Part shown: one piece after another, positions 1 through 64,000 of the stretch | Numbering within the stretch: position 1 is the first letter of the stretch | Layout of the letters: every line of letters starts with the position of its first letter | Program-made: the position numbers and the translations under genes | Source: Methanococcoides sp. AM1 | Lineage (GTDB): Archaea; Halobacteriota; Methanosarcinia; Methanosarcinales; Methanosarcinaceae | Assembly (NCBI RefSeq): GCF_900774055.1 | Contig: NZ_CAAGSW010000003.1 | Span: 248,001-312,000, forward strand | Reading direction: 5' to 3' | Length of the DNA stretch: 64,000 bases | The notes under the pieces: generated by a model | What the model was told of the DNA's origin: nothing | Seen by the model: only the letters and a program-made list of their open reading frames with translations | Database searches by the model: none

Positions 1-312
1 GTTACTGATGAGGAAACCAAAGCAGTGGTGAAAGAGTTCTTCGAGGAGCACAACATTTGCATTGAGCCTCATGGTGCTGTTGGTATTAAGGGCCTGATAG
101 ATTATCGTGCAAGTACCAATGACAACACGCTTGCAGTAACACTGGAAACTGCTCATCCGGCAAAGTTCCCTGCTGAAGTTGAGGATGCCATCGGGATCGA
201 GCCGGAGCCACCTCAGAGCCTGAAAGAGATCGAGGGAAAAGAAGAGCATATGGAGTTACTGGATACTGATTATGAGAAGTTCAAGAGCTACTTGAAGGAA
301 AGGCTTGAGTGA
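1..312 (+). CDS. thrC: Threonine synthase, C-terminal part
   Basis: The reading frame is open from the left edge and the last 103 residues are visible. Threonine synthase converts O-phosphohomoserine to threonine with pyridoxal phosphate. The visible part has the family's late segment HGAVGIKGL (residues 24-32) and ETAHPAKFP (49-57), which lie after the PLP domain in other threonine synthases. The PLP lysine and the start are outside the window. The downstream cluster is on the opposite strand and converges on it, so this gene belongs to a unit to the left. Confidence 0.85.
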   Translation, partial: VTDEETKAVVKEFFEEHNICIEPHGAVGIKGLIDYRASTNDNTLAVTLETAHPAKFPAEVEDAIGIEPEPPQSLKEIEGKEEHMELLDTDYEKFKSYLKERLE

Positions 313-356
313 GGTCTTTCTTTTAAGTTTTTCTTTTTTGTTATTTTTCTCAAACT
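313..356 (+). terminator. T-rich terminator after thrC
   Basis: Directly after the stop codon there are four T-rich runs within about 40 bases and no clear hairpin. This is the usual form of archaeal intrinsic termination. Confidence 0.5.
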
Positions 357-378
357 TATTCTATGATATTATCAGAAA

Positions 379-2505
379 TCAGAGCTTGATCGTATTTTTT
401 CTATAGCTCCACAATAATATTATTATCGTGATCAGCAGACTGATCAATGCTCCAATTATGTGGGCGGTAAAAGGTTTATAGCGAATGTAGCTGTCACCTG
501 CAGTATCTTTTGATGCTGTAAATATCGATGTCAATCCTGCTGAATCCAGACTTTCACCATTATCAAGTACCCATCCGTTTTGATCATGCTCGGGTGAAGT
601 GAAGAGTACATATTCTGTGGAATTATACAAATGATACCTGAATGGTGAGACTGCAGTATAGTTAAGTTCTTTTGCAGATGCATTGGTAAGATCCATTTCA
701 ATGTTTTCCTGATTAGCAGATCTCATCAAATAACCATGGTCATTTATATCGATCGTTTTACTCAACTCTACCAATTCAGCCCAATCTTTTATTTCTATTA
801 AAGAATTAACTTCCCTGATCCTTGACGTTTTATGAAGATTCCTGAAAACAATAAGTTCTTCATTTTCCATTACTAATTCCAGGTCGCTTTGATCATACAG
901 GAAATCATATTTTTGATAATCAACATCCTTTGCAAGAACTATATACTTAACATTTAGTGGTGCGACAAGTTCTCCAAAGTTATCTGTTTCGTTCTTGTGT
1001 TCCAGCAAATATCCCATGTAATGCTGAGTAGGTTTTGAACTCTGTGTCCGGATATGTCCAACTTCTGCATTTTCCCCGATCATCGTAGGCTTATCAAAAA
1101 ACAGGTTTGCAGGATTTGCAATTCTCCTGTCGCTCCAATTGAAGGTCATGTACAAATGCCAGGGGAAGAAAAGCACATCAAAGTCTTCCGAATCATTGTT
1201 CAGGAAATCATTGACCTCATACCATTCTGCTGGATAGTCCTTTGGTTCTATCTGACCGTTAAAACCATTGAAGATCGTGAAAGAGTAAGCAAGTGGAACC
1301 GCGATAATGAGCACAGCCAAAGCTACTGACAATATCTTTTGTTTATTTTCCGGTACAAGGTTCATCCTGTCGTTAAGTTTGAAGCTTTTGAATATCTCGT
1401 CAACGCCCAGACTGCCTAAGAACGCATATGCTAAAACCAATGCACCTACGAATTTCTGAGAGTCCCTCATTCCTTTGAATATGAAAAAATGATCGAACAA
1501 GTACTCAAAGATCGGTGCAGAATATTGATAGGTGATGCCACCTGCCAGTAATAACGAGATGATGGCAGACAAGACCAGGCCTTTATGAAGTGGCTTCTTT
1601 GTATTCGGCAAAAATCCGTGAATTGCAAAGTACAAAATTCCGGTAAAGAGTAGCATAAATATCCACTTGGATGCAAAGTGAAATGGATATTCATATCCTC
1701 CACGCCAGAAACCATACATCATAGCAAGTGAGAGCAGGATATTCCCAGAAATTGTACTGCTGGCAGTGAAAGCGGACAGGTCATATGCTGATATCTGGTT
1801 CAGGATGCTTGATCCTTGTGAGACAGACCAAAAGACCGGCAGGATCCAGAACATATTGACTGCTAAATAAGCCAGGCCTAAGTGGATAGTACTTTTAATG
1901 ATATTTTTTCGTTCATTTCTTTCATCAACTATAACAAAAATAAATATGCACAGTTGAATAAGTAATACGATCAAAAGAACATGCATATCGAATATGCTTA
2001 CAACAGTGTTCCACAACAGCGGTCTTTTCCATTTGGTCCTGTCATCCAGGAAATCTGAGAAACTTCTGATCGCAAGAGGAACGAAAGCATATGCTAAGAG
2101 TAGATAGAGATGTCCGGCTAAAAATCGGGTATAAATGAATGGATTTACTGCATACAGCGTTCCGCTGAAGTATTTACCATAAGCAGACTTCGAGGGAGCA
2201 GATATGTGGGCAGAGATGCCTGCTATTAAAAATACTGAGAACAGGATGATCTTTTGAGTAGCCCATGAAGGTAAGACCAGTTCCATAATTTGAAGGATCG
2301 CAAGGAATGGTGCCTGTCCCCCGATACCGTTGCCCAGGATATGATCTGCAAGATAATTTCGACCAGCAGCCCAGGTAGTATCTAATGTCAGAATATAACC
2401 AGGTCGAAACAGAGGAAGGAAGATCGCGAGTGTCAGTATAGTATAGTAGATAAGTGCATATCTATCAAATGAATGCCGGGTCATACTATTTTTAGATCCA
2501 CTCAT
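379..2505 (-). CDS. GT-C-like multi-span membrane protein 1
   Basis: A 708-residue membrane protein, last gene of the leftward surface-polysaccharide cluster. A first membrane span (about 17-34) is followed by an outer-loop aspartate (D42 in LDTTW), the layout of GT-C glycosyltransferases that use lipid-phosphate sugars. Roughly a dozen spans follow to about residue 425, then a soluble outer domain (about 430-670) and a last span near the C-terminus with a short basic tail. It resembles YfhO-type or archaeal GT-C proteins, and a second protein of the same design lies at 6714-8879. I infer transfer of a sugar on the outer face of the membrane. The specific sugar cannot be read from the sequence. 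It starts 12 bases after the next upstream gene ends. Confidence 0.6.
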   Translation of the reverse strand: MSGSKNSMTRHSFDRYALIYYTILTLAIFLPLFRPGYILTLDTTWAAGRNYLADHILGNGIGGQAPFLAILQIMELVLPSWATQKIILFSVFLIAGISAHISAPSKSAYGKYFSGTLYAVNPFIYTRFLAGHLYLLLAYAFVPLAIRSFSDFLDDRTKWKRPLLWNTVVSIFDMHVLLIVLLIQLCIFIFVIVDERNERKNIIKSTIHLGLAYLAVNMFWILPVFWSVSQGSSILNQISAYDLSAFTASSTISGNILLSLAMMYGFWRGGYEYPFHFASKWIFMLLFTGILYFAIHGFLPNTKKPLHKGLVLSAIISLLLAGGITYQYSAPIFEYLFDHFFIFKGMRDSQKFVGALVLAYAFLGSLGVDEIFKSFKLNDRMNLVPENKQKILSVALAVLIIAVPLAYSFTIFNGFNGQIEPKDYPAEWYEVNDFLNNDSEDFDVLFFPWHLYMTFNWSDRRIANPANLFFDKPTMIGENAEVGHIRTQSSKPTQHYMGYLLEHKNETDNFGELVAPLNVKYIVLAKDVDYQKYDFLYDQSDLELVMENEELIVFRNLHKTSRIREVNSLIEIKDWAELVELSKTIDINDHGYLMRSANQENIEMDLTNASAKELNYTAVSPFRYHLYNSTEYVLFTSPEHDQNGWVLDNGESLDSAGLTSIFTASKDTAGDSYIRYKPFTAHIIGALISLLITIIILLWSYRKNTIKL

Positions 2506-2517
2506 ACGACACCTGAT

Positions 2518-3084
2518 TTAATTTTCATTTGACTGCTTAAGAAATAAGGTCAACAGCAGATACAGTGAAGAAAATCCAATTACTATCCAGATTATCATTT
2601 CCATGTATCCCCAGACGATCCACCAGCCGAACATGGATCCGTACACATACATTATGACAGCCAATAACCCCAGATAGATCGATACTTCCTTTGAGATATT
2701 CTTCATAAGCACCAGATTGGACCTTTTGAGCACTCTTTCCGTGTTGGGTATGGATATTGGCATATGCTCTATGGATGGTTTCAATTCACTGATCTTTTTG
2801 AATATGGGTGCATTTACTGCACATCCATGGCCCCATATTGCTAATTTATGCACGTTTCCTGAGACCCGGGACATTGCAGATCTGAGCTTTTCTGGAGTGT
2901 CATCCGGAAGGGAAATTTCCAGGAACCGGATCGTTACACCAATAACAAGTAAATAATATGCATAGATGGCAAGGCTCTCAGCACGGGTCTCATCACCCAT
3001 TGCAAGTGTTACTGCTGTGGCTGCAAGCAAAACTAATGCAAGAAAGATCGGATAATTTGATGGTGGCCAGTTACTTGTTTCCAT
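2518..3084 (-). CDS. Four-span membrane protein of unknown function
   Basis: I do not recognise this 188-residue protein. It has two N-terminal membrane spans (about 12-29 and 37-55), a hydrophilic middle of about 75 residues and two C-terminal spans (about 132-150 and 155-180). Its place between a flippase and a GT-C-like protein, same strand and 12 bases from the next gene, suggests an accessory role in polysaccharide assembly, for example chain-length control or complex scaffolding. No catalytic motif is visible, so this is inference from context only. Confidence 0.55.
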   Translation of the reverse strand: METSNWPPSNYPIFLALVLLAATAVTLAMGDETRAESLAIYAYYLLVIGVTIRFLEISLPDDTPEKLRSAMSRVSGNVHKLAIWGHGCAVNAPIFKKISELKPSIEHMPISIPNTERVLKRSNLVLMKNISKEVSIYLGLLAVIMYVYGSMFGWWIVWGYMEMIIWIVIGFSSLYLLLTLFLKQSNEN

Positions 3085-3170
3085 TTTGATCTTTACCCTG
3101 GAGAGATTCTTTGTCTGTCAAATCCATTTTATAACTTTATTAGACATGTCTATGCTATAAATGCGTATCA

Positions 3171-4658
3171 TTAGACCCGGTTTAATTTTCTGATAACTCT
3201 GGATGTCATTTCTGCTATAGGGGTTATAGCTTTGTGGTTCGGCATACCGGCAAGGAATATTGATGTATCTTCTTCTGTCAATAATCCAAAGCTTGCCAAT
3301 ACTACAAGATATATGATGCCACTTAAGGTCATACTTCCTACCAGTGGGAAAAGACCCGTATGTGGGAGCGTGTACAGTACCAGGAGCAGTATACAAAAGC
3401 TCACCAGTACTTTTACGATTGTAAGATGATTAATTTTGAGTTTATATGTGTGCACATAAAGACCTGCCAGTACGATGCACCCAATTGAGCATGCGATGGC
3501 GGTTGAACCTGCTGCACCGACGATCCCGTATGAAGGAACTAATACGACCAGCAGGATGATCTCAATTATCACGGCAAATGGCAGGATAATTGCGGGGATC
3601 CTTGGCACATTACGTGCCTGGAATATGTTAGTAAAGACCATTATCATAACCAGGAATCCCATGCCAATGGCAACTATGGAAAGTGCCGGTGCACTTGCAA
3701 TATATTCAGATGGGAACATTAACAGAATAAAGGCCTCCGGGATCGCTGCGATCACAAGTGCAAGGGGTAGGATGAACAATGCACCGTATTTGATACTTTT
3801 TGATGCATACCTGTCATCTTCCTGGTGTTTTGAGATATAGGGAAACAGTACTCCCATTAATGCACCTACTATGAATATTGGTAACTGTGCAAGGATCAAA
3901 GCTGCCCTGTAGTATCCGGAAAGCGCATCTGATAGCGCTACTTCTGTGAGGAACTTCACGCCTATGATATCGATGTTCATGAGCAGTGTGGTTCCAAGTG
4001 TACCAAAGAACATCGGGAGGGCAAAGAAGTATACATTGGAGTCCGCCCATCCTTTTGTTTTCCAGAAGGTGAAGTCTCTTGTCAGCAGGATCGCAAGGGA
4101 AAGACCAATGAACATCGATATGGGAAAGCTGAGGACTGCACCAAGTGCTCCAAATCCCATCTTAACAAGTATTACTCCGGACATGAGTTTTGCAAAAATA
4201 GTTATGATCCCGATGAGTGCAAAGGACTTGAAACGGAAAGTTCCCTGAAGTATGCTAATATAAATGATTGACATGGCAGTGAATATTGTTGCAAGCAGGA
4301 TGCATATGACCAGCAGGTTGTAATTTGCCCCAAGATCGATAATATCAGTCGTATATCCAACATAAAATACAATGGATAAGAGCACAGCAATGCCGATGTT
4401 TGCAATTAAAGCGCTCTTGAAAACACGGTGTTTTGTAGTGGTATCATACTTTCCTGAGATGAATTTGGTAGTTGTAAGTGGAAATGCGGATGTCACAAAT
4501 AGTGAGAAGATTAGCAGGAATGATGCTGATACTCCTAACATACCGAATTGTGCAGGTGTCAGCATCCAGCCCATTATAACATTGAATCCATAGTTAAGGA
4601 GTGCACCGATGAAGAATGCTGCAAACATTACAAAGCTGTTCTTTGAAGGATTGGTCAT
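3171..4658 (-). CDS. Wzx-like oligosaccharide flippase (MOP/MATE superfamily)
   Basis: A 495-residue protein with about 14 evenly spaced hydrophobic spans and almost no long loops, as in Wzx/RfbX flippases of the polysaccharide_synt family. The N-terminal span ends in NYGFNVIMGWMLTPAQFG, a typical first loop of these proteins. It would move lipid-linked oligosaccharide from the inner to the outer face, linking the cytoplasmic glycosyltransferases upstream with the GT-C-like proteins that act outside. The short C-terminal tail (about 475-495) is cytoplasmic and basic. Confidence 0.8.
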   Translation of the reverse strand: MTNPSKNSFVMFAAFFIGALLNYGFNVIMGWMLTPAQFGMLGVSASFLLIFSLFVTSAFPLTTTKFISGKYDTTTKHRVFKSALIANIGIAVLLSIVFYVGYTTDIIDLGANYNLLVICILLATIFTAMSIIYISILQGTFRFKSFALIGIITIFAKLMSGVILVKMGFGALGAVLSFPISMFIGLSLAILLTRDFTFWKTKGWADSNVYFFALPMFFGTLGTTLLMNIDIIGVKFLTEVALSDALSGYYRAALILAQLPIFIVGALMGVLFPYISKHQEDDRYASKSIKYGALFILPLALVIAAIPEAFILLMFPSEYIASAPALSIVAIGMGFLVMIMVFTNIFQARNVPRIPAIILPFAVIIEIILLVVLVPSYGIVGAAGSTAIACSIGCIVLAGLYVHTYKLKINHLTIVKVLVSFCILLLVLYTLPHTGLFPLVGSMTLSGIIYLVVLASFGLLTEEDTSIFLAGMPNHKAITPIAEMTSRVIRKLNRV

Positions 4659-4708
4659 TTATTGCCTCGAATATCTATAAAAATTTCGTATACGGGTCAG
4701 AATTCCTC

Positions 4709-6712
4709 TTATCTGCCCCGATACAGGTTCAGTGCCGAGTAATAGCCAACAAGAGTTCCGACAACGACGAAAAAACTCCATTCCGGCACTTGCAGTACAA
4801 TATATGCAGCACTAGCGAACACTATCAGCATTCCTGCAAAGTCGTGCAGATGTGAATCCATCATTAACATCTTACCAATAGTAGAATCACTCCTGCTGGC
4901 CACATTCGCACCGATACCGGCACCAGTCAGGATGATACCCGCAGCAGCCATGTCAGATCCACCCCTGGTAAATGCAGCTACAAGTACTCCGATTCCACAG
5001 ATGAACGCTATTATGTCAAGCGGAAGTGAACGCGTCACCTTTTGCATGTGGTTACGCACAGAAACCGCTGCGACCATTCCGATAAGTAGCATCATGAGCT
5101 TTGGATACAGTTCACCGGTAAGTATGGTAGGAGGAATTTCATCCCCGGTGGGAGCATAAGCAAAATCATCCCCCACGATCTCGAACAGATCACTGTCCTG
5201 CATTCCGCCGGTATCCACACTGACAACATACTGTCCATCCCCGCGGTAGAACTCATTATACCCCAGATCGACGTTGAATGTAGAGCTGGTAACAGGCACA
5301 TCCTTTGAATATATTTCCTTCTTACCATTATCCACAACCTTGTAGACCCTGACCACTGCCATCGTATTCCAATCCACATATTCAGCAGGGAACGGGGAAC
5401 CTATGCTGACAGTACCGCGTATCCCGTTATCTTCCTGCAGGTCAGAGGAGATCGTCGTAACGCCCGGATTAAGTGCCTTTACCTGATAATCCACAGACTT
5501 CTCTATGGATGTATATTCCGGATCAATGGATACTGTGAGTGTATGACTGCCTGGATTTTCAGGTGCTTTCAGCACCACATCGAATTGCTCTGATTCACCG
5601 ACATCAAGAACAAGTTCAGGTTTGATGATTTCACTATCGCCATCTGTATTTACCACAATTTCAGGCATACCCGAATACATGATCCCTCCATTATTCTTGA
5701 CCGAGAACCGGATATTCATGTCCTCTTCCTGGTAATAGTTTGGTTCGATCGAGATATCATCCACACCAATGTTAAGATCATCACTACTTGCTGAGATGAT
5801 CTCTTCCAGCCAGACACCACTGTTGTCCTCTGCATCGAATACCTGATTAACCTTGAAGTTCACAGCCTCATCCCCATTTTCAAAATAAAGGGATACTGTC
5901 TCACCTTCTGTTCCCACAGATGAGTCTACGGTCTCTCCGAATTTGCTTAAGCTGAAAAATGCTTTTCCGTTTGCGGTATCTTCAAGGCGGAGTGTGTATG
6001 TAGAGTCGATGTTGGTAGAGGGATTGGTGGAGGTGAGGTTGAGTTCGTTGATGTAGCCGGAGGCATTTTCCATGGTTATGGGGCGGAGGTAGAAGTTGTC
6101 GAAGTAGCTGGTGGTTTGATAGGTAGCAAAACCCACTTTTCCTTCTGGATTTGTATCTTTGAATTCAGTGGTAATTGCGAGATTGTTGTCGTAATATAAA
6201 TAAATTTTTTTGTTTATACGAACTACTTTGATATGGTGCATTTGTGGATAATTGAAATCGATGGAGGTGTTAACAGATGAATTTATGTGTGTTATAGTAT
6301 TGAAAAGGATGGACTCCTTTACTTCTCCAGTATAAATTGTATCCACGTGTTTTCCTTGCTGATTATCATCTTGTATCCAAAATGTAGCATAATCATCACT
6401 ATTTTCATAGTAAAATATAAATCCTGGCAAAGCAAAACCCTGAATAATGGTGTCATTTGCAGTAAAATCAAATTGGCACATATATTGTGTACCATCCCAC
6501 TGGTCAAAAATTAAACCAGTTCGACTTGCGGTAACTGATATCATTCCATTTATGATAGTCCATGTGTCTGGAGTAGTTGAGAACCATTGAGATGTTTGAA
6601 GTGTAGTTGTATTGAAATCATCACTATATTCTTCTTGTGCTGAGGATAACTCAGCACCCATTACAAAGAAAAGAATGATTAATAAGACTTTCATTGAGTT
6701 AGAACAATTCAT
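4709..6712 (-). CDS. Secreted jelly-roll/CARDB-like protein with C-terminal membrane domain
   Basis: A 667-residue exported protein. The signal peptide covers about residues 1-25 (an inner ATG at residue 7 is a possible start). Residues about 28-215 read like a concanavalin/LamG-type jelly roll, with the SYFDNFYLRP end typical of these folds. Residues about 310-420 look like a CARDB domain (conserved VKNNG). The last 130 residues contain about five hydrophobic spans. Base composition changes inside the gene: the N-terminal third is AT-rich like the genes upstream, the rest is richer in G and C, so the gene may be a recombinant. It starts one base after the GT-C-like gene upstream ends. I infer a surface glycan-binding or assembly role. 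Confidence 0.55.
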   Translation of the reverse strand: MNCSNSMKVLLIILFFVMGAELSSAQEEYSDDFNTTTLQTSQWFSTTPDTWTIINGMISVTASRTGLIFDQWDGTQYMCQFDFTANDTIIQGFALPGFIFYYENSDDYATFWIQDDNQQGKHVDTIYTGEVKESILFNTITHINSSVNTSIDFNYPQMHHIKVVRINKKIYLYYDNNLAITTEFKDTNPEGKVGFATYQTTSYFDNFYLRPITMENASGYINELNLTSTNPSTNIDSTYTLRLEDTANGKAFFSLSKFGETVDSSVGTEGETVSLYFENGDEAVNFKVNQVFDAEDNSGVWLEEIISASSDDLNIGVDDISIEPNYYQEEDMNIRFSVKNNGGIMYSGMPEIVVNTDGDSEIIKPELVLDVGESEQFDVVLKAPENPGSHTLTVSIDPEYTSIEKSVDYQVKALNPGVTTISSDLQEDNGIRGTVSIGSPFPAEYVDWNTMAVVRVYKVVDNGKKEIYSKDVPVTSSTFNVDLGYNEFYRGDGQYVVSVDTGGMQDSDLFEIVGDDFAYAPTGDEIPPTILTGELYPKLMMLLIGMVAAVSVRNHMQKVTRSLPLDIIAFICGIGVLVAAFTRGGSDMAAAGIILTGAGIGANVASRSDSTIGKMLMMDSHLHDFAGMLIVFASAAYIVLQVPEWSFFVVVGTLVGYYSALNLYRGR

Positions 6713-6713
6713 G

Positions 6714-8879
6714 CTACCTCCTTAACCATGTCGAAGTTTTTTTCAGCCAACCCATGGTTAGATAAACTAATATTCCTAATACTGTTAATCCTGATACAAT
6801 TGAACCAACATAAAAATATGATTGTGGGCGGAAATAAAGTGTCAAATCTAAATTAATACTCCCATCATTATTTCTAATGTAATTGTCTTCTGAAAATTCA
6901 TCTTGTATATATTTTGGATCTATTAAAAAAGAATTCAACAGGGCATCATTTTCAAAATGAACTTCATCACTTATAAAATAATTTTTATCCATTAGTGCAA
7001 TAAACCAATTAAATTCTCCAACTTTTAATTTCCAATCAGGGTGATACCTATCTGAAAAATGTAAATAAATTGGTTCGGATATATTTTTTAATTGTATTTC
7101 ATACTGAGTTGGATTTTTCATTTGAAATTCAATATCTTGAAACGGGATCTGCTTATAAATAGTTTCATTTTCTGAGGTATAATATATGTGTGGTCTATAA
7201 TCTTTGTTTTCATAAACAACAATATCTTTTGTTCCAATATCTATTTTTTTAAGGTAATCGATTTGTTCTAGTTCATTTAAGTAATATGTACGCTTGCCAT
7301 AATGTATAAAAAAATCATCATCGTTATTTATATCTTGTATCGGTAAAATAACATATTTGATTGAACTAGTATCAAGAAGTTTATCAGAATAAGGTTGTTT
7401 TAAGATATTCATAGTCTGATTTTCAATAGAATCACTAGCACTGACTTGACCATCATTTTTTAGAATCTTATCCCAAGAAGATTGCAATGTTTGTATGTTA
7501 CTTACTTTTGGATGAGTACTTGTATAAGTACTCCATCGAGAATCGGTTGGAACCCACAAAGTGCGGAAGAAATCGGGTTGCTTCTGAATAAACTCATTGG
7601 CAACAGGATAATCTTTTGGAATTTCTCGGGCCACAAAAGTTGCCCCAAATTCACCAGTTATTAGGGGGTTTGCATTCCATACAAATAAAAGCGCAATGCA
7701 AATAGTTATGAAAGATTTACCATAAGTTTGCCATTTTTTCTCACTCCACTTTGTCCATAACCAAGCTACAAAAGACCCTATCAATATAGAATAGCCAAAT
7801 ACGATTACGAAATAAAATTTACTTGCCTCACGAAATGCATTGAAACCTGGCATATTATTATATAACCATGGGTATAAATCTGGAAAAGGTTCTCCAACTT
7901 GTTTTGTAAGCAGTATTCCAATAAGTGCCATTATTGCAAAGAACAACACATTTTGATTTTTTCGGTTCAACAATAACCCCATAAAAGCTAAAATTGGAAT
8001 TAAATAAAAATAAATTGGAATCGGTTGAACGATAAATACACTGATTGATTCTCCAGTCCAAAATCTGTGAAATAGTGCTATCGCACTATTTATATCAAAA
8101 AATTCATTTCCAAATAGTCCTCGACTGAATATTTCATTACTTATTAATGAATTGGTGGCAGTCAATGGTAAAATCCATGGCAAATTTAGTAAACCTATAA
8201 TGCTAAGAGATAAGATCCAATATAAAAAATTCTGATATTCATGTTTATTTATAAATCGGTATATAAGAAATAAATTGATAATCCATACACTTATATAAAA
8301 AATTCTGAATTCATATGCAGATAAAATTACACCACAGATTAATAATCTCAAAAAATCGTTTCTCTCATACCCTTCTACAAAGAAACTGTATGCATAATAG
8401 AAAAATATTAAAAGAAGACTATCAGCAATCAACACAAAAAGATGTCCTGTTTGAAGCGTTAGAGTATATGTATTAAATAAAACAATGATAGCGGAAATGG
8501 CTGCTGCAGGTCTTGATTTAAGTATCTTTAATGATAAAAAGTAGGCTACAATCGGAGTTACTATAAGGTATGGCCATAATAGCAACATTCTTAATGCAAA
8601 ATTATATCCAATTCCTATATTCGCTAAAATTCCATATAAGAATTGGATAGGGTAATAGCTAGCCGTAAGCAAAACGTTACCTAAACCCACATTATTGTTA
8701 TATATCAAAAAAGAATTAAATAATAATTCTTTTTGAGTGTCTAATAACCAAACCCCAGCGTCACCATGAGTGATAAATCCGTCATTAAAGACCCACACCC
8801 AGTGGGTAATAATATTTATTAGTATGACAAAGTTCAGACACCAATGTCTTTTCATAAATTGTTTAATATTTTGAATCAT
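6714..8879 (-). CDS. GT-C-like multi-span membrane protein 2
   Basis: A 721-residue protein with the same plan as the gene at 379-2505: a first span, an outer-loop aspartate (D40 in THGDAGVW), about a dozen spans to residue 405, an extracellular domain (about 410-685) and one last span with a basic end. The start ATG overlaps the stop of the upstream methyltransferase frame by four bases (ATGA), which shows translational coupling. The gene is very AT-rich. It is probably a GT-C glycosyltransferase or YfhO-like protein that modifies the glycan outside the cell. The substrate is unknown. Confidence 0.6.
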   Translation of the reverse strand: MIQNIKQFMKRHWCLNFVILINIITHWVWVFNDGFITHGDAGVWLLDTQKELLFNSFLIYNNNVGLGNVLLTASYYPIQFLYGILANIGIGYNFALRMLLLWPYLIVTPIVAYFLSLKILKSRPAAAISAIIVLFNTYTLTLQTGHLFVLIADSLLLIFFYYAYSFFVEGYERNDFLRLLICGVILSAYEFRIFYISVWIINLFLIYRFINKHEYQNFLYWILSLSIIGLLNLPWILPLTATNSLISNEIFSRGLFGNEFFDINSAIALFHRFWTGESISVFIVQPIPIYFYLIPILAFMGLLLNRKNQNVLFFAIMALIGILLTKQVGEPFPDLYPWLYNNMPGFNAFREASKFYFVIVFGYSILIGSFVAWLWTKWSEKKWQTYGKSFITICIALLFVWNANPLITGEFGATFVAREIPKDYPVANEFIQKQPDFFRTLWVPTDSRWSTYTSTHPKVSNIQTLQSSWDKILKNDGQVSASDSIENQTMNILKQPYSDKLLDTSSIKYVILPIQDINNDDDFFIHYGKRTYYLNELEQIDYLKKIDIGTKDIVVYENKDYRPHIYYTSENETIYKQIPFQDIEFQMKNPTQYEIQLKNISEPIYLHFSDRYHPDWKLKVGEFNWFIALMDKNYFISDEVHFENDALLNSFLIDPKYIQDEFSEDNYIRNNDGSINLDLTLYFRPQSYFYVGSIVSGLTVLGILVYLTMGWLKKTSTWLRR

Positions 8880-9514
8880 ATTTTTGGGATTGCAACTATA
8901 ATTATATGGATACTTAATATCTTTCTTAAAAAAGATGCATTGTGTACAACTGACCCTAGAAAATTGGCAGCACCTTGCACTTTAATCACGTTATAGCCGG
9001 AAGATGAGATTAAGTCTTTGGATGTCTTAAAGGTATAAAAGTGCAAATGAGTTGAATCCATTACACCGTAGTCACTATAATCGAATTTTCCCAGTAACAG
9101 ATTTAAACGTACTCTCCAAAGAGCTATATTAGGTAATGATACAATAATCCTGCCTTGAGATTTAAGGTATTGTTTAAAATGTTTCAATACTTTGTCTGGA
9201 TATAGTAGATGTTCTAGCACGTCACCAAAAACGATCACATCAAATTTTTGGCTAAAAATCGGATTTATAGGGAGATTATTTAGGTCAACCAATTTTACTT
9301 CTGCACAGGTTTCTTTAGCTTTGAAAAGTGCTTGGCAATTAGCATCAATTCCCCACACATCATTATTAGGTATATGCTTAGCTAAATACCCTTCTGAACA
9401 TCCTACATCTAAAACAATTTCTCCTTGCTGAATTTCGGAAATAATAGTGGCGATGGAACCATTACGAGGGAGTTCTGAAGGAGCTTTGTATTGTTTAATA
9501 ATTATACCACCGAT
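8876..9514 (-). CDS. SAM-dependent methyltransferase with no usual start codon
   Basis: Class I methyltransferase. The full frame of 212 codons contains motif I (VLDVGCSEGYLAKH) followed by the acidic strand-2 end (WGIDAN), then DVIVFGDVLEHL and a late LPN segment, so it matches Methyltransf_23 proteins in content and length. The first GTG (at 9358) lies after motif I and would remove the SAM site. Upstream of it the frame is open only to the TAA of the preceding glycosyltransferase, in the same frame, and holds no ATG, GTG or TTG. A GGTGG at 9507-9511 precedes ATA and ATT codons, so a rare AUU/AUA start is possible. Otherwise the gene lost its start. It probably methylates a glycan sugar. 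Confidence 0.55.
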   Translation of the reverse strand: MGGIIIKQYKAPSELPRNGSIATIISEIQQGEIVLDVGCSEGYLAKHIPNNDVWGIDANCQALFKAKETCAEVKLVDLNNLPINPIFSQKFDVIVFGDVLEHLLYPDKVLKHFKQYLKSQGRIIVSLPNIALWRVRLNLLLGKFDYSDYGVMDSTHLHFYTFKTSKDLISSSGYNVIKVQGAANFLGSVVHNASFLRKILSIHIIIVAIPKI

Positions 9515-10555
9515 TTAATTTTTTTGTTTAATTATATTTTTTAGTTGTCTTTCAGAAAGTAAAAAAGATTCTTTATTAATAAGCATTTTTAATTTTAACA
9601 CAATAAATCTTGTAATATTAATTAAAATTGAGGGCATTATAATAGCAATATAATATGAAATTTTTAATTTTTTAGAGTTTCTTGCAATTGAAGACATTTC
9701 GCAAAAATTATTGTAGTTATATGATACTTTTTTATTTCCTACAATACTTTTTTCCTTAAGAAGCATTAATAAAGAGCGATTCGTTAAGTCATTTGCAAGA
9801 AAATCATCATTATAATTGAAACTATACATTTGTTTCAAACGATTAAAAATTTCAAATAATTCAATATTACCATGTTTTTCTCCTCCTTTTATTCTTTGGT
9901 TTTTTATCGCATAAAATCCTAATTGTTCTCTATGAGCTCGTCCAGCAATTAAAAAATCAGATATACCAAAAGAATCATACTGGTTGAGGATATGGCCTAC
10001 TAATTCTACCTGTGGGAATAGTATGTCTTCCTTTGGGTAAAATTCAGAGAGATTGAAATTGTTTCTTATTCCAATTCCTGGGATAAAAATCGATGTTGTC
10101 CATATTCTTTCCATTGATTCTTTCCCTCGTTTAAAATACATATCTTGCTTGAAAAACGTATACCTGTAGTCGATCTTCAATTGATTTGAAAATTGAATTT
10201 GATTACTATAGATATAGGATACATTTGGATTGTTTGTAAAGATTTCAACATATTTTGATAACGTTTTGTTAGAGAGAAGTAGATCATCATCTCCTAGAAT
10301 TACTATATAATCCCCTTCTGCCATTTGCATCGATTTAAGGAGGTTTTTTGAATATCCTAAGTTCACCTTGTTTTTAAAATACTTAATTTTAGAATCATTA
10401 AACGTTTCTACGACTTCTTGAATTGAATCATTGGGAGAATCGTCAGATAAAACTAACTCTGCATTATCATAATCTTGATGTAAGAATGAATAAATAAGTT
10501 GTTTTAACATCTTTGGTCTATCATAAACAGGAACACAGACACTTATTTTTGGCAT
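9515..10555 (-). CDS. GT2 family glycosyltransferase
   Basis: A 346-residue GT-A-fold enzyme. Residues 3-10 (ISVCVPVY) form the first strand, LVLSDDSPND holds the nucleotide-binding acid, and ILGDDDLLL (about 91-99) is the DxD metal site. It transfers a sugar from a nucleotide donor in the cytoplasm; donor and acceptor are not predictable. The C-terminal 130 residues are rich in Lys, Asn and Ile, reflecting very low GC. A good AAGGAG lies 7 bases before the ATG. The stop is followed in the same frame by the methyltransferase. Confidence 0.8.
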   Translation of the reverse strand: MPKISVCVPVYDRPKMLKQLIYSFLHQDYDNAELVLSDDSPNDSIQEVVETFNDSKIKYFKNKVNLGYSKNLLKSMQMAEGDYIVILGDDDLLLSNKTLSKYVEIFTNNPNVSYIYSNQIQFSNQLKIDYRYTFFKQDMYFKRGKESMERIWTTSIFIPGIGIRNNFNLSEFYPKEDILFPQVELVGHILNQYDSFGISDFLIAGRAHREQLGFYAIKNQRIKGGEKHGNIELFEIFNRLKQMYSFNYNDDFLANDLTNRSLLMLLKEKSIVGNKKVSYNYNNFCEMSSIARNSKKLKISYYIAIIMPSILINITRFIVLKLKMLINKESFLLSERQLKNIIKQKN

Positions 10556-10600
10556 AATATTACTCCTTCGAACTCAACTTTTCATTCATTTTTTCTTTTA

Positions 10601-10723
10601 TTAATTTAATATCCATTTTTTAGACTTCTCTGCGGAAATATTTGGAATATTCTTCCCATAAATTTCATGCAGAACTGAATTTAGGTTATTCATGATCCAA
10701 CAAATATAATATATGAATTTCAT
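10601..10723 (-). CDS. Possible 40-residue coupled small ORF
   Basis: A 40-codon frame whose ATG shares one base with the TGA of the upstream glycosyltransferase (TGATG), so it would be translated by termination-reinitiation. The N-terminus is hydrophobic (FIYYICWIMNN), the rest polar and lysine-rich. I find no family. It may be a real small protein, or the worn start of a lost gene in this AT-rich section. Confidence 0.25.
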   Translation of the reverse strand: MKFIYYICWIMNNLNSVLHEIYGKNIPNISAEKSKKWILN

Positions 10724-11739
10724 CAAACGACTTCAGGAATGCCAATTGCTTTAAATAAACGCAGTTTTACTATTCCTTTATGAATGAATTTATTTAAATG
10801 CACATCTTTAATTTTTCTCTGTTGCTGAATGTTTTTTCGTGATTTCAGTGTCGTTTTTAAATTAATAACATTCCACCACCAAGCTTTGACATAGACTAAT
10901 GAAACTTTTGGTTTTAGCATAAAAATAAAAAATATACATTCACTAACATTAAATAGTAAGGATATACATATTCGGATTGCTGCATTTTTATATTCTAGAT
11001 TTTTTAAAAGTGTACAATACGTATTTCTTTCTCTTAGATATATTCGATTGCTATTAGTTACATATTTTTTATTTTTTTTCGTGCCACCCACTATAGATCC
11101 GCCACCATAATGATATATCTCAGCATTACAATTTGTAATGATTTGATACCCTTGAAGTTTAACTCTCCAACATAAATCTAATTCTTCGACGAACATAAAA
11201 TATCTTTCATCAAATCCATTAAATTGGGTAAATAACTCTTTTTCCATAAACAGGGCACATCCGCTTACATAAAACAAATCTGTTATCAAATTGTCTGTTA
11301 TATCTTTATTGATTCCAATTGGATAACCCAATATATCGATTTTCACTCCCAAATCTTGTATGGTTCCGTCTGGATTTTTTATCTTGCAGCCAACAACACC
11401 TAAATTATCAACCTTTAGATAGGTAGATAATAGTTCTTGAATTGTATTTTTTTCAACCCATGCGTCATTATTTAGCAGGAATATATATTCACCATTGGAT
11501 TTCTGCACGCCAATATTATTTGCTTCAGCAAAACCCAAGTTAACGTTGTTTTTGATAATAATTGTACGTGGATAATTTTCTTTAATAAACTCAACCGAAT
11601 TATCTGTTGAGCCATTATCTACAAATATAATTTCATAATTTTCATAATTTTGATTTATTAATGAGTCAAAGCAATCTTTCAGGTACCTATGCCCATTCCA
11701 ATTAACAATTACAATAGACACTAATGGATTATTTAGCAA
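10723..11739 (-). CDS. GT2 family glycosyltransferase, rhamnosyltransferase-like
   Basis: A 338-residue GT-A enzyme close in pattern to WbbL-type rhamnosyltransferases: VSIVIVNWNG at 6-15, FVDNGSTDNS, then NLGFAEANNIG and the metal site LLNNDAW (about 90-96). The segment DERYFMFVEELDLCWR is the typical acceptor-site ED motif of this group. Because the dTDP-rhamnose genes lie in the same cluster, rhamnose is a reasonable donor, though this is inference. About 55 bases separate it from the epimerase gene upstream. Confidence 0.8.
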   Translation of the reverse strand: MLNNPLVSIVIVNWNGHRYLKDCFDSLINQNYENYEIIFVDNGSTDNSVEFIKENYPRTIIIKNNVNLGFAEANNIGVQKSNGEYIFLLNNDAWVEKNTIQELLSTYLKVDNLGVVGCKIKNPDGTIQDLGVKIDILGYPIGINKDITDNLITDLFYVSGCALFMEKELFTQFNGFDERYFMFVEELDLCWRVKLQGYQIITNCNAEIYHYGGGSIVGGTKKNKKYVTNSNRIYLRERNTYCTLLKNLEYKNAAIRICISLLFNVSECIFFIFMLKPKVSLVYVKAWWWNVINLKTTLKSRKNIQQQRKIKDVHLNKFIHKGIVKLRLFKAIGIPEVV

Positions 11740-11793
11740 TATTTCACCTCACTCACCACAAGCCCCACTTCACATACTGCAAACTCCTAACTT

Positions 11794-12768
11794 TCATAGA
11801 TTCTCACAATAAATTTTGTACCAATTTATAGTTTCATTAAGACCTTTCTCTAAAGATCTTGGTTGAAAATTGACACTAGAATAAAACTCAGTCACATCTA
11901 AGATTCGAGCTTTTGCACCAATAGGCTTATCCTTATTATAAGAAATCTTTTGTTTTGATCCGACAATGTTTGTAATCAATTTGGCTAAATCTAAGATTGA
12001 GATTGCATCATTATTTGCAATATTTAACTTACGGTTTTTTTTCGTTTCAACCATCTTTAAAACGGAGTAAACAAAATCTTTGACATAAATGAACTGCCTA
12101 ATTTGGCTTCCATCACCCCAGATTTCGACAGTTTCATTGTTTATAACTTTCTTCATAATGCTTGGTATAACTCTATTAGTTCCATCACCAAAATGATCTC
12201 TTGGGCCGTATATATTCGTTGGACGAGGTCGATAAATATTAATTCCATATTCATTTTCATAAAGTTCGCTGAGAATTTCTCCGTACTGCTTAGACAAAAT
12301 ATAACCATTGGCAGTGTAATCATTATACTTCTTATAATCATCATCTTCAACAATTGGGTTATTAGCACGAACAGAATAAATTTCAGCCGAACTTATCATC
12401 ACAACATCTTCCACTTTATTTATTTTAGCACTATTTAGAATGTTTGAAGTGATTCTAAGATTTACATCCATAATTTGAGCAGAATGATTCATTTTAAATT
12501 CTGTATTGCCATCAAGTGCAGCGCAATTGATAATTACATCTATTTGTTTGCATTCTTTCACTACTTGGTTGTAATCTTGTAAATCGATCTGCTTAAATTT
12601 CAGCTTAGATTCTGGTAAATTTAAATTTGTTAAAGTCGTTTTTTTACCATTAAGATAAACACAAGTAACATGTGCGCCCTCTTTCAATAATTCTTCAACA
12701 AAATTTGAACCCACGAATCCAAGACCGCCGGTTACGAGTACTTTTTTATCGGTCCAGAAATTGTTCAT
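11794..12768 (-). CDS. NAD-dependent epimerase/dehydratase (extended SDR)
   Basis: A sugar-nucleotide-modifying extended SDR of 324 residues. It shows the Rossmann motif GGLGFVGSNF near the N-terminus, a catalytic serine region (MISSAEIY) and the YILSK form of the Tyr-x3-Lys pair, then RPTNIYGPRD. The ATG chosen has GGGTGAG a few bases upstream and overlaps the stop of the upstream gene (ATGA). A TTG four codons earlier is less likely. It probably acts on a UDP- or GDP-sugar as a 4-epimerase, dehydratase or reductase; the sequence does not decide which. Confidence 0.8.
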   Translation of the reverse strand: MNNFWTDKKVLVTGGLGFVGSNFVEELLKEGAHVTCVYLNGKKTTLTNLNLPESKLKFKQIDLQDYNQVVKECKQIDVIINCAALDGNTEFKMNHSAQIMDVNLRITSNILNSAKINKVEDVVMISSAEIYSVRANNPIVEDDDYKKYNDYTANGYILSKQYGEILSELYENEYGINIYRPRPTNIYGPRDHFGDGTNRVIPSIMKKVINNETVEIWGDGSQIRQFIYVKDFVYSVLKMVETKKNRKLNIANNDAISILDLAKLITNIVGSKQKISYNKDKPIGAKARILDVTEFYSSVNFQPRSLEKGLNETINWYKIYCENL

Positions 12769-13610
12769 TTTCTCACCCAATGTCTATAAAATGCGCATGA
12801 GATACCAGAAAAGCCTGCTAGGTATTCCACTATTCTCATCACTATAAAGGCAGTAGTGTCTATTGGTCTACTTAAAAACAATTTCCAGTTTATGATATAA
12901 GCTTTCCTTATCGGGAAGTAACTTTTAAACCCTTCATTTGGCCTCTTTTTGATATATTTAGCCGAATCAAGACCATACATAAATCTTTTTTTGACTAGTT
13001 TTTTAAGCTTGAGGTTCCCTTCGTTATGCATTACTAAACTTTTAGTTCGACCAACTGTATACTTTTTATCCCGGAGTTTTTGATGCAAATCCCAATCATC
13101 GCCTCCTCCACCTAAACTTTCATCTAATCCGCCTAATTCCATCCATATTGATTTTCTTAAAAACCTGGGTGCTTCTATTGAATCATCCCCATAATAGCAT
13201 CTTCGCTCCAAATTTTTAGCCTGTGCCCAAATTCCTATTCCAAACGAATCTTCTGGAATAATGACAGCTTGATAACCTGAGTCGCATAAGCACACTGCAT
13301 CTAGCACCACATTAGGGGTCAATTCCATATCCACATCAACATAATATACAAATTCACCTTTTGCTTTCTTGGCCCCATAATTCCTTCTATGGGGTGCATC
13401 AAAGGTGCCTTTGCGAACATTAGGATTAAATTGATAAATGTTACATTCATGTTTTTGAGCTAACTCGATGGTTCCATCTTTCGATTGACCATCCACAATG
13501 ATTATCTCTATATTTTTATAGACTTGTTTGTGAACGGAAGTTAGACATTCATCCAAAAATTCAGCGCTGTTTTTGGTTGGAATTACTATGGAAACTAATG
13601 GCTCATTCAT
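12765..13610 (-). CDS. GT2 family glycosyltransferase
   Basis: A 281-residue GT-A enzyme: VSIVIPTKNSAEFL at the N-terminus, IIVDGQSKDGT, and the metal site YVDVDMEL (about 90-97). The phrase GGGGDDWDLHQKL is the usual acceptor-side acid motif. The C-terminal 60 residues hold a membrane-associating stretch and basic residues. It is coupled by ATGA overlap to the epimerase gene and sits 28 bases after rfbA. It is the upstream edge of the very AT-rich section. Confidence 0.8.
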   Translation of the reverse strand: MNEPLVSIVIPTKNSAEFLDECLTSVHKQVYKNIEIIIVDGQSKDGTIELAQKHECNIYQFNPNVRKGTFDAPHRRNYGAKKAKGEFVYYVDVDMELTPNVVLDAVCLCDSGYQAVIIPEDSFGIGIWAQAKNLERRCYYGDDSIEAPRFLRKSIWMELGGLDESLGGGGDDWDLHQKLRDKKYTVGRTKSLVMHNEGNLKLKKLVKKRFMYGLDSAKYIKKRPNEGFKSYFPIRKAYIINWKLFLSRPIDTTAFIVMRIVEYLAGFSGISCAFYRHWVRK

Positions 13611-13638
13611 TTGCTTACACCTGCTTAAATATTTTAAT

Positions 13639-14349
13639 TCAAAATATTTTTTGCACTATCAACCCAGCCCTTATCAGACTATCAAATGTTCCAGCGTCGC
13701 TCCATTGTCCATCAATCACTGAATATTTCATCGAATCTTGCCGGATATATTCGTTGTTCACATCCGTTATCTCCAGTTCACCCCGGCCAGACGGTTTTAG
13801 TGTCCTTATAATTTCAAATACACTGCTGTCATACACATATAGTCCTGTCACAGCATAATCTGACTTTGGTACTTCAGGTTTTTCCTCGATACTAAGAACC
13901 TGTCCACTGCTTTCGTCCACCTCTGCAACACCAAACCTTGCAGCATCAGGAACTTGTTTCAGAAATATTTGTGCACCTGCCTTGAAAGACTGTACTGCAT
14001 TGCGAATACTATCCTGGAATATATTATCTCCAAGGATTACAGTTATGTCGTCATCGTCTGCAAAATCCTTTGCCAGATTCAGGGCCTGGGCGATTCCACC
14101 TGCTTGGTCCTGTATCTCGTAGGTGAATCTTGCCCCGAAATCGGAGCCAGACCCAAGAAGTTCTAGGAAATGGCCTGCATGGCCACGGCCAGATACTATC
14201 ATGATATCATCTATTCCTGCATCCAGAAGGGTTTGCAAAGGATAGTATATCATAGGTTTATCGTAGACTGGAAGCAGGTGCTTGTTTGTGACTTTGGTTA
14301 GGGGATACAGTCTGGTTCCTGTGCCGCCTGCGAGGATTATTCCTTTCAT
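13639..14349 (-). CDS. rfbA: Glucose-1-phosphate thymidylyltransferase, short form
   Basis: Makes dTDP-glucose from dTTP and glucose 1-phosphate, first step of dTDP-L-rhamnose synthesis. The N-terminus holds the nucleotidyltransferase signature GGTGTRLYPLTKVTNKHLLP (residues 8-27), followed by the ILGDNIF metal/sugar site near residue 105 and the VEEKP-like IEEKPEVPKS segment. At 236 residues it is the short type without the C-terminal helical extension of enterobacterial RmlA (about 290), as in many archaea. Its ATG overlaps the last base of rfbD. Composition returns to the cluster's normal GC here. Confidence 0.92.
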   Translation of the reverse strand: MKGIILAGGTGTRLYPLTKVTNKHLLPVYDKPMIYYPLQTLLDAGIDDIMIVSGRGHAGHFLELLGSGSDFGARFTYEIQDQAGGIAQALNLAKDFADDDDITVILGDNIFQDSIRNAVQSFKAGAQIFLKQVPDAARFGVAEVDESSGQVLSIEEKPEVPKSDYAVTGLYVYDSSVFEIIRTLKPSGRGELEITDVNNEYIRQDSMKYSVIDGQWSDAGTFDSLIRAGLIVQKIF

Positions 14350-15155
14350 TATTGATTCTCCATAAGGTATTCATTAAGTGCATTTTTCCAGTGTCTCATG
14401 GGAGTTGTTTTTGTATTCGTGAGGACTGAGTAGGTTGGCCGTTTTGCTTTTGTGGGGAACTCTTCACTGGAGCACTGAACTGTGCTATTGATAATCTCGG
14501 ATGCAAATTCATACCAGGTGCATCGACCTTCGTTAGTTATGTGGTAGATTCCAGGACCAAGGTTGATGATCTCGGCGGTCTTGGAGGCCAGGTCTGCGGT
14601 ATAAGTGGGTTTGCCGAACTGGTCGTTGACGACTTTTACGTTTTCCATCTCTTTTGAGAGCCTTAACATCGTATCTACGAAGTTCTTTCCGTTTTTTCCA
14701 AAAAGCCAGGAAGTGCGTATGATCCTGTAGTTTTCCGTGTTTTTGATGATCTTCTGCTCACCCATCAGTTTGGATTGACCGTAGACGTTGATGGGGTTGG
14801 TAGTGTCAGACTCGATATATTCCTCTTTAGAGCCATCAAAGACATAATCTGTGCTGAAGTGGACAAGTATTGCACCGATATCGGAACAGGCTTGTGCGAT
14901 ATAACCCGGTGCGTGTCCATTTACCTCAAAGGCAAGATCCTGATTATCCTCACATCCCTCTACGTTTGAGTAGGCAGCGGCGTTAATCACTACATCGGCT
15001 TTGAGTCTCTTGATGGAATCTATAACTTTGGTTTTGTCAGTAATTTCAAAATCCTTATGTGTGAGTTTTACAGCATCAGGAAATACTCTGCATAGATCAG
15101 AGCCCAGCATTCCGCTGGCACCGATTATCACTGTTTTAATGGTTCCCACCACCAT
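14349..15155 (-). CDS. rfbD: dTDP-4-dehydrorhamnose reductase
   Basis: Last step to dTDP-L-rhamnose: NADPH-dependent reduction of the 4-keto sugar. It shows the GASGMLGSDL Rossmann motif, HFSTDYVFDG (catalytic Thr/Asp strand) and VYGQSKLMGE with the Tyr-x3-Lys pair. The listed ATG overlaps rfbB by 28 bases. A GTG eight codons later overlaps the rfbB stop by four bases (GTGA) and is an equally plausible start, because most RfbD proteins begin just before the Rossmann strand. Confidence 0.9.
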   Translation of the reverse strand: MVVGTIKTVIIGASGMLGSDLCRVFPDAVKLTHKDFEITDKTKVIDSIKRLKADVVINAAAYSNVEGCEDNQDLAFEVNGHAPGYIAQACSDIGAILVHFSTDYVFDGSKEEYIESDTTNPINVYGQSKLMGEQKIIKNTENYRIIRTSWLFGKNGKNFVDTMLRLSKEMENVKVVNDQFGKPTYTADLASKTAEIINLGPGIYHITNEGRCTWYEFASEIINSTVQCSSEEFPTKAKRPTYSVLTNTKTTPMRHWKNALNEYLMENQ

Positions 15156-16093
15156 CTGTTCTCAACGTACCATTTTATGGTATTGGAAAGGGCTGTCTCA
15201 AAGTCATATTCTGGCTTCCAGCCCATTTTCTTTAGTTTGGTGCAGTCAAGGGAATAACGGAAATCATGGCCCTTGCGGTCTTCCACGTATCTGATCATGG
15301 TTTCGTCCTTTCCAAGTATTTCCAGTATACGGCGTGTGATCTCCAGGTTTGTGAGTTCGCTGCCTCCTCCGATGTTGTAGACCTCTCCAATGTTGCCATT
15401 CTTCCTGACAAAATCGATTCCTGAGCAGTGGTCACCTACATGGATCCAGTCCCTCACATTTAGTCCTGTGCCATAGATAGGCACCTGCTTTCCTTCCATC
15501 AGGTTCGTGATGAAGAGTGGAATCAATTTTTCCGGGTATTGGTATGGTCCGAAGTTGTTGGTGCATCTGGTGATTGTCACCGGAAGACCATAGGTACTGT
15601 GGTAGGACATCGCCAGTAGATCCGAGCCGGCTTTACTGGATGAGTAAGGGCTGGAGGGCTTCAAATCGTCTGTTTCGGCAAAGGATCCTTCCTTGACACT
15701 GCCATAAACTTCATCCGTAGATATGTGAATAAAGCGTTCGACGTTGTTATTAAGAGCGCTCTGTAGAAGGGTGTTCGTGCCGAGCACGTTCGTTTTAACA
15801 AAGATCGAACCATCTTCTATGGAACGATCCACATGACTCTCAGCCGCAAAATGAACTACCTGATCTACATCCTGCATTACTTTGCTCACAACATCAATAT
15901 CACAGATGTCACCTTTAACAAAGGTATAATTTGGATTGTTCTCGATATCCTTCAGGTTATCAGAATTGCCCGCATAAGTCAGTTTATCTAAATTTATAAT
16001 ATGGTAATCAGGATATTTTTTAAGTATATTACGGATAAAATTGCTACCTATAAATCCACAACCACCGGTTATTAACATTTTCAAAGCTCTCAT
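15128..16093 (-). CDS. rfbB: dTDP-glucose 4,6-dehydratase
   Basis: Converts dTDP-glucose to dTDP-4-keto-6-deoxyglucose with bound NAD. Motifs: GGCGFIGSNFIRN near the N-terminus, HFAAESHVDRSI, STDEVYGSV with the catalytic Thr-Asp-Glu, and SPYSSSKAGSD with the Tyr-x3-Lys pair. It is 321 residues, a normal length. A second ATG five codons in is a possible start and fits the family's N-terminus better. The gene overlaps rfbD and is 31 bases from rfbC. Confidence 0.93.
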   Translation of the reverse strand: MRALKMLITGGCGFIGSNFIRNILKKYPDYHIINLDKLTYAGNSDNLKDIENNPNYTFVKGDICDIDVVSKVMQDVDQVVHFAAESHVDRSIEDGSIFVKTNVLGTNTLLQSALNNNVERFIHISTDEVYGSVKEGSFAETDDLKPSSPYSSSKAGSDLLAMSYHSTYGLPVTITRCTNNFGPYQYPEKLIPLFITNLMEGKQVPIYGTGLNVRDWIHVGDHCSGIDFVRKNGNIGEVYNIGGGSELTNLEITRRILEILGKDETMIRYVEDRKGHDFRYSLDCTKLKKMGWKPEYDFETALSNTIKWYVENRWWWEPLKQ

Positions 16094-16124
16094 CCTCCAC
16101 TTTTAGTATCCTTTTTAACCATCG

Positions 16125-16676
16125 TTAGAGTTTTATTTCGATGTCCATCAGCTCAGGTAGAACACTATCCTTGTTTGATACTAATATATCCTGTTGCTTC
16201 ATTTTCCAGTCAATATTCAGTGTTGGGTCGTTGTAGATGATCCCTCCTTCTGCTTCTGGATTATAATATTCATCACACTTGTAAGCAAATGTAGCAGTCT
16301 CACTCAGTACGCAGAAACCGTGGGCAAATCCTTTTGGTATCAGGAACTGCTTTTTGTTCTCAGAGGATAGTTCCACACCCACCCATTCTCCATACGTGGA
16401 TGAATTTTTTCTAAGGTCAACAGCAACGTCGTATACTTTACCTTGTAGGACTCGTACTAATTTTGTCTGGCTGTATGGAGCAAGCTGGTAATGCAACCCA
16501 CGGAGTACTCCATAAGATGATTTTGATTCATTGTCCTGAACAAAATCATAATTCTTTCCAATTAGTTCATCAAATATTTGCTTGTTATAACTTTCAAAAA
16601 AGTATCCTCGCTCATCACCGAAAACTTTCGGATTCAGGATAAATACGCCTTCAATTTTTGTATTTATAACTTCCAT
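16125..16676 (-). CDS. rfbC: dTDP-4-dehydrorhamnose 3,5-epimerase
   Basis: Epimerises dTDP-4-keto-6-deoxyglucose at C3 and C5. The protein is a cupin of 183 residues, the usual length. Visible motifs are DERGYFFESYN, VLRGLHYQ with the catalytic histidine, KLVRVLQGKVYDVAVDLR and IPKGFAHGFCVLSE. It completes the rhamnose set in the order C-B-D-A along transcription. Only 19 bases separate it from the upstream GT4 gene. Confidence 0.93.
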   Translation of the reverse strand: MEVINTKIEGVFILNPKVFGDERGYFFESYNKQIFDELIGKNYDFVQDNESKSSYGVLRGLHYQLAPYSQTKLVRVLQGKVYDVAVDLRKNSSTYGEWVGVELSSENKKQFLIPKGFAHGFCVLSETATFAYKCDEYYNPEAEGGIIYNDPTLNIDWKMKQQDILVSNKDSVLPELMDIEIKL

Positions 16677-16695
16677 ATTTTAGCCAACATTTATA

Positions 16696-17781
16696 TTATT
16701 GTTTGAAAGTCAAATTTACCAATGACTTAAAGAATACTTCCGTACTAGTGTCCCAATCAAATTCTCTTGCAGAATCGAGTACATTATCATACAGTACTTC
16801 TTGCAGATTATCATCTTTCAGGAAGATCAATGCTGTTTCAGCCATTGCCTTGGGATTTGGATCACACAATAATCCCGTCTCTCCATCACGTATCGAGTCA
16901 CGTAACCCGTGGATATCATAACCAATGGCAGGTGTACCCATGGCATTTGCTTCTGTGACAACGAGACCCCATCCTTCTCTAACACCTGGAACAAGAATCG
17001 CATGGGCACGCGACATAAGTTCGTGCTTCTTCTGCTGATTCACATAGCCGAAGAATGTTACACCATCTGGATTCATAGCTTCCAGTTGATCCTTCATAGC
17101 ACCATCTCCGACCATCCACAACTTTGCATCTGGATTATTTTCTCGGATATAGGAAAATGCTTTTACGACATGGTCCGGGCGTTTGGCATGCCCCATCCTG
17201 CCAACAAAGACAAAGGTAGGGTCTTGCTCTTTCTCAGGCATGGAATCGAGAGGTGTGATGTTCAATCCTTCAGGGATTATAGATATGTCTTTGAATCCCA
17301 GGTCGACAAGATCCTGCTTCGTGGAATTGCTCACAGTCAATGTGGGCACATCAACGTAGTTCTTGAGCCACATGTCTTCGAAAACATGATATCCAAGCCA
17401 GCTTATTGGATACTTCATCTCCAGGAACCAGAACTCTCTTGCAAGTTGGTGTATCAGCGCCACGACAGGAGTACCGTCCTTTACGAATTTAGGAGCCATG
17501 AAAGGTCTGGTATTAATCTCATCCACGACGATATCAAACTCGCCGGAATGTTTTTTGTAGAAACCTTTAGCTTTCAGGTAGACTGTATAGCGATTGCCAC
17601 GTCTGAAAACCTCAACTCCGTTAATGACCTCTGATGGTTTGCAACCTTTAAACCCGGCAGTGAACATAGAAACATTATGCCCTTTTGCAACAAGTCGTTC
17701 AGCAATCTCATGCGTAAAGACCTCTGCGCCACCTGCTGCGGGGTTTTTAGTGTCACGCCAGTTGAATATGAGGATCTTCAA
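16696..17781 (-). CDS. GT4 family glycosyltransferase
   Basis: A 361-residue GT-B enzyme. The N-terminal domain has NPAAGGAEVFTHEIAERL (donor-independent glycine loop); the C-terminal domain has FVGRMGHAKRPDHVVKAF and the EGWGLVVTEANAMGTPAIG segment, whose two glutamates form the E-x7-E nucleotide-sugar site. It works at the cytoplasmic membrane face on a lipid-linked acceptor. The start ATG overlaps the stop of the upstream GT2 gene by four bases, so the two are coupled. Confidence 0.85.
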   Translation of the reverse strand: MKILIFNWRDTKNPAAGGAEVFTHEIAERLVAKGHNVSMFTAGFKGCKPSEVINGVEVFRRGNRYTVYLKAKGFYKKHSGEFDIVVDEINTRPFMAPKFVKDGTPVVALIHQLAREFWFLEMKYPISWLGYHVFEDMWLKNYVDVPTLTVSNSTKQDLVDLGFKDISIIPEGLNITPLDSMPEKEQDPTFVFVGRMGHAKRPDHVVKAFSYIRENNPDAKLWMVGDGAMKDQLEAMNPDGVTFFGYVNQQKKHELMSRAHAILVPGVREGWGLVVTEANAMGTPAIGYDIHGLRDSIRDGETGLLCDPNPKAMAETALIFLKDDNLQEVLYDNVLDSAREFDWDTSTEVFFKSLVNLTFKQ

Positions 17782-18548
17782 TCCATCACCAGATCACTAT
17801 TACTTGGATAATCCTGATTACCAACTGGAGGATTATAATGACCAATAAAATTCAACTTGTAATAGATAGAAGCTGTATCCTTCGCAATGTTCAATATATC
17901 ATCAAATGTCATCCGGTCTCCGGATGGATCAAAATCAATGTGTACAGGGCATTCTTCGATTTTATAACCATGTTTGTGTGCGATCACCAATTGTTCAACA
18001 TCTGCTGCATATCGTTTTACTGATAACATTGGCATGATCGTGTCCACAACATCTTTACTATAGATCTTAACTCCGACCTGTGTATCAGAAACAGGAAGAT
18101 CGAACAACATTTTTATGGCCATGTTGTATGATCTACTTAAAAATCGTCGCTTGACAGGAAATCCTTTTACAATGCTATCCGGATGTCGCTTTGATTGGAC
18201 CACGAAATCTGCACCAGTTTCAGCAACTTTTTCCAGTAATGGTTTGATCTGTTTTGGAGAGATGTCTAGATCGGCATCAAGAACACTGATCAATCCTTTG
18301 GATGCAGCTTTGTAACCTTCTACGATGGCGTGTCCTTTGCCCTGGTTTTTGCTATAGGAAATTATCTTTATGTTATCTGCCTTTTCAGCTGCTTTTATTG
18401 CTTCTTCTAATGTATTGTCGCTGCTGCCATCGTTGACAAATATTATTTCAAAGCTATTGCAAAAGATCTTCAATTCATTATGAATTTTTAATAAGTTATT
18501 GCATATATGATGACCTTCATTATATGCTGGAATTATAACTGATAGCAT
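17778..18548 (-). CDS. GT2 glycosyltransferase, dolichyl-phosphate-sugar synthase-like
   Basis: First gene of the leftward polysaccharide cluster. The 256 residues match the DPG/DPM synthase type: LSVIIPAYNEG at the N-terminus, IIFVNDGSSDNTL, GKGHAIVEGYKAA and the metal site LDADLDIS (about 92-99). These enzymes load a sugar on dolichyl phosphate, the donor used by GT-C enzymes outside the membrane, so it could feed the two GT-C-like proteins of this cluster (inference). There is no C-terminal membrane domain. GGGAAGG lies just before the ATG. Confidence 0.8.
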   Translation of the reverse strand: MLSVIIPAYNEGHHICNNLLKIHNELKIFCNSFEIIFVNDGSSDNTLEEAIKAAEKADNIKIISYSKNQGKGHAIVEGYKAASKGLISVLDADLDISPKQIKPLLEKVAETGADFVVQSKRHPDSIVKGFPVKRRFLSRSYNMAIKMLFDLPVSDTQVGVKIYSKDVVDTIMPMLSVKRYAADVEQLVIAHKHGYKIEECPVHIDFDPSGDRMTFDDILNIAKDTASIYYKLNFIGHYNPPVGNQDYPSNSDLVMD

Positions 18549-18684
18549 GTACCTTCCCTACTCCTATTTTGAACACTCTGGATCTTATTGCAAATTTATC
18601 TCTACATTATTCCAAAATTCTCATCCTGAATGAATCAAGAATGAAATTTAAGATGCTTTTTTAGTAATGATAGGTTTTTTCAGA

Positions 18685-18831
18685 TCAAACTTCTAAAACA
18701 ACGCTATTTGGTTCACCCTGCATAGCTCTGGAAAAACATCTGAGTGTGCAGAACAACTCCCGGTCTCCTATTTTTTCATTTACAACGAACTTATCCCCAC
18801 AAACAGGGCAGGTTTTTTCAACATACCTCAA
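18685..18831 (-). CDS. Small TRASH/zinc-ribbon-like protein, 48 residues
   Basis: A short frame starting at TTG with AAAGGTG five bases upstream and stop codons just before it in frame. It has CPVCG at residues 8-12 and FCTLRC at 30-35, four cysteines in the spacing of TRASH/YHS-type or treble-clef zinc sites. Such small proteins in archaea bind zinc or other metals or sit in complexes. It lies 136 bases upstream of the polysaccharide cluster on the same strand but is probably separate. The cysteine pattern makes it likely to be real. Confidence 0.6.
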   Translation of the reverse strand: MRYVEKTCPVCGDKFVVNEKIGDRELFCTLRCFSRAMQGEPNSVVLEV

Positions 18832-18879
18832 TATAACACCTTTCTATTATTGTACCCACTGAATTTATATAAAGTATAC

Positions 18880-19053
18880 TTAATATAAGCTGGAGTGCGC
18901 AATGCTATAAATATATTTAAGTCGATCGATTCGATTTTTACGATGTGTATATACATTATCCTGCAATAGTTTTGAAGCTATATCTCTAAGAACATGTTGT
19001 TTTCCGTATTTAGTACAGTATTCTGGCTCTGCTTCTCCAAAACCATAGATCAT
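18880..19053 (-). CDS. Possible 57-residue small protein
   Basis: An ATG-started frame of 57 codons, soluble, with one cysteine and a basic, tyrosine-rich C-terminal half (RKNRIDRLKYIYS). I do not recognise a family. It ends 49 bases before the small cysteine protein on the same strand, so the two may be co-transcribed. Support is only the protein-like composition. Confidence 0.3.
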   Translation of the reverse strand: MIYGFGEAEPEYCTKYGKQHVLRDIASKLLQDNVYTHRKNRIDRLKYIYSIAHSSLY

Positions 19054-19275
19054 GTTAACGCTGTAATTTCTTCAAATGTCATGTACATTGAGTTCCCAGT
19101 GTATTTTATACATTAATTATATTCTTAATTTCAAGATCAGCTGCAACATTTAAACTTCCCAACTATGCATAAATATTTCGACACGTTTATATATCTTATT
19201 GCTTGTAATATCATGAAAACAGTTGATCAATTATTTGTGTGTGGTTATGTGGTCTTTAAGTCTCAGAGGTTAAAT
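19054..19275. other. Promoter-bearing gap before the PGF-pre-PGF gene
   Basis: Intergenic stretch between a leftward small ORF and a rightward gene. Both strands are AT-rich, and TTTATACATTAATTATATTC near 19110-19129 could serve as TATA element. An open frame continues upstream of the chosen start of the next gene, but it lacks a ribosome site and would put 37 unlikely residues before a clear signal peptide. Confidence 0.35.
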
Positions 19276-21099
19276 ATGCAATCGAAATCTGGATCCAAAA
19301 ATTATGGAAGATATGTTAGTATTGGAATAACGGTTGCCATAGTAATAATGATGGTCTTGTCAGGCCCTGTAACTGCGGTTTCGCTAGGAATTACAGAACT
19401 GGACGGAACCACTCATACGAAGGGCAATTCTGTAACATTCAATGTTACTGCAACGATCGAAGGTACTGATAGTTATGTGCCAATTGACAGTTTCGCATTG
19501 CAGATCACAGGTGCGACTTCCAAAGAAATCACATATTCAACAGATGGAACTATACTATCAGGATCAGGTATAACAGTTGAAGCTGTTGAAGTTCCATCAT
19601 CATCATCAGAATATGGTCAGGGTTATGGTTATGATTCCAGGTTGGGTTCTGGTCATGACTTTGGATACGGCTATGGCTATGGCACAGGTGGTGCAGATCT
19701 TGTATATGAGTATACTATTACCCTTGATACATCTACACTTAATGCCGGTGTCCACAACGCTGTATTATCACTGAACACAGGCGATTCAGCAAAGCCTTCA
19801 TTTGAATCATCATCTGCTTCCTTTACAATTGAGTCTTCCAGCAGCAGTAGAAGCAGCTCCTCCGGCGGCGGTGGCGGTGGAAGCGGATCAACCGGTGAAG
19901 CCTACGATAACATCGAATTCAAGGAAGTGAAGACAGAGAACATTGTAGGTGGACTTGAGATCAGTTATGCCTTTGGTGAAGAGCAGAATGCAATTCAATA
20001 CATCAACTTCTCTGCAGTGAGGAATTACCAAAGAACTTCAACAACGATCGAAGTGCTTAAGGACAGATCTGAAATGGTCGATGAAAGTGCTCCGGGACTT
20101 GTTTACAGCAACCTTAACATCTGGGTTGGTAAATCAGGATTTGCTACAGAAGATAACATTGCTGATCCTGTGATAAGTTTCCGTGTACCAAAAGACTGGA
20201 TCACAGAGAATGGAATTGATGAGAATTTAATAGTACTATATCGCCACAGTGAAGGCAAATGGAATGCTCTCAATACCGGGAAGGTTGGAGAAGATGACTT
20301 ATTCATCTACTTCGAAGCGGAAACTCCGGGATTCTCACCATTTGCTATTGCAGCAGATGTGGATGATGAAGTTTTAACAGAAAATACCACTTCAACAGAA
20401 GATGACTCCAGTGCTGTCAATATTACTGTATCCTCAGAAGAAGAATTGAATGCAAGTGGAACTGAAGAAGAAAATGGCTCGGGGTTAAATATACTCTTCA
20501 TTATAGTACCGGTACTTTTGGTGCTAATAGTTCTATACGCTTCGTATGCAGCAGAAAAAAGCAAGCGTGATAATGGAGGGGACAACACTGCAGATCTCCC
20601 GGATGATGTGCAAGTTGCAGAAAGTGATGATTCTAAAACTGCTCCAGATATCACAAATGCTGAGGAAATATCATCTCAGTCTGCCAAACCAACGCCTGAG
20701 TCTGAGGAAATCCCAGTCTGGTCTGCCAAAACAGCACCTGCTACTGAGCAAATCCCGGTTCGGTCTGCCAAACCAAAGCCGGCTGCTGAGGAGATATCAG
20801 GTCAGTCTGCGGATACAACACCTACTGCTAAGGAAGTATTAGGTGAACCTGTCGAAACAATACCTACTGTTGAGGAAATGTTAGGTTACTCTGCCGAAAC
20901 AAAATCTGATGATGTGGAAAACAAAGTCCAGTCAGAAGATACTGAACAAGAGAGCAAAGAGATGAAAGAGTCCGGTAATTTCTCGGATGACGGATGGACA
21001 CAATCCACTACTCAGGATAACGAAGTCCGGTCAGATGATACTGAACAAAAGACCAAAGAGCCGAAAAGATCCAGGACTAACCCGGATGACAAATGGTGA
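19276..21099 (+). CDS. PGF-pre-PGF surface protein with cytoplasmic repeat tail
   Basis: A 607-residue membrane-anchored surface protein. The ATG was chosen because GAGGT lies 6 bases upstream and a signal peptide follows at once (residues 1-36). Then come a beta-rich domain (about 37-185) interrupted by a Gly/Tyr-rich insert (113-139), a Ser/Gly linker (187-205), a PGF-pre-PGF domain (about 210-360, ending ETPGFSPFAI) and a single membrane span (about 403-423). The last 180 residues are charged and should be inside the cell: six 14-residue repeats (463-546), then a duplicated acidic segment (about 551-574 and 584-607). PGF-pre-PGF domains normally accompany PGF-CTERM sorting tails; here a normal span with a long tail replaces it. 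The role is unknown. Confidence 0.7.
   Translation: MQSKSGSKNYGRYVSIGITVAIVIMMVLSGPVTAVSLGITELDGTTHTKGNSVTFNVTATIEGTDSYVPIDSFALQITGATSKEITYSTDGTILSGSGITVEAVEVPSSSSEYGQGYGYDSRLGSGHDFGYGYGYGTGGADLVYEYTITLDTSTLNAGVHNAVLSLNTGDSAKPSFESSSASFTIESSSSSRSSSSGGGGGGSGSTGEAYDNIEFKEVKTENIVGGLEISYAFGEEQNAIQYINFSAVRNYQRTSTTIEVLKDRSEMVDESAPGLVYSNLNIWVGKSGFATEDNIADPVISFRVPKDWITENGIDENLIVLYRHSEGKWNALNTGKVGEDDLFIYFEAETPGFSPFAIAADVDDEVLTENTTSTEDDSSAVNITVSSEEELNASGTEEENGSGLNILFIIVPVLLVLIVLYASYAAEKSKRDNGGDNTADLPDDVQVAESDDSKTAPDITNAEEISSQSAKPTPESEEIPVWSAKTAPATEQIPVRSAKPKPAAEEISGQSADTTPTAKEVLGEPVETIPTVEEMLGYSAETKSDDVENKVQSEDTEQESKEMKESGNFSDDGWTQSTTQDNEVRSDDTEQKTKEPKRSRTNPDDKW
20662..20913 (+). repeat. Six 42-base in-frame tandem repeats
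   Basis: Six units of exactly 14 codons in the cytoplasmic tail of the preceding gene. The consensus is EEI-x-x-x-SAK-x-x-P-x-x. Units 1-4 are close to each other; units 5 and 6 have diverged (KEVLGEPVETIPTV, EEMLGYSAETKSDD). The fixed unit length shows tandem duplication, not chance low complexity. Confidence 0.8.
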
Positions 21100-21128
21100 T
21101 GGCGGTACTGGTATAATTACCGGATCTT

Positions 21129-21165
21129 GAAGGGTTAGATAAAAACCCTTCTTTTTATCTTTTTT
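21129..21165 (+). terminator. Hairpin plus T-run terminator
   Basis: GAAGGGTT (21129-21136) pairs with AACCCTTC (21144-21151), followed by TTTTTATCTTTTTT. It ends the PGF-pre-PGF transcript. Confidence 0.75.
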
Positions 21166-21454
21166 AATTAATTTTCTTGGATCAGAAGAAGCTTATTTAC
21201 TTGATCTAAATTTACATAATTCGTGTTTACGTTCAGTAAATTGATCTTCTCTGCCAGAGTCATGAGGTAACTCTTCTCTCACTTAAATGCAATATATTTT
21301 CGAACCTATATGAATTCATTTCCTGAACATGCTTTTAAGCACCAGTGAGGATCTGGCCACAGCTTATTTTTAATCAATGAAACGAATTAGCTAGATAATT
21401 GTCTTATTTTACTGGAAGTATGATCAATTCATTAAAAAGGGAAAATAAATTATT
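21166..21454. other. Gap without supported gene
   Basis: AT-rich stretch between a terminator and a broken gene. The only frame worth noting is a leftward 31-codon ORF (21168-21263, MTLAEKINLLN at its start), too short to support without homologs. Confidence 0.3.
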
Positions 21455-21753
21455 CTATCTCCGCTTCATCACGAAAGAAACAGCCAGAACCCCGGTGATT
21501 GCCACATAAACCATAAAACCTGGTGTATCTTCATTATCTGCTTCAACGTCAGGTGGTGGAGCTTCAGCAATCCTCTCAATTGTTTCCTCTGAGGAACGAA
21601 CCACTGGCACTTAACCACGAAATATCCTTTTTGGGAACCATACTTTCTTGCAGGAATATTTTTCAAAAAGCTAATATCTGGTATCTTTTCAATGACGATG
21701 TCAAATATGCTTTCTCATTTTACCTGGTCCTTAGTTTGCAAGGACACGTAAGA
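21455..21753 (-). pseudogene. C-terminal remnant of a PGF-CTERM surface protein
   Basis: The last 50 or so codons read APPPDVEADNEDTPGFMVY, a hydrophobic span and a basic MKRR end, which is a complete PGF-CTERM archaeosortase signal. Upstream the protein continues only after a one-base frame change near 21600, reading SIFDIVIEKIPDISF and KYGSQKGYFVVKCQWFV, and then meets a TGA at 21715-21717. Beyond that a few more matching codons run up to the start of the next gene. The body of the protein is missing, so this is the relic of an S-layer-type or other exported protein replaced on its 5' side by the neighbouring rightward gene. Confidence 0.65.
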
Positions 21754-21784
21754 CTCTTATCTGATATGGGGAATATGTCCGCCA

Positions 21785-22717
21785 ATGTGGATCGATGGAT
21801 TGTATTCAGCATTTGACTATCTCATCAAGGTCATTCCCCCGATAGTTGTCGGAACCCTGATCATGGATATTATGGTGGAAATGGGCTGGGTGAACAAGCT
21901 GGGTTTTCTGGCATCCCCACTAATGCGTTTTGGTCACTTACGAGAAGAGATCGGCCTGAGCTTTCTCACATCCTTTGGTTCTTCCGCTGCCGGAAACTCA
22001 ATGATAGCAAAGCTGCACGATGACGACCACATCGATAGAAAAGAAACGATCATAGCGACAATGGTAAATTCTTTCCCTTCAGGCATCGTACTTTCAAGGG
22101 ACCTTTTTCCCGTAGTAGTTATCTTACTTGGTACCACCGGGCTAATATATCTGGGGATAGTGGTACTCATAGGTTTTCTGAAAACATTGCTTGCACTGAT
22201 AGCTGCACGTCTTATTCTCACACCCAGGCCATCCGGAAATATTCACAGCAATATGGAGAAGGTAACCTTCAGGGCAGCTTCTGTGAATGCTTTGAAAAGG
22301 TCCCGTAGATCCCTTACAAGGATAGTTCTTACAATGGCCCTTGTATCGGTCATCGTATTCCAGCTGATGGAAACAGGCATTTTTGATTCTGTAGCATCCA
22401 TAATGAAGGATTCATTCATGATCCGTTACGTGCCTGCTGATGCCCTGCCAATAATCGCCGGCTGGTTTGCCAGTAACATTGCTGCCTATACCATAGCAGG
22501 CAATCTTTTAGATGCAGAGATGCTATCCGGCAAGGACATTATCCTTGCACTTCTCATTGGAAGGATATTGGCAAGTGTTGCAAGGATCAGGACCATGCTA
22601 CCTTATTATGTGGGGATATTCAGTCCGAATCTGGGTGTAAGGATAATGGTCGTATCGCTGGTCATGCAGAATGGTATCATGATGGGGATAGCAGGCGTTA
22701 TCTTTGTGTTCTTTTGA
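21785..22717 (+). CDS. Nucleoside-recognition (Gate) domain membrane protein
   Basis: A 310-residue membrane protein with about eight spans in two similar halves. Each half has the Gate-type pattern: a span with a polar break (IPPIVVGTLIMDIMVEMGW) followed by SFLTSFGSSAAGNSMIA in half one and WFASNIAAYTIAGNLL in half two. Gate domains occur in nucleoside transporters, FeoB and spore maturation proteins. In archaea these free-standing proteins have no proven substrate. It is a single gene, convergent with the DUF4097 lipoprotein gene, and the 5' neighbour is a pseudogene. Confidence 0.7.
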   Translation: MWIDGLYSAFDYLIKVIPPIVVGTLIMDIMVEMGWVNKLGFLASPLMRFGHLREEIGLSFLTSFGSSAAGNSMIAKLHDDDHIDRKETIIATMVNSFPSGIVLSRDLFPVVVILLGTTGLIYLGIVVLIGFLKTLLALIAARLILTPRPSGNIHSNMEKVTFRAASVNALKRSRRSLTRIVLTMALVSVIVFQLMETGIFDSVASIMKDSFMIRYVPADALPIIAGWFASNIAAYTIAGNLLDAEMLSGKDIILALLIGRILASVARIRTMLPYYVGIFSPNLGVRIMVVSLVMQNGIMMGIAGVIFVFF

Positions 22718-22795
22718 TGAGGGCAAAAAAACCATTGATAGGCATAAGATCTTATCAAAATAAAAAGTAAATGAAATAAATGAAATGAACCCTTT

Positions 22796-23620
22796 TCAAA
22801 CGACAAGTTTGTTAAGGTTCACATTTCCATTTGTTGTTCTGATATGCATTTTATTGCCACCTTCACCAATGACTCCTTCTACATGAGTTGATTCCAGATT
22901 TGTTGCTACCAATTCCACTTCACTTATTGAAATATGGCCATTGGTTGTTTCCATCTCGATATCGGCGTCCAATGACGGATCAATAAAGAGTATGATCGCC
23001 CCATTGGTGCACCTGATGTCTACATCATCTCTGATGTCAAGTATATGGGCCTCTATTCTTCCATTGGTGGTCTGCAGGTCGCCGATACCTGTTGTTCTCT
23101 GAATATCCAGTGCACCATTGCTTGATATTGCTGTTATGTATCCTTTGACGTTGCTTATTGCTATATTTCCATTGGTGGTTATAGCTGTAGTATTTCCCTT
23201 TGTGTCTGAGATCACTATGTTTCCATTGGTTGTTTCTATAATGTCAACTGTAACATTCTCCGGAACCTTGATGTTAATGTCAACTGAGACCCTGACATTT
23301 TCAAGAGCAGGATATTTCGTTTCCACTTTCAGCTCATCATCGATCTCATTGACAATAATGTTAACTTTTTGAAGTTCATCTTCACCATAATTTGTTCTTT
23401 TGATGGCTTCCAATTCGACCTTATCGCCATCCCAGCGATTGATCTCGATCTGTCCGTTTATGTTGTTAACGGTCAAGGTTGTGTTGTTATCTGCTTCATA
23501 TTCTCCGCTGAAATATTCTATCTCTTCAGCTCCGTAGTCCGGTCCGTAGGTCGTGCAGCCTGAAACAGCAGCTACGATCAGTGTTGAAAATAATAGGAAT
23601 GTAAGTTGGTATTTGTTCAT
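22796..23620 (-). CDS. DUF4097-family lipoprotein
   Basis: A 274-residue exported protein. The ATG chosen gives a signal peptide ending in the lipobox VAAVSGC; an upstream in-frame ATG would add 26 residues with no purpose. The mature part is a repetitive beta solenoid: the motif TTNG-x-I recurs about six times, spaced 20-30 residues apart, typical of DUF4097/putative adhesin proteins. These are cell-surface proteins, in bacteria often next to envelope-stress regulators. No partner is seen here. Function in archaea is unknown. Confidence 0.7.
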   Translation of the reverse strand: MNKYQLTFLLFSTLIVAAVSGCTTYGPDYGAEEIEYFSGEYEADNNTTLTVNNINGQIEINRWDGDKVELEAIKRTNYGEDELQKVNIIVNEIDDELKVETKYPALENVRVSVDINIKVPENVTVDIIETTNGNIVISDTKGNTTAITTNGNIAISNVKGYITAISSNGALDIQRTTGIGDLQTTNGRIEAHILDIRDDVDIRCTNGAIILFIDPSLDADIEMETTNGHISISEVELVATNLESTHVEGVIGEGGNKMHIRTTNGNVNLNKLVV

Positions 23621-23795
23621 TGCAGAAGTCCCCATTAAGAATTGGGGACAGTTAATAATAAATCTATCTGTTAGAAGAAACGAAAATATAAAAATCATTT
23701 GCAGTTTTAGTCGATCTGATCAATGTTTCAATACGCAGCATTTTGATCTGAAAAATGATAACTTTATCTATGGAAATGTATAATCTCACTAATAG

Positions 23796-23813
23796 GATAT
23801 CTTCTAAGATATC
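23796..23813. promoter_or_regulatory. 18-base palindrome upstream of a methyltransferase
   Basis: GATATCTT-CT-AAGATATC is a perfect inverted repeat with a two-base centre, 54 bases before the next start codon. Such a short centre fits a dimeric repressor site better than an RNA hairpin. Confidence 0.4.
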
Positions 23814-23867
23814 GTCTGGTTTAAACATCTAACAGATACATCTAAGCTTGTCCATCGAGATGATACA

Positions 23868-24530
23868 ATGACCCGATCTGTTTTTGATAACCTTCCCCAA
23901 AGATATGACCTTCTACTAAAACAGGCTCTTCCAAATTGGGAGATTTTCTTTGCCACGGTCGTTGAATACATCCCTGAAGGGAAAAACGAAATACTTGAGC
24001 TGGGCAGTGGAACTGGTTTTCTTACCAGCATGATCCGGAAAGCCAGACCTGAAGTATCAATTACCTGCATTGATAATGATCCTGATATGCTGGCGATAGC
24101 TAAGGAAAAGCCTGAACTCAAAGATGTTACCTTTATCGAAGGCGACATCCTGAAAATGTGGCCTGAGACCTCTTGTGATCTTGTGATCTCTACGCAATGT
24201 CTCTTTGCTTTACCAGCAGATGAAAAAGCACGTATTTTCGAACAGATATATGATTCTCTCAAACCAGGCGGTATGTTGATCGAAGGTGACATTGTCAGAC
24301 CTGAAAGCAAATGGGAAGAGATGATATATAGGTCACAATGGAAAAAGTATATGCTGGAGCAGGGTATGTCGCCTGAGGATACTGAAGAGATGTTGCTTTC
24401 TCTGGACCGGGTATCTGACAGGATCGATACACTTGCAGAATTTCGGGGAAGGCTGGAAGAAGCCGGGTTCGAAGGAATTTTTTCCCCTTACTGGTACGAA
24501 ATGTATGCGGTTCTTGTAGCTTCCCGATAA
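23868..24530 (+). CDS. SAM-dependent class I methyltransferase
   Basis: A 220-residue methyltransferase of the Methyltransf_25/UbiE-like type. Motif I is ILELGSGTGFLTSM (about 42-55), followed by ITCIDNDPDML at strand 2 and FIEGDILKMWPE, then DLVISTQCLF and LKPGGMLIEGD. These sites bind S-adenosylmethionine. The C-terminal third has a helical cap and no other domain. The substrate is unknown. It stands alone between two leftward genes, with an operator-like palindrome in front. Confidence 0.8.
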   Translation: MTRSVFDNLPQRYDLLLKQALPNWEIFFATVVEYIPEGKNEILELGSGTGFLTSMIRKARPEVSITCIDNDPDMLAIAKEKPELKDVTFIEGDILKMWPETSCDLVISTQCLFALPADEKARIFEQIYDSLKPGGMLIEGDIVRPESKWEEMIYRSQWKKYMLEQGMSPEDTEEMLLSLDRVSDRIDTLAEFRGRLEEAGFEGIFSPYWYEMYAVLVASR

Positions 24531-24561
24531 ATTCTACATTAAAGGCACTCGATTTACAATT

Positions 24562-25410
24562 TCAGGCTGAGATGAAAACTATCGCAACCAGAGCAGCAGC
24601 TACTCCGATCCATTGCTTTAAAGAGAGCTTTTCTTTGAGTATCAGCCATGCAAGCAATACTGTGCCTGCAGGGTAAAGGGAAGACGTAATGGAAGCTATA
24701 TCGAGCCGACCTGCCTGGGAAGCCAGAGCAAAAAAGGTGTTTCCACCTGTATCAAAGACACCTGCAATGATAATTACGGGTAGGACATTTTTCGGAGGTA
24801 GGTACACCTGCTTGCTCAAAGCAATAAATATGATCAATGTGATCACAGCTGCGATCCTTGCAGCAGTAAGTGGCCAGAGTACAGCCGTATCACTGACCCT
24901 GTCGATGGATATGAAGAACAGTCCGAATCCAGTTCCGGCGATCAACGGGAGTATAAGGTCTGTGCGTTCTATCTTGCTGCTCTCATCTCCTCCACCTGCA
25001 ATGAGCCAGACTGCTACAAATGCAAAAGCAAAACCGATCATTTGATGAACAGCAGGCAATCCTTCATAGAATGCACCGTAAATGACCGGTACAGAAGCAG
25101 CTACCACCGCGGAGATCGGTGCAACAAATCCCATCCTTCCCTGTGAGAGCCCACGATAAAGTGCCAGAAGCCCGATGCTGATGAATACTCCGGCAACAGC
25201 TCCCCAGAGCATACCGCCAAGAGGTGGCATTTTTTCTGCCATCAGATAAGCTGAAGCTGCAAGAAGGAAAACCCCGACTGCCTGGGTTATCAGGACCACA
25301 CTATATACATTGGCACGTTTAGATGCGAATCCACCGCTGAAATCTCCGGCACCCCAGGATATGGCTGCCATAAGTCCAAAAAAAACCACAAGAAATTCAG
25401 CAGGTATCAT
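24562..25410 (-). CDS. EamA family (DMT) transporter
   Basis: An inner-membrane transporter of 282 residues with ten spans in two five-span halves, each with the EamA pattern (the second ends SSLYPAGTVLLAWLILKEKLSLKQWIG, a hallmark of the family). These carriers export metabolites or amino acids; the substrate is not predictable. The ATG used has GGAG about ten bases upstream. A TTG seven codons earlier is possible but adds a charged N-terminus. Single gene, convergent with the methyltransferase. Confidence 0.8.
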   Translation of the reverse strand: MIPAEFLVVFFGLMAAISWGAGDFSGGFASKRANVYSVVLITQAVGVFLLAASAYLMAEKMPPLGGMLWGAVAGVFISIGLLALYRGLSQGRMGFVAPISAVVAASVPVIYGAFYEGLPAVHQMIGFAFAFVAVWLIAGGGDESSKIERTDLILPLIAGTGFGLFFISIDRVSDTAVLWPLTAARIAAVITLIIFIALSKQVYLPPKNVLPVIIIAGVFDTGGNTFFALASQAGRLDIASITSSLYPAGTVLLAWLILKEKLSLKQWIGVAAALVAIVFISA

Positions 25411-25610
25411 GTATTTTGTTCTCCAGAACAATTATTAGGTTGAAGCTATTTGGATTTATGCAACATTAAGGAAGTTCCTGGCAGAATCTGTACATTTGTT
25501 GACTGATTATGATTAGCTTTATTTTGCATATATCATGAGTCTATCGATTTCATGTTGTAGAATTTAAGATAATTTTAAAAGTTGACATTGCCTTGATTTA
25601 TGCAATAAAT

Positions 25611-25642
25611 AGTTCAAAAAAAGAAAAAAAGGAAGTTCAGTT
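25611..25642 (-). terminator. T-rich terminator of the secreted protein gene
   Basis: On the leftward transcript the stop codon is followed within about 15 bases by two T-runs of seven. No hairpin is needed for archaeal termination at such sites. Confidence 0.5.
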
Positions 25643-26335
25643 TTAAGCTTCATAGAAGCGTATCTGAACTAACTTGCTTCCGTGGTTGTCATACTGCCAG
25701 AAGTATGTTGGATCTGGATAGAGAACAGAGTCAAATGTCTTTAGATTGTTCAGGTAATCGAAAACCCATACATCAGCATCACCCGGACTCATCATTCCAA
25801 TTGTATCCGGCTCTTCCTTTGCACTTACATAGAACAGGTCTGTAGCATCGGTCCATTGTGCTTTCTTTGATTTAGAAACGGTTACATCTCCAATATCAAA
25901 GTAGTAGGTATCGTTAGCCTTTACCCATCCAACAATGTTTGTGTATGCATTTGGTTTAGCTTTGGCAGCAATGTATACATTGTATTTTCCTGGTGCCAGC
26001 TGGAAGGCACATGTACCATCATCAAATGCATTTCCATCGATGACAGTAAACTCGTCTCCCTGTGTTATATCGATTTGAATACCAGGAATTACGGTTTCAA
26101 CCCCTTCGTCCCAAACAGTAATACTAAATTCGCTGGTGTTATCAGGAACGAACATTGTGTTTCCGTTATCATAACCTTCACCATTACCTTTCCAGTCAAC
26201 ATCTTTTCCAATGATGTTCAGGGTATCGTGAGGACCATTGAAGTCTGTCCCTGGTTTGGCTGCTTGTACCGATACTGCTAGCCCTGCTAATATAAGCATA
26301 GCTAGAACTCCTATTGTTATTGTTCTTATATTCAT
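25643..26335 (-). CDS. Secreted protein of unknown function
   Basis: A 230-residue exported protein. The signal peptide spans about 1-25 and ends SVQAA, with no lipobox and no C-terminal anchor or sorting tail, so the mature protein should be released or held by other partners. The middle (about 60-150) is beta-rich and ends a segment APGKYNVYIAAKAK, like a carboxypeptidase-regulatory or Ig-type beta sandwich. There are aromatic-rich stretches late in the protein (YPDPTYFWQYDNHG). I do not recognise a family. The strong TATA box suggests good expression. Confidence 0.6.
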   Translation of the reverse strand: MNIRTITIGVLAMLILAGLAVSVQAAKPGTDFNGPHDTLNIIGKDVDWKGNGEGYDNGNTMFVPDNTSEFSITVWDEGVETVIPGIQIDITQGDEFTVIDGNAFDDGTCAFQLAPGKYNVYIAAKAKPNAYTNIVGWVKANDTYYFDIGDVTVSKSKKAQWTDATDLFYVSAKEEPDTIGMMSPGDADVWVFDYLNNLKTFDSVLYPDPTYFWQYDNHGSKLVQIRFYEA

Positions 26336-26383
26336 TAGTACCCACTCATTAAATATGAGATAATACGAATGAGTTATTTCTTC

Positions 26384-26398
26384 TTATATATATTTAAT
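26384..26398 (-). promoter_or_regulatory. TATA box of the secreted protein gene
   Basis: On the leftward strand ATTAAATATATATAA, about 50 bases before the ATG, is an archaeal TATA element in the right place for a short leader carrying GAGTGGGT as ribosome site. Confidence 0.5.
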
Positions 26399-26534
26399 GC
26401 AACAAATAAATATCATTATAATGAGCATAATATAAAAGCTTAATTATTTCATTTGACTAAGGTATCTTCTATCTTTCATCTTCCACAATGAAGAATTGAT
26501 TACTTTAAAAATAATATTAGTTTTTAGTCCTTAA

Positions 26535-26567
26535 AAAAGATCAATGAATTCCGGGATTGGAATTCAT
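26535..26567 (-). terminator. Hairpin plus T-run terminator of the sulfate permease gene
   Basis: ATGAATTCC (26544-26552) and GGAATTCAT (26559-26567) form a perfect nine-base stem with a six-base loop. On the leftward strand it is followed by TGATCTTTTTT. Confidence 0.7.
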
Positions 26568-26592
26568 ATTTTAAAATTATGCTGAAAGCTTC

Positions 26593-28131
26593 TTATCCTA
26601 ATATATCAGAAGGAACTTTGTAATGCGGATCTTCCCAGTGATTGACATCAATTATGGCAGATGCATTGTCCAAAAGTACCAGGCAATCTTCGCTTAAATG
26701 TCGCAGATGAACCTTTTTTCCAACCTTGGCATAGCGTTCAGTTATCTTATTCAATGCTTCAATTGCAGAATGGTCAACAACTCTTGATTCTTTGAGATCT
26801 ATAATTATCTCATCAGGGTCATTTAATACATCAAATTTACTTTGAAATTCAGTTACTGAACCAAAGAACAACGGGCCAAAAAATTCGTAGTGCTTGATCC
26901 CGTTATCATCAACGATCTCTCTTGCACGCACCAGTTTGGCATTTTCCCATGCAAAGGCCAATGCAGAAATGATGACACCTGCAATTACAGCGACCGCAAG
27001 ATTGTGGAAGATAACTGTTATACCTGCAACGACAACCATCACAATTACATCGGTCATAGGCACTTTTCTGAATATCTTCAATGATGCCCATTCAAATGTT
27101 CCGATAGCAACAACGAACATTACACCAACCAATGCTGCCATTGGTATCTTTTCGATAAGGGGAGAACCTACTAACACAATTAGTAATAATCCAACGGCTG
27201 CAACGACGGCTGAAAGTCGGTTTCTGGCACCTGAATTGATGTTAATGAGACTTTGTCCTATCATGGCACATCCACCCATGCCTCCAAAGAGTCCGCAAAC
27301 AAAATTAGCAACACCCTGTGCAACACTCTCTTTATTTGCCCTGCTTCTTGTCTCTGTCATTTCATCGATCACGGTCAGCGTCAACAGGCTTTCGATCAAT
27401 CCAACCAATGCCATGACCAGCGAATAAGGGAATACTATCTTTAATGTTTCCAGATTGAGAGGGACCTGTGGAAGATGGAATTCAGGAAAACCGCCTGCAA
27501 TTGATGCAATATCCCCAACTGTTCTTGTCTGGACCTGGAAAAAGATGACAATGGCTGAAACAACTATAATTGCAGTTAGTGAAGCAGGAACAGCTTTTGT
27601 TAGCTTTGGCATCAAATAGATTATAGCCATGGTCAATCCTACAAAACCTAACATGACCAGAAGTGCTTGTCCTCCCAGCCAATGTTCTATCCCGTTGATA
27701 TCACTAAATTTGAACTGGGAAAGCTGAGCCATGAATATTACTATAGCCAGGCCATTCACAAAGCCGAACATAACTGCATGTGGTACAAGTCGGATAAATT
27801 TACCTAATTTCAAAAAACCAATAGTCATTTGGATTATTCCCATTAGAATTACGGCAGCAAAAAGATACTCAATTCCGTGCCTGATCACCAGGGCCACAAC
27901 TACAACTGCTATTGCACCGGTAGCACCTGATATCATTCCTGGTCTGCCACCAATAAGTGCGGTTATTAATCCAATGATGAATGCAGAATAGAGCCCAACC
28001 AATGGACTAACATTTGCTATTATTGAGAAGGCTACAGCTTCAGGCACAAGTGCCAGTGAAACTGTCATCCCGGATAATACCTCATTTTTGAAGTTCAATT
28101 GATCGTTCTTTAGTTGTTCTATAAACGCCAT
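26593..28131 (-). CDS. SulP family anion permease with STAS domain
   Basis: A 512-residue SLC26/SulP transporter. The N-terminal 390 residues hold about 14 spans, with the signature region SLALVPEAVAFSIIANVSPL (about 25-44) and GGRPGMISGATGA. The last 110 residues are a cytoplasmic STAS domain (IIDLKESRVVDHSAIEAL). Members carry sulfate, bicarbonate or dicarboxylates by sodium or proton symport. A length near 510 and the strong STAS domain are typical of SulP/BicA. The substrate cannot be decided here; sulfate or bicarbonate are the main candidates. Single gene with its own terminator. Confidence 0.88.
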   Translation of the reverse strand: MAFIEQLKNDQLNFKNEVLSGMTVSLALVPEAVAFSIIANVSPLVGLYSAFIIGLITALIGGRPGMISGATGAIAVVVVALVIRHGIEYLFAAVILMGIIQMTIGFLKLGKFIRLVPHAVMFGFVNGLAIVIFMAQLSQFKFSDINGIEHWLGGQALLVMLGFVGLTMAIIYLMPKLTKAVPASLTAIIVVSAIVIFFQVQTRTVGDIASIAGGFPEFHLPQVPLNLETLKIVFPYSLVMALVGLIESLLTLTVIDEMTETRSRANKESVAQGVANFVCGLFGGMGGCAMIGQSLININSGARNRLSAVVAAVGLLLIVLVGSPLIEKIPMAALVGVMFVVAIGTFEWASLKIFRKVPMTDVIVMVVVAGITVIFHNLAVAVIAGVIISALAFAWENAKLVRAREIVDDNGIKHYEFFGPLFFGSVTEFQSKFDVLNDPDEIIIDLKESRVVDHSAIEALNKITERYAKVGKKVHLRHLSEDCLVLLDNASAIIDVNHWEDPHYKVPSDILG

Positions 28132-28252
28132 ATTTATACCAAATTTTAAAGATTGCTATGCACCCGTAAGTTATGCCAACGGTTGAAACTGAAATGTTAC
28201 CAAAATATATTTTGGAACTTTATGATAACGTAATTCCAGATCGGGGGATCTG

Positions 28253-28435
28253 GTGAATACTTATCTGGATAGGGAATGCTGTGAATTATCAAGGGAAAAA
28301 ACAAGCAGGCCTCAAATGATAGCATCACAAAGAACCATCATCTGTTCCGGGCCAGAAGTTATTGCAAAGGCAATTGGAAGTGTTACAATTGCTGGAATAA
28401 AACCTGTTTTTAGATCATTCAGGAATGATCTATGA
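28253..28435 (+). CDS. Possible small protein, 60 residues
   Basis: A GTG-started frame with GGGGGATCT just upstream. It contains two adjacent cysteines (ECCEL, residues 8-12), a third cysteine in IICSGPEV and a small Gly/Ala-rich segment (AKAIGSVTIAGIKP). I find no family. It could be a real small gene or a leftover of a longer one. It stands alone between two leftward genes. Confidence 0.3.
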   Translation: MNTYLDRECCELSREKTSRPQMIASQRTIICSGPEVIAKAIGSVTIAGIKPVFRSFRNDL

Positions 28436-28540
28436 TATTTTTCTCGAATTCCATTATTTCGATCCTTTTAGAGATCTCCTGTTAAAGTTATCAGGCTTCG
28501 TAAAACATACTTTCAGTATATAAATGTAATCATTCTTTGG

Positions 28541-28556
28541 AAATAAAAAAAAGAAG
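28541..28556 (-). terminator. T-run terminator of the pirin gene
   Basis: On the leftward strand the pirin stop is followed by CCCCCTTC and a run of eight T, then ATTT, a simple archaeal terminator. Confidence 0.5.
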
Positions 28557-28560
28557 GGGG

Positions 28561-29478
28561 TCAATCTGAATTGCCCGATTTAATAAAAGTCCCATTCCTA
28601 TATTCCTCAAAAGCCACCTTCAATTCTTCCTGTGTGTTCATCACGATAGGACCATACCAGGCAACCGGTTCATTGATGGGCTTTCCCGAAACGAGCAGGA
28701 ATCTTAATCCTTTATTCCCCGCCGTTGCTACTATCTCATCACCATCATCGAACATAACCAGATTCTCGCGTCCAATTGAAGAGGCTTCACTGAGGTCGAA
28801 ATATTTTGGACCCTCCATTTCGAAGGAATATGGTTCCTGATCTTTTCCAAAGGAGCCTTCACCTTCGAGAACATAAGCAAAGACTGTATAACCGGGCTTT
28901 GTCGGATGTGAGAATGATGTTTCAGGAGGAACTGTAACATCCAGATATTCCGGGTCTGTTACAATATCCTGTACAGGACCTTTTGTGCCATTAACCTCAC
29001 CGCAAATGATCTTGATACGTGCACCGTTATCCATCATGATTTCCGGTATCTTCTCGCTCTTAACTTCCCGATACCGTGGTTCCATCATTTTGTGCGATGC
29101 CGGCAGGTTGGCCCAAAGCTGGAACCCCCAGAGAGTTGTTCCTTCCTTTCCCTTTGGCATTTCCTGATGAACTATCCCGCTTCCAGCGGTCATCCATTGC
29201 ACATCCCCTGATTCAATGAGGCCCTTGTTCCCCATGCTGTCACCGTGTTCCACCTCTCCGGACAGCATATAGGTGATCGTTTCCATTCCTCTGTGAGGAT
29301 GCCAGGGAAATCCCATTATGTATTCTTTCGGATCATTTGAATGGAAATCATCAAGCAACAGGAAAGGGTCCAGTTGTGGGACATGATTGAATCCGAAGGC
29401 TCTTTTCAGGTGAACTCCTGCTCCTTCAATGGTCGGCATGCTCTTCATTATTTTTTTGATGGATCTTGTAACTCCCAT
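28561..29478 (-). CDS. Pirin family protein
   Basis: A bicupin of 305 residues. The N-terminal cupin has FPWHPHRGMETITYMLSG with the two metal-binding histidines of the HPHRG motif, then EHGDS and GIVHQEMP with further metal ligands. Pirins bind iron or another metal; some oxidise quercetin, others act as redox-sensitive regulators. The C-terminal cupin (about 190-290) has no metal ligands, as usual. Single gene. The role in methanogens is unknown. Confidence 0.88.
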   Translation of the reverse strand: MGVTRSIKKIMKSMPTIEGAGVHLKRAFGFNHVPQLDPFLLLDDFHSNDPKEYIMGFPWHPHRGMETITYMLSGEVEHGDSMGNKGLIESGDVQWMTAGSGIVHQEMPKGKEGTTLWGFQLWANLPASHKMMEPRYREVKSEKIPEIMMDNGARIKIICGEVNGTKGPVQDIVTDPEYLDVTVPPETSFSHPTKPGYTVFAYVLEGEGSFGKDQEPYSFEMEGPKYFDLSEASSIGRENLVMFDDGDEIVATAGNKGLRFLLVSGKPINEPVAWYGPIVMNTQEELKVAFEEYRNGTFIKSGNSD

Positions 29479-29764
29479 GATTATTCCCCATTATGTATGC
29501 TTGTTTGATGCTATATGATAGTTCTCTATTTTTGTTCATTTTAATTTTAAACACACAAACAATTTAACATGTAGTTTCATTACAATATAATTTACATTTA
29601 AAAATATAACTGTGAACATACTATTTATTTTATAATTATTTGTTTTATTATTGCATTATATTATTATCAATTAATATATATTCATTTTTGTATAGAAAAG
29701 TTATTATATTAAATTCCAGTTATAAAGTTGATTTGCCTTATGGGCAAATATAGGTGGTATTCGT
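29479..29764 (+). promoter_or_regulatory. AT-rich leader and promoter of the beta-helix gene
   Basis: About 285 bases with very low GC and many TATA-like stretches (for example TTATTATATTAAATTCC near 29701). A hairpin at 29731-29749 lies next to the ribosome site. No gene is seen on either strand. Confidence 0.4.
29731..29749 (+). promoter_or_regulatory. Inverted repeat directly before the ribosome binding site
   Basis: ATTTGCC-TTATG-GGCAAAT is a perfect seven-base stem with a five-base loop. The ribosome site AGGTGG begins three bases later. It could be an RNA hairpin affecting translation or a protein-binding site in the leader. Confidence 0.45.
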
Positions 29765-32551
29765 ATGAATATATATAAAAAAAACAAAACGTCTACAAAA
29801 GTAGCTTTGATGTTATTTGTCGTTCTCATGACATCAATTTTTACTTTTGCAGGTACAGCAAGTGCTTCCACTCATTATGTAAATGCTAGTGGGGAAGCTA
29901 ATTTTACAACTATACAGGCTGCTATTAATGCAGCAGATACTTATGATACCATTATTGTTCTTGATGGTATATATTACGAAAACGTTGAAGTCAATAATAG
30001 TGTTTCATTGTTTGCAGCTGCAGACGATGCATTGATAATTTCAAATTCATCAGATGCTTCTGTCATTAATGTGACAGCAGATGATGTTATCATTGATGGA
30101 TTTAATGTCGATGCAAATAACACTTCGAGCTCGGGCATTTTTGTTCTTGAAGCTGACAATATAACTGTTCAGAACAATGAAGTGTTCAATGCAACAATTG
30201 AGGATCTGCCATCTGCTGGTAAGTATAACTATAACCTCGGAGAAGAGGTAAGAGCAAATTATTCTCTTGTTGTGCTATTCAATTGTTCAAATATTACTGT
30301 TGACAACAACATTTTGACCGATGGTTTTGCTGGTGTTGGCTATATTTCCGGAGAAAATATTTATATTATAAATAATGAGATCTCTGAAGTTAACAGGGGT
30401 ATCAAATCCTGTCTTGATTATAATGGCTATGAAACTGGTACTGGTCTTTACATAATGGACAACATTATCTCCAGCATAGGGGACAGGGGTATTGAAGTCA
30501 TGTCTGATAATTCTGTGATTTCTGGCAATACAATTGATAACGTTTCTTTAGTTAACGTTCCATTCCCTGATGACTATTCTGTAGGAGGAATTTTTGGTAT
30601 AACAGCTGGTTGTTCCAATCATGAAATTGTGAATTGTAAAATAACTGATAATACAATAAGCAATTTTTATCTTGATGAGAATGATATAAGTGTTTACAGA
30701 CAATCGGGTATTAAAACAAGTTACGTCGATGTACTTACCATTTCTCAGAATATGGTTCATTCCTTCTACATAACCAATACCTCAAGTGCTTATAGGCAGG
30801 AAGGCATTTCTGTGCATTATGGAGATGAGTATCTTGAAATAGTATCTTCTATCGATTCCAACACAATTGAAGGACTTTACGTCGTTAATTCATCAATTTC
30901 TCATCAGTATGGTCTTGATATCAAAGATTATTATAATGTTTCCGTTGAGGACAACACTATAAGATCATTGTCAATTGATAACTGTTCATCAGCTAATAAT
31001 AATATCCGTCAGTCAGGAATATATGGTAAATATGTTTATTACTCCGACTTTGAGAATAATGTTGTAGATGATATAAAGTTTACTCATCCTATTGATTTCA
31101 ACGAAGGCGATAAACAGAGTGGACTTTTTATTCATGACTCTGAGGAAACTGCCATAATTGAAAACTCGATTTCTAACATCTATGCAGATTATGTTGGACA
31201 ACAGTCTGGAATAAGAATTGTGGACTCTTGGGACATGACAGCCTCTGAAAATGACATCACATATCTGGATATTGATAATGGTAACATTACAGAGAATAGT
31301 TATGGAAAACAAATTGGAATCCTGTTATGTGAAACTGACAACTCCACTCTTTCAGATAATACTGTTGAAGAGGTAAACACCGTTGTACCTAGATGTATGG
31401 AAGCCGGTGTGCTTGTTGATGATATTGATTACGCAACAGTAACTGGTAATACTATCAGGAATTCGAATTCCACAGGTCTTATTATAGGGGGCACATACGA
31501 TAGTACTTTCTCAGAAAATAAGATCAGCAATTGTGCAGAGGGTGGCTTGTTTATAGACTACTCTGAAGGTAACTTGATCTATAATAACTATTTCAACAAT
31601 GAGGTCAACATTATCTCAGATTTTGAATCTGAATCTATGTCTACAGCCTTTGATGCAGCGCCAATGGATGGTGACGGATTATTATATCTATATCTAAACG
31701 ATTGGAACATCGCTAAGACAGCCGGAACAAACATTGTTGGTGGACCTTACCTCGGTGGAAACTACTGGGTGCATCCAAATGGAACCGGATTTAGTGTTGA
31801 TACAGCAGACTCAAATAAGGATGGAATCTGTGATGAGGAATACCGGCTCTCAGAAGATGAGTTCGACTTCCTGCCACTTGCCCCTGCACCAACTGAGAAA
31901 AAGAGCAGTTCCGGAAGCCGTGCATATGTTGGTCCAAGCCAGCCTCCTGAAGGTGTGAATTCAACCGATTCTTCTATCCTGCGTGTAACTGGTGGCGAGC
32001 GTATGGAATATGATTTCGGTAATTCAAGTGGTCCTGTTCTTGGAATAAGCTTTGATTCAAAAGAAGACAAAGGTCTTGTGGTTGGTAACGTCCAGGTTTT
32101 GGATGATGCCCCTGTAGATGTTGGAGATTACCCTGATGGAATACCATATGAGATCATGAGTATCACTCTTGGACCTTCAGGCACGATCTCTGATGAGAAT
32201 GCTGATAACATTATCATAAACTTCAGGGTGAGCTGGGAATGGATCAATGAAAATAACATCGATCTCTCCACAATTCGCCTCATGAGATTCCACAATGGTG
32301 AATGGCAGGAGCTTCCAACCATCCAGATGAACGATGATGGTGAGTTCCTTTACTTCAATGCTCAGACACCTGGATTCTCTGTATTCAGTATTGTCGGAGA
32401 TGAAGCAGGAAGCGATGCGTCTGTTACAGCAGAAGATACAACTGAAGTTGGATCTGAGGAAGCAAGTACTGAATCAACTCCTGGATTCACAATGCTCTTC
32501 TCAACAGCATTACTTGCAATTGCAGCAGTTGTTATCAGAAGAAGGAACTGA
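29765..32551 (+). CDS. Right-handed beta-helix surface protein, PGF-pre-PGF and PGF-CTERM
   Basis: A 928-residue exported protein. Signal peptide about 1-34 (ends TASAS). Residues about 36-690 form a NosD/pectate-lyase-like beta helix with recurring N-x-I/V turns (for example ISGNTIDNV, ISQNMVHS, TVTGNTIRNS). A Ser-rich linker leads to a PGF-pre-PGF domain (about 745-880, ending TPGFSVFSI). The end is STPGFTMLFSTALL, a hydrophobic span and RRRN, a full PGF-CTERM signal cut and lipidated by an archaeosortase of the ArtA type. It is thus anchored outside the cell, probably an adhesin or polysaccharide-binding/degrading protein; no lyase catalytic residues were identified. Confidence 0.8.
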   Translation: MNIYKKNKTSTKVALMLFVVLMTSIFTFAGTASASTHYVNASGEANFTTIQAAINAADTYDTIIVLDGIYYENVEVNNSVSLFAAADDALIISNSSDASVINVTADDVIIDGFNVDANNTSSSGIFVLEADNITVQNNEVFNATIEDLPSAGKYNYNLGEEVRANYSLVVLFNCSNITVDNNILTDGFAGVGYISGENIYIINNEISEVNRGIKSCLDYNGYETGTGLYIMDNIISSIGDRGIEVMSDNSVISGNTIDNVSLVNVPFPDDYSVGGIFGITAGCSNHEIVNCKITDNTISNFYLDENDISVYRQSGIKTSYVDVLTISQNMVHSFYITNTSSAYRQEGISVHYGDEYLEIVSSIDSNTIEGLYVVNSSISHQYGLDIKDYYNVSVEDNTIRSLSIDNCSSANNNIRQSGIYGKYVYYSDFENNVVDDIKFTHPIDFNEGDKQSGLFIHDSEETAIIENSISNIYADYVGQQSGIRIVDSWDMTASENDITYLDIDNGNITENSYGKQIGILLCETDNSTLSDNTVEEVNTVVPRCMEAGVLVDDIDYATVTGNTIRNSNSTGLIIGGTYDSTFSENKISNCAEGGLFIDYSEGNLIYNNYFNNEVNIISDFESESMSTAFDAAPMDGDGLLYLYLNDWNIAKTAGTNIVGGPYLGGNYWVHPNGTGFSVDTADSNKDGICDEEYRLSEDEFDFLPLAPAPTEKKSSSGSRAYVGPSQPPEGVNSTDSSILRVTGGERMEYDFGNSSGPVLGISFDSKEDKGLVVGNVQVLDDAPVDVGDYPDGIPYEIMSITLGPSGTISDENADNIIINFRVSWEWINENNIDLSTIRLMRFHNGEWQELPTIQMNDDGEFLYFNAQTPGFSVFSIVGDEAGSDASVTAEDTTEVGSEEASTESTPGFTMLFSTALLAIAAVVIRRRN

Positions 32552-32562
32552 TTCCTGAATTA

Positions 32563-32600
32563 AAGAGCAGACCTCTTTCTGCTCTTCTTTTTTTATTTTT
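32563..32600 (+). terminator. Hairpin plus T-run terminator
   Basis: AAGAGCAGA (32563-32571) pairs with TCTGCTCTT (32578-32586), followed by CTTTTTTTATTTTT. It ends the beta-helix gene. Confidence 0.8.
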
Positions 32601-32804
32601 AAATTTATAGTTGAATGTATTACTATTGCTAAAAATATCTGCACTATATAGTGTAAAGCAATCAATTCGAAAGTCGTTCTGCTGGCTTGGTCGTAATGGT
32701 TGGTTGAATTTTCTCATCATGATTTTCTATTCAACAGATGAAAAGTTTATAACCTCCAGCAACCAACATTGAATGAATATATTTTTGGGAGCTGAGGTGA
32801 CTTT

Positions 32805-33629
32805 ATGAATGTAATTTCAATTGAACCTGAATTGTGTACGAACTGTGAGATATGCGTAGAGATATGTCCTATGTCTATAATTCTTCCTCCTAAGGAAGGT
32901 GGAACTCCTTACTCGCCGGAGGATGCTGCTACATATTGTGCGAAATGCGGGCATTGCGAGGTATTCTGTCCTGAAGGTGCTATCTCTACTTTGTTCGATT
33001 CAACTTATTATCAACTTGAAGACGATGAGTTTCCTTCCATAGATCCTTCTGAGCTAGGCAAATATATGGTTATGCGCCGCTCGATCAGGAGCTACAGGGA
33101 TGAATCCGTGGATACGGGTACAATAGAGAAAATACTTGACATCTCTCGCTATGCTCCTTCCGGAATGAACAAGCAACCTGTACACTGGACCATTGTTCAT
33201 GATCCCGAAGAAGTAAAAACGATAACTGGTTTGAGCATAGAGTGGATGCGTGAGGTCGTAGCAAGTGAAGAAGACCATCCTCTAAAGCCGCTGATGCCGG
33301 GCCTTATTTCGTCTTATGAAATGGGTGTTGATCCTATCTGCAGGGGAGCACCACATCTTGTAATAGCACACACACCATCTGATAATCCGACCGGTTACAC
33401 TGACAGCATTATAGCCCTTTCGTGGTTCGAACTTGCAGCACAGGCCTTTGAGTTAGGAACATGCTGGGCAGGATTCCTTGCCATAGCAGCTGCATCTTAC
33501 AAGCCACTAATGGATGAGCTGGAACTTCCTCAGGGTCATGTGGTGCAGTATTCTATGATGTTCGGATATCCCGAGCATGAGGTAAAAGGAATTCCGGGAA
33601 GGGAGCCGGCAAGAGTTACCTGGAAATAA
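32805..33629 (+). CDS. Ferredoxin-domain nitroreductase family protein
   Basis: A 274-residue fusion. Residues about 1-65 hold two [4Fe-4S] ferredoxin motifs: CTNCEICVEICP and CAKCGHCEVFCP. Residues about 85-270 are an FMN-binding nitroreductase domain beginning RRSIRSYRDESV, with APSGMNKQP at the flavin site. Electrons from the clusters can reach FMN directly, so the donor is likely reduced ferredoxin and not NAD(P)H. Substrates of this archaeal group are unknown. GAGGTGA four bases before the ATG supports the start. Single gene. Confidence 0.88.
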   Translation: MNVISIEPELCTNCEICVEICPMSIILPPKEGGTPYSPEDAATYCAKCGHCEVFCPEGAISTLFDSTYYQLEDDEFPSIDPSELGKYMVMRRSIRSYRDESVDTGTIEKILDISRYAPSGMNKQPVHWTIVHDPEEVKTITGLSIEWMREVVASEEDHPLKPLMPGLISSYEMGVDPICRGAPHLVIAHTPSDNPTGYTDSIIALSWFELAAQAFELGTCWAGFLAIAAASYKPLMDELELPQGHVVQYSMMFGYPEHEVKGIPGREPARVTWK

Positions 33630-33632
33630 AAA

Positions 33633-33702
33633 GGAGATCAGTCCTCAAATGGACTCATCTCCGGAGAAAGCAGCTCTTAAGGTTTAGAGCTTGCCTTTCT
33701 CC
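33633..33702 (-). terminator. Double hairpin between nitroreductase and polymerase remnant
   Basis: Two adjacent hairpins. The first pairs 33633-33644 with 33651-33662 (12 positions, one C-C mismatch, six-base loop). The second pairs GGAGAAAG (33663-33670) with CTTTCTCC (33695-33702) and, inside, AGCTCT with AGAGCT. On the leftward strand they are followed by five T at the start of the next stretch, so they can stop transcription coming from the polymerase remnant. On the rightward strand no T-run follows. Confidence 0.55.
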
Positions 33703-33722
33703 AGGTAATGTAAAATAAAGGT

Positions 33723-35335
33723 TTATATTAACTTCAAAACCAATAAGGTAACATACACATGTGTAAGTGGTGCTACCATGAACGAGGAAGCAAGAATATC
33801 TTCCCAGATCTCAGCCTGCCACTCATCAACAGCTTTTGGAAATGGATTTGTTAAATGCCCAAGTCCATGCAATTTAAAGGATCTCTCTCCTTCCATGAAC
33901 TTGATTTCTTCATTCTCATAAGTGTAAAGAGCATATCTCTTAGAAGAAATCCCATAAAACCACATATCCTCTTTCTCAGCTTTCAACAGATCAATATCAA
34001 GGCTGTAAGGATTAAGAGGTTGGAAATAATCAATAATCTCCTGAGCATGTTCAGGAGGAACAAAGATAGAATCCGTATCCATGTATGCATGGACTGAACC
34101 AAGCTCTTTAACTTTGGCTTCTGCCATTGCCAAGAATAGTTTTGATCCTGCTGTAATCATGACAGCAAGTAAAGGATGAAAATAATTGCCTGCCTTCTCA
34201 AACCTGTTCTCAGATGTATTGAAATCATCCAATCCATAAACCTGAATATCGCTTTTCTTATCCTCTGGGTTAAGCTCAATAAAGATCCCATAACTCATAG
34301 CATTAACAAGTATCTTGATAGCCTGTGTCCTGCTCTTTAATTGCTGATATTTTGGATTATTCCTGTTGATGTCCTTCATCTGAAGCTTGATTTTCTGCCT
34401 TTCCTCAACAAGTACCTGAACAAGATTATCCTTTGAAGGATCTATCTCAATTCCAAGTATCTGAGATTTCTTCAATCCCTTCTGAACACCCTTTGGAATA
34501 TACCTGACAGCTTCAACGATCTTTGGAACTTTGCCAGTAAGAATGACTGAGGCAATGACATCAGGCAAAGCATACCATAACTCATTATCCGAGATAAGAT
34601 AATTAACCCCAACGTTATAACCTGTATTATTACCCTTATAATCCATCCTTACAGGTAAGATATCGTTGTCAGGCTGTATCTTTACCATAACAACAAAGTC
34701 TTTCCAGTTGTCCTTATCTTGAAGATATGTAAGGTTAAGACTTGAAAGCATATCCTTAATCTCATCGGCAACATCCTTTGTCTCAATGGATTCAGCTATC
34801 ATGAATTTCCAGAGAGCCATCTCCATAGTGATTGTTGGATACATGCTAGTAAAGTCAAGAGTCGTCACCTTTGCAGGTTGTTTCCTGATCTTGCATTCAC
34901 ACCTTCCTCCATAGTAAGATGTCATGATGTTTCCAATCATCTCAAGGGGAAATCGGGATTAAGATCTAAAAACGATTGAATGGCCAATTGCTTTAAAGCA
35001 TGTTTTCCGAGAGATGCTGAACTGAATATTCTGGTTGGTGGGATGTCTATCTGGTACAGATCCAACTCTTCAATAAGCTTCTCATATACCTGATAAGTTG
35101 TTTCAACATCCTGAATTAGATAATCAATATATTTCTTGGTTACTTTGCCATGCTCAATTCCTTTCATCTTCTTGACATTGGTATTGAGCTTTTGTCCTGC
35201 TTTATCTAGTGAGATCCTTTTTGATTGGAGCAATACCTCAGCAAGGTTTTGAGCATCAAGGAAATATCCATATTTTCTGCTATCCCCTTTATTCTCCTTA
35301 GTTGATGTAAACTTGAAAGAATGAACATCTCCCAT
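33723..35335 (-). pseudogene. Broken family B DNA polymerase
   Basis: Two frames that together form most of a family B polymerase. The upstream frame (34937-35335, 132 codons) holds the exonuclease-III motif region (YLIQDVETTYQVYEKL). The downstream frame (33723-34940, 405 codons) holds palm motif A (LDFTSMYP), motif B (KILVNAMSYG), motif C (YMDTDS) and the following KRYALYTY. Adding one base in the CCCC run near 34946 joins them as DFPLEMIGN. The 5' end is cut: coding-like codons (ENKFNPPIII) continue about 40 bases upstream of the first ATG, but exonuclease motifs I and II are absent. The end (PLTHVYVTLLVLKLI) also looks unnatural. It is probably the relic of a plasmid, virus or casposon-like replicon. 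Confidence 0.75.
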
Positions 35336-35425
35336 CTTCTTAATAATAATTGGAGGATTAAACTTATTCTCTGAAAGAGTAAAAGTATATAGAATGCAAA
35401 TACAATTCTTTATGGGGGTAAAGGT

Positions 35426-36583
35426 ATGGATGATAAAAAACCTGAGAGACGTTATGATCTGGACTGGCTAAGAGTTATAGCTATACTTGCAGTTTTGATT
35501 TTTCATTCCACGAGGTTTTTTGATCCCATGGACTGGGATGTGAAAAACAACGTACTGAGCGAAAATATAATGGTATTGGTCTTGTTTATAGTTCAGTGGT
35601 TAATGCCATTGTTCTTCCTGATATCAGGTATGAGCATATATTTTGTGCTGAGTTTCAGGACAAAGGGACAGTTCATAAAGTCGCGATTTCTGCGCATCAT
35701 GGTCCCCTACCTTTTAGTAGGCATATTTGTCATACTTCCTCCCCAGCATTATCTGAGGCTGTTAAGCAGTGGAGAATCAGGAATTACATTGCTGGAGTTT
35801 TATTCTACATATCTTACAGACATTTTTGTTAATGCATTCCCGGGTATAAACCTGCCAATGGGTCATCTCTGGTATCTTTACTATCTTTTCGTATTTTCTA
35901 TGGTAATGCTCCCGATTTTTGCTTATCTTGGAACTGAATCAGGAAGATCGATCATTTCACGCATTGCTTCCATTTTTGAAAAGTCCGGAGCTATATTGCT
36001 GTTATCATTACCAATTGGTGTCCTTACTGCAATTCTTGACCCAACATCATTTGCAGGTAACCCGAATTATTTTGGTGGATGGGGTATATTGGTCTATCCT
36101 ATCATTCTGTTTTATGGATATCTTATAGCCTCCAATAAAAAATTAGAGGAATCCATTCAGAAGCATGGGAAAATTGCATTGGTATTAGCCCTAACAACTT
36201 TCCCGATTATTCTATGGTTTATACAATCCGTACTTGATGGGACATTCCAGTTCGGAAGCTATGGATACGCAGGAGTTATGCTGCTTCGTTCATTCAATAT
36301 GTGGTGCTGGATGGTTGCCTTCCTTGGCTATGGAAAGAAATACCTGAACTTTAACAACAGTACACTGAAATACGCAAATGAAGGACTTATCGCCTTTTAT
36401 ATACTTCATCAAACAGTGATCCAGATAGTGGGATTCTTTATTGCAGGCTGGGATATGGGAATTTTCCCCAAGTACATTATACTCGCCACTACATCGTTCA
36501 TAGCGATTTTGATGATATATGAAATTGCAATCAGACGCATCAATATAGTCAGATTCCTTTTCGGTATGAAACCAAAAAAGTAA
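35426..36583 (+). CDS. Acyltransferase family 3 membrane protein
   Basis: A 385-residue membrane acyltransferase with about ten spans. The N-terminus RRYDLDWLRVIAILAVLIFH carries the conserved Arg and the His near the end of the first span that are needed in this family. Members (OafA, MdoC/OpgC) move acetyl or succinyl groups across the membrane onto surface glycans. The MdoC-like form (DLDWLR, FFDPMDWDVKN) fits best. GGGGGT before the ATG supports the start. First gene of a three-gene membrane operon; it may decorate the polysaccharide made by the left cluster (inference). Confidence 0.8.
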   Translation: MDDKKPERRYDLDWLRVIAILAVLIFHSTRFFDPMDWDVKNNVLSENIMVLVLFIVQWLMPLFFLISGMSIYFVLSFRTKGQFIKSRFLRIMVPYLLVGIFVILPPQHYLRLLSSGESGITLLEFYSTYLTDIFVNAFPGINLPMGHLWYLYYLFVFSMVMLPIFAYLGTESGRSIISRIASIFEKSGAILLLSLPIGVLTAILDPTSFAGNPNYFGGWGILVYPIILFYGYLIASNKKLEESIQKHGKIALVLALTTFPIILWFIQSVLDGTFQFGSYGYAGVMLLRSFNMWCWMVAFLGYGKKYLNFNNSTLKYANEGLIAFYILHQTVIQIVGFFIAGWDMGIFPKYIILATTSFIAILMIYEIAIRRINIVRFLFGMKPKK

Positions 36584-36595
36584 GGTGGTGAGAAC

Positions 36596-37594
36596 ATGAC
36601 ATTTCCACCGATCAAACAAATAATACATCAAAAGCCGGCATTCCCCGGCCTGATCATCAGCGGTATTCTCCTGTGTGGTCTGCTGATGCAGGAGTACCTG
36701 CTGGGCCGTTTTCCGGTGATATTTGAAGAGGAGTATTTGCTACAGGATTTCTGGATTGCAGTTATTCATTGTCTTCTGGCAGGTTATCTTCCCAGTGCAT
36801 ATTTATTCCTGCTACGCGGCACGAGAAATACTTTTGAAGGACTTAAAAATGTCCTGGAACCTGTAACTGATCCTTCGTATGTGAACTCTGCCGTGCGTTT
36901 TAAGAAGAGGGATCTAATCGTCTGGGGCTTGCTTGGCGTGCTGTTTGCGGTGCTTCTACCTTACCAGACTGCCACATCACCCTGGGACCCTTCTACATGG
37001 CACCCTGAGGTTGTCTGGCATCGTGTTCTGGAACCATTCATAGGTTGGTGGGCCGGCTGGTTCTTTGGTGCAGTCTGGATTACATCGATGCGTACTTCCC
37101 GGCTGGCTACCCGCATTAAGTCTGTGGACCTGCTGGATCTGAGTCCATTGTCTCCCTTTGTTAAACAGGGTCTGCTGACCACCCTGCTAACTGTTGGAAT
37201 GGTATCGATCTTCAGCTTGCTTCTGCTTGATCCGGGGGAATGGCCTGTTGTTGCCAGAGCTTATGTTGGCTCCCTGCTGATTGCATTAGTTGGCTTTTGG
37301 CTGCCCATGAGAGGTGTGCACCGGCGGATTCATGAGATCAAGGAAGCAGAGCTAAAATGGACACGGGAGAAAATCCATCAGTCTGAAGCACTCTTGCACA
37401 GTGGTTCACCAGACTCGCCACCAGGGCAGATAGCAGATCTGGCTGCTCATCTCCAGCTCATTGAGGATGTGCAGGAATGGCCTTTTGAAAGCTTGACCAT
37501 TGTGCATGTGCTGGCCTATTTGCTGATCCCACTGTTATCCTGGTTAGGTGGCCTGCTGATCGAAAGTCTGCTGGAAATTATTTTTACTATTTGA
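36596..37594 (+). CDS. Membrane protein of unknown function
   Basis: A 332-residue protein with about eight hydrophobic spans, two in each quarter, and an acidic/charged cytoplasmic stretch (about 245-300, HEIKEAELKWTREKIHQSE). It follows the acyltransferase by 12 bases with GGTGGTGAG as ribosome site, so it is co-transcribed. The gene has higher GC and more CTG leucine codons than its neighbours, which suggests separate origin. I do not recognise a family. Confidence 0.5.
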   Translation: MTFPPIKQIIHQKPAFPGLIISGILLCGLLMQEYLLGRFPVIFEEEYLLQDFWIAVIHCLLAGYLPSAYLFLLRGTRNTFEGLKNVLEPVTDPSYVNSAVRFKKRDLIVWGLLGVLFAVLLPYQTATSPWDPSTWHPEVVWHRVLEPFIGWWAGWFFGAVWITSMRTSRLATRIKSVDLLDLSPLSPFVKQGLLTTLLTVGMVSIFSLLLLDPGEWPVVARAYVGSLLIALVGFWLPMRGVHRRIHEIKEAELKWTREKIHQSEALLHSGSPDSPPGQIADLAAHLQLIEDVQEWPFESLTIVHVLAYLLIPLLSWLGGLLIESLLEIIFTI

Positions 37595-37658
37595 CAAGTT
37601 ATGTATGTCAAAAAAATCAAATAGTTATACGTTCAATTTGTAATAGGGGAGATATTTA

Positions 37659-37922
37659 ATGGAAGAACAAGACCAAAAATTATTACGTGCTCAGGAAAGG
37701 GTATCGGAACTCAAAAAGTTCTATAATCATGTAATAGTGTATCTGGTGATCATGGCCATACTGTTTTTTATCGACTATTCTGATAGAGGAAACTGGTGGG
37801 TTCAGTGGCCAATGGTTGTATGGGGAATCTTTGTAGTGATACAGGGAATTAATGTTAGCAAAATCGGTAAAAACTGGGAAGACAAAAAGATTAAGGAGAT
37901 TATGGAAAAAGACGAAAAATAA
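37659..37922 (+). CDS. 2TM domain protein
   Basis: An 87-residue protein of the 2TM family: an N-terminal basic/acidic helix (about 5-20, RAQERVSELKKFYNH), two spans (about 23-41 and 50-66) joined by RGNWWVQWPMVVWG with the conserved tryptophans, and a charged tail. In bacteria this domain is fused to LytTR or histidine kinase proteins or free-standing; its function is not known. Third gene of the acyltransferase operon, 64 bases after the second. Confidence 0.75.
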   Translation: MEEQDQKLLRAQERVSELKKFYNHVIVYLVIMAILFFIDYSDRGNWWVQWPMVVWGIFVVIQGINVSKIGKNWEDKKIKEIMEKDEK

Positions 37923-38316
37923 ATTCTTCCATAATTAAGGGTACTTTGCACTACATGAAAAAAGGCTGAGATTGATGAGCCTTTCCTTTGAATGCAATGT
38001 GAGGGAGAGGGTGGAAATGTGGGGAAGTTATATTTAAAAAAGGATGATTTCATTTTATATATATCAAACCATCTTTTATTTGAAACCAAGATGTTATTTG
38101 TCAAAAAGTTAATCAAATTAAAATAGATGTTCAGATTAAGACCTATATTCTATTATTACTAAAAGTTCCGTTTTTACACGTTACCTATATCCCAGACTTT
38201 CTATGCGAGGGGAAGGATTCGAAACCAAGAAATCATTCGAAATTGAATATTGAGTCCGGTAACGTTATCCTTCCGTAGTATGTAAATGGCAAAATTATGG
38301 GAGTAATATAAACCTA
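37923..38316. other. Convergent gap with two inverted repeats
   Basis: No gene is seen between the 2TM gene and the leftward methyltransferase gene. It holds a hairpin (AAAGGCT 37961-37967 with AGCCTTT 37978-37984) that may end the 2TM transcript, a TATA-like TTTATATATATC near 38054, and a wide inverted repeat at 38211-38274. Confidence 0.4.
38211..38274. repeat. Wide inverted repeat downstream of the MtaA-like gene
   Basis: GGAAGGAT (38211-38218) and ATCCTTCC (38267-38274) can close a 48-base loop that itself contains the near-repeats GGATTCGAAA and CATTCGAAA. It lies 40 bases past the stop of the methyltransferase gene on its transcript. It could be part of a structured 3' end or a small RNA. 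Confidence 0.35.
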
Positions 38317-39357
38317 TTAGCTCTCTTTCTTCAGGTAATATTCATCCCTTGCATCAACAAATGCTTTCAAATTCTTAAGAGACGTATGCGGAGCTAATCC
38401 ACATCCTGGTGCAAGGATATCGATTCCATCATCAATACATGATTTTGCTTCTTCCTTTACCCCTTCCGGAGGCATTCCAAGAAGCGTATGTACTGGTGAA
38501 ATATTTCCGATAAGGCAGGCTTTATTCCCGATAATGCTTTTTGCATATCCGACATCGACCTTTTCCTCTATACTTATGCCATCAAAGCCGGAAGTTGACA
38601 GAGGTTCAAGAATATCAGAAGCATCTCCGCAAATATGTGCTATTGTCTTCCCGTGTACTTTCTGATTGAGTCTCTTATACTCGGACAAGATCATCGTTTC
38701 AAAGAACTCAGGTGGTATCAGATCGGGTCCGGCTTCGGAATCAGGAAGGCAGACCACATCAGCCCCATGTTCAAAAAGAGCATTTGAATATTCTATGCAA
38801 ATGTCAGTGCCTATTGTTAGCAGTTCCTTTATGGTGTCGGGTTTTGAAATGAACCACATGAGGTAGTTTTTTGCACCAACCAGTGACATTGCAAGTGCTG
38901 CAGGTCCTAGCATCCCTGCAACTATCGGAATGTCGTCATCGATACGTTCTTTTACTAGATCTGTTGTTTTCAGGAGGGTCGCTACCCTTTCACATTCAAG
39001 GAGATTCTCAGGAATATCCAGATCGTTCACATCTTTCGATTTTTTACAGGGGAAATCAACGATCGATGGCTGTGTATCGTAGGTTCCTTCGATTATCTTG
39101 CAGCCGAGTGTCTGAGGAATATCAGTTCCATCAAAAGGATAGCGTACAGCTTCAAGTCCTGCGATCTCATGTCCTGCAATTGCAAGGGTTGCCATTTTCT
39201 CCGCATCAAAATGTGCTTCCGGCCAATTTGCACCTGTAATGTGCATAAGTTCGATAGTGCCTGTCTGGGTAACTGAACAGACTGGGACCTTGTCTACATC
39301 TTTACCTTCTAAAGCTCGCATGAATCTTTCTTTTGGTGTTAGATCTGTCAATTTCAA
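38317..39357 (-). CDS. mtaA: MtaA/MtbA-type methylcobamide:coenzyme M methyltransferase
   Basis: A zinc enzyme of the uroporphyrinogen decarboxylase fold that moves the methyl group from a methylated corrinoid protein to coenzyme M, making methyl-CoM for methanogenesis from methanol or methylamines. It has 346 residues, near the usual 339. The N-terminal VPVCSVTQTG and NWPEAHFDAEKMA are typical of the family; the zinc ligands are in HICGD and near APGCGLAPHT. The VPVCSVTQTG start is nearer to MtaA (methanol) than to MtbA (methylamines), but paralogs exist and the exact corrinoid partner is unsure. No mtaB/mtaC or other methyltransferase genes are nearby. Confidence 0.85.
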   Translation of the reverse strand: MKLTDLTPKERFMRALEGKDVDKVPVCSVTQTGTIELMHITGANWPEAHFDAEKMATLAIAGHEIAGLEAVRYPFDGTDIPQTLGCKIIEGTYDTQPSIVDFPCKKSKDVNDLDIPENLLECERVATLLKTTDLVKERIDDDIPIVAGMLGPAALAMSLVGAKNYLMWFISKPDTIKELLTIGTDICIEYSNALFEHGADVVCLPDSEAGPDLIPPEFFETMILSEYKRLNQKVHGKTIAHICGDASDILEPLSTSGFDGISIEEKVDVGYAKSIIGNKACLIGNISPVHTLLGMPPEGVKEEAKSCIDDGIDILAPGCGLAPHTSLKNLKAFVDARDEYYLKKES

Positions 39358-39552
39358 CCCTCTGATTTGTTAGTGATGATCAGTTTTACGAAGTGTTTAT
39401 CCTTGAACGAATGTATGTTTTAAATAAGGCTTATTTTAATGTTCTGTTTTTTGTTACGTTTATGTCTTTTATTTCATTCTTAGTTGAAAACTCTCCCCCA
39501 CGTCAGAAAAAATTCTATTATATACTTTTAAGCTGATCATCTGTTGAGCACA

Positions 39553-40389
39553 ATGAAATTCGATCGAATACCAATTGGTAAATTCTCACTAATGACACAC
39601 TTAACCCAAAAAGCTCTAAGGTTATATGACCAGAAAGGACTTCTTGTTCCCGAAGCAAAAGATGCTTTCTCAGGCTACAGATGCTACACTTCCCATCAGA
39701 TCGAAAGGGGTGTTAAGATTCGTATGCTATCGTGGATGGGATTCGGGCTGGATGAAATATCCTCTTTGTTGGATGCAGAAATACTAAGGGATAATGAATT
39801 CATTGGTGAGATGATGCAAAAAAGATATACTGAAACTCAGCTGGAGATCCGGAGGCTTCAAAAAATACAGAATCTTTTGCTCAATCAGACAGACACACTG
39901 GAGTTGATTAGTATGTCAGTATCAGAACCAACAACGAAAGAAATACCAAAGATGCGTGTACTTAGTATGCGTGAAACAGGAAGTTATGAAGTAACGATTG
40001 GAAAACTGGTCGGCGAATTGCTTGGGTTTGTTGGGAATTCAAGTAGAGCAGGTAAAAATATTAAGTTGACTGGTCCGGTAATGTTCCTTTGTCATGATAA
40101 AGAGTATAGGGAAAATGATGCGGATATAGAAGTTTCACTACCAATCTCAGGCAACATTGGCTTGGAAACACCCTCTATTGTCCTTACGACACTACCTGCT
40201 ATTAAGGCAGTATCTGTGATCCATAAAGGACCATATCAGGAAGTTGATGTTGCATATTCCCGTATTTTCGAATATATGGCTGAAAATGGGATGGAACAGG
40301 CAGGTTCTTCAAGATCCCTCTATCTTAATGATCCTAATGAGGTTCCAGAGGAGGACTTATTGACAGAAGTACAGGTCCCGATAAAATAA
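39553..40389 (+). CDS. MerR-type regulator with GyrI-like effector domain
   Basis: A 278-residue regulator. Residues about 1-70 form a MerR winged helix (FSLMTHLTQKALRLYDQKGL, then GYRCYTSHQIE), followed by a helix for dimerisation (about 75-115) and a GyrI/AraC effector-binding domain (about 130-278) as in BmrR, which binds hydrophobic ligands. The ATG was preferred to a TTG three codons earlier. A TATA-like ATTATATACTTTTAA lies about 35 bases upstream. It probably represses or activates a nearby transporter or itself. No MerR-type palindrome was recognised. Confidence 0.85.
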   Translation: MKFDRIPIGKFSLMTHLTQKALRLYDQKGLLVPEAKDAFSGYRCYTSHQIERGVKIRMLSWMGFGLDEISSLLDAEILRDNEFIGEMMQKRYTETQLEIRRLQKIQNLLLNQTDTLELISMSVSEPTTKEIPKMRVLSMRETGSYEVTIGKLVGELLGFVGNSSRAGKNIKLTGPVMFLCHDKEYRENDADIEVSLPISGNIGLETPSIVLTTLPAIKAVSVIHKGPYQEVDVAYSRIFEYMAENGMEQAGSSRSLYLNDPNEVPEEDLLTEVQVPIK

Positions 40390-40426
40390 GACCTCACTAA
40401 AATAAAGTAGCAGAATAAAAATGGAT

Positions 40427-40449
40427 GGATGGAATTTCCATCCTTTTTT
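40427..40449 (+). terminator. Hairpin plus T-run terminator after the MerR gene
   Basis: GGATGGAA (40427-40434) pairs with TTCCATCC (40436-40443), followed by six T. It lies between two convergent genes and mainly serves the rightward one. Confidence 0.8.
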
Positions 40450-40481
40450 GTGCCAAAATACTCAGTTTTCAGGGAATCATT

Positions 40482-40934
40482 TTAAGCTTCGACTGTGATC
40501 TCTCCTTCCATATAAGGATGGAAAGTGCATATATAATCAAAAATTTCCTCTTCTTCGAAAGTAAAGCTGAAACTTTCACCTTTTGAAAGGCTTCCTGAAT
40601 CGAAACCTTCATCGTTAGAAGTTGCTGTGTGTGGTGCTGAATCCATATTGATCCATGTGACAGTGTCACCAACCGATATCTGAAGTGTGGCAGGTTTGAA
40701 CTCAAAGTCCTCGATCAGCACCTCATGATCTTTTGACAGGGTTTCATCGACATTGTCGGTGATCTCCATATCATCTTCAGCATCTTGTACAACTTCTTCT
40801 TCTGTTGTGTCTTCATCAGTATCTTCAGGTGTGGTTATGTCTGTTTCCTGTGCAGGTTGTTCGCTATCCTGTACACATCCTGCCATTAATATTGTCGTCA
40901 ATAGAACGATAAATACAATTAATGCTTTCATCAT
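40482..40934 (-). CDS. Amicyanin-like blue copper lipoprotein
   Basis: A 150-residue exported cupredoxin. Signal peptide with lipobox ILMAGC (Cys20), then an acidic Thr/Glu-rich linker (about 25-65) and the copper domain (about 70-150). Type 1 copper ligands are H102, C136, H139 and M142; the CTFHPYM spacing is that of amicyanin (C-x2-H-x2-M) and not of plastocyanin. It would bind copper and carry single electrons outside the membrane. AAGGAGGAC just before the ATG is a strong ribosome site. The partner is unknown, and an electron role is unusual in a strict anaerobe. Confidence 0.85.
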   Translation of the reverse strand: MMKALIVFIVLLTTILMAGCVQDSEQPAQETDITTPEDTDEDTTEEEVVQDAEDDMEITDNVDETLSKDHEVLIEDFEFKPATLQISVGDTVTWINMDSAPHTATSNDEGFDSGSLSKGESFSFTFEEEEIFDYICTFHPYMEGEITVEA

Positions 40935-41137
40935 AAGTCCTCCTTGATTATTTCTAAATTAACTAAATTTAGGTCAGCATCAATGATATGCATTTTGCCA
41001 ACGACAATCCTGCGAAATTTATTAATAGTTCAGTTGATGATATTTTATTGGGAGTTTGATCGAGTTGTGGCATTTTTGTTTTTTTGAATGCTTATTATAA
41101 TCGACTCGATATGATCATAGCTTTAAGGGGTGCAAAC

Positions 41138-41422
41138 ATGCTGTCAAAAATACCGATCGACTTTTCAAAAGTAGCAGCTGAAGATATCAATAAAGAGATT
41201 CTGAGGCTTGGAATAATTGCTGAACTGGATGCCATAAGTCTCTATGAGCAAATGGCTGCTCTTACAGATAATAATGAAGTAAAACGGGTCCTTCTGGATG
41301 TTGCAAAAGAAGAAAAGACCCATGTAGGTGAGTTTCAGACACTTTTACTGAAAGAAGATGAACAGCAGGACTATGAGCTAAAGATGGGTAAAAAGGAAGT
41401 TGAAGAAAAGCTTGGAAAATAA
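41138..41422 (+). CDS. Half-size EncFtn-like ferritin 1
   Basis: A 94-residue two-helix protein. It starts at the ATG behind AGGGGTG (the open frame extends 18 codons upstream without a ribosome site). Helix 1 has ELDAISLYEQ (E29, Y36, E37), helix 2 has KEEKTH (E59, H62), the metal ligands of encapsulated ferritin-like (EncFtn) and related half-ferritins, which need two subunits for one four-helix di-iron site. The C-terminal tail (about 75-94) is charged. Its partner is the neighbouring paralog 14 bases downstream. It probably stores or oxidises iron. No encapsulin shell gene is in the window and no targeting peptide is clear. Confidence 0.75.
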   Translation: MLSKIPIDFSKVAAEDINKEILRLGIIAELDAISLYEQMAALTDNNEVKRVLLDVAKEEKTHVGEFQTLLLKEDEQQDYELKMGKKEVEEKLGK

Positions 41423-41436
41423 AGGAGGCTCCTGTG

Positions 41437-41706
41437 ATGTTATCAGAAATACCGATTGACCTAGAAACAGTGGACAAGAAAAATATTGATAAGGAACTCA
41501 TGCGACTTTCCATGATAGCTGAACTGGATGCTGTCAACCTTTATGAGCAAATGGCTTCCCTGACCGATGACGAAGAGCTCAGGGCGATACTTCTTGATAT
41601 TGCAAGAGAAGAAATGATCCATGTGGCCATGTTTGAGACGGTGCTGATGGAAGTGGATGATGAATATCTTAAGGTTCTTGCAGAATACTCCCTTGCAAGG
41701 AGCTGA
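41437..41706 (+). CDS. Half-size EncFtn-like ferritin 2
   Basis: An 89-residue paralog of the preceding gene with the same residues in the same register (E29, Y36, E37, E59, H62). The start ATG was chosen because the paralog also begins MLS; a GTG one codon earlier is closer to the ideal distance from the strong AAAGGAGG. The tail is shorter and less charged than in the first copy. Tandem arrangement and matched ligands suggest a heteromer in which each subunit gives half of the iron site. Confidence 0.75.
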   Translation: MLSEIPIDLETVDKKNIDKELMRLSMIAELDAVNLYEQMASLTDDEELRAILLDIAREEMIHVAMFETVLMEVDDEYLKVLAEYSLARS

Positions 41707-41878
41707 ATTTTATCCTTAAGTATCGTTGGAAGAAGTTCGAAGGTTATCATATCTATCATATTATATTATATCATTTTGAGATATTGGCGAACTTTCCTTT
41801 GATCAAATCCTTCATTTTTGTTCTTTTTTCCTCTTTTCCCAAAATGCTTTAATTACTTGCGATCCTTCCTCTCAAAAG

Positions 41879-43369
41879 ATGCCCAAAAATAATATACTCT
41901 CTGTGCTGAAGTACGTTTCACGCATGAAAAAAGAGTTCATGCTATCGGAGATAAAGGATTACATAGAAGAAGAGATGTCAACACAGGACATCTATGAAGC
42001 CGTATCACCATTCTTATTCGACCTTAAGATCAATGCAACTCCCCAGGATGAAGATTTCAGGATGACCCGCGCTCTCAGTAAAGAAAAACTGGAGCTTACA
42101 GTTGAAGAGCAGGGAAGGACCAGGTCATTCTTCAGGACTCCTGTTGTATCACAACAACTCCAGAAAACTATTGAGCAGTACATCAAATATAAGACGACAA
42201 AGGACTGGGATGACCCTCTGGTTCTGGAAAAAATAAGAAAAGCGATAATCGCACAGAAGAATTCCTACTGGAAATCAGGAAAGTCCAGGAATATCTCCTA
42301 TGAGAAGGGCTATAGCATTCTTGCCTATCTTGCTTACCAGTTTCCGGTCTATTTCGTACAGTTCGAACACATTCTCTACAGCATGGCACTTGATGGCATG
42401 TTGAAGACAAGGATGAAGATCCTTGACATAGGCACCGGTCCGGGTACAGTACCACTCTCTATTATTGATTTCTATAAGCGGCTTGACGTGGCAGAAGCAT
42501 CTATCCATAGTGTTGAACTCTACGATGAGAACATCGAGGCATATGATTTCATCGTACCGGAATATGCAAAGAATAAAGCAAGGGTGTCCGTGGAAAAGCC
42601 CATTAAGGCCAATATCGTGGACCTTAAGCCCGAAAATATTCCTGACAAGATCGATCTGATGATATTCTCCAACGTTCTCAATGAGATCAAGGAACTTTCA
42701 ATTGAGCAGAAGGCAGAGCTTGTTAAAAAACTGTCCGAGAAGCTCTCAGGCGATGGTAATATTATTCTTATTGAGCCTGCAGACAGGGTGAATTCAACCG
42801 ATTTCAGGAAGCTGACACTTGCTCTTAAGAATCTTGGTCTTGGTATATACAGTCCATGTTCCTTTATCTGGTGCAGAGGCTGCAATCCTGACGAGTGCTG
42901 GAGCTTTGAGCAGAAAGAGGACATCAAGCTACCTCTCCTTATGTCAAAACTCGCAGAATGTGAGGAACCTTTCAGGTATCTTAACACTGATATCAAATTT
43001 TCATATGCTATAATGAGAAAGGACAATTTGTCAAAAGTAAGTTACAAGGTACCACTAAAAGCAAAATTTGCCAGATTATCCGATATGAAAAAGTATGTCG
43101 ACAAGCGCATTAATGTTGTTTGTTCCCTCATGTCAGGAGATCTTGGCGATGATAAATACTCCGTCTATAAGGTATGTGATGGAACTTCAAATAAGCAGGT
43201 ATATGCTGTATTGCCTTCGCATAATGTCGTTTATGAAAATGCGCTTCTCAAAGAGGAAAGTTATGGAAATGTTCTGGAGCTGCATAATGTTCTTGTTAAG
43301 TACAACAAAGATAAGGGTGCATACAATCTGCTTTTGAGCAAACAAAGTATTGTTAAAAAGGCGGAGTGA
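41879..43369 (+). CDS. Rsm22/METTL17-like methyltransferase-fold protein
   Basis: A 496-residue protein. A helical N-terminal part (about 1-170) is followed by a class I methyltransferase fold with motif I ILDIGTGPGTVPLSI (181-195) and MIFSNVLNEI (261-270). After the fold, four cysteines at 327, 332, 335 and 340 (PCSFIWCRGC, then C) match the position of the cysteine cluster that holds a [4Fe-4S] in mitochondrial METTL17. Rsm22/METTL17 helps assemble the small ribosomal subunit. The last 100 residues look like an added OB- or beta-type domain. It is probably a small-subunit maturation factor. Single gene. Confidence 0.7.
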   Translation: MPKNNILSVLKYVSRMKKEFMLSEIKDYIEEEMSTQDIYEAVSPFLFDLKINATPQDEDFRMTRALSKEKLELTVEEQGRTRSFFRTPVVSQQLQKTIEQYIKYKTTKDWDDPLVLEKIRKAIIAQKNSYWKSGKSRNISYEKGYSILAYLAYQFPVYFVQFEHILYSMALDGMLKTRMKILDIGTGPGTVPLSIIDFYKRLDVAEASIHSVELYDENIEAYDFIVPEYAKNKARVSVEKPIKANIVDLKPENIPDKIDLMIFSNVLNEIKELSIEQKAELVKKLSEKLSGDGNIILIEPADRVNSTDFRKLTLALKNLGLGIYSPCSFIWCRGCNPDECWSFEQKEDIKLPLLMSKLAECEEPFRYLNTDIKFSYAIMRKDNLSKVSYKVPLKAKFARLSDMKKYVDKRINVVCSLMSGDLGDDKYSVYKVCDGTSNKQVYAVLPSHNVVYENALLKEESYGNVLELHNVLVKYNKDKGAYNLLLSKQSIVKKAE

Positions 43370-43390
43370 TATTTCCACCCGCCTTTTATT
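43356..43390 (+). terminator. Hairpin plus T-run terminator overlapping a stop codon
   Basis: AAAAGGCGG (43356-43364) pairs with CCGCCTTTT (43379-43387), followed by ATTTATTC. The TGA of the Rsm22-like gene lies in the loop. Confidence 0.75.
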
Positions 43391-43726
43391 TATTCATTTA
43401 TCATTCATTTATTTATTTATTTATTTATTTTACTTCACTTAACTTTACTTTACTTTTTTTATATTGTCTTTTTAGTGTTTTTCAATTCTCATCTTCTTAT
43501 TTTCTGATCAGCATTATTTATAATATCTCTTGCACCTGGTTTTTTCTAAAATAGGATGTATGGGCAATCATCCATTTGGTAAGAATTTGTAGGTATATTT
43601 TAATCATTATTTTCTAAATCAACAAAAAAAGACTTAAATATGATTGAGTTATAAGATTATATATTGATTTTCTAGCAAAAATACTGGTATTTCATAGGGG
43701 GTTATACCATTTCATACGAAGACACA
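43391..43726 (+). other. Low-complexity gap and promoter of the next gene
   Basis: It begins with a run of ATTT repeats (about 43406-43431) and further T-rich sequence, with no gene. Near the end AAGACTTAAATATGATTG (about 43629) holds a TATA-like element. AGGGGG at 43696-43701 lies much nearer an in-frame ATT than the ATG of the next gene. Confidence 0.4.
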
Positions 43727-44335
43727 ATGGACAAAGTGAGGATCAAGCTAAATTCCACAAGAGGTATCGAGCAAATAGTACTTCTTAATAATACAGACCG
43801 GATGAAAGTAATTGAACTTGAGGGGGAGGATGAAAAGGTCAAATCAATTCTTTTCGGTAAAAAGAACAACCTTGGTGTTAAGCAGGTTCTTGATTGTGAT
43901 GTAATGGTAGCTTTCCTGACGAACAAGGAGTTTGGATGGCCGGCTAATAACATCAAATTGATGCATGGTGATAAGATAATAGGCGGAGATGTGACTGATC
44001 CTGTCAAACTTCAGGAATATCAGGAACATTCAGGATACTGTGTTTTTGGAAATATCGTTGTCGAACTTGATAAGTTAGTAAAAAAAGGGTCTTCTGCTGA
44101 TTCTATCTGTATGGTGGTCAATCCGAAACCATTCCCTCACATAAGCCACATCCCGGGTATTTCCGATGCTCTTATGGCTTCTCCTTCCCGGTTTACAGAT
44201 GAATATATAAGGTCAAGGTTGCAGCCTAACAGCAAAAAGGACTGTATTGGTTCTTTCCTTCTGGGATTCAATATTAAAAATCATATTTTTGCAAACCCTG
44301 CAGAGTGTACTTCTGTCAGGGGTAGTGTTTATTGA
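43727..44335 (+). CDS. Conserved-looking protein of unknown function
   Basis: I do not recognise this 202-residue soluble protein. It has a central Gly/Asp-rich stretch (IKLMHGDKIIGGDVTDPVK), a PKPFPHISHIPG segment with two histidines and five spread cysteines. Its ATG is about 25 bases from AGGGGG, too far for a normal ribosome site; an ATT seven codons upstream in frame is at the usual distance. The composition is normal for the genome. It stands alone with a strong hairpin at its end. Confidence 0.5.
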   Translation: MDKVRIKLNSTRGIEQIVLLNNTDRMKVIELEGEDEKVKSILFGKKNNLGVKQVLDCDVMVAFLTNKEFGWPANNIKLMHGDKIIGGDVTDPVKLQEYQEHSGYCVFGNIVVELDKLVKKGSSADSICMVVNPKPFPHISHIPGISDALMASPSRFTDEYIRSRLQPNSKKDCIGSFLLGFNIKNHIFANPAECTSVRGSVY

Positions 44336-44408
44336 TCGAAGATTGGAAAAGAAGATGAATGGATGTAGTTTCACTTCCTTTGCATATTCATCATCTTTCT
44401 TTTCGATC
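44334..44408 (+). terminator. Long two-part hairpin after the unknown gene
   Basis: GATCGAA (44334-44340) pairs with TTCGATC (44402-44408). Inside, GATGAAT (44354-44360) pairs with ATTCATC (44386-44392). The stop codon lies at the foot of the stem. Few T residues follow, so it could also protect the 3' end of the message. Confidence 0.5.
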
Positions 44409-44530
44409 ATCTCGATTTCGGGGCGTTAATTTTGGTTACGCCAGTTCTTGGGTTGACGTCATAATTTATAATTACTTTTCTACTAGACCATAGTACTAAT
44501 TCATAATTATTGAATTATGACTAACAGAAA

Positions 44531-45286
44531 TCATTCCTCATTTGGTATAACGATGCGGAATCCGTTTAATTCTTCTACGGTTGCTGAAACACCGTATACC
44601 TGTTCTATAGTTTCAGGCACGACTACTTCATGTCCTCCGTGAGCGAAGATCGTCCCGTCCTTCAGGAATATATACCTGTCAGCGAACCGGAGTGCAAGGT
44701 TTATGTCATGCATTGTTATGACAGCAGATACTCTGTTCGCTTTCACGACATGCCTGACCGTACGCAATATCTCCAGTTGTTTCTTAAGGTCAAGACTGCT
44801 GGTCGGTTCATCAAGTAGCAATAGCTTAGGTTCTTGAACTAGTGCTCTTGCTATTGCAACCCGTTGAAGTTCCCCGCCACTCATCTCGTTGATGTACCTG
44901 AGTGCCAGTTCTTTTAGTTCCAGCTTCATTATAATGGATTCAACGATCCTGTGGTCCTTTTCTTTAATGTTCCAGCCAATATGCGGTTTCCTTCCAAGCA
45001 GGATTGCATCATAGGCAGTGAGCCTTCCGGCTTCAGAACGTTGCGGAACGTAACCTATCCTCTTTGCGACCTCATGTTTTTCAAGGGAAAGGACCTCTTC
45101 GCCATCAACAAAGATCGTTCCTGTAGCAGGCGGATGTATTGTATTGATGCATCTGAGAAGTGTTGATTTCCCTACACCGTTTGGTCCGAGAATAGCAAGG
45201 ACTTCCCCTGGTCTTAAGTTGAAGTGGATCTGTTCGAGTACTTTTCTTGTCTTATAATTGAAGCCAAGTCCTTCTACGTTCAACAT
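44531..45286 (-). CDS. ABC importer ATP-binding protein, BtuD/FecE type
   Basis: A 251-residue ATPase of a metal-chelate or cobamide importer. Walker A GPNGVGKST (about 34-42), signature MSGGELQRVAIARAL (about 137-151), Walker B LLLLDEPTSSLD (about 156-167) and an MHDIN histidine switch. The start shares one base with the permease stop. With the permease and binding protein it forms a leftward operon. Cobamide or ferric siderophore are the usual substrates of this class. Which one is not seen here, but cobamide would fit a methylotrophic methanogen. Confidence 0.88.
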   Translation of the reverse strand: MLNVEGLGFNYKTRKVLEQIHFNLRPGEVLAILGPNGVGKSTLLRCINTIHPPATGTIFVDGEEVLSLEKHEVAKRIGYVPQRSEAGRLTAYDAILLGRKPHIGWNIKEKDHRIVESIIMKLELKELALRYINEMSGGELQRVAIARALVQEPKLLLLDEPTSSLDLKKQLEILRTVRHVVKANRVSAVITMHDINLALRFADRYIFLKDGTIFAHGGHEVVVPETIEQVYGVSATVEELNGFRIVIPNEE

Positions 45287-46377
45287 TAGTGCTGATACCC
45301 CCTGATAAGCAGGTAAAGGAATAATGGAGCACCCATAAAAGCGGTCAGTATAGCCACCGGTAGCTCGTGTGGTGCGAGCATAAGACGCGCAGCTGTATCC
45401 GCAGCAAGTAGCAGCAGTCCACCTGTAAGGCAGGATGCCGGCAGGAGAAACCTTTGCTCATCACCCACGAACTTGCGTGCAATATGCGGGCAGACCAGTC
45501 CGACAAAACCGATCACACCTAGAAAAGCAACAACAAAAGCTGTCATCAGGGATGCGACGAGCATACCCCAGAGGCGGACTTTTTCGACGTTAACGCCAAG
45601 TCCTTTGGCAGTTTCATCTCCTGCATCGATGGCATTGTAGTTCCATCGGTTAAGCAGGAAATAGATCAATGAAGGAACAGTGACGGCTGTTAGTATTCCA
45701 AGGTCTCCCCAATCGGCCCGCCCGACGTCCCCGAAGGTCCAGAAAACGACTGCTGCAAGCTGAACATCGTCTGCAAAATACTGAAGGAACATTGTGCCTG
45801 CAGTAAAAAGAGATGCCAGTGCAACCCCTGTGAGGATCATAACTTCCGGGGAGGCATTCCTGTACCTTGCGATAGTAATCAGGATGAATGTTGCTATCAT
45901 GGAGAATAAGAATGCAACTGCTGTTGTCATGTAAGGGTTGTTCAGCATGACCGCATCAGCTCCTGTACTTCTCATAGTACCGCTTCCAAGGACGATTACA
46001 GAGAATGCTGCACCGAATGCGGCGGCATGTGAGATGCCCAGTGTGTAAGGGGAACCAAGCGGGTTTCGCAGGATGGATTGGAGTGCGACACCTGCAACCG
46101 ATAATCCTATACCTGAAACAATGGCTGTCAGTGCTCTTGGAAGACGTATATTCCATATGATGGTGGAAATATTTCCAACATCGTAGCCAAGCAGTGCAGC
46201 CATAACATCTGTAAAAGATATATTTGCTGCACCTACAGCTATGGAATAGCCAAGTAACAGGAACAGAAGGATCGATGAGATTATCATAAAGGAGATCTTC
46301 TTTCTTATGTAACCTGTATATGCCAAAGGAAGTGTATCTCCCTTTAGCTCATCCATTTCACCTTCTATTAGTTCCAT
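45286..46377 (-). CDS. FecCD/BtuC family ABC permease
   Basis: A 363-residue permease with about ten spans. The N-terminal 25 residues are an unusual acidic cytoplasmic extension. Family signatures are RLPRALTAIVSGIGLSVAGV, RNPLGSPYTLGISHAA and, near the end, GVIGFVGLVCPHIARKFVG, the loop that docks the ATPase. It imports a chelate delivered by the lipoprotein encoded 48 bases upstream. Confidence 0.9.
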   Translation of the reverse strand: MELIEGEMDELKGDTLPLAYTGYIRKKISFMIISSILLFLLLGYSIAVGAANISFTDVMAALLGYDVGNISTIIWNIRLPRALTAIVSGIGLSVAGVALQSILRNPLGSPYTLGISHAAAFGAAFSVIVLGSGTMRSTGADAVMLNNPYMTTAVAFLFSMIATFILITIARYRNASPEVMILTGVALASLFTAGTMFLQYFADDVQLAAVVFWTFGDVGRADWGDLGILTAVTVPSLIYFLLNRWNYNAIDAGDETAKGLGVNVEKVRLWGMLVASLMTAFVVAFLGVIGFVGLVCPHIARKFVGDEQRFLLPASCLTGGLLLLAADTAARLMLAPHELPVAILTAFMGAPLFLYLLIRGYQH

Positions 46378-46425
46378 ATATTTCTCCGCTGAACTTTCAG
46401 GACCAGTTCTAAGTTCATTTCTCTT

Positions 46426-47544
46426 TTATTCATTCAGTTCTATCTGTCCGAATCCTGCACTAAATCCGGAGTTCATGGCTTCATAAGCCGGTTCACCAAA
46501 GAGGAATACATAGATCTCGTCTGCTTTTTCAGCAGCATCGATGTTCTGGAACCTGTCAGGATAGATCACCTCGCCTGAGTAGTAAGCGGCAGCAAGTACA
46601 GAACCATGGTTCGTGGTGTACCAGTTGTAAGGCACTACGCCATAGACTTCGCCGTTCTTTACAGCTGTCAGTGAGGTGTAGGCCGGATCAGTTTTCAGCT
46701 CATCTACTGCTGAAGGTGTCGTCTGGTATGTTGAAAGGTCAACAAAAATGATCTCCGGGTCCCATTCAATGATAGCTTCCTTTGACACATCAGCATGTTC
46801 GGTTCCAAGTGATGATGCTACATTCTTTGCATTAATAAGTTCAAATGGCGGGTAGGATGGTTCAGTTGACTGGAACCCATGTGGACCTCTGTATGCTATG
46901 CCGCCAACATAGACGGAAGCCTTTTCTTCTTCAGGGATATCCTCAGTTCTGGAACCAAGGTCTTCGATGGTCATATCGAAGAACTCAATGACCTCTTCTC
47001 CTCTTTCTTCTTTTTCCATTACTTCTGCCATGATACGCAGTGAATGGTACATATCATCGCGATAGACTCCGAGGTCTCCATAATTAAGGGCTATCACAGG
47101 GATCCCTGTCTTTGCCTGAAGTTCATCTGCATCATCAGCTGACTGCACGTATGTCCAGAAGATCACATCAGGATCAACGGCAACGATCTTTTCGGGGTCA
47201 GTGTTTCCCCTGTATTCGCCTATCAGGGGCATGTTCTGGAATTGAGGATTAGCAATAGCATAGGGTCTTCTATTTTCATCTTTTCTCAATTCAATGTCTT
47301 CAACACCAACGACTTTATCCTGAGCACCAAGATAGCAAATATATCTTAGCGCACCGGGTCCCTGGCAGATGATTTTTTCAGGAGCCACAGGGACCGTTAC
47401 TTCTCTTCCAAGACCATCGGTAATGGTTTGCATTTCTACATTATTTACTGCCGACTTCCCGGAACTGGAAACACAACCAGAACCTATGCAGGACAGTATC
47501 ACGAGGAGGATAATTAGTATTCCACTATATGTTTTTAATTTCAT
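46426..47544 (-). CDS. ABC importer substrate-binding lipoprotein, BtuF/FhuD type
   Basis: A 372-residue binding protein of the PeripBP_2 fold. The ATG chosen has GGTGGTG eight bases upstream and gives a signal peptide with the lipobox CIGSGC; an upstream ATG would add 18 residues. The two lobes (about 55-190 and 215-360) have the usual VVGVEDI and PEIIFVDLS strands; the segment YRGPHGFQST is common in archaeal members. It captures the metal chelate or cobamide outside the membrane. It starts the operon. Confidence 0.87.
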   Translation of the reverse strand: MKLKTYSGILIILLVILSCIGSGCVSSSGKSAVNNVEMQTITDGLGREVTVPVAPEKIICQGPGALRYICYLGAQDKVVGVEDIELRKDENRRPYAIANPQFQNMPLIGEYRGNTDPEKIVAVDPDVIFWTYVQSADDADELQAKTGIPVIALNYGDLGVYRDDMYHSLRIMAEVMEKEERGEEVIEFFDMTIEDLGSRTEDIPEEEKASVYVGGIAYRGPHGFQSTEPSYPPFELINAKNVASSLGTEHADVSKEAIIEWDPEIIFVDLSTYQTTPSAVDELKTDPAYTSLTAVKNGEVYGVVPYNWYTTNHGSVLAAAYYSGEVIYPDRFQNIDAAEKADEIYVFLFGEPAYEAMNSGFSAGFGQIELNE

Positions 47545-47879
47545 TCTGTTAGCACCACCGTATGCGATGTTACAAATATTATTCATGCACAGGCCCAAAG
47601 TTTTCGATCTATTTGCAGATATGGCTGCAATTTTTGTCGTTCATGGCTCTATTTATATGATGATTTGTAACAATTCCATGCTATGTTCTAAAATATTTGG
47701 CATATTTATTACTACGAATTTTAATATTTTTAATAATAAATAGCATGTAACTTAAACTTTATGTTAATAGTGTTAACAATGTAAAAATTTGTTAAAAAAT
47801 GAGTATTTTTCAACCCACATTGATTCAAAGGTATCCCCAATCGCATACTTTTTAACATGCTATGTCCTTCTACTAATTA
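47545..47879. promoter_or_regulatory. Divergent promoter region between importer and MarC genes
   Basis: An AT-rich gap serving both directions. TGTTAA-TAGTG-TTAACA (47762-47778) is a perfect inverted repeat of the size of a dimeric repressor site. TAATATTTTTAATAATAAAT near 47722 can act as TATA region. MarC has no ribosome site and may be leaderless. No gene is seen. Confidence 0.4.
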
Positions 47880-48524
47880 ATGGACCTTATAGGGTATTTT
47901 ATCTATTCTTTTATGACTCTATTTATTATTGTAAGCCCTATTACCGGAGTCATTACTTTTATAACGCTGACCAATGGTCTCTCTCTTGATGCAAAGAACG
48001 TGATCGCAAAGAAATCTGTTATGCTGGCATTTGTTATTGCCATATTCTTTATTTTCACGGGAAATATTATTCTTGATATTCTTGGGATCAGCCTTGATTC
48101 ACTGAAAGTTGCAGGTGGACTCTTACTTTTTACGATAGCTTTTGATATGATGCAGGCCAAGATCTCAAGAGAAAGCATTACTGACAAAGAGATAGATGCA
48201 TCTGCTGATCGTGAAGATATCTGGATCTTCCCCATCGCAATGCCAATTCTCACAGGTCCTGCTACAATAACAACAGTTATTATTCTTACAGAAACCGCTG
48301 AAGTGGTTCAGCAAAAATTGCTCGTAATACTTGCAACAGTTATTACATATTCAATAGCCATGGTAACATTTCTCTTTTCGAGAAGAATACACAAAAAAAT
48401 GGGATATAATGGAATGCTGGTACTTACCAGACTATTTGGTCTGTTCCTGGGTGCGATCTCAGTAACTATGATAGCAAGTGGTATCTGGGGAATTTACATT
48501 GGAATGGTGGGATTGCCTACTTAA
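47880..48524 (+). CDS. MarC family membrane protein
   Basis: A 214-residue protein of six spans, with VSPITGVITFITLTNGLS near the N-terminus and the conserved FPIAMPILTGPATITTVIIL in the middle. The family is widespread; despite the name it is not a proven multiple-antibiotic-resistance protein, and its role is unknown. There is no clear ribosome site before the ATG. Confidence 0.88.
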   Translation: MDLIGYFIYSFMTLFIIVSPITGVITFITLTNGLSLDAKNVIAKKSVMLAFVIAIFFIFTGNIILDILGISLDSLKVAGGLLLFTIAFDMMQAKISRESITDKEIDASADREDIWIFPIAMPILTGPATITTVIILTETAEVVQQKLLVILATVITYSIAMVTFLFSRRIHKKMGYNGMLVLTRLFGLFLGAISVTMIASGIWGIYIGMVGLPT

Positions 48525-48543
48525 ATCCAGACGAAATACATCT

Positions 48544-49608
48544 TCATATCCATTTCAGTTTTCTGAAATAAGTGAGCATCACAAGAGATACGGATATCAT
48601 TAGTGCCCAGACCGCAGGATATCCCAAATGCCATTTCAGCTCTGGCATATATTCAAAGTTCATCCCATATATTCCTGCGATGAACGTGAGGGGAATAAAG
48701 ATGGTCGCTATGATGGTAAGTACTTTCATTATCTCGTTCATTTTGTTGCTTGCAGTAGAAAGGTAAAGATCGAGCATCGTGGAGAGGATATCTCGATATG
48801 ATTCAATTGTATCCATTACCTGAATTATGTGATCATAGACATCTTTAAGGAAAATTGATGTTGACTCTTTGATAAAAGGTGACTCTTCTCTTTGTAAACT
48901 GCTTATAACTTCCCTTAAAGGCCAGACGAATTTCCTTAAAAAGATCACTTCTTTCTTTAAGCGATGGATCTTCTCAAGAGTTTTTGGTGTAGGGTCATCA
49001 AGGAGTTCGTCATCAAGTGATTCTATATTTTCACCTATTTTCTCAAGCATAACAAAATAGTTGTCAACTATAGAATCCAGGAGTGCATAAGTCAGATAAT
49101 CAGGACCTTGTTTTCGGATCCGACCCTTTGATGATCTTATTCGATCTCTTACCGGATCGAAAGTATCCCCCATAATTTCCTGGAACGAAATTACAAAATT
49201 TGACCCGAGGATAATACTGACCTGCTCAGCTATGATCTCCTCTTTGTCCTTATCATATTGTAACATCTTCAGAACTATATACATATAGGAATCGAAAAAT
49301 TCTACTTTAGGTCGTTGATCAGTGTGGACAATGTCTTCAAGTACAAGGGGATGTATACCAAAGTTAGTACCTATCTTTTCGATCAGGTCGACATGATGTA
49401 CTCCGTAAATATTGATCCAGGAAACATTTTCACTATCTTTAAATGGATATGCTTCCTCGATATTTTCTGCTACCAGTTCCTGAAAATCATCTGCATTGTA
49501 ATCAATAACAGTTATTTTTGGCTCTGTTAGCTGTTTTTTCCCAATATGAATCAGTGTTCCGGGAGCAACGCCTACTTTTCTGGAACCCGCATGAACCATT
49601 TTACTCAT
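48544..49608 (-). CDS. corA: CorA family magnesium channel
   Basis: A 354-residue channel. The long cytoplasmic domain (about 1-290) ends in the stalk helix; two C-terminal spans follow, with the YGMNF selectivity motif between them (residues about 319-323) and a short basic tail FRKLKWI. CorA forms homopentamers that admit magnesium or cobalt. The first 35 residues are a loosely conserved extension. It converges with MarC, ending 19 bases from its stop, and is a single gene. Confidence 0.9.
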   Translation of the reverse strand: MSKMVHAGSRKVGVAPGTLIHIGKKQLTEPKITVIDYNADDFQELVAENIEEAYPFKDSENVSWINIYGVHHVDLIEKIGTNFGIHPLVLEDIVHTDQRPKVEFFDSYMYIVLKMLQYDKDKEEIIAEQVSIILGSNFVISFQEIMGDTFDPVRDRIRSSKGRIRKQGPDYLTYALLDSIVDNYFVMLEKIGENIESLDDELLDDPTPKTLEKIHRLKKEVIFLRKFVWPLREVISSLQREESPFIKESTSIFLKDVYDHIIQVMDTIESYRDILSTMLDLYLSTASNKMNEIMKVLTIIATIFIPLTFIAGIYGMNFEYMPELKWHLGYPAVWALMISVSLVMLTYFRKLKWI

Positions 49609-49689
49609 AATATCCCATTATATAATATTCGTCAATGCCTTTTATTTCTATTCATACGTCCATATGGAGCTAGTGCGACTATAATGTGA

Positions 49690-49742
49690 ATTAAAAAAGA
49701 TCTGTCTAAAAGCTCAAAAAGTAAAAAAAGAAAGTGGAAAAT
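49690..49742 (-). terminator. T-rich terminator
   Basis: On the leftward transcript after the TM-helix-repeat gene there are three T-runs of five to seven within 50 bases, without a clear hairpin. Confidence 0.5.
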
Positions 49743-50663
49743 TCATTTCTTCTCTTTGGCATATGCCACAAGAGCTTCTTTGATACCCCACTTGAAAGCT
49801 ACGACAACAGCGATTCCCCATGCCAGTGGTCCTATCAGCAGATAGAAGATACTAGTATCTATGAGCATTGTATCAAGTGCCAGTAAGATCAGTATCAGTG
49901 CAAGGAATCCCTTGAGTAGTGGGATCCAAACATTGGTTCCTTCTACTTCCATTCCTTCCATAATACCTCTTAGGTAATCTGTAAGGAAATCAATTACTAA
50001 TAGGCCAACTACAAGTATCAGAACTCCTGCAAATACATTTGGTATGTAATCGAGGATCCCTGTCAGGAAATTAGATATAACATCCAGTCCCAGAATATTA
50101 GAAGCTGCCAGGATGAAGATAAGATATCCGAAAATTTTGACAATACCTGCAATTATACCTGAAGTTGTCAATCCAGATGCTTCAAGACCTTTCCCAATAC
50201 CACTCTTACCGATCGTATCATCAACACCTGATGCCATGATGATCGTCTTTATCAGTCCGGCCAGAAAATCAACAACAAGCAGTCCAATGATAAGGGTTAT
50301 CAATGCCGATACTATAAGGGGCAGGAATAAGATTATCTGAGTGATAAAATCTGCCACGATCTGTATTTTTAGCAGATCGATAATGATCACAGCGAATATG
50401 ATGTAGATGAACCATCTGATTATTGCATCAAACGTTTCAACTGTGGTCGTTCCGGTTTTTTGTATCATGCCACCTAAAGCTGTCTTATCAATAAGATCAT
50501 CCAGGCCTACCTTATCAAGGATCTTTGAACCGATCTTTCCAAGTGCTTTTCCGACAATCTTTCCTACTATCAGTAACACTATGACAGCAATAAGTGTTGG
50601 AATAAAAGCAATGAATTGATCCACCATTCCGTATAAACTTTCAAGTATAGGTGATTCTGCCAT
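49743..50663 (-). CDS. TM-helix-repeat (mechanosensitive channel-like) membrane protein
   Basis: A 306-residue protein with six to seven spans. It contains two repeats of the conserved TM-helix domain: FIPTLIAVIVLLIVGKIVGKALG-type near the N-terminus and IPNVFAGVLILVVGLLVIDFL-type in the second half, each followed by a glycine-rich cytoplasmic linker (TTSGIIAGIVKIFG). This domain precedes the pore in some MscS channels, but no MscS beta domain is present. It may be a small mechanosensitive channel or osmotic-response protein. Single gene. Confidence 0.75.
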   Translation of the reverse strand: MAESPILESLYGMVDQFIAFIPTLIAVIVLLIVGKIVGKALGKIGSKILDKVGLDDLIDKTALGGMIQKTGTTTVETFDAIIRWFIYIIFAVIIIDLLKIQIVADFITQIILFLPLIVSALITLIIGLLVVDFLAGLIKTIIMASGVDDTIGKSGIGKGLEASGLTTSGIIAGIVKIFGYLIFILAASNILGLDVISNFLTGILDYIPNVFAGVLILVVGLLVIDFLTDYLRGIMEGMEVEGTNVWIPLLKGFLALILILLALDTMLIDTSIFYLLIGPLAWGIAVVVAFKWGIKEALVAYAKEKK

Positions 50664-51081
50664 TATATATACCCCCGTATATTATTTTTGAAGAATAAAT
50701 GTCCAAAATTTAGACGCACAAAAAAATTTCTTCATAATTTAATCTGGTAATTATCTATTTAAACCTTTTGAAAAAAACAAATCTGTAACAATTCTCTTTC
50801 TGAATAAATCAATAACTATATTGACTAATAACTAAATTAATTAATTAATTAATAGTTTGGTGTAAGAAGCTGACCATCCTTTATTTTTCTCTTTTTTCCT
50901 TTATCCGTATATGCTAACTCTTAAATAAATAGCAACCCAATATTTCCATAGAATTATTGCACTAATGATGTACCAATATTGCAGTGTATTATTGTAACAT
51001 GAATCCTCTGCTTATATTGCGATGTTGAAATCTCATTAAGACGTGCTGACAACCTACTTGTGATCCTTTAGAGGTGAATTT
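50664..51081 (+). other. AT-rich gap with a TTAA tandem and promoter of the MacB-like operon
   Basis: No gene is seen. A palindromic block of ATTA repeats bounded by AACTA and TAGTT spans 50830-50857. Further TATA-like sequence lies at about 50920-50960. The long distance to the first gene suggests a long leader. Confidence 0.4.
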
Positions 51082-51804
51082 TTGGAAACAACCCCAAATA
51101 CGGATATTGATGATCCTGCTGTTGTAAAGGCTACTGATGTCTGTCGTGATTACCAGGTAGGTGAGATGACAATCCCTGTTCTTAAAAATGTGAACATGGT
51201 TGTTGAAAAAGGAGAATTTGTCGCTATAATGGGTCCGTCGGGTTCTGGTAAAAGTACACTTATGAACCTGATAGGTTGTCTGGACCGCCCTACCTGTGGT
51301 ACTGTCCTTCTTATGGGAAAAAATATAAACAGTATCTCTGACAACGAACTGGCAAAGCTTCGGGGGCTTGAAATTGGTTTTGTGTTCCAGAGCTTCAACC
51401 TTGTTCCAAGGCTTACTGCTCTTGAGAATGTGGAACTTCCCACTTATGCCAATAGCAGGCCCGGTGTTGATAATCGAAAATATGCAAAGGAGCTTCTGGA
51501 ACTGGTGGGGCTGGAAGACAGAATGAATTACCGTCCAACTGAACTTTCAGGAGGTCAATCCCAGAGAGTTGCTGTTGCACGCGCTTTGATCAATGATCCA
51601 TCGCTTATCCTTGCTGATGAGCCTACCGGGAACCTCGATTCCAAAACAGGTAAGGAGATCATGGAACTGTTCACTGATCTCAATAATAAGGGACGTACGA
51701 TCATAATGATAACGCATGATCCGAATCTTGCAAAAAAATATGCTGACCGGGTGGTATACCTGAAAGATGGGTATATCGAAGACCGTAATGATGTTGCTAA
51801 CTAA
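51082..51804 (+). CDS. MacB/LolD-type ABC exporter ATP-binding protein
   Basis: A 240-residue ATPase. The TTG start is supported by GAGGTGA six bases upstream. Walker A GPSGSGKST (about 52-60), the LolD/MacB-type loop RLTALENVELP, signature LSGGQSQRVAVARAL (about 156-170), Walker B LILADEPTGNLD (about 176-187) and MITHD follow. This subfamily powers type VII ABC systems, which move substrates by mechanical coupling and do not form a simple channel. It is the first gene of a four-gene operon. Confidence 0.9.
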   Translation: METTPNTDIDDPAVVKATDVCRDYQVGEMTIPVLKNVNMVVEKGEFVAIMGPSGSGKSTLMNLIGCLDRPTCGTVLLMGKNINSISDNELAKLRGLEIGFVFQSFNLVPRLTALENVELPTYANSRPGVDNRKYAKELLELVGLEDRMNYRPTELSGGQSQRVAVARALINDPSLILADEPTGNLDSKTGKEIMELFTDLNNKGRTIIMITHDPNLAKKYADRVVYLKDGYIEDRNDVAN

Positions 51805-51844
51805 AAATATGGTGGATTTAATTGATAGAAGGGTGGAGTATATT

Positions 51845-53092
51845 ATGATGAATTATAAAAGACCAATAGGGATCCTTGTATTGTTGATATTGCTTTTCGT
51901 TGTTGCAGGTCCCATAATTGCTGGTGCAGCATCTTCCAGCAGTACATTAAGGGTGGACCTGCTGAGGTATGATCCTTATCCTGCAGAAATAGGTTCTTAT
52001 GTAGATGTGTGGATCAAAGTTGAGAATTTTGCATCCGGGACCGCTGAGGACGTTTCAATAAAGATCGAACCAGAGTATCCCTTTTCACTGGATTCAGAGA
52101 ATAATGCCATCAAGAATTTTGGCATCTTACCTCCTGACAGGACTGCTATCCATGAGTATCGTCTTTATGTGGATGATGGTGCAAAGGCAGGTGCAGGAAG
52201 TTTTGACATCCTGTATCGTGCAAGTGACGAATCTTCCTGGCAAAAGACCAGTTTTGATATCAAAGTAGGCTCCACCACTTTTGATAGCAAGGGTACAGTA
52301 GGCCTCTCAAACGTGATCTCCTCTCCTGAGGTATTTATGCCGGGGGATGAAGGAAGTGTAAGCTTTACCCTGACAAATACTGCCCAGCAGAGTACGATCG
52401 TTATCGATGATGAAAGCTATGATACGTATGCAAGGGTGCAGTCAGCAACACTTATGGGTACTGATATGATCACAGTGACCAGCCAGCCGTATGAAGGTAA
52501 GGGTGTACTAGGTCCCGGGGATTTTGTACAGGTTACCTATAACATCAAGGTTAGTGATTCGATGGAGGATGGTACTTATTTCCTTGATCTTGTCATGATA
52601 GGCAACTCACATTCATTTAATAATAACTGGATGGTGCCCGTTGTTGTAGATTCCTCTGCTGTGAGGGTAATTCCTTCCATGCCGCTTGTCCTGGAGAATG
52701 GAAAGGCAGACCTTGAATTCGATGTTGCGAATATCCATCCGAACGCACTGTCCTCTGTGCTGGTAAAACTTGAAGCAGATGGTGTGAAATTCCTCCCGCA
52801 GGAATATTTCGTGGGATCCATGGACCCTGATGAACTGTTCACCATTGAGATCGAAGCGCAGGCAGATGATCCTGATAAGACCGGTCCGGTAAACCTTACC
52901 ATCTACACGGATTACAGGAACGGTTTGAACGAGCACAACGAAGTCATTGGAACAGATGTTCTTACATTGGAACATGTAGAGGAAGACGGTAACAATACTG
53001 CACTTGCGATCCTGTTGATCGGGGGTATCATTGTAGCTGTTGCTTACTACATGTACAGGAAAAAAGGCCTAAGGATATCTATGGACCGCTGA
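51845..53092 (+). CDS. COG1361-like secreted protein linked to the MacB-like transporter
   Basis: A 415-residue exported protein anchored by a C-terminal span. The ATG has GGGTGGAG six bases upstream, then a signal peptide (about 1-30). Residues about 40-370 carry three to four Ig-like or CARDB-like domains (VDVWIKVENFASGTAEDV, VSFTLTNTAQQ, LEFDVANIHPNALSSV) as in COG1361 S-layer-type proteins. The last 30 residues are a membrane span and a short basic tail. Between ATPase and permeases, it takes the place of MacA and may catch or hold the exported substrate at the outer face. Confidence 0.75.
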   Translation: MMNYKRPIGILVLLILLFVVAGPIIAGAASSSSTLRVDLLRYDPYPAEIGSYVDVWIKVENFASGTAEDVSIKIEPEYPFSLDSENNAIKNFGILPPDRTAIHEYRLYVDDGAKAGAGSFDILYRASDESSWQKTSFDIKVGSTTFDSKGTVGLSNVISSPEVFMPGDEGSVSFTLTNTAQQSTIVIDDESYDTYARVQSATLMGTDMITVTSQPYEGKGVLGPGDFVQVTYNIKVSDSMEDGTYFLDLVMIGNSHSFNNNWMVPVVVDSSAVRVIPSMPLVLENGKADLEFDVANIHPNALSSVLVKLEADGVKFLPQEYFVGSMDPDELFTIEIEAQADDPDKTGPVNLTIYTDYRNGLNEHNEVIGTDVLTLEHVEEDGNNTALAILLIGGIIVAVAYYMYRKKGLRISMDR

Positions 53093-53096
53093 AACA

Positions 53097-54311
53097 ATGG
53101 TAAATCTCTCACAGGCGACGAAGATCGCACTTGGTAGCATACGTAGTGCTAAGATGCGCTCTGCTTTGACAACGCTTGGTATTGTTATAGGTGTAGCTGC
53201 TGTTATTGTGAACATCTCGATGGGTGTGGGATTTAGCCAGAGCTTTGAAGATAACATTGGAGCTGTGGGGTCAAATTTCATCATTATTTACACGCAAAAG
53301 AGCAATGTTCTCAATGATAACCAACTTGAGGTCGTGAGGAACACAGCAGGCGTTGAGGCGCTATCTCCTGTCAATGGACAAATTGGTACTGTCACATATC
53401 AATCTTCGGGCAGGAGTACCACAATAAATGGTGTCCGTTCAGAATATGAAGAAGTCGGGAATATCTTAATGGAAAAAGGCCAGTTCCTCACCGATCAGGA
53501 CCAATACGTTGCTGTGATAGGTTCGGATATAGCGTATGACAAATTTGAAAGGAACCTTTCTGTCAAGAACTCCATTAATATTTCCATCAATAATATCGAT
53601 GGTACTGTGAGCACACGTAAATTCACAGTGAAAGGTATCATCCAGGACCCTGAGGGAACTTATATTGCTCCTGAGCTTGATCCAAGATTTAGGGTATTTA
53701 TCCCCCTGGATGTGATGCAGGAGATGCAGGGTGTAACTGATATTGGTTTCTTTTTTGTAAAAGCTGAGAGCCTTGAGGTACTTGAAGCAACTACTGATGA
53801 GATCGATGAGAACCTTGCAAGGTCTGTTGGTGTCCCCAGTCGTGATCTCGATAATGAGGATGCAAAACCCTATGTGATCTTCAGCCAGCAGGACATCCTT
53901 GAGCAGCTCAACCAGATCTCCACTGCACTCACATCGATCCTGACCGCGATCGCATTGATAGCCCTTCTTGTTGGTTCTATTGGTATCACGAACATCATGC
54001 TCGTGACAGTTACTGAAAGGACAAAAGAGATCGGTATCCTTAAGTCCCTGGGATATACTTACAGGGATATTCTGACGATCTTTGTTGTGGAATCAGCTAT
54101 CATTGGCTTCTTAGGCGGCATCTTTGGTGTTATCCTCGGAGTTATAGGCTCTTACATTGTGAACCAGTACCTTGATGTACCGTTCGTCTTCCCGATATCC
54201 CTTGTCTTCCTGGGATTTAGTATCGCACTCTTTGTAGGGGTCGTATCAGGAGTCTATCCTGCCAATAAAGCAGCTAGAATGGATCCGGGGGAGTCGTTGA
54301 GATATGAGTGA
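53097..54311 (+). CDS. MacB/FtsX-type ABC permease 1
   Basis: A 404-residue permease with the usual four-span plan: one N-terminal span after MRSALTTLGIVIGVAAVIV, a large outer MacB_PCD domain (about 45-270), then three spans (about 285-310, 335-360, 370-390). VTERTKEIGILKSLGYTYRDI is the family's coupling region. The gene begins four bases after the secreted protein gene. It forms a pair with the next gene, of equal length. Confidence 0.88.
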   Translation: MVNLSQATKIALGSIRSAKMRSALTTLGIVIGVAAVIVNISMGVGFSQSFEDNIGAVGSNFIIIYTQKSNVLNDNQLEVVRNTAGVEALSPVNGQIGTVTYQSSGRSTTINGVRSEYEEVGNILMEKGQFLTDQDQYVAVIGSDIAYDKFERNLSVKNSINISINNIDGTVSTRKFTVKGIIQDPEGTYIAPELDPRFRVFIPLDVMQEMQGVTDIGFFFVKAESLEVLEATTDEIDENLARSVGVPSRDLDNEDAKPYVIFSQQDILEQLNQISTALTSILTAIALIALLVGSIGITNIMLVTVTERTKEIGILKSLGYTYRDILTIFVVESAIIGFLGGIFGVILGVIGSYIVNQYLDVPFVFPISLVFLGFSIALFVGVVSGVYPANKAARMDPGESLRYE

Positions 54312-54350
54312 TGATATCTGTAATGGTATGAGCAAAAGAGGTGTTCCCGG

Positions 54351-55565
54351 ATGCTGAATTTCTCACAGGCCCTTCATCTGTCTATTGGCAGTATAAGCAG
54401 CTACAAGCTAAGGTCTGCACTGACAACTCTTGGTATCATCATAGGGATAGCTGCTGTTGTTGCAAATGTATCTCTTGGTGCGAGCTTCAACCAGTTCTTC
54501 GTTGACGAGCTTGGTTCCCAGGGGTCGAACTTCATTGTTATTTACAGCGAGGATATCAATCTCTTCTATGACAACCAGCTTGATGTCATAAAGAATACGC
54601 CAAAGGTCGAAGGTGTGTCCCCTATCCGACAGCAACTGGCGGGTGTTACGTATATCAGTACTCTAAGACAGGTTGATATTCAGGGGACTTCGGCCGATTA
54701 TGAAAAGATCGGCAACATACAGCTGGAGGTCGGTAATTTCTTCTCAGAGCAGGATAAGTATGCTGCTGTACTGGGTTCGGATGTTGCATATGAGAAGTTC
54801 GACCAGAAGGTTTCCTACCGTAATTCCATCGACATTGAGTTCATACGCAGGGATGGTACACCTGTATCCCGCAGTTTCAAAGTGATTGGCATTATTGATA
54901 GCCCTGATTCCACTTTTATCCAGAGCGGAGCTGAATCTGATGTAAGGATATTCATTCCGATCGATACGATGAACGAGATGCTGGGAATTGAGGATTATGG
55001 CGGATTCTCAATAACAGTTGAAGACGCTGAATCGGTGCGTCCGGTTTCTGATGAGATCGATAAGAAGATCGCCAGAAGCCTTGGAGTCTCTGAAAGGGAG
55101 CTTGATAATGAGGATGTAAAGCCTTATAGTATCTTTAATCAGGCTGACATTCTCGATCAGCTTGATGAGCTCTCAGCCGGTCTTACTTCTCTCTTTATTT
55201 CGGTTGCACTGATCTCATTGATAGTCGGTTCTATCGGTATTATGAATATCATGCTTGTGACCGTGACAGAAAGGACAAAAGAGATCGGACTATTGAAATC
55301 GCTTGGTTATACGAGATCCAATATTCTCTATTTGTTCATCACAGAATCAATTATACTCGGTCTTATAGGTGGTATCCTTGGGACTGTCCTGGGTTTTGTC
55401 GGCTCTTATGCTGCAGTAAGCTTCCTTAACCTGCCTTACGTCTTCCCGACATATCTCTTAGTCTTAGGTGTTGGCATAGCCGTTGTCGTAGGCCTGATCG
55501 CAGGTGTCTATCCTGCGAATAAAGCTTCAAAACTTGATCCGGTGGAGTCGTTAAGAAAAAGCTAA
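54351..55565 (+). CDS. MacB/FtsX-type ABC permease 2
   Basis: Tandem paralog of the preceding gene, also 404 residues, with matching segments (MRS/LRSALTTLGIIIGIAAVV, VTERTKEIGLLKSLGYTRSNI, AGVYPANKASKLDPVESLR). Differences concentrate in the outer domain. MacB normally works as a homodimer; a tandem pair suggests a heterodimer with an asymmetric outer face. Last gene of the operon; 39 bases separate it from the first permease gene. Confidence 0.88.
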   Translation: MLNFSQALHLSIGSISSYKLRSALTTLGIIIGIAAVVANVSLGASFNQFFVDELGSQGSNFIVIYSEDINLFYDNQLDVIKNTPKVEGVSPIRQQLAGVTYISTLRQVDIQGTSADYEKIGNIQLEVGNFFSEQDKYAAVLGSDVAYEKFDQKVSYRNSIDIEFIRRDGTPVSRSFKVIGIIDSPDSTFIQSGAESDVRIFIPIDTMNEMLGIEDYGGFSITVEDAESVRPVSDEIDKKIARSLGVSERELDNEDVKPYSIFNQADILDQLDELSAGLTSLFISVALISLIVGSIGIMNIMLVTVTERTKEIGLLKSLGYTRSNILYLFITESIILGLIGGILGTVLGFVGSYAAVSFLNLPYVFPTYLLVLGVGIAVVVGLIAGVYPANKASKLDPVESLRKS

Positions 55566-55577
55566 ACCTTTTACTTT

Positions 55578-55901
55578 TTAGTGCATCCCGCTGCTTAAAT
55601 TAAGTCCGATGACTCCTATGATAATAAGGGCAATAGAACCTACTTTAAGGGCTGTCAGTGTTTCATCAAAATAGAAGATGCCAATAGCAGTAATGCTTAG
55701 TGTACCGATACCTGACCAGATGGCATATGCAAGGCTGACCTCAAGTCGTTTGAGGGCCAGTGTGAAGAGGGTGAAACTGACTCCATAGAACACAAATATC
55801 ATTATGGAAGGAAGCGTTTTGGTAAAGCCTTCTGATAGTTTCATGCAGGTGGTTCCCATGACTTCGAAAAGTATGGCTGCAAAAAGAAATACGTAGCTCA
55901 A
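55578..55901 (-). CDS. SMR family multidrug efflux protein
   Basis: A 107-residue, four-span exporter. The conserved glutamate lies in the first span (LFEVMGTTCMKLS, E13), followed by ALKRLEVSLAYAIWSGIGTL with the conserved YxxW of span 3. SMR proteins export cationic drugs or guanidinium as antiparallel dimers. Homodimer or pairing with another SMR cannot be judged; no second SMR gene is nearby. It converges with the permease operon, ending 13 bases from its stop. Confidence 0.88.
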   Translation of the reverse strand: MSYVFLFAAILFEVMGTTCMKLSEGFTKTLPSIMIFVFYGVSFTLFTLALKRLEVSLAYAIWSGIGTLSITAIGIFYFDETLTALKVGSIALIIIGVIGLNLSSGMH

Positions 55902-56044
55902 GTAAGATCACTCTCCTTATCTGTCAGAACCTTTTCTCTTTCTAATAAGAGAACAATATAGCTTTTAAATCTGATGTTAGATGAAGTTTCATTTTAGTTA
56001 GTTTTTTGTATCTGGATACTCAATATAATTGTGAGGTACTAAAA

Positions 56045-56527
56045 ATGGCAAAAACATCACTTACTGCAGGCGAAAAAGCCCCCGCGCTCTGTCTACCGGA
56101 TCCCGAAGGAAATGATGTATCTTTAGAGGATCTTAAAGGAAAATGGGTAGTTCTTTATTTCTATCCCAAGGATAACACATCAGGATGCAGCATAGAAGCC
56201 ATGGAATTCACAAAACTGAAAGGCGATTTCGAGGAAGAGGGTGCTGTTGTAATAGGTGTCAGTAAAGACAGCCAGAAATCTCATCAAAGGTTCATTGAGA
56301 AGAAAGAACTTGGAATTACTCTTCTTTCAGACGAAAGTACTGAGTTACAGCAAAGCTATGATGTTTGGCAGCTGAAGAAAATGGCAGGCCGGGAATATAT
56401 GGGAACTGTCAGGACGACCTTCCTTATCGATCCTGAAGGCAATATCGCAAAGGTGTGGGATAAGGTCAAGGCCAAGGGACATGCTGGGGCTGTGCTTGAG
56501 GGATTGAGGGAGATCAAGGGAGAATAA
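56045..56527 (+). CDS. bcp: Peroxiredoxin, BCP/PrxQ type
   Basis: A 160-residue thiol peroxidase that reduces hydrogen peroxide and organic peroxides. The peroxidatic cysteine is C48 in PKDNTSGCSIEAMEF. The BCP resolving cysteine, usually five residues later, is absent (an isoleucine/alanine stretch instead), so it should act as a 1-Cys enzyme or use another resolving site. The ATG was chosen because GAGGTACTAA precedes it; an upstream ATG would add 13 residues. Single gene. Confidence 0.9.
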   Translation: MAKTSLTAGEKAPALCLPDPEGNDVSLEDLKGKWVVLYFYPKDNTSGCSIEAMEFTKLKGDFEEEGAVVIGVSKDSQKSHQRFIEKKELGITLLSDESTELQQSYDVWQLKKMAGREYMGTVRTTFLIDPEGNIAKVWDKVKAKGHAGAVLEGLREIKGE

Positions 56528-57052
56528 TTCACTCATATTCTTCGTTTTTACTTTTTTCAATATTGTATTCCTTATAAACAAACATCTTTCTTCGCTGTCT
56601 TTTCATGCTGTTTGAACACTTTGGTTAATAATGAGATCCTTGCTTGATTTCTAACTTAAAAAGGTTGTACACTTGATATTAAGGTCATTGGTCCCTGATA
56701 ACGTATGTTCATTCTTCCTTTTTTTATCATTTTCTTTGCGAACAACAGGAGTCTATATTATGACACTTCTGTATTTTTGGTTCCATTGATGTCTTTTTTT
56801 ATTCAATGGGTTGCTAATCCAAAGACCACAACAGATAAATACATCCCTCATCATTATTCATGATGGATGGGAACTATTAACCTGTGGTTTCATTATCTCT
56901 TCCTTATTTGGTCCCATCAATTTCCATAGCAGTCAGCTGTATTCTCCTCCTAGTGGAATCTATTGTATGGTTCCAAAGCTGAGTTCAATTGATCTGAAAC
57001 GAAGTCAGGTCATGTGAAATCTGTAATGAATATTAGTTAGGAATAGAGAAAC
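56528..57052 (+). other. Long leader and gap before acetyl-CoA synthetase
   Basis: No supported gene. About 165 bases before the acs start there is a nested hairpin: ACCACA (56825-56830) with TGTGGT (56883-56888) and, inside, CATCAT (56849-56854) with ATGATG (56860-56865) plus CATC/GATG. It may be part of a long 5' leader. A 68-codon frame overlaps it but has no ribosome site. Confidence 0.4.
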
Positions 57053-58942
57053 ATGTCTGAAAAATTTGATATTAAGCTGGACAGTAAATGTTACTATCCT
57101 GATCCATCGGTAAAGGAAAATTCCTGGATGCAGGATTATGAAAAGATCTATAGTGAATCTCTCAAGGATCCTGAAAAACACTGGGAAAGTGTAGCAGAGG
57201 AACTTGAATGGTTCGAAAAGTGGGACAAGGTTATGGAATGGAACCATCCTTATGCAAAATGGTTCACCAATGCCAGGATGAACATAACCTCCAACTGCCT
57301 TGACCGCCATGTATTCAATGGGAAAAGGAACAAGGTCGCAATGATCTGGATAGGTGATGGTGGAGAAGAGCAGGTTATCACATATCGTCAGCTTTACCGT
57401 GATGTCATGAGATTTTCCAATGGTCTCAAATCCCTCGGTGTTGAGAAAGGGGATAAAGTATGCATATATATGCCACAGGTTCCTGAGCAGATCGTGGCCA
57501 TGCTGGCATGTGCACGTATCGGTGCGGTCCACAGTGTCGTTTTCGGAGGCTTCGGTGCCAAAGCATTACATTCCAGGATAAAGGATGCACAGGCAAAGAT
57601 CGTCATTACTGCAGATGCAAGCCTTCGGCGTGGTAAGCGCATTGATCTGAAGTCTCTTGTGGACGAAGCTGTGGTCAATGCTTCATGTGTTGAAAAGATA
57701 GTGGTCCTGAGAAGAATGACTCCTCAAATGGAACTCTTTTCTGAGATCGAGGTTGATTTCTATGAGATCATGGAAGATGTGGAGAAGGAGTGTGAACCCG
57801 AGATGATGGATTCCGAGGACCCTCTGTTCATACTTTACACCAGTGGAACAACCGGTCCTGCCAAGGGGATAGTTCATGCATGCGGTGGCTACATGGTAGG
57901 CACCTACTACACCACAAAGAACGTTTTAGATCTGAAGGAAAATGATGTCATGTGGTGTACTGCAGATCCCGGATGGATCACGGGCCACAGTTACATTGTC
58001 TATGGCCCCCTTTCTATGGGTGCAACGATCCTCATTTCCGAGACAACACCCGACTATCCGGATCCAGGTGTCTGGTGGAACATAATTGAGGAGTTCGATG
58101 TGAGTGTCTTCTATACGGCACCAACAGCGATACGCATGTTCATGAGAATGGGGGAAGAATGGCCCGGGAAGTACAACCTGAGTTCCTTGAGGATCCTGGG
58201 TTCGGTTGGAGAACCTCTGAATCCTGAAGCTTTCAAGTGGTATTATCGTGTTATCGGCAAGGAAAAATGTCCTATTCTGGATACCTGGTGGCAAACTGAG
58301 ACAGGCATGCATATGCTCACCACAGCGGTTGGGGAACCCATGAAACCGGGATTCACAGGAAGGCCCGTTCCAGGTGTGGTTGTTGATGTTGTAGATGAGA
58401 ATGGTGACCCGGTACCGGCAGGAACAGGTGGTTTCCTTGTGATAAAAAAACCCTGGCCTTCCATGATGAGAACCGTTTATGGTAATGATGAAAGGTATCG
58501 TCAGTATTGGACAACGATCCGGAATTACTACAGTGCAGGTGACTTGGCCGTAAAGGATGAGGATGGGTATATCATGATACAGGGACGTTCCGACGATGTC
58601 CTTATCGTTGCCGGTCACAACATTGGAAGTGCAGAGGTCGAAAGTGCGCTTGTATCCCATGAGGCTGTGGCTGAAGCAGCTGTAATAGGAAAACCTGATC
58701 CTCTTAAAGGGGATTCCATCAAAGCTTTCGTCATACTTCGCATGGGCTTCAACTATTCCGATAAACTGAAGCTTGATCTCATGTATCATGTAAGGATGAA
58801 CCTGGGTCCAATTGCAATGCCTTCCGAGATCGAGATCGTTGACTCGTTACCAAAGACACGTAGCGGGAAGATCATGAGAAGGTTGCTTAAGGCACAGGAA
58901 CTTGGAATGGATCCCGGAGACGTATCCACATTGGATGATTGA
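57053..58942 (+). CDS. acs: Acetyl-CoA synthetase (AMP-forming)
   Basis: A 629-residue enzyme that makes acetyl-CoA from acetate, ATP and CoA through acetyl-AMP. Motifs: PLFILYTSGTTGPAKGIVHA (adenylate-binding loop), DTWWQTETGMH (adenine and acetate site), YSAGDLAVKDEDGY and, near the end, TRSGKIMRRLL with K606 as the catalytic lysine that is acetylated in regulated enzymes. The N-terminal WFEKWDKVMEW is typical. The usual length is about 650. In methylotrophic methanogens it allows acetate assimilation. It is a single gene with a long leader. Confidence 0.95.
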   Translation: MSEKFDIKLDSKCYYPDPSVKENSWMQDYEKIYSESLKDPEKHWESVAEELEWFEKWDKVMEWNHPYAKWFTNARMNITSNCLDRHVFNGKRNKVAMIWIGDGGEEQVITYRQLYRDVMRFSNGLKSLGVEKGDKVCIYMPQVPEQIVAMLACARIGAVHSVVFGGFGAKALHSRIKDAQAKIVITADASLRRGKRIDLKSLVDEAVVNASCVEKIVVLRRMTPQMELFSEIEVDFYEIMEDVEKECEPEMMDSEDPLFILYTSGTTGPAKGIVHACGGYMVGTYYTTKNVLDLKENDVMWCTADPGWITGHSYIVYGPLSMGATILISETTPDYPDPGVWWNIIEEFDVSVFYTAPTAIRMFMRMGEEWPGKYNLSSLRILGSVGEPLNPEAFKWYYRVIGKEKCPILDTWWQTETGMHMLTTAVGEPMKPGFTGRPVPGVVVDVVDENGDPVPAGTGGFLVIKKPWPSMMRTVYGNDERYRQYWTTIRNYYSAGDLAVKDEDGYIMIQGRSDDVLIVAGHNIGSAEVESALVSHEAVAEAAVIGKPDPLKGDSIKAFVILRMGFNYSDKLKLDLMYHVRMNLGPIAMPSEIEIVDSLPKTRSGKIMRRLLKAQELGMDPGDVSTLDD

Positions 58943-59084
58943 GTTCCTCCATTCAGATCTCGCTTCCGGAGTTCGAAACGAGGTGATGAGCTATTCTCAC
59001 TACCTCATTTGAACATGATAATTATACTATAATTTTATTAAAAATAAGTTCTGGAATTGTGGTAATAACTTTGGAGCCTGATTA

Positions 59085-59140
59085 TAAGATCGAAAAAGAA
59101 CCTGTTATGTGAATCGATCCTTCCGATCTCTTTCACATAA
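59085..59140 (-). terminator. Hairpin terminator of the MFS gene
   Basis: TTATGTGAA (59105-59113) and TTCACATAA (59132-59140) form a perfect nine-base stem; GATC repeats can pair inside the loop. On the leftward strand it is followed by CAGGTTCTTTTTCG. It lies 67 bases past the MFS stop. Confidence 0.6.
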
Positions 59141-59206
59141 GCATTAGACTAAACGTTCTCTTGATCCTGCCATCCTGCCATTAACCGAAATAGGTCCTAT
59201 TTACTC

Positions 59207-60457
59207 TCAAACCTCTTCCCGCACTTTCTTTTCAAAAGAGAGCATCCTGAAGGACAGCAGGAATACTGTGTAAATAATAACTGCTGCTATTATGAAAGAC
59301 ACTCCTTCAAGTATCTCATAGAGGAAACCTCCTAAGATCAGGCCTGCAATACTGGCCAGACTTGAAAAACTGCTGGCAAAGCCCTGCACAGCACCCTGAT
59401 GATCCTTACCTGCAAGTTTTGAGATTATAGAAAGGACAGAAGGCCACATGAGTCCGTTCCCAAGTGCAAAGAAAGCGGCTGCCAGATATGTAAGGGCCAC
59501 GTTACCTGATACGAGCAGGAGGAAGTTCGTACCGAGTACAACACTTCCGAATATGGTAAGTTGGGCATCGGAATACTTCTTCACTGCCTGACTGAGTATC
59601 GGTCCCTGTACTACGATCATCAGGATGCCGAGTACTGAAAAATAGATTCCCATATCAGCAACGGACCACTGAAGTGAACTGATAGCATGAAGCGGGAATG
59701 CTGTGTAGAATATGTTGAATCCGAGGAATATCAGGAAATATAGCAGCAACATGTATGGTATGTTCGTTATCCCGATCACTTCCCTGAAGTTGATCTTCTC
59801 TGCTTTTTTAATGGTACATTGCCTTGATTCCGGCAGGTAAAGAACTATTGCAATAGTTCCTGCAAGGGATATGAGAGCAGCAGCGAGTACAGGGATCAGT
59901 TCTCCATAGATCGTTATACTAAGCAGGCCTGCAAGTGCGGGTCCTATAATGAATCCAAGATTTGCAGAAATGGACATTTTCCCAAAATTCTTGTTGCGGT
60001 CCTTTTCTTCAGTTATGTCTGCAAGGTAAGCATTTGCTACGGCTATATTTCCTCCTGTAAGCCCGTCAAAGCTTCTGGCAATGAAAAGGATCAGGAGTGG
60101 TATTGTGACAACAAATGCTCCAAAAAGTGTAGAATTGACGCTCACAAGGGTCTTCACGGGGGTAAAAAATGCAAGTAAGAATATTATCCAGGATAACAAT
60201 GTTCCTGCCTGGGAAATTAACAATATTTTCTTTCTACCGTGAATATCGGACCATCTTCCAAGTATGGGTGCTCCTATTAGCTGGAATGCCGGATATATGG
60301 CACCGATAAATCCGTAAACGATGGCATTTCCTCCAAATCTCTCTACCAGGAAAACAAGGAAGGGGATGACTATTCCAAAACCAAGGGTATTGATGAAGTT
60401 GATGAGCAGTAAAGGAAAAAGTCTTGGTTTCTTTGGTTCACAGCCATTCTGATCCAT
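59207..60457 (-). CDS. MFS transporter, TetA-like
   Basis: A 416-residue major facilitator with 12 spans. Motif A is present between spans 2 and 3 (LGRWSDIHGRKKILL), and the RSFDGLTGGNIAVANAYLADI segment matches the TetA/drug:H+ antiporter-1 group. It probably exports a small organic compound with proton exchange. Single gene; there is no regulator beside it. Confidence 0.85.
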   Translation of the reverse strand: MDQNGCEPKKPRLFPLLLINFINTLGFGIVIPFLVFLVERFGGNAIVYGFIGAIYPAFQLIGAPILGRWSDIHGRKKILLISQAGTLLSWIIFLLAFFTPVKTLVSVNSTLFGAFVVTIPLLILFIARSFDGLTGGNIAVANAYLADITEEKDRNKNFGKMSISANLGFIIGPALAGLLSITIYGELIPVLAAALISLAGTIAIVLYLPESRQCTIKKAEKINFREVIGITNIPYMLLLYFLIFLGFNIFYTAFPLHAISSLQWSVADMGIYFSVLGILMIVVQGPILSQAVKKYSDAQLTIFGSVVLGTNFLLLVSGNVALTYLAAAFFALGNGLMWPSVLSIISKLAGKDHQGAVQGFASSFSSLASIAGLILGGFLYEILEGVSFIIAAVIIYTVFLLSFRMLSFEKKVREEV

Positions 60458-60623
60458 CTATTCATATTTTCTGTTTCTATCTATTTATAGGATCATGTTC
60501 CGTGCAGGAATTGAGTTCTAAATTACTTTTATGGATGTTTAATAATTGTAATTAGCTCAATTTTCATTGACGATTGGTTTGCTACTTTATTGAACCGATT
60601 TAATCAATTTTAGTTGACTAGTT

Positions 60624-60655
60624 GTTAAATATAATTTTTAAAAACAGTTATATAC
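60624..60655 (+). promoter_or_regulatory. TATA region of the DUF4177 gene
   Basis: TTAAATATAATTTTTAAAAA and TTATATAC lie 50-80 bases before the ATG of the small gene, in the right position for a leader of about 30 bases. Confidence 0.4.
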
Positions 60656-60706
60656 CATCAACAGGCTATTTATTATTATCACATAAAACTCAAAAGAGGT
60701 ATTGTC

Positions 60707-60886
60707 ATGGCATGCTGGGAATATGATATTAAGTCTGTTCGAATGGGTGAAGTAGGTAAGACAAAAGAAGATCTTAATCTGATGGGTCTTGACGGCTGGG
60801 AATTAGTCAAGTTTGTTGGTCAAGTAGATGAAGAAGGTATGTCTACTGCATTTTTCAAGCGTGTTTTAGATGGAGCTAACATCTAA
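60707..60886 (+). CDS. DUF4177-family small protein
   Basis: A 59-residue protein with the DUF4177 pattern: WEYDIKSV at the start, DLNLMGLDGWELVKFVG in the middle and AFFKRVL near the end. These proteins are single beta-alpha-beta units of unknown role, common in bacteria and archaea. GAGGT precedes the ATG. It is convergent with the DUF2115 gene, ending nine bases from its stop. Confidence 0.8.
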   Translation: MACWEYDIKSVRMGEVGKTKEDLNLMGLDGWELVKFVGQVDEEGMSTAFFKRVLDGANI

Positions 60887-60894
60887 GTTTCATC

Positions 60895-61416
60895 TTAGAC
60901 CTCCATTTTCCATTTATCTCCTTTTACCATTTCTTCTGCATCCCTGCAAATACAGAATTTGCAGAGAGCACACTCCACATCGTTCTGCTTGTCTTTTACA
61001 GGACAATAGTAGGTCCCATCCTTTTCCAGGACTTGGTCCCCTCCCGGAAAGACCATCCCTATTGGATGGATCGGTTTTTTCACGATGAATACAAGATAGA
61101 GGGCTGTAAGATTTACTAACTTATTGAAATACTCCTGATTTTGATCTTCTGAAACACCCATTTTGTTGAGCCTTTTTATAAGATCATCATATTCTTCTGC
61201 ATTGATGGTCTCATTTTTTTCAGGTCTCTTTAAATTACTGATGTCTGTAAAAATGGTATATAAGTAGTTGAAAAGCTCAGTTGAATATGCTTCCCTGTAT
61301 TTTTTAGGCAAGCCGGAAGCTGATCTGACCATGAAGGCCCTTGCTTTCATAAGATCTGCTATCGACATGTTTCTTGCATCTTTTTGGAGCGAACCAAGAA
61401 GATCGGCAGTGTTCAT
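60895..61416 (-). CDS. DUF2115 (UPF0305) family protein
   Basis: A 173-residue archaeal protein of the DUF2115 family. The first two thirds are helical; the last third carries the conserved segment HPIGMVFPGGDQV and a cysteine-rich end (YYCPVKDKQ, then ECALCKFCICRD, five cysteines) that looks like a metal or Fe-S site. Function is unknown; it is found mostly in methanogens. It is divergent from the Hsp20-like gene, so the promoters share the same gap. Confidence 0.8.
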   Translation of the reverse strand: MNTADLLGSLQKDARNMSIADLMKARAFMVRSASGLPKKYREAYSTELFNYLYTIFTDISNLKRPEKNETINAEEYDDLIKRLNKMGVSEDQNQEYFNKLVNLTALYLVFIVKKPIHPIGMVFPGGDQVLEKDGTYYCPVKDKQNDVECALCKFCICRDAEEMVKGDKWKMEV

Positions 61417-61517
61417 AAGAAGTATTGTGTCTTTCTTTCATTTAAAAATTTGTGATAACTCATAGTATCACATCTAATTACTTTGATTTAATGTTACTTT
61501 TAAACTAACAGAAACAC

Positions 61518-61548
61518 TTATATAATAACAGTTCGTATATGCACGAAC
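61518..61548 (+). promoter_or_regulatory. TATA box and operator-like palindrome before the Hsp20-like gene
   Basis: CTTATATAA (61518-61526) is a good TATA box. Five bases downstream is GTTCGT-ATATGC-ACGAAC (61531-61548), a perfect six-base inverted repeat with six-base spacing, covering the expected transcription start. A repressor bound there would block the polymerase. Confidence 0.5.
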
Positions 61549-61669
61549 GTTACTATTGTATAAATTCTTACTTGATTAATTTGGTTAATCCGTTAACTTA
61601 ATCGATTACATTTTTTCTTTTCTTGTTTGAATCGACCTTGAAACACAAAATAATTGATGGAGGCAAACC

Positions 61670-62143
61670 ATGACCGAAAAAGAAAACAACGATGATGGTT
61701 CAGTTCCTCTTCCGATGAAGGAACTGGAAGAAATAGTCAGATCCCTTATTGAGCGTATCATGGATGAAATGGCTGAAGAAGGATTCGAGAAACCTGCATT
61801 TTATGGTTTTTCCGTAGTCTACAATGGAGCTGATAACTCTGAAGATCAGCACTTCTCCACCATCAAATTAGGTGATAATAGCTTCTTCTATGTTTCAAAG
61901 AAGGATGCAGTCATAGAGTGCACCGAGGTAGATGACAAACTGTACGTTACAGTTGATACCGGAGTTGAGGTCGATGATGTTTCATATAGTGCATCAGGTT
62001 CTGAACTTGAACTTCAGTTCGAGACTGAAGAACAGGTCTTTACCCAGCACATTGAACTGGAACCAAAGGTCGATCCGGAAAGCTCAAAAATGACCTGCAA
62101 AAATGGAGTAGTTGAGATCGTGTTCCGGATACTCGATGAATGA
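61670..62143 (+). CDS. Hsp20/alpha-crystallin-like protein
   Basis: A 157-residue soluble, acidic protein. After a helix (about 16-38), residues 45-155 are beta-rich; the end KMTCKNGVVEIVFRI has the form of the last strands of small heat-shock proteins (NGV-x-I/V-x-F), and the GFSVVYNG strand fits their start. The usual C-terminal I-x-I tail is replaced by a short ILDE end. Close relatives in methanogens and haloarchaea are annotated as Hsp20-like or gas-vesicle-type proteins. GGAGGC lies eight bases before the ATG. It probably helps hold unfolded proteins. Confidence 0.65.
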   Translation: MTEKENNDDGSVPLPMKELEEIVRSLIERIMDEMAEEGFEKPAFYGFSVVYNGADNSEDQHFSTIKLGDNSFFYVSKKDAVIECTEVDDKLYVTVDTGVEVDDVSYSASGSELELQFETEEQVFTQHIELEPKVDPESSKMTCKNGVVEIVFRILDE

Positions 62144-62202
62144 TCATCGTAACTGTACACGACCTCTTCTCTTTTTATGGCACGTTTAATTCTTCAGTTC
62201 TC

Positions 62203-63333
62203 TTATTTTGTCTTCTTTCTTAGAATAGCAAAAGCTATAGCTACACAAAGAAGCGCAATGGCCGGACTTAAGGGACTATCCTGCTCATCCTCCGGAGGTT
62301 CAAGAACCACACCTTCAGGGAGATAAAGATCTGTTTCGGGATGGAATGCATACCATGCAAACCAGAAATCCCTTTCTTTGATTATTTCTTCTCCACTATC
62401 AATGTTGGTTATGGTGACAATTCCCACTTCGTCCCTTTCTACCAGAATTTCAACACCATCGACAGTGTCTTCGATGGTCCCGAATTCAATGAGATCATCT
62501 TCACGGTAGGCCTTGAACATACCATCCAGTTCTATGCCAAAGATCACGGTCTTTGGATGGATCGTAGTGTTGCTGTTCTCTACCGGGAACAATAATATGC
62601 TGTTCTCATAGTAGTTACCATAAGGGTCATTTCCATAAGGCCTGCTGAATCCGGTATTCTGGGAAAGCACTTCTGAGTCAGGATGTGCGACCTTCCAGTC
62701 TCTCCAGACGACCGTCTCAATTGAGATCGCATTAAGTTCCATGCCCGTAAGTTCTCCTACTATCGCCTGTCCTCCGATCTGTGTCCAGTAAGAATTTGTC
62801 TTCCTGTCATACATCACAAGGTTCGAATTGTAGAGTTTACCGGATGTCCCGAATTCGACCTCTTCCCCGTTTATCGTTCTCTCATAAGCGATACCTGATC
62901 CACACAGGGGGCAATATGTAATGAGGATCGGTTCACCATTGATGTGATCATTAACTATCTCATGCCATACCATGATCTGCAGGGGATAGACTCTCTTTGT
63001 ATCATTGTGGATAAGTGCAAGCACAAGTTCATTGTCCTCGATCCATCTGTCAGCTTCCTCTACGGTAACATATTCAGGATCATCCAGTGATGGTATTCCA
63101 TCCATCGGTGGTCCGCCTGAGACGATCTCATTGGGGTCAACGATATACTTAACACCCATTTCCGTAAGCATTATCCCAAGCTCATCTTCCATCTCGATCA
63201 GTTCCGGAAGTTTCTCTATACCACCATCAGCTACCTCTTCTGCAGATGCAGCAATACACCCCATAAAGGCAGTTAACAGGATCGTTATCGATACTAACAA
63301 TACTCTGTATTTTCCTCTATATTTTGTCTTCAC
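62203..63333 (-). CDS. DUF3179 exported protein
   Basis: A 376-residue exported protein of the DUF3179 family. A signal peptide with a possible lipobox (AFMGC) comes first, then the DUF3179 domain (about 65-320) with ITYCPLCGSGIAYER and the long conserved segment FGTSGKLYNSNLVMYDR. The C-terminus is a span (SPAIALLCVAIAFAIL) and a basic RKKTK end. The CxxC in YCPLCG suggests a metal or disulfide site. GTG start overlaps the ccdA stop by four bases (GTGA), so the two are coupled. Biochemical function is unknown. Confidence 0.85.
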   Translation of the reverse strand: MKTKYRGKYRVLLVSITILLTAFMGCIAASAEEVADGGIEKLPELIEMEDELGIMLTEMGVKYIVDPNEIVSGGPPMDGIPSLDDPEYVTVEEADRWIEDNELVLALIHNDTKRVYPLQIMVWHEIVNDHINGEPILITYCPLCGSGIAYERTINGEEVEFGTSGKLYNSNLVMYDRKTNSYWTQIGGQAIVGELTGMELNAISIETVVWRDWKVAHPDSEVLSQNTGFSRPYGNDPYGNYYENSILLFPVENSNTTIHPKTVIFGIELDGMFKAYREDDLIEFGTIEDTVDGVEILVERDEVGIVTITNIDSGEEIIKERDFWFAWYAFHPETDLYLPEGVVLEPPEDEQDSPLSPAIALLCVAIAFAILRKKTK

Positions 63334-64000
63334 ATCAATCTCTCCACTACTCTGAACACGAATATGAGATAATACACCGATATTACGAGCATTATTATAC
63401 CTGCAGACAGGTTGATCTTCCTCTTATACTTGATAAGGAACCTAATGATGCTCTTGCTTTTTGCAGTTGATATTGCTGAAAAGACCAGTAATGGGAAACT
63501 TATTCCTATTCCGAAGGCTACGAAATTCAGGAAATTTTCAAAAAAACCCATGCTGGTAAGTGATTTAGCAAACAGGGCTGCAATAAATGCAGGGTTGCAA
63601 GGTACAACGATGGCTCCAAAAAAGAACCCGTAAAGGAATGCAGTTATCAATGGGTTCCTGTCCCCTGCAATGTTCGTGCGTGGCAAAAATTTCCCTATGT
63701 CGTAGTCCATTATCAGTAACAGGCTGATGATAAAAAGTATCCCGAAAGCTATCGGGGAGATTATCCCTATGACATTTGTTAGCGATACCTGAAGCAGGGT
63801 TGTGAATATGAGGCCCAGCAGGGACATGAAAAGGATCACACCTGCACTTATGACCAATCCAAAGATAAGAGGTAATCTCTTATTCTTCTCTTCACCTGAA
63901 AGCTGGTTGGAAAGGTATGCCAGGAATGCAGGGTACAATGGCAGTACACACACAGCTGTCAAGGGAGTCAGCAGACCCAGTGTAAATGAAAGGAACAGGT
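63330..64000 (-). CDS. ccdA: CcdA-type disulfide electron carrier, partial
   Basis: The frame runs off the right edge; 223 residues are visible, missing only the start. Six spans. The two redox cysteines of CcdA are in TPLTAVCVLPLYPAF (start of span 1) and VVPCNPAF (span 4), both with the proline neighbours typical of the family. CcdA passes reducing power from cytoplasmic thioredoxin to proteins outside. The coupled DUF3179 protein with its CxxC is a likely client (inference). Confidence 0.88.
   Translation of the reverse strand, partial: LFLSFTLGLLTPLTAVCVLPLYPAFLAYLSNQLSGEEKNKRLPLIFGLVISAGVILFMSLLGLIFTTLLQVSLTNVIGIISPIAFGILFIISLLLIMDYDIGKFLPRTNIAGDRNPLITAFLYGFFFGAIVVPCNPAFIAALFAKSLTSMGFFENFLNFVAFGIGISFPLLVFSAISTAKSKSIIRFLIKYKRKINLSAGIIMLVISVYYLIFVFRVVERLM

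Follow-up and report, generated by a model that had tools for sequence, protein, structure and literature searches.

The window, i.e., the whole stretch of 64,000 nucleotides that was analysed, contains on its forward strand two short open reading frames separated by 14 bases, found exactly where the preliminary description had placed them, at 41138-41706. Gene A (41138..41422; ATG at 41138, TAA ending at 41422) encodes a 94-aa A-type EncFtn-fold half-ferritin with the ligands E29, Y36, E59, and H62 and the class residues G64-E65. Gene B (41437..41706; ATG at 41437, TGA ending at 41706) encodes an 89-aa B-type EncFtn-fold half-ferritin with the same four ligands, the class residues A64-M65, and a divergent third helix; the two proteins are 54% identical over 76 aa. 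The 14-base intergenic stretch (41423..41436, forward strand) contains the ribosome site of gene B, GGAGG, and sites of the GGGG/GGAGG type are present 5' of both genes. Longer open reading frames begin at TTG 41084 and, as an alternative start of gene B, at GTG 41434; the ATG starts are favoured over them since they agree with both the ribosome sites and the relatives. Judged from the sequence, A and B probably share one transcript. Gene A and the gene of a cupredoxin lipoprotein diverge from an intergenic region (40935..41137) that is conserved in two other Methanococcoides genomes with a mean column identity of 92% and presumably carries the promoters of both these genes. Gene A and gene B are both under purifying selection, with pairwise dN/dS of about 0.05-0.15 for each within Methanococcoides and a close relative, and thus both are working genes.

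A and B are EncFtn-fold half-ferritins. Both exceed the cut-off of 27 of the Pfam EncFtn-like family PF22277 (28.0 bits for A, 40.0 bits for B), and for both the top PDB match found with Foldseek is 5n5e, the EncFtn domain of Pyrococcus furiosus (TM 0.84 for A and 0.78 for B), with Rhodospirillum EncFtn, 3k6c, and EncB/EncC among the matches ranked next. EncFtn also comes first for both proteins in the sequence search against solved structures. The earlier assignment as EncFtn-like was thereby confirmed. The scores against NCBIfam EncB_fam NF058679 (69.9 and 51.6 bits) and the encapsulin-associated ferritin family TIGR04535 (53.7 and 49.5 bits) lie below the curated cut-offs of 90 and 125, respectively. 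The AlphaFold models, made for single chains, have a pLDDT of 94.8 for A, with helices at 14-42, 46-73, and 75-92, and of 91.9 for B, with the same three helices and the third starting at 75. Both proteins also pass the cut-off of 22.8 of Pfam Rubrerythrin PF02915 (A 30.4, B 25.5 bits); however, neither is a rubrerythrin, as each chain has three helices and lacks a rubredoxin domain. The residues E29, Y36, E59, and H62 stand in the same register in A and B, as had been noticed before, and this holds beyond the window: they are invariant in seven A and seven B relatives and kept, with hardly an exception, across 135 A-like and 46 B-type sequences. According to the published structural description of Rhodospirillum EncFtn, the four equivalent residues, E32, Y39, E62, and H65, coordinate iron (PMC5012862).

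The preliminary description had seen no encapsulin near the pair, and the search with the PF04454 profile extends this to the whole genome (2.48 Mb in 46 contigs, 99.9% complete, genus Methanococcoides): no encapsulin gene was found within the window or in the rest of the genome. The sole PF04454 match in it also matches a phage major head protein family. A tailed provirus at G000:C5:70000-89999 (L001, L054) encodes this encapsulin/Linocin-family head protein together with tape-measure and minor tail proteins, and the phage head match and these genes downstream identify the protein as a provirus capsid. Phage capsids are known false positives of encapsulin searches (PMC8346489). Family-2 encapsulins are absent from the genome, none of the ten other genus members, three of them single-contig assemblies, has a PF04454 match, and across the order only weak matches were obtained, in 16 of 186 genomes. 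A C-terminal cargo peptide of the TIGSL type is absent from every A- and B-type protein, those of the window included, and no fusion of A or B to a shell protein was found. The tail YSLAR of B was considered as a cargo peptide and rejected: its position is within the third helix or immediately behind it, with no linker, and it is not a TIGSL-type motif. True encapsulin cases were detectable in the survey, as in other archaea of the phylum it found TIGSL-tailed EncFtn immediately ahead of an encapsulin gene, at a distance of 3 bp (L199, L208), and EncFtn fused to encapsulin (L187, L188). The tail in L199 and L208 reads TIGSLK, and many relatives of the same clade, with an MPEF N-terminus, have no tail. 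Since shell, cargo peptide, and fusion were each sought and none was found, A and B do not form an encapsulin cargo system and are best called a shell-free EncFtn-type ferritin.

Among the known systems, A and B have their best match, in sequence as in fold, in the P. furiosus EncFtn domain (PFC_05175, PDB 5n5e; fusion-FLP encapsulin 2e0z), which shares their ligands and also the DxxxEExxH pattern that a review names for archaea (PMC11202242). However, in P. furiosus it is the N-terminal domain of a shell protein, whereas A and B are free-standing in a genome without a shell. Rhodospirillum rubrum EncFtn (Rru_A0973, PDB 5da5) and the other targeting-peptide FLPs are likewise three-helix half-ferritins with ferroxidase residues in the same places, but they carry a C-terminal cargo peptide and have an adjacent encapsulin, and A and B have neither. 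Two EncFtn paralogues of similar fold in one genome are also known from Myxococcus, EncB and EncC (7s5c, 7s8t), although both are described as EncA cargo with targeting peptides (PMC11202242). Also comparable are the "Non-EncFtn" group of the 2016 eLife tree and the "s-FLP" class (Nitrosomonas NE0167, PDB 3k6c), short EncFtn-like proteins with no cargo peptide and no linked encapsulin; the passages that mention them give no operon context, function, or archaeal survey (PMC5012862, PMC11202242). The likeness to rubrerythrin lies in the common Pfam signal and the genomic context, and the difference in that A and B lack the single chain with four helices and the rubredoxin domain.

Distribution in Methanosarcinaceae was surveyed in 112 genomes with a B model that separates B (at least 124 bits) from A (at most 114 bits); drafts are among the genomes used in the analysis. 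Both genes are present in at least 70 of these genomes, adjacent in 35 and unlinked in 35; a handful have only one of them and about 30 have neither. Among complete or near-complete genomes, G148 has B only and G150 has A only. In a complete Methanococcoides genome, G091 (L233:850-1560), gene A is broken, having lost the beginning of helix 1 together with E29 and having a shifted frame, and B is intact; in one Methanosarcina-like genome without A (G178, L191), B is split into two frames. The tree of 125 sequences nests B within the A radiation as one clade, supported at 100/100 and set on a long stem; fusion proteins and the TIGSL-tail group fall outside. B is a single-origin paralogue confined to Methanosarcinaceae. 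Class and clade coincide: residue 65, three beyond H62, is always E in A and always M in B, and G64-E65 of A corresponds to A64-M65 of B. In the window pair, 18 of 29 and 12 of 28 positions are conserved in the two helices of the ferroxidase interface and one of 15 in the third helix. In published EncFtn, helices 1 and 2 are described as forming the ferroxidase interface and helix 3 as taking part in the other ring interface (PMC5012862), and thus the greatest change between A and B is on the ring side. A third, distant EncFtn-like class (E about 1e-9) occurs in some Methanolobus-like genomes, including ones without A and B (L207, L209, G112:C2:235862-236110).

Gene A belongs to a broad encapsulin-free clade of anaerobic archaea and bacteria that is hardly described; the literature search found no publication on the exact A/B family and no biochemical or expression data for it. 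In a scan of named genomes, A-type proteins of 62-79% identity were found in Methanophagales, Bathyarchaeota, Hadesarchaea, DPANN, Thermoplasmata, and Helarchaeota, and also in Nitrospirota, Actinomycetota, Patescibacteria, deltaproteobacterial lineages, and others, where single placements may be wrong since many of these genomes are metagenome bins. PF04454 matched in one of 50 A-type carrier genomes, weakly, in Methanolobus. The context of A-type genes outside Methanosarcinaceae is often that of oxidative stress. Of 47 archaeal A-type loci, 19 have a gene for superoxide reductase, the enzyme that makes H2O2, no more than 2 kb away, a count to be read with closely related genomes among the 47 and hence not as that many independent cases; all 19 genes lie on the same strand, and fewer than one linkage would be expected by chance. 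This family-blind search in a phylum sample is the independent test of the stress context. The second comparison, in which oxidative-stress genes make up 22 of 181 open reading frames within 1 kb and 3 of 194 beyond 3 kb of A-type genes (Fisher p 3e-5), is biased upward because its queries were drawn from loci of such kind. In L122, L131, L138, L144, L153, and L174, superoxide reductase is the next gene on the same strand, at distances from a 3 bp overlap to 56 bp; other next genes on the same strand encode rubrerythrin (L131), superoxide dismutase (L178), nitroreductase (L113, L133), and peroxiredoxin. A Thermoplasmata bin (L138:1191-7657) carries a run of nine oxygen-defence genes, for Fur, Hcp, a flavodiiron protein, peroxiredoxin, ferritin, A-type EncFtn, superoxide reductase, a second peroxiredoxin-like protein, and rubrerythrin, and in a Methanolliviera bin (L165:656-2749) a multihaem cytochrome-like gene lies between A-type EncFtn and superoxide reductase.

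No superoxide reductase or peroxiredoxin gene was found alongside the A and B genes of Methanosarcinaceae, and so a stress role is carried over to them from relatives. The window genome has superoxide reductases elsewhere and a classical ferritin gene adjoining one that is AhpD-like, and it has an island encoding two rubrerythrin-like proteins, one flavodiiron-like protein, and one multihaem cytochrome; both the AhpD-like gene and those of the island were assigned by visual reading of the sequence rather than through a family search. The cytochrome of the island (L241:9876-11249) is similar to that of the Methanolliviera bin. EncFtn is described as needing encapsulin to be useful in iron storage. 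With a large, highly conserved EncFtn clade of anaerobes that is shell-free and has genes of superoxide reductase and peroxide defence as neighbours, it becomes possible to test whether the half-ferritin is primarily an oxidant-scavenging ferroxidase later put in shells or an escaped cargo, and Methanosarcina, which is genetically manipulable, has both A and B.

It is proposed, with a probability of about 0.6, that A and B are cytosolic, shell-free ferroxidases for iron and oxidant control; the steps of this mechanism are suggested by the fold, the ligands, and the neighbours. Each chain, a helical hairpin with a third helix, would supply half of a di-iron site, and thus two chains would have to pair to form the ferroxidase centre, probably within a ring such as the EncFtn decamer. 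The cytosolic site would bind Fe2+ and oxidise it, presumably with O2 or H2O2, so that both the oxidant and the free iron available for Fenton chemistry would be removed, and Fe3+ might be passed to the ordinary ferritin of the cell or back to the pool. Shelled systems keep the product inside the shell; as there is none here, the gain is more likely to be the removal of oxidant and reactive Fe2+, with ferritin as the sink. Labour may be divided between A as the general enzyme and B as a family-specific duplicate with the same ligands and with changes in the adjacent residue and the ring-building helix. Against this stand experiments reported for purified Rhodospirillum EncFtn, which could not store iron without the shell and, with ortho-phenylenediamine, showed no peroxidase activity (PMC5012862).

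A serious rival to the ferroxidase reading, although an unlikely one in our judgement, is that A, and with it B, are rubrerythrin-type peroxidases, which would take electrons from rubredoxin, flavodoxin, or a cytochrome to reduce H2O2 without net iron oxidation. The neighbours, among them superoxide reductase, flavodiiron protein, FMN reductase, and multihaem cytochrome, would suit such an enzyme, as would the scores above the Pfam Rubrerythrin cut-off; however, there is no rubredoxin domain, each chain has two ligand-bearing helices only, the best fold and sequence matches are to EncFtn and not to rubrerythrin, and Rhodospirillum EncFtn was inactive as a peroxidase in the one assay reported (PMC5012862). 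Considered as encapsulin cargo after all, within an undetected or viral HK97-fold shell, A and B could draw on the closest structure, 5n5e, being a domain fused to encapsulin, and on the one PF04454 protein of the genome. Yet this protein is a phage head match inside a tailed provirus and other genus members are without it, and cargo peptide, fusion, and family-2 encapsulin are all absent, so that the cargo explanation is strongly disfavoured and its chance is close to negligible.

The preliminary description had taken the pair to point to a heteromer, which the wider survey does not support in this form. A mixed ring (e.g., 5A+5B) in which every A-B interface holds an asymmetric di-iron site, i.e., a split ferritin made from two genes, is considered doubtful. 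Adjacency in 35 genomes and co-retention in at least 70 of 112, even in the 35 where the genes are unlinked, argue for some functional link between A and B; these, the alike ferroxidase-interface helices, the dissimilar third helix, and the strict E/M difference at residue 65 are consistent with a mixed ring, and by geometric inference an alternating A-B ring fits a decamer, whereas five dimers could not complete a ring in which AA and BB alternate. However, A is solitary in most lineages, the genes are unlinked in half of the genomes with both, and some genomes have one intact gene only (G148, G150, G091); for these reasons an obligate heteromer is disfavoured. No A-B fusion protein was found at 80 loci. 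The best tree separates Methanosarcina A from other Methanosarcinaceae A, but a single clade is compatible with the AU test (p 0.26), so that non-monophyly of Methanosarcinaceae A, tried as proof against co-evolution, is suggested by the tree and not upheld by the test. Nor is a partner needed to dispense with a shell, since A-type proteins commonly occur alone and shell-free in many phyla. It is unlikely that the genes encode a two-gene split ferritin in the fullest sense, a shell-free ring whose A-B centres, with E65 and M65 sides, oxidise iron with H2O2 from superoxide reductase in strict anaerobes.

The genes next to the pair encode MtaA, a MerR/GyrI-like regulator, and the plastocyanin-type (cupredoxin) lipoprotein, and the named relatives nearest to the window belong to Methanococcoides. 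The copper lipoprotein and the MerR regulator reported earlier are thus both present, but they are not conserved beyond close relatives, and being local they say little on function. In the survey of Methanosarcinaceae neighbourhoods, A-B adjacency alone was conserved, so that the neighbourhood was dismissed as a guide to what the genes do. It is very improbable that A, B, the cupredoxin lipoprotein, and the MerR/GyrI-like regulator form a copper- or metal-stress module: the genes are adjacent in the window and in genome G095 and the divergent promoter region is conserved, but the MerR gene is not beside the pair in M. vulcani, both it and the cupredoxin gene are missing from the neighbourhood in M. 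seepicolus and other genera, and the cupredoxin gene lies on the opposite strand. On the reverse strand, 3 kb from the pair, a FecCD-type ABC transporter for iron or cobamide uptake (ATPase, permease, and binding protein; 44531-47598) is partly syntenic in close relatives. It is also worth noting that a 202-aa open reading frame at 43727-44335 on the forward strand, with no Pfam or NCBIfam match, is kept in a close relative.
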